A DNA stretch of 5,049 bases, taken from NCBI GenBank assembly GCA_947246775.1, contig CAMXTM010000182.1, positions 1 through 5,049 of the forward strand, read 5' to 3'. This document shows positions 1 to 5,049 of this stretch, piece by piece (positions within the stretch are counted from its first letter, which is position 1; every line of letters begins with the position of its first letter). Source of the DNA: an uncultured Clostridium sp. GTDB lineage: Bacteria; Bacillota; Clostridia; Lachnospirales; Anaerotignaceae. Under the pieces are notes generated by a model, which was not told the DNA's origin, did not search any database, and worked only from the letters and a program-made list of their open reading frames with translations. The translations under genes were made by a program, and so were the position numbers.

Positions 1-49
1 TTCCTGTTTGTTCAGCAATAATTTCTTTAATTCTTTCTAATACTTCCAT
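1..49 (-). CDS. acpP: Acyl carrier protein, N-terminal fragment (cut by window edge)
   Basis: Only the first 16 codons are inside the window, reading MEVLERIKEIIAEQTG. This resembles the first helix of bacterial acyl carrier proteins, the small carrier that holds growing acyl chains on a phosphopantetheine arm. The serine attachment site (DSL motif) would lie beyond the left edge and cannot be checked. The ATG at 49-47 is preceded by GGAGG (61-57) at 7 bases, an excellent ribosome binding site. It lies 29 bases downstream of fabH on the same strand, the usual fabH-acpP order in clostridial fab operons, so the two are almost certainly cotranscribed. The identification rests on a short N-terminus plus this context. 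Confidence 0.8.
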   Translation of the reverse strand, partial: MEVLERIKEIIAEQTG

Positions 50-78
50 TTTTGTTCCTCCTTAAAATAATTGTTCAT

Positions 79-1050
79 TTAGATTTTAATAAGTAACCCA
101 CCCCATGTGAGTCCACCACCAAAACCTGCCATTAATATATAGTCTCCTTGTTGCAATAATTCCTTTTGTATCATTTCATTTAATGCAATAGGAATAGTTG
201 CAGCGGAGGTATTACTGTATTCAGCAATATTCATATAAAACTTTTCCAAAGGTATCTTTGTTTTTCTGGATATAATTTCTACAATGCGAGCATTTGCTTG
301 ATGTGGTATAACATATTTTAATTGCTCAGCACGAATACCTGATTTTTCTATCAATTTTAAAATACACTTTGGTGTTTGTCTGGTAGCAAAATCAAAAATA
401 GCTCTACCATCCATATGCAGAAAATTATCCTGTTCTTTTGATTCGCTATTGAATATATGAGAAGCTTTTTTTTCTGCACAACTCAATGACATACCACGAC
501 TACCATCACTACCTAGTTCTTCTGCCAATATGCCACCACTTTCTGCCTTTTCTAAAAAGACTCCTCCAGCTCCATCACCAAATAATACACAAGTGCTTCT
601 ATCTTTAAAATCTAAGTGTTTTGACAACACTTCTGCTCCAATAATTAGTGCATTATTATAAACGCCACTTTTAATAAATTTGTCTGCTGTACTAACGCTA
701 AAAATAAAACCAGAGCAAGCTGCACTTAAATCAAAAGCAACTGCATTTACAGCACCAATTTTAGATTGCACTAAACATGCTGTAGATGGTGTTGTATAAT
801 CTGGTGAAACAGTCGCAACAATAATCAATTCTATTTCCAGTGGATTGATATTGCCATTTTTTAAAATATCCATTGCTGCTTTTGCAGCAATATCTGATGT
901 GTTTTCTCCTTCTGAAAAATGTCGCTTTTCTATACCACTCCGTGAACGTATCCATTCATCACTTGTATCAACATATTGAGAAAGCATATCATTCGTAACG
1001 ATTTTTTCAGGAACATAAGAACCAGTACATTTTATTTTTGAAAAAATCAT
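79..1050 (-). CDS. fabH: Beta-ketoacyl-ACP synthase III (KAS III)
   Basis: This cytoplasmic enzyme condenses an acyl-CoA primer with malonyl-ACP to start each fatty acid chain. The 323-residue length fits the family (E. coli FabH is 317). The full Cys-His-Asn catalytic set is visible: Cys112 in DLSAACSGF, His250 in IPHQANARI, and Asn280 in YSNTSAATIP. The N-terminal TSDEWI and SGIEKR motifs and the C-terminal GFGGGLTWGG glycine-rich motif are also typical. The ATG at 1050 follows AAGGGAG (1064-1058) at 7 bases, and the protein starts where KAS III proteins usually start. The gene leads into acpP 29 bases downstream, so it is the first visible gene of a leftward fab operon. A FabT-like palindrome lies about 140 bases upstream. 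Primer preference (acetyl or branched) cannot be told from the sequence. Nothing appears broken. Confidence 0.97.
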   Translation of the reverse strand: MIFSKIKCTGSYVPEKIVTNDMLSQYVDTSDEWIRSRSGIEKRHFSEGENTSDIAAKAAMDILKNGNINPLEIELIIVATVSPDYTTPSTACLVQSKIGAVNAVAFDLSAACSGFIFSVSTADKFIKSGVYNNALIIGAEVLSKHLDFKDRSTCVLFGDGAGGVFLEKAESGGILAEELGSDGSRGMSLSCAEKKASHIFNSESKEQDNFLHMDGRAIFDFATRQTPKCILKLIEKSGIRAEQLKYVIPHQANARIVEIISRKTKIPLEKFYMNIAEYSNTSAATIPIALNEMIQKELLQQGDYILMAGFGGGLTWGGLLIKI

Positions 1051-1113
1051 GTTTTTTCTCCCTTACTTAAAAAAAATTTTTGCAAATATACATTCATTTT
1101 TGTCAAAGCCTAA

Positions 1114-1193
1114 TAAAGTATTTGCTCTATAGTCAATACACTACCAACTATACTTAGAATCTTTTACAATTTTATTGTGTATCAAATACTTTA
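1114..1193. repeat. 11-bp inverted repeat in the fabH upstream region
   Basis: TAAAGTATTTG at 1114-1124 is the exact reverse complement of CAAATACTTTA at 1183-1193, with 58 bases between the arms. The right arm overlaps the FabT-like palindrome and the left arm lies closer to fabH. The pair could be two related half-sites for one dimeric regulator, allowing looping, or chance similarity in AT-rich DNA. Only the arms are repeated; the coordinates span both arms. Confidence 0.4.
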
Positions 1194-1206
1194 ATAATCA
1201 AAGTAT
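1186..1206 (-). promoter_or_regulatory. FabT-like (MarR-family) operator upstream of fabH
   Basis: On the minus strand the core 1202-1190 reads TTTGATTATTAAA. This matches 12 of 13 bases of the FabT consensus core TTTGATTATCAAA known from streptococci and lactococci (recalled from memory). The palindrome extends outward to arms ATACTTT and AAAGTAT (1206-1186). FabT is a MarR-type repressor that, with acyl-ACP bound, represses fab genes, so a site upstream of fabH makes functional sense. It lies about 140 bases from the fabH start and about 100 bases upstream of the rightward promoter, so fabH is the likelier target. No fabT gene is in the window. AT-rich DNA raises the chance of accidental matches. 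Confidence 0.5.
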
Positions 1207-1302
1207 ATAATGCTTTTTTTAATACGTCAATCTTTATTCTGAAAATAATTCCATTAAATCCAAAATATTTTTAGTAAATGCTAACAATTTATGTTCTATA
1301 TA

Positions 1303-1331
1303 TTGACAATAGATTATATTTGTAATATATT
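1303..1331 (+). promoter_or_regulatory. Sigma-A type promoter for the NMO-family gene
   Basis: A perfect -35 box TTGACA (1303-1308) is followed after 17 bases by TATATT (1326-1331), a 5 of 6 match to the -10 consensus. Transcription would begin near 1338, giving a leader of about 75 bases before the ATG at 1413. It is the strongest promoter match in the spacer and points rightward, away from fabH. Confidence 0.75.
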
Positions 1332-1412
1332 TTTCTATGTATAATAATATTAAATCTACATCACATAGTTATAAAAACTATATGATATTTTATAAAAAGG
1401 AGTGTCCATACT

Positions 1413-2477
1413 ATGAAATTAAAACCACTTCATATTGGGGATTTAACAATACCTATTCCTATTATACAAGGTGGAATGGGTGTTGGTATTAGTCTATCTT
1501 CTTTGGCTGGAGCTGTAGCAAAAGAAGGTGCTGTTGGTGTTATTTCTGCTGCTCAACCTGGTTTTTTATCTAAAGACTTTTTAACAAATACAGTAGAAAC
1601 AAATTTAAATGCATTAGCCTATCACATTAAAAAAGCAAAAGAAATTTCTAACGGTGGTATTATTGGTGTTAATATTATGAGAGCTGCTACCCATTATGCA
1701 GATTATGTAAATTGTTGCATTAAAAATGGTGCTGACATGATTATATCAGGTGCAGGGCTTCCTATGGAATTACCTGATTTAATTGGTGATGCTCATATTA
1801 AATTTGCCCCTATTGTTTCTTCTGTAAAAGCAGCAAAAGTTTTATTACATCGCTGGGATAAACGTGGAAAACGTATGCCAGATTTTGTTGTAATTGAAGG
1901 GCCAAAAGCAGGTGGACATTTAGGCTTTTCAGAAAAAGAATTACTTTCTGGACTAGAAGATAATTATGCCTACTATGATGAAGAAGTTAAAAATATTATA
2001 GATTATGTTAAAAGTTTTGAGCAAAAATATAATCGCTCTTTTCCAGTTATTTTTGCAGGTGGCGTATATGATAGGAATGATATTGACCATTACCTGGCAT
2101 TAGGCTGTGATGGTGTTCAAATGGCTACTCGTTTTGTAGCAACACAAGAATGTGATGCTGATATAGAATTCAAAATGGCATATGTTAATGCTAAAAAAGA
2201 AGATATTACTATTGTAAAAAGTCCTGTTGGTATGCCAGGACGTGCAATCAGTAATCCTTTTATGGAATTAAGAAAAACAGAACGGGAAAATGTTACAAAA
2301 TGCTATAATTGTTTAGAAAAATGTAATCCTACTACAACTCCCTATTGTATTACAGAAGCCCTAATTCGTGCTGCAAAAGGAGATACAGAAGATTCTTTAT
2401 TATTTTGCGGTGCTAATGCTTACAAAATAGATAAAATTACAACAGTAAAAGAAATTATAGATGAATTAAATCAATAA
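1413..2477 (+). CDS. Nitronate monooxygenase / FabK-like FMN-dependent oxidoreductase
   Basis: This 354-residue protein belongs to the NMO (2-nitropropane dioxygenase) TIM-barrel flavoprotein family, which also includes the enoyl-ACP reductase FabK. Family signatures are IIQGGMGVGIS (residues 17-27), GVNIM (85-89), SGAGLP (112-117), PKAGGHLG with probable catalytic His169, and phosphate-binding FAGGVYD and LGCDGVQMATRFV (214-242). The C-terminus carries Cys297, Cys300, Cys304 and Cys312 (CYNCLEKCNPTTTPYC), which FabK lacks. The ATG follows AAGGAG at 10 bases. The gene stands alone, divergent from fabH and with its own promoter and terminator. The substrate is uncertain: nitronate detoxification is the family default, while the position beside fabH-acpP leaves a role in fatty acid metabolism open. 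The family call is strong; the specific reaction is not established. Confidence 0.85.
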   Translation: MKLKPLHIGDLTIPIPIIQGGMGVGISLSSLAGAVAKEGAVGVISAAQPGFLSKDFLTNTVETNLNALAYHIKKAKEISNGGIIGVNIMRAATHYADYVNCCIKNGADMIISGAGLPMELPDLIGDAHIKFAPIVSSVKAAKVLLHRWDKRGKRMPDFVVIEGPKAGGHLGFSEKELLSGLEDNYAYYDEEVKNIIDYVKSFEQKYNRSFPVIFAGGVYDRNDIDHYLALGCDGVQMATRFVATQECDADIEFKMAYVNAKKEDITIVKSPVGMPGRAISNPFMELRKTERENVTKCYNCLEKCNPTTTPYCITEALIRAAKGDTEDSLLFCGANAYKIDKITTVKEIIDELNQ

Positions 2478-2520
2478 AAATAGTAAATGCCCTCAATATT
2501 AAGGGCATTTACTATTTTTT
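2477..2520. terminator. Bidirectional intrinsic terminator between convergent genes
   Basis: A perfect 17-bp stem (2477-2493 with 2502-2518) encloses the 8-base loop CAATATTA. The GC-rich inner part is ATGCCCT / AGGGCAT. The outer part is an A run on the left and a T run on the right (to 2520), so each strand ends its hairpin in U residues. It begins within the stop codon of the NMO-family gene and reaches the stop codon of the second PII-like gene (2522-2520), serving both transcripts. Confidence 0.93.
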
Positions 2521-2852
2521 TATACATCAATGTGACCAGAAAACAATCCATAAACATCATCAACAGGCAACGAAAAGACAATTCCTTTTGCTGGAGAGTT
2601 CATTCCCATTTCATTAGAAATATTCATCATAATTTTTTGTTTAATTTCTTTTCTAGCAACAATCAATAAAAGTTCTTTATCTTCATTTATTGTAATACCA
2701 AAAAATTTGGCTGCTTCTTTACCACTCACACCATGACCATGCAATATTGTCCCACCTGTAGCACCTGCTTTCTTTGCTGCTTCCATAGCATCAGAAGAAT
2801 AACCATGATTTACAATAGCAATTACTAAAGCATATTTTTTATCCATACTCAT
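2520..2852 (-). CDS. PII-like signalling protein, second copy (110 aa)
   Basis: This small cytoplasmic protein has the length and fold pattern of PII regulators, trimeric sensors that bind nucleotides between subunits and control transporters or enzymes through a flexible T-loop. Visible parts are a first strand YALVIAIVNHG (7-17), a turn GATGGTILHGHG (30-41), a T-loop region VSGKEAAKFFGI (42-53), a strand ELLLIVA (60-66), and the B-loop-like SPAKGIVFSLPVDDVYG (86-102). The T-loop lacks the YRGAEY uridylylation motif of GlnB/GlnK, so it is not a canonical nitrogen PII. The ATG at 2852 has GGAGG (2865-2861) 8 bases upstream; the Met at codon 3 would be too far. Only 3 bases separate it from the preceding PII-like gene, implying translational coupling. 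It is the last gene of the operon and ends in the shared terminator. Confidence 0.85.
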   Translation of the reverse strand: MSMDKKYALVIAIVNHGYSSDAMEAAKKAGATGGTILHGHGVSGKEAAKFFGITINEDKELLLIVARKEIKQKIMMNISNEMGMNSPAKGIVFSLPVDDVYGLFSGHIDV

Positions 2853-2855
2853 AAT

Positions 2856-3209
2856 TTAATCCTCCTTCCAACCTGTTAAGGCACAGAATGATGCCATACC
2901 ACCAATACTATCCAATGGAATCGTAAAAGCAATTCCTTTTCCTGCTTTATGTAATTCCATTTCCTCTTTTAATTGAGCAAATATTTTTGGAACATCTTCT
3001 GCATACACAGTAGAAATAAATACATCTTTTACTGACTCATCTAGTCCTAAATAGTCTAACATCTCTGAGCTTGCTGTTCCCTTTCCAAAACATAATATTG
3101 TATAATTAATATTGTGACTTTTGTAATAAGATATTAATTTTTTACCTTTCCCTCTATCTACAATTGTAATCATAAGTTTTAATGGCTTTACTTCTCTTAT
3201 TTTTGCCAT
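2856..3209 (-). CDS. PII-like signalling protein, first copy (117 aa)
   Basis: This is a paralogue of the next gene downstream, with the same element order: strand LKLMITIVDRG (10-20), NYTILCFGKG (35-44), a T-loop region TASSEMLDYLGL (45-56), strand DVFISTV (62-68), and a B-loop-like HKAGKGIAFTIPLDSIGG (87-104). Both proteins share the pattern KGI.F..P.D...G near the C-terminus and T-I-L-..-G-.-G before the T-loop. There is no Tyr-51-type uridylylation motif. Residue 39-41 LCF differs from the LHG of its partner, so the two probably sense different signals or assemble together. The ATG at 3209 follows GGAGG (3224-3220) at 10 bases. It sits 17 bases after the DUF1538 membrane gene and 3 bases before the second PII-like gene. 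Control of that membrane protein is the likely role (inference). Confidence 0.85.
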   Translation of the reverse strand: MAKIREVKPLKLMITIVDRGKGKKLISYYKSHNINYTILCFGKGTASSEMLDYLGLDESVKDVFISTVYAEDVPKIFAQLKEEMELHKAGKGIAFTIPLDSIGGMASFCALTGWKED

Positions 3210-3226
3210 ATTCAGACAACCTCCTT

Positions 3227-4744
3227 TTAAAATTCGATAATATCGTTGTCTTCTTCTTTTTTAGATTCCATAACAGGTATTTCTGCACTTCTTTTCTTTT
3301 CTCCTATTGTATAAATTAAACCTAAAACTTGTATTGTCACTAGTGGAGTCATAGCAACCATAGCAACTATTCCAAAAGCATCTGTCATAATTTCTCCATC
3401 TAACGCTTGACAAGCTCCCATAGCTAAGGGCAACAAAAAAGTGGCTGTCATTGGACCAGACGCAACTCCTCCTGAGTCAAAAGCAATTGCTGTAAAAATT
3501 TTAGGTACAAAACGAGATAATGCAATTGCAATACCATAACCAGGTATTAAAAAGCACCATACTGGAATACTTGTTAATACTCGAATCATCGCAATTCCTA
3601 CTGAAATACCAACACCACATGACAAACTAATGAGCATTGCTCTCTTTGTAATATTTCCGCTTGTAATTTCTTCTACTTGTTTTGTCAATACATGAACTGC
3701 TGGTTCTGCAATAACAACAAACATTCCAATAACAATACCAAGAGGAACTAACACCCAATGATAGGATAGTTGTGCAATAGTATTTCCAATATGATTACCT
3801 ACAGGCATAAAACCTACATTAACACCTGTCAAAAAGCACACAAGTCCAATATAAGTATAGGCAATACCAACATATATTTTTTTGACATAATGTTTTGATA
3901 GTTTTAAATACAACTTTTGAAAAATTAAAAAGAATATAATAATAGGTGAAAGTGCTACTGCTACTTCTTTAAAATAATGTGGAAATCCACTTATAAATAA
4001 AACTACTACTTCTTTTATATTTTCTGCTGTAGCTTGTGTTTGTACTACATAATCTTCTGAAGATACACCAAAAAATAAACCAAGTATCAATACAGCTAAA
4101 ATTGGCCCTACAGAACATAATGAAATTAAACCAAAACTATCTTCTTGAGAATTTTTGTCTCCACGTACAGATGCAACACCAAGTCCTAAAGCCATAATAA
4201 AAGGCACTGTAATAGGTCCTGTTGTAACACCTCCTGAATCAAAAGCAACTGCTAAAAATCGAGTTGGAGAGAAATAAGCTAATAAAAATACGATAGCATA
4301 AAAAATAATAAGTAGTATTACCAAATTAACTTGAAACAAAATACGCAACAATGCTAATACAAGAAAACTACCTACTCCTATTGCTACCGATAATATCAAT
4401 GTCATATTAGGTATAGATGGTACTTGTGTTGCTAAAACTTGCAAATCTGGCTCAGCAATTGTAATTACTATGCCAAACAACAAAGCAGTTAATATTAAGA
4501 ATACTAAATTTCTGGATTTTGTCAATTGCGCTCCTACTTTTTCTCCCATAGGCATCATAGCAATATCTGCTCCTAATGTAAATAGCCCCATGCCAAATAT
4601 TAGCAAAATAGCTCCAACTAAAAATAAAATCATAGTATACAATGAAATAGGAACAATAGTAAAACTTAAAAGTAGTACAATGACAACAATTGGCATGACT
4701 GATGAAAGAGATTCTAATATCTTTATTTTTAAATTTTTATACAA
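3227..4744 (-). CDS. DUF1538 polytopic membrane protein, probable transporter
   Basis: This very hydrophobic protein of 505 residues (from the chosen start) has roughly 12 membrane segments and is an internal duplication. Numbering from the upstream TTG at 4768, IAEP at 104-107 and 353-356 and AFDSGGV..GP.T at 175-186 and 429-440 recur about 250 residues apart. The Asp-Ser-Gly-Gly-Thr-rich stretches inside hydrophobic surroundings resemble re-entrant substrate or ion sites. The family is uncharacterised (DUF1538); the substrate is unknown. The tail is acidic and cytoplasmic-looking (KKEEDNDIIEF). The start chosen is TTG at 4744-4742, because GGAGG (4756-4752) sits 7 bases before it, while the longer frame from the TTG at 4768 has no ribosome binding site and would translate the GGAGG itself. 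First gene of an operon with two PII-like genes, suggesting PII-controlled transport. Confidence 0.85.
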   Translation of the reverse strand: MYKNLKIKILESLSSVMPIVVIVLLLSFTIVPISLYTMILFLVGAILLIFGMGLFTLGADIAMMPMGEKVGAQLTKSRNLVFLILTALLFGIVITIAEPDLQVLATQVPSIPNMTLILSVAIGVGSFLVLALLRILFQVNLVILLIIFYAIVFLLAYFSPTRFLAVAFDSGGVTTGPITVPFIMALGLGVASVRGDKNSQEDSFGLISLCSVGPILAVLILGLFFGVSSEDYVVQTQATAENIKEVVVLFISGFPHYFKEVAVALSPIIIFFLIFQKLYLKLSKHYVKKIYVGIAYTYIGLVCFLTGVNVGFMPVGNHIGNTIAQLSYHWVLVPLGIVIGMFVVIAEPAVHVLTKQVEEITSGNITKRAMLISLSCGVGISVGIAMIRVLTSIPVWCFLIPGYGIAIALSRFVPKIFTAIAFDSGGVASGPMTATFLLPLAMGACQALDGEIMTDAFGIVAMVAMTPLVTIQVLGLIYTIGEKKRSAEIPVMESKKEEDNDIIEF

Positions 4745-4751
4745 TCTGTGT

Positions 4752-4756
4752 CCTCC
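4752..4756 (-). promoter_or_regulatory. Ribosome binding site that fixes the DUF1538 start
   Basis: On the minus strand AAAAAAGGAGG ends 7 bases before the TTG at 4744. The nearest upstream in-frame start, the TTG at 4768, has only AT-rich sequence without any purine-rich Shine-Dalgarno. This shortens the protein by 8 residues compared with the longest frame. Confidence 0.85.
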
Positions 4757-4787
4757 TTTTTTATTCAATTTATTTTAGTTACAAAAT

Positions 4788-4837
4788 AACCTCTAAATCG
4801 GCATAGACAATAATATAATTATGTCAATTTAGAGGTT
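4788..4837 (-). promoter_or_regulatory. Inverted repeat / leader hairpin just upstream of DUF1538
   Basis: AACCTCTAAAT (4788-4798) pairs perfectly with ATTTAGAGGTT (4827-4837). On the minus strand the 28 bases between can form an inner stem (GACATAAT with ATTATTGTC, one bulge, three-base loop). The left-hand arm on the minus strand runs into TTGACA (4827-4822), which could be a -35 box, but the sequence 16 bases further (TATGCC) is a poor -10. It could therefore be an operator flanking a promoter, a regulatory leader hairpin or a weak terminator. No U run follows on the minus strand, so a simple terminator is least likely there. Confidence 0.5.
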
Positions 4838-4841
4838 AATA

Positions 4842-4881
4842 TATAAAACAAAGAAATTTGAAAATATTTCTTTGTTTTATA
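4842..4881. repeat. Perfect 16-bp AT-rich hairpin
   Basis: The arms 4842-4857 and 4866-4881 are perfectly complementary around an 8-base loop TTGAAAAT. Only two G-C pairs are present. On the plus strand it is followed by a T-rich stretch (GTATTATTTTTATT), so it could act as a weak plus-strand terminator. On the minus strand it would sit in the DUF1538 leader if transcription starts near 4898. Confidence 0.6.
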
Positions 4882-4904
4882 GTATTATTTTTATTACTTT
4901 CATC

Positions 4905-4913
4905 AGTATATCA
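4905..4913 (-). promoter_or_regulatory. Extended -10 promoter candidate for the DUF1538 operon
   Basis: On the minus strand TGATATACT (4913-4905) fits the extended -10 form TG-N-TATAAT with 5 of 6 bases in the hexamer. No good -35 is visible at 17 bases, which extended -10 promoters can tolerate. Transcription would start near 4898 and place the hairpins at 4842-4881 and 4788-4837 in the leader of the operon. No stronger complete promoter was found in this spacer. Confidence 0.35.
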
Positions 4914-4914
4914 T

Positions 4915-4949
4915 AATGATACAAAAATTCATATTATTTTTGTATCATT
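4915..4949. terminator. Perfect 14-bp AT-rich hairpin, possible terminator
   Basis: AATGATACAAAAAT (4915-4928) pairs with ATTTTTGTATCATT (4936-4949) around a 7-base loop TCATATT. On the plus strand the stem is followed by a short TT and then AACAG; on the minus strand there is no U run after the stem. It lies at the end of the possible leftward reading frame from the right edge, whose stop codon falls at the stem-loop boundary. It is a plausible but weak terminator for that frame. Confidence 0.45.
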
Positions 4950-5032
4950 TTAACAGTTTCTTTATATTTCATGTAACTTCCATTTTCCAGAACAATATCT
5001 CCATACAAAGCAAATAATACGGAATATCCAAT
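4934..5032 (-). other. Possible 3' end or remnant of a leftward gene
   Basis: On the minus strand a 32-codon open stretch ends ...GDIVLENGSYMKYKETVKMIQK followed by TAA at 4936-4934. Its codons (GGA, GAA, AAA, GTT, ATT) look like those of the real genes here. However, the same frame has a TAG and a TGA just upstream (5035-5033 and 5041-5039) and no ATG start preceded by a ribosome binding site. It may be the tail of a frameshifted or decayed gene, or chance. The neighbouring frame (IAMILDWIFRIICFVW...) is also open from the window edge for 28 codons. No family is recognised. Confidence 0.25.
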
Positions 5033-5049
5033 CTAAAATCATAGCAATC

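Follow-up and report, generated by a model that had tools for sequence, protein, structure and literature searches.

The window, the whole 5,049-nucleotide stretch analysed from an uncultured Clostridium sp., carries a minus-strand operon with the following features and flanks:

3227..4744, minus strand: membrane protein with two DUF1538 domains, 505 aa, TTG start at 4744
3227..3280, minus strand: C-terminal tail of the DUF1538 protein, last 17 residues and stop codon (pLDDT below 50 at residues 489-505)
2856..3209, minus strand: PII-2, a PII-like protein of 117 aa, recognised by a cross-match with the profile of the PII-1 family and by its AlphaFold model (pLDDT 81.1, PII fold)
2520..2852, minus strand: PII-1, a PII-like protein of 110 aa, matching PF00543 with 33.5 bits (cut-off 25)
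2476..2519, minus strand: intrinsic terminator-like hairpin with 20 pairs, a 4-base loop and a T-rich tail
1413-2477: flanking nitronate monooxygenase/FabK-like gene of the fatty-acid type
79-1050: flanking FabH-like gene of the fatty-acid type

The genes follow each other in the order DUF1538, PII-2 and PII-1, separated by 17 and 3 bases, and each is preceded by a ribosome site as judged by eye. Spacing and hairpin confirm the description in an earlier note on this DNA, which saw a compact operon of a DUF1538 protein and two PII-fold proteins closed by a terminator. The window has 2 terminator-like sites against a mean of 1.9 in shuffled sequences; the operon hairpin has 20 pairs and the other site 9. 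In a close relative, Clostridium sp. MD294 strain ASF356, the DUF1538 protein is 81% identical and the three-gene order is kept.

The membrane protein, which has a matching database entry of 505 aa (P0080), matches PF07556 with 478.5 bits in two stretches, corresponding to a domain pair. Its AlphaFold model, built from an alignment of 34 rows (A3), is all helix (pLDDT 81.9, pTM 0.80), and both halves show the same helix order by eye. We infer that these two homologous halves are equivalent to UmpA and UmpB joined in one antiporter. A fold search gave no clear match to a solved relative, so that no pore or trimer can be assigned to DUF1538. In the accessible text of the only report of an assayed DUF1538 member found in the open-access literature, the UmpAB pair from Halomonas zhaodongensis exchanges Na+, Li+ or K+ for H+ with an optimum at pH 9 and confers salt and alkali tolerance on the salt-sensitive E. 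coli KNabc (PMC5484666). The earlier note had called the substrate unknown, which for the family no longer holds. Two papers on cable bacteria regard the UmpAB pair as probably an adaptation to marine life (PMC10030654, PMC12093952; accessible parts), and in a growth-pH model DUF1538 ranks in the top 20 of Pfam families, alongside those of Mrp, Trk and Kdp (PMC13255231; accessible part). The window protein is likely to be a sodium or potassium/proton antiporter as judged from its sequence, although it stays below the equivalog cut-offs of the NCBIfam models for UmpA (169.6 bits, cut-off 490) and UmpB (131.9 bits, cut-off 500), so that antiport and substrate are transferred across some distance. 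The same scores, and the dependence on a single assayed pair, would also agree with a PII-controlled transporter that carries another substrate here, such as an organic or inorganic anion or a nitrogen compound, with the Na+/H+ activity of UmpAB being specific to halophiles or a side activity; the company of Mrp, Trk and Kdp in the growth-pH model argues against this reading, which we consider unlikely.

Conserved acidic motifs were considered as an ion site of the antiporter and rejected, because only 134 of 196 domains contain both of the strict patterns EP[DA] and D[SA][SG]G, which are thus not claimed to be invariant. The tail of the window protein ends in the acidic-hydrophobic motif EEDNDIIEF. 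Such a motif is present in 14 of 49 fused DUF1538 proteins, including that of the window (26 pattern matches, 12 of which lie within a membrane helix and were dropped by eye), and the tail is a possible docking peptide.

PII proteins, classically known for sensing nitrogen, carbon and energy, assemble as trimers. PII-1 passes the PF00543 cut-off and PII-2 does not; in the alignment of PII-2, 5 of 15 members give a weak match to PF00543 (best E 0.0021). For PII-1, a search with profile A1 retrieves PII proteins of solved structure (best E 1.9e-8). Within the fetched loci, one and the same set of 118 proteins is recovered by the PII-1 and the PII-2 profile, and 47 of the 50 listed Foldseek rows for the PII-2 model against the PDB are named PII, PII-like, GlnK or PstA. 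That model was built from alignment A5; an alignment A4 had set N-type proteins on the C half of a tandem PII. In such tandem PIIs (L008 and others) two PII domains reside in one protein; PII-1 of the window represents their C type and PII-2 their N type.

Of 398 genomes surveyed in the phylum, 139 have DUF1538 (at genus level, 99 of 267); the 14 control genomes have none. The locus set comprised 146 phylum loci, namely the window and 145 loci fetched from the other 138 DUF1538 genomes (95 from listed places and 50 that take in every listed place in the remaining 45 genomes); the listed place G153:C151 lies outside this set and was later taken as L206. The earlier note had asked for a survey of DUF1538 neighbourhoods for PII partners across genomes, and this survey found a PII gene at 138 of the 146 loci. 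Loci without PII are cut by a contig end downstream of DUF1538 (L048, L122, L156, L185, L187 and L189), carry a DUF1538 gene with internal stops in a genome without any match to the profile of the PII subfamily (L191, genome G056), or have a tandem PII of the same subfamily elsewhere in the genome instead of beside DUF1538 (L094, genome G218). The sister genome of the latter (G313) likewise encodes its tandem PII of the subfamily on another contig than DUF1538. One locus scored as positive has PII upstream of DUF1538 on a short contig (L044). Six loci found through PII matches (L201-L206), in all of which DUF1538 lies next to PII, were left out of the count because of this mode of selection. 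PII is present also at six further loci (L005-L010), whose species may overlap with those of the 146, and at ten loci from plasmid and phage collections (8 of 9 plasmid and 2 of 6 phage-collection records with a match), two of which represent one species. Among them are alphaproteobacterial plasmids (Chelativorans, Methylocystis), where two DUF1538 genes are followed by PII.

Spacing was measured at 102 loci (the window, L005-L010 and L040-L134). At 98 of them, PII is on the same strand as DUF1538, and the gap between the two ranges from -307 to 138 bases with a median of -11; negative values are partly an effect of the mechanical choice of start codons. As a neighbour control, other frames of at least 110 aa within 2.5 kb of the pair were clustered for all 146 loci. 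No other cluster recurs at more than 13 of the 146, with the proviso that this clustering could split very divergent families; the commonest is an ABC ATPase by sequence. The recurrent module is therefore a two-part one, consisting of DUF1538 and PII. The neighbour control also speaks against the reading with a different substrate, as it shows no recurring cluster of genes specific to a substrate.

Both parts of the module vary in their architecture. The DUF1538 halves are either fused or split, and PII occurs as a single gene, as a gene pair, or as one two-domain protein. Both DUF1538 copies lie in one frame of more than 400 aa at 46 of the 99 PII-bearing loci among the 102 measured, 45 of which have at least two PII domains; the exception is L006, whose PII region is disrupted. 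The 53 loci counted as split have one PII domain in 23 cases and two in 30, but three of the 53 (L009, L097 and L118) really encode fused proteins that are interrupted by Ns, by the end of a contig or by a break of the frame. In two genomes (L155 in G389 and L165 in G328), a PII domain is attached in frame to the C-terminal end of the DUF1538 pair in one open frame, with a tandem PII gene just ahead of the fusion. These fusions link both families directly in one chain. Two proteins suspected of the same architecture by their length (P0091 and P0092; 679 and 692 aa) proved by eye to be DUF1538 proteins with an internal repeat.

The phylogenetic distribution of the PII subfamily follows that of DUF1538. 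Profile A6, built from 32 DUF1538-linked PII rows (26 from L040-L134 and one from the window itself), matches at E <= 1e-20 in 137 of the 139 DUF1538 genomes vs 2 of the 259 others (G049 and G367), counts that ignore shared ancestry and are partly circular on the positive side, where some rows stem from the scanned genomes, but not on the negative side. The two misses are G056, with its broken gene, and G304, whose contig ends right after DUF1538. At a looser threshold (E 0.001), weak matches appear in 45 of the 259 genomes without DUF1538. Among the best 150 PII sites listed, 6 lie away from DUF1538 by contig and position. In view of the fusions, the phylogenetic profile and the neighbour control, chance inheritance was rejected as the cause of the pairing. 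The central idea of the earlier note, that DUF1538 and PII form one functional unit, withstands the refuting condition which the note had set, a rare or random co-occurrence, as the two are found together almost without exception.

The DUF1538-linked PIIs differ from classical PII proteins at K90, R101 and R103 (E. coli numbering), which we take to be the residues that hold the ATP phosphates. The K90 position is hydrophobic (I, V, L or A) in all 177 DUF1538-linked PII domains, and the R101 position is occupied by glycine in 164 of the 177. At position 103, arginine is found in 8 of 59 N domains and 10 of 59 C domains of tandem PIIs and does not rank with the six most frequent residues in the 59 one-domain PIIs. 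By comparison, the canonical-type PII encoded in the source genome and two PIIs of known structure carry K or R at position 90 and R at 101 and 103. Because of these replacements, classical Mg-ATP/2-oxoglutarate sensing by the DUF1538-linked PIIs appears unlikely, and their signal is therefore probably non-classical. The response to nucleotides envisaged by the earlier note is weakened in its classical form. As a signal, c-di-AMP was considered for its role in K+ control but dropped, as there is no pointer to it in the sequences and the alphaproteobacterial copies make it doubtful.

Loss of the classical ATP-phosphate residues, the near-obligate pairing and the fusions with DUF1538 would all be expected if the PII-like proteins sensed nothing and served the transporter as permanent subunits for its structure or assembly. 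However, the DUF1538-linked PIIs retain both the T-loop and the glycines corresponding to G35 and G89, which suggests that the ligand cleft is in use. Moreover, umpA and umpB co-expressed with nothing else needed are active in E. coli according to the accessible text of PMC5484666, and PII is therefore not needed for transport. This result fits PII as an inhibitor more easily than as an activator and does not fit an essential subunit, so that a purely structural role seems quite improbable.

A linkage to amtB or other nitrogen genes, as would be typical of classical PII, was not seen for the DUF1538-linked PIIs, where no neighbour cluster exceeds 13 of the 146 loci and the small clusters were named in part; no match to Amt was found in the source genome (78% complete), and the canonical-type PII of the genome, whose N-terminus was not seen, is encoded on another contig. 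All this fits the view of the earlier note that the operon does not serve ordinary ammonium control.

The T-loops of the DUF1538-linked PIIs share the consensus GRGTGIHE..KL.GI.IEPEKE. The glutamate of GIHE is present in 50 of 59 one-domain PIIs and 51 of 59 tandem C domains, but only in 13 of 59 tandem N domains, which carry a loop of their own. The few members of the subfamily that occur away from DUF1538 allow a comparison. Three of them (L197 in G367, L198 in G346 and L199 in G317) are located upstream, on the same strand, of a CitMHS-family transporter of 442-445 aa (PF03600, 302-308 bits; ArsB over the cut-off in 3 of 3 and NhaB in 2 of 3, with MamN as the best NCBIfam match but below its cut-off), and in all three the T-loop is 3 residues shorter and lacks the HE of GIHE. 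By contrast, a stray PII downstream of a PNTB gene (L200 in G102) keeps the apex in a genome that has also a DUF1538 locus, and unlinked tandem PIIs of two sister genomes (L195 and L196) have a C domain that retains GAHE. As far as these few cases go, the T-loop apex thus tracks the presence of DUF1538 in the genome, which suggests that the apex touches the DUF1538 partner, although the three CitMHS cases are few and may represent a single event. Points that weigh against the switch model are the loss of the apex in most tandem N domains, its retention in the stray copy beside PNTB, and the location of PII away from DUF1538 in G218 and G313. Since the CitMHS/ArsB/MamN-type transporters belong to a superfamily that moves also anions, the same three loci lend some support to a different substrate of DUF1538. 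The PII copies away from DUF1538 in the two sister genomes and the extra copy beside the PNTB gene would be compatible with PII-like proteins that act on other targets and are merely co-inherited with DUF1538. This is very improbable, because the pairing extends over two phyla and persists whether the arrangement is split or fused, single or tandem, because genomes that lack DUF1538 hardly ever have the subfamily, and because direct fusions exist.

Taken together, the three genes of the operon probably specify a membrane transporter, likely a Na+(K+)/H+ antiporter, along with two PII-like proteins that are predicted to bind it from the cytoplasmic side and to switch its ion flux. The PII-like proteins would assemble as trimers, and their conserved T-loop (GRGTGIHE...EPEKE) would hold the DUF1538 transporter shut until a small ligand, bound in the cleft between the PII subunits, moves the loop and releases the transporter. 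PII control appears to be restricted to transporters able to work as trimers, according to the accessible part of a review (PMC10710835), and by analogy a PII trimer may dock under a DUF1538 trimer with its T-loops directed towards the cytoplasmic openings. With two PII types per transporter, the simplest arrangement would be two rings, one of each type, which is likelier than a mixed ring because two types in equal number cannot share a three-fold ring evenly. The setting of Na+, K+ and pH suggests that the ligand may be a nucleotide of the energy or osmotic state, bound non-classically. A far-reaching version of this scheme is offered only tentatively: a PII-like family separate from nitrogen PII might be the universal on/off switch of the whole antiporter family, with two kinds of PII rings, each with its own T-loops, sealing the two pseudo-symmetric DUF1538 halves, and might represent the first PII branch for pH and cation balance, re-aimed at CitMHS/MamN-type transporters by trimming of the T-loop apex.

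The closest known systems are UmpAB and the transporters under control of PII or PII-like proteins (among the latter PstA, PotN, CPII and SbtB). UmpAB belongs to the same Pfam family and has a homologous pair of membrane proteins, which are joined in one chain in the window; it differs in that PII has no occurrence in the accessible text of the UmpAB paper (PMC5484666) and in that the window protein falls under the UmpA/UmpB cut-offs. GlnK-AmtB resembles the operon in having a PII-fold gene that adjoins the gene of a membrane transporter, with the T-loop as presumed contact, but differs in transporter family, substrate and PII subfamily; the PIIs of the window lack the classical ATP-phosphate residues. 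In SbtB-SbtA, a PII-like protein unrelated to nitrogen (SbtB) locks a Na+-coupled transporter (PMC10710835; accessible part), but SbtA is a bicarbonate transporter of another family, whereas DUF1538 often has two PII domains per transporter. Operons of the ybcC-nuoL type carry a COG0347 PII at their 3' end together with an ion-translocating membrane protein (PMC5700660; accessible part), but this membrane protein is not DUF1538, and the likeness concerns the gene layout. As in AmtB-GlnK and SbtA-SbtB, the linkage of PII and transporter is conserved (138 of 146 loci).

PII control of a transporter is thus known already; the PII branch, the class of substrate and the double-PII layout look new. 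No paper that links DUF1538 or UmpAB with PII was found in the open-access literature, preprints excluded. The evidence is best read as a module in which non-classical PIIs accompany an antiporter almost obligatorily and would act as a PII-like switch dedicated to this cation/proton antiporter. The earlier note had proposed a PII-controlled DUF1538 transporter with unknown substrate that responds to nucleotides or another small molecule; its core is strengthened by the near-obligate pairing, but the substrate is not unknown for the family and a classical nucleotide response has lost ground. A distinct PII subfamily appears to be tied to an antiporter family that is present in 139 of 398 sampled genomes of the phylum. 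If this is true, DUF1538 gains a regulated role in the control of pH and salt, the question arises which signal the non-classical PIIs read, and the module would represent a common, unstudied mode of cellular salt and pH control. In the annotated records examined, these genes are named 'P-II family nitrogen regulator' and 'DUF1538 domain-containing protein'.

A riboswitch or other RNA signal for the DUF1538 operons was also considered and rejected. Rfam gave no matches in the window at gathering thresholds, and in 64 other loci (including the stray PII loci L197-L199, with L145-L163 among the loci outside the search) its matches comprised T-box leaders and tRNAs together with a single molybdenum and a single cobalamin riboswitch. 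Judged from their position and strand, no leader or riboswitch precedes a DUF1538 operon in the window and these loci. At L050, tRNA genes are located ahead of the DUF1538 operon, and the match to the cobalamin riboswitch lies ahead of the stray PII gene of L199.

The two partners seem to have been lost together in one genome of the phylum sample (G056), because its DUF1538 gene, interrupted by several stop codons, has no PII gene next to it, and a scan of the whole genome with the PII profile gave no match.

The module may also move between strains, since the DUF1538-DUF1538-PII cassette of Methylocystis rosea plasmid pGW6_2 is flanked by IS66 transposase genes and the plasmid is typed as mobilizable. 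A DUF1538-tandem PII module is present on two unverified faecal scaffolds labelled "Bacteriophage sp." (MT835770.1 and MT835548.1), which may be bacterial contigs rather than phage.

PII genes of the DUF1538 type occur also beside other membrane proteins, and one DUF1538-PII module is followed at once by a gene for potassium uptake:

L199 (G317), 3869-4062, minus strand: cobalamin riboswitch (106 bits)
L200 (G102), 420-3550, plus strand: PNTB gene with DUF1538-type PII gene downstream
L195, 5030-6397, plus strand: 455-aa membrane-like protein, divergent from unlinked tandem PII
L196, 712-2079, minus strand: 455-aa membrane-like protein, divergent from unlinked tandem PII
L206 (G153), 1453-2898, plus strand: TrkH gene, directly after the module

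The riboswitch lies directly upstream of a stray PII-CitMHS pair, which may therefore serve cobalamin- or cobalt-related transport. PNTB, the transhydrogenase beta subunit, is another proton-moving membrane protein. L195 and L196 are from two sister genomes whose tandem PII lies apart from DUF1538; a Pfam search with their 455-aa protein (E ≤ 0.001) gave no match.

Two further features belong to the window itself:

3227-3280, minus strand: acidic-hydrophobic tail motif EEDNDIIEF at the DUF1538 C-terminus
79-2477: FabH-like and FabK/NMO-like genes adjoining the operon

The tail motif is common to 14 of the 49 fused DUF1538 proteins. The FabH-like and FabK/NMO-like neighbours are absent from four other genome-contig loci with the module (L007, L008, L009, and L010) and present in two (L005 and L006).
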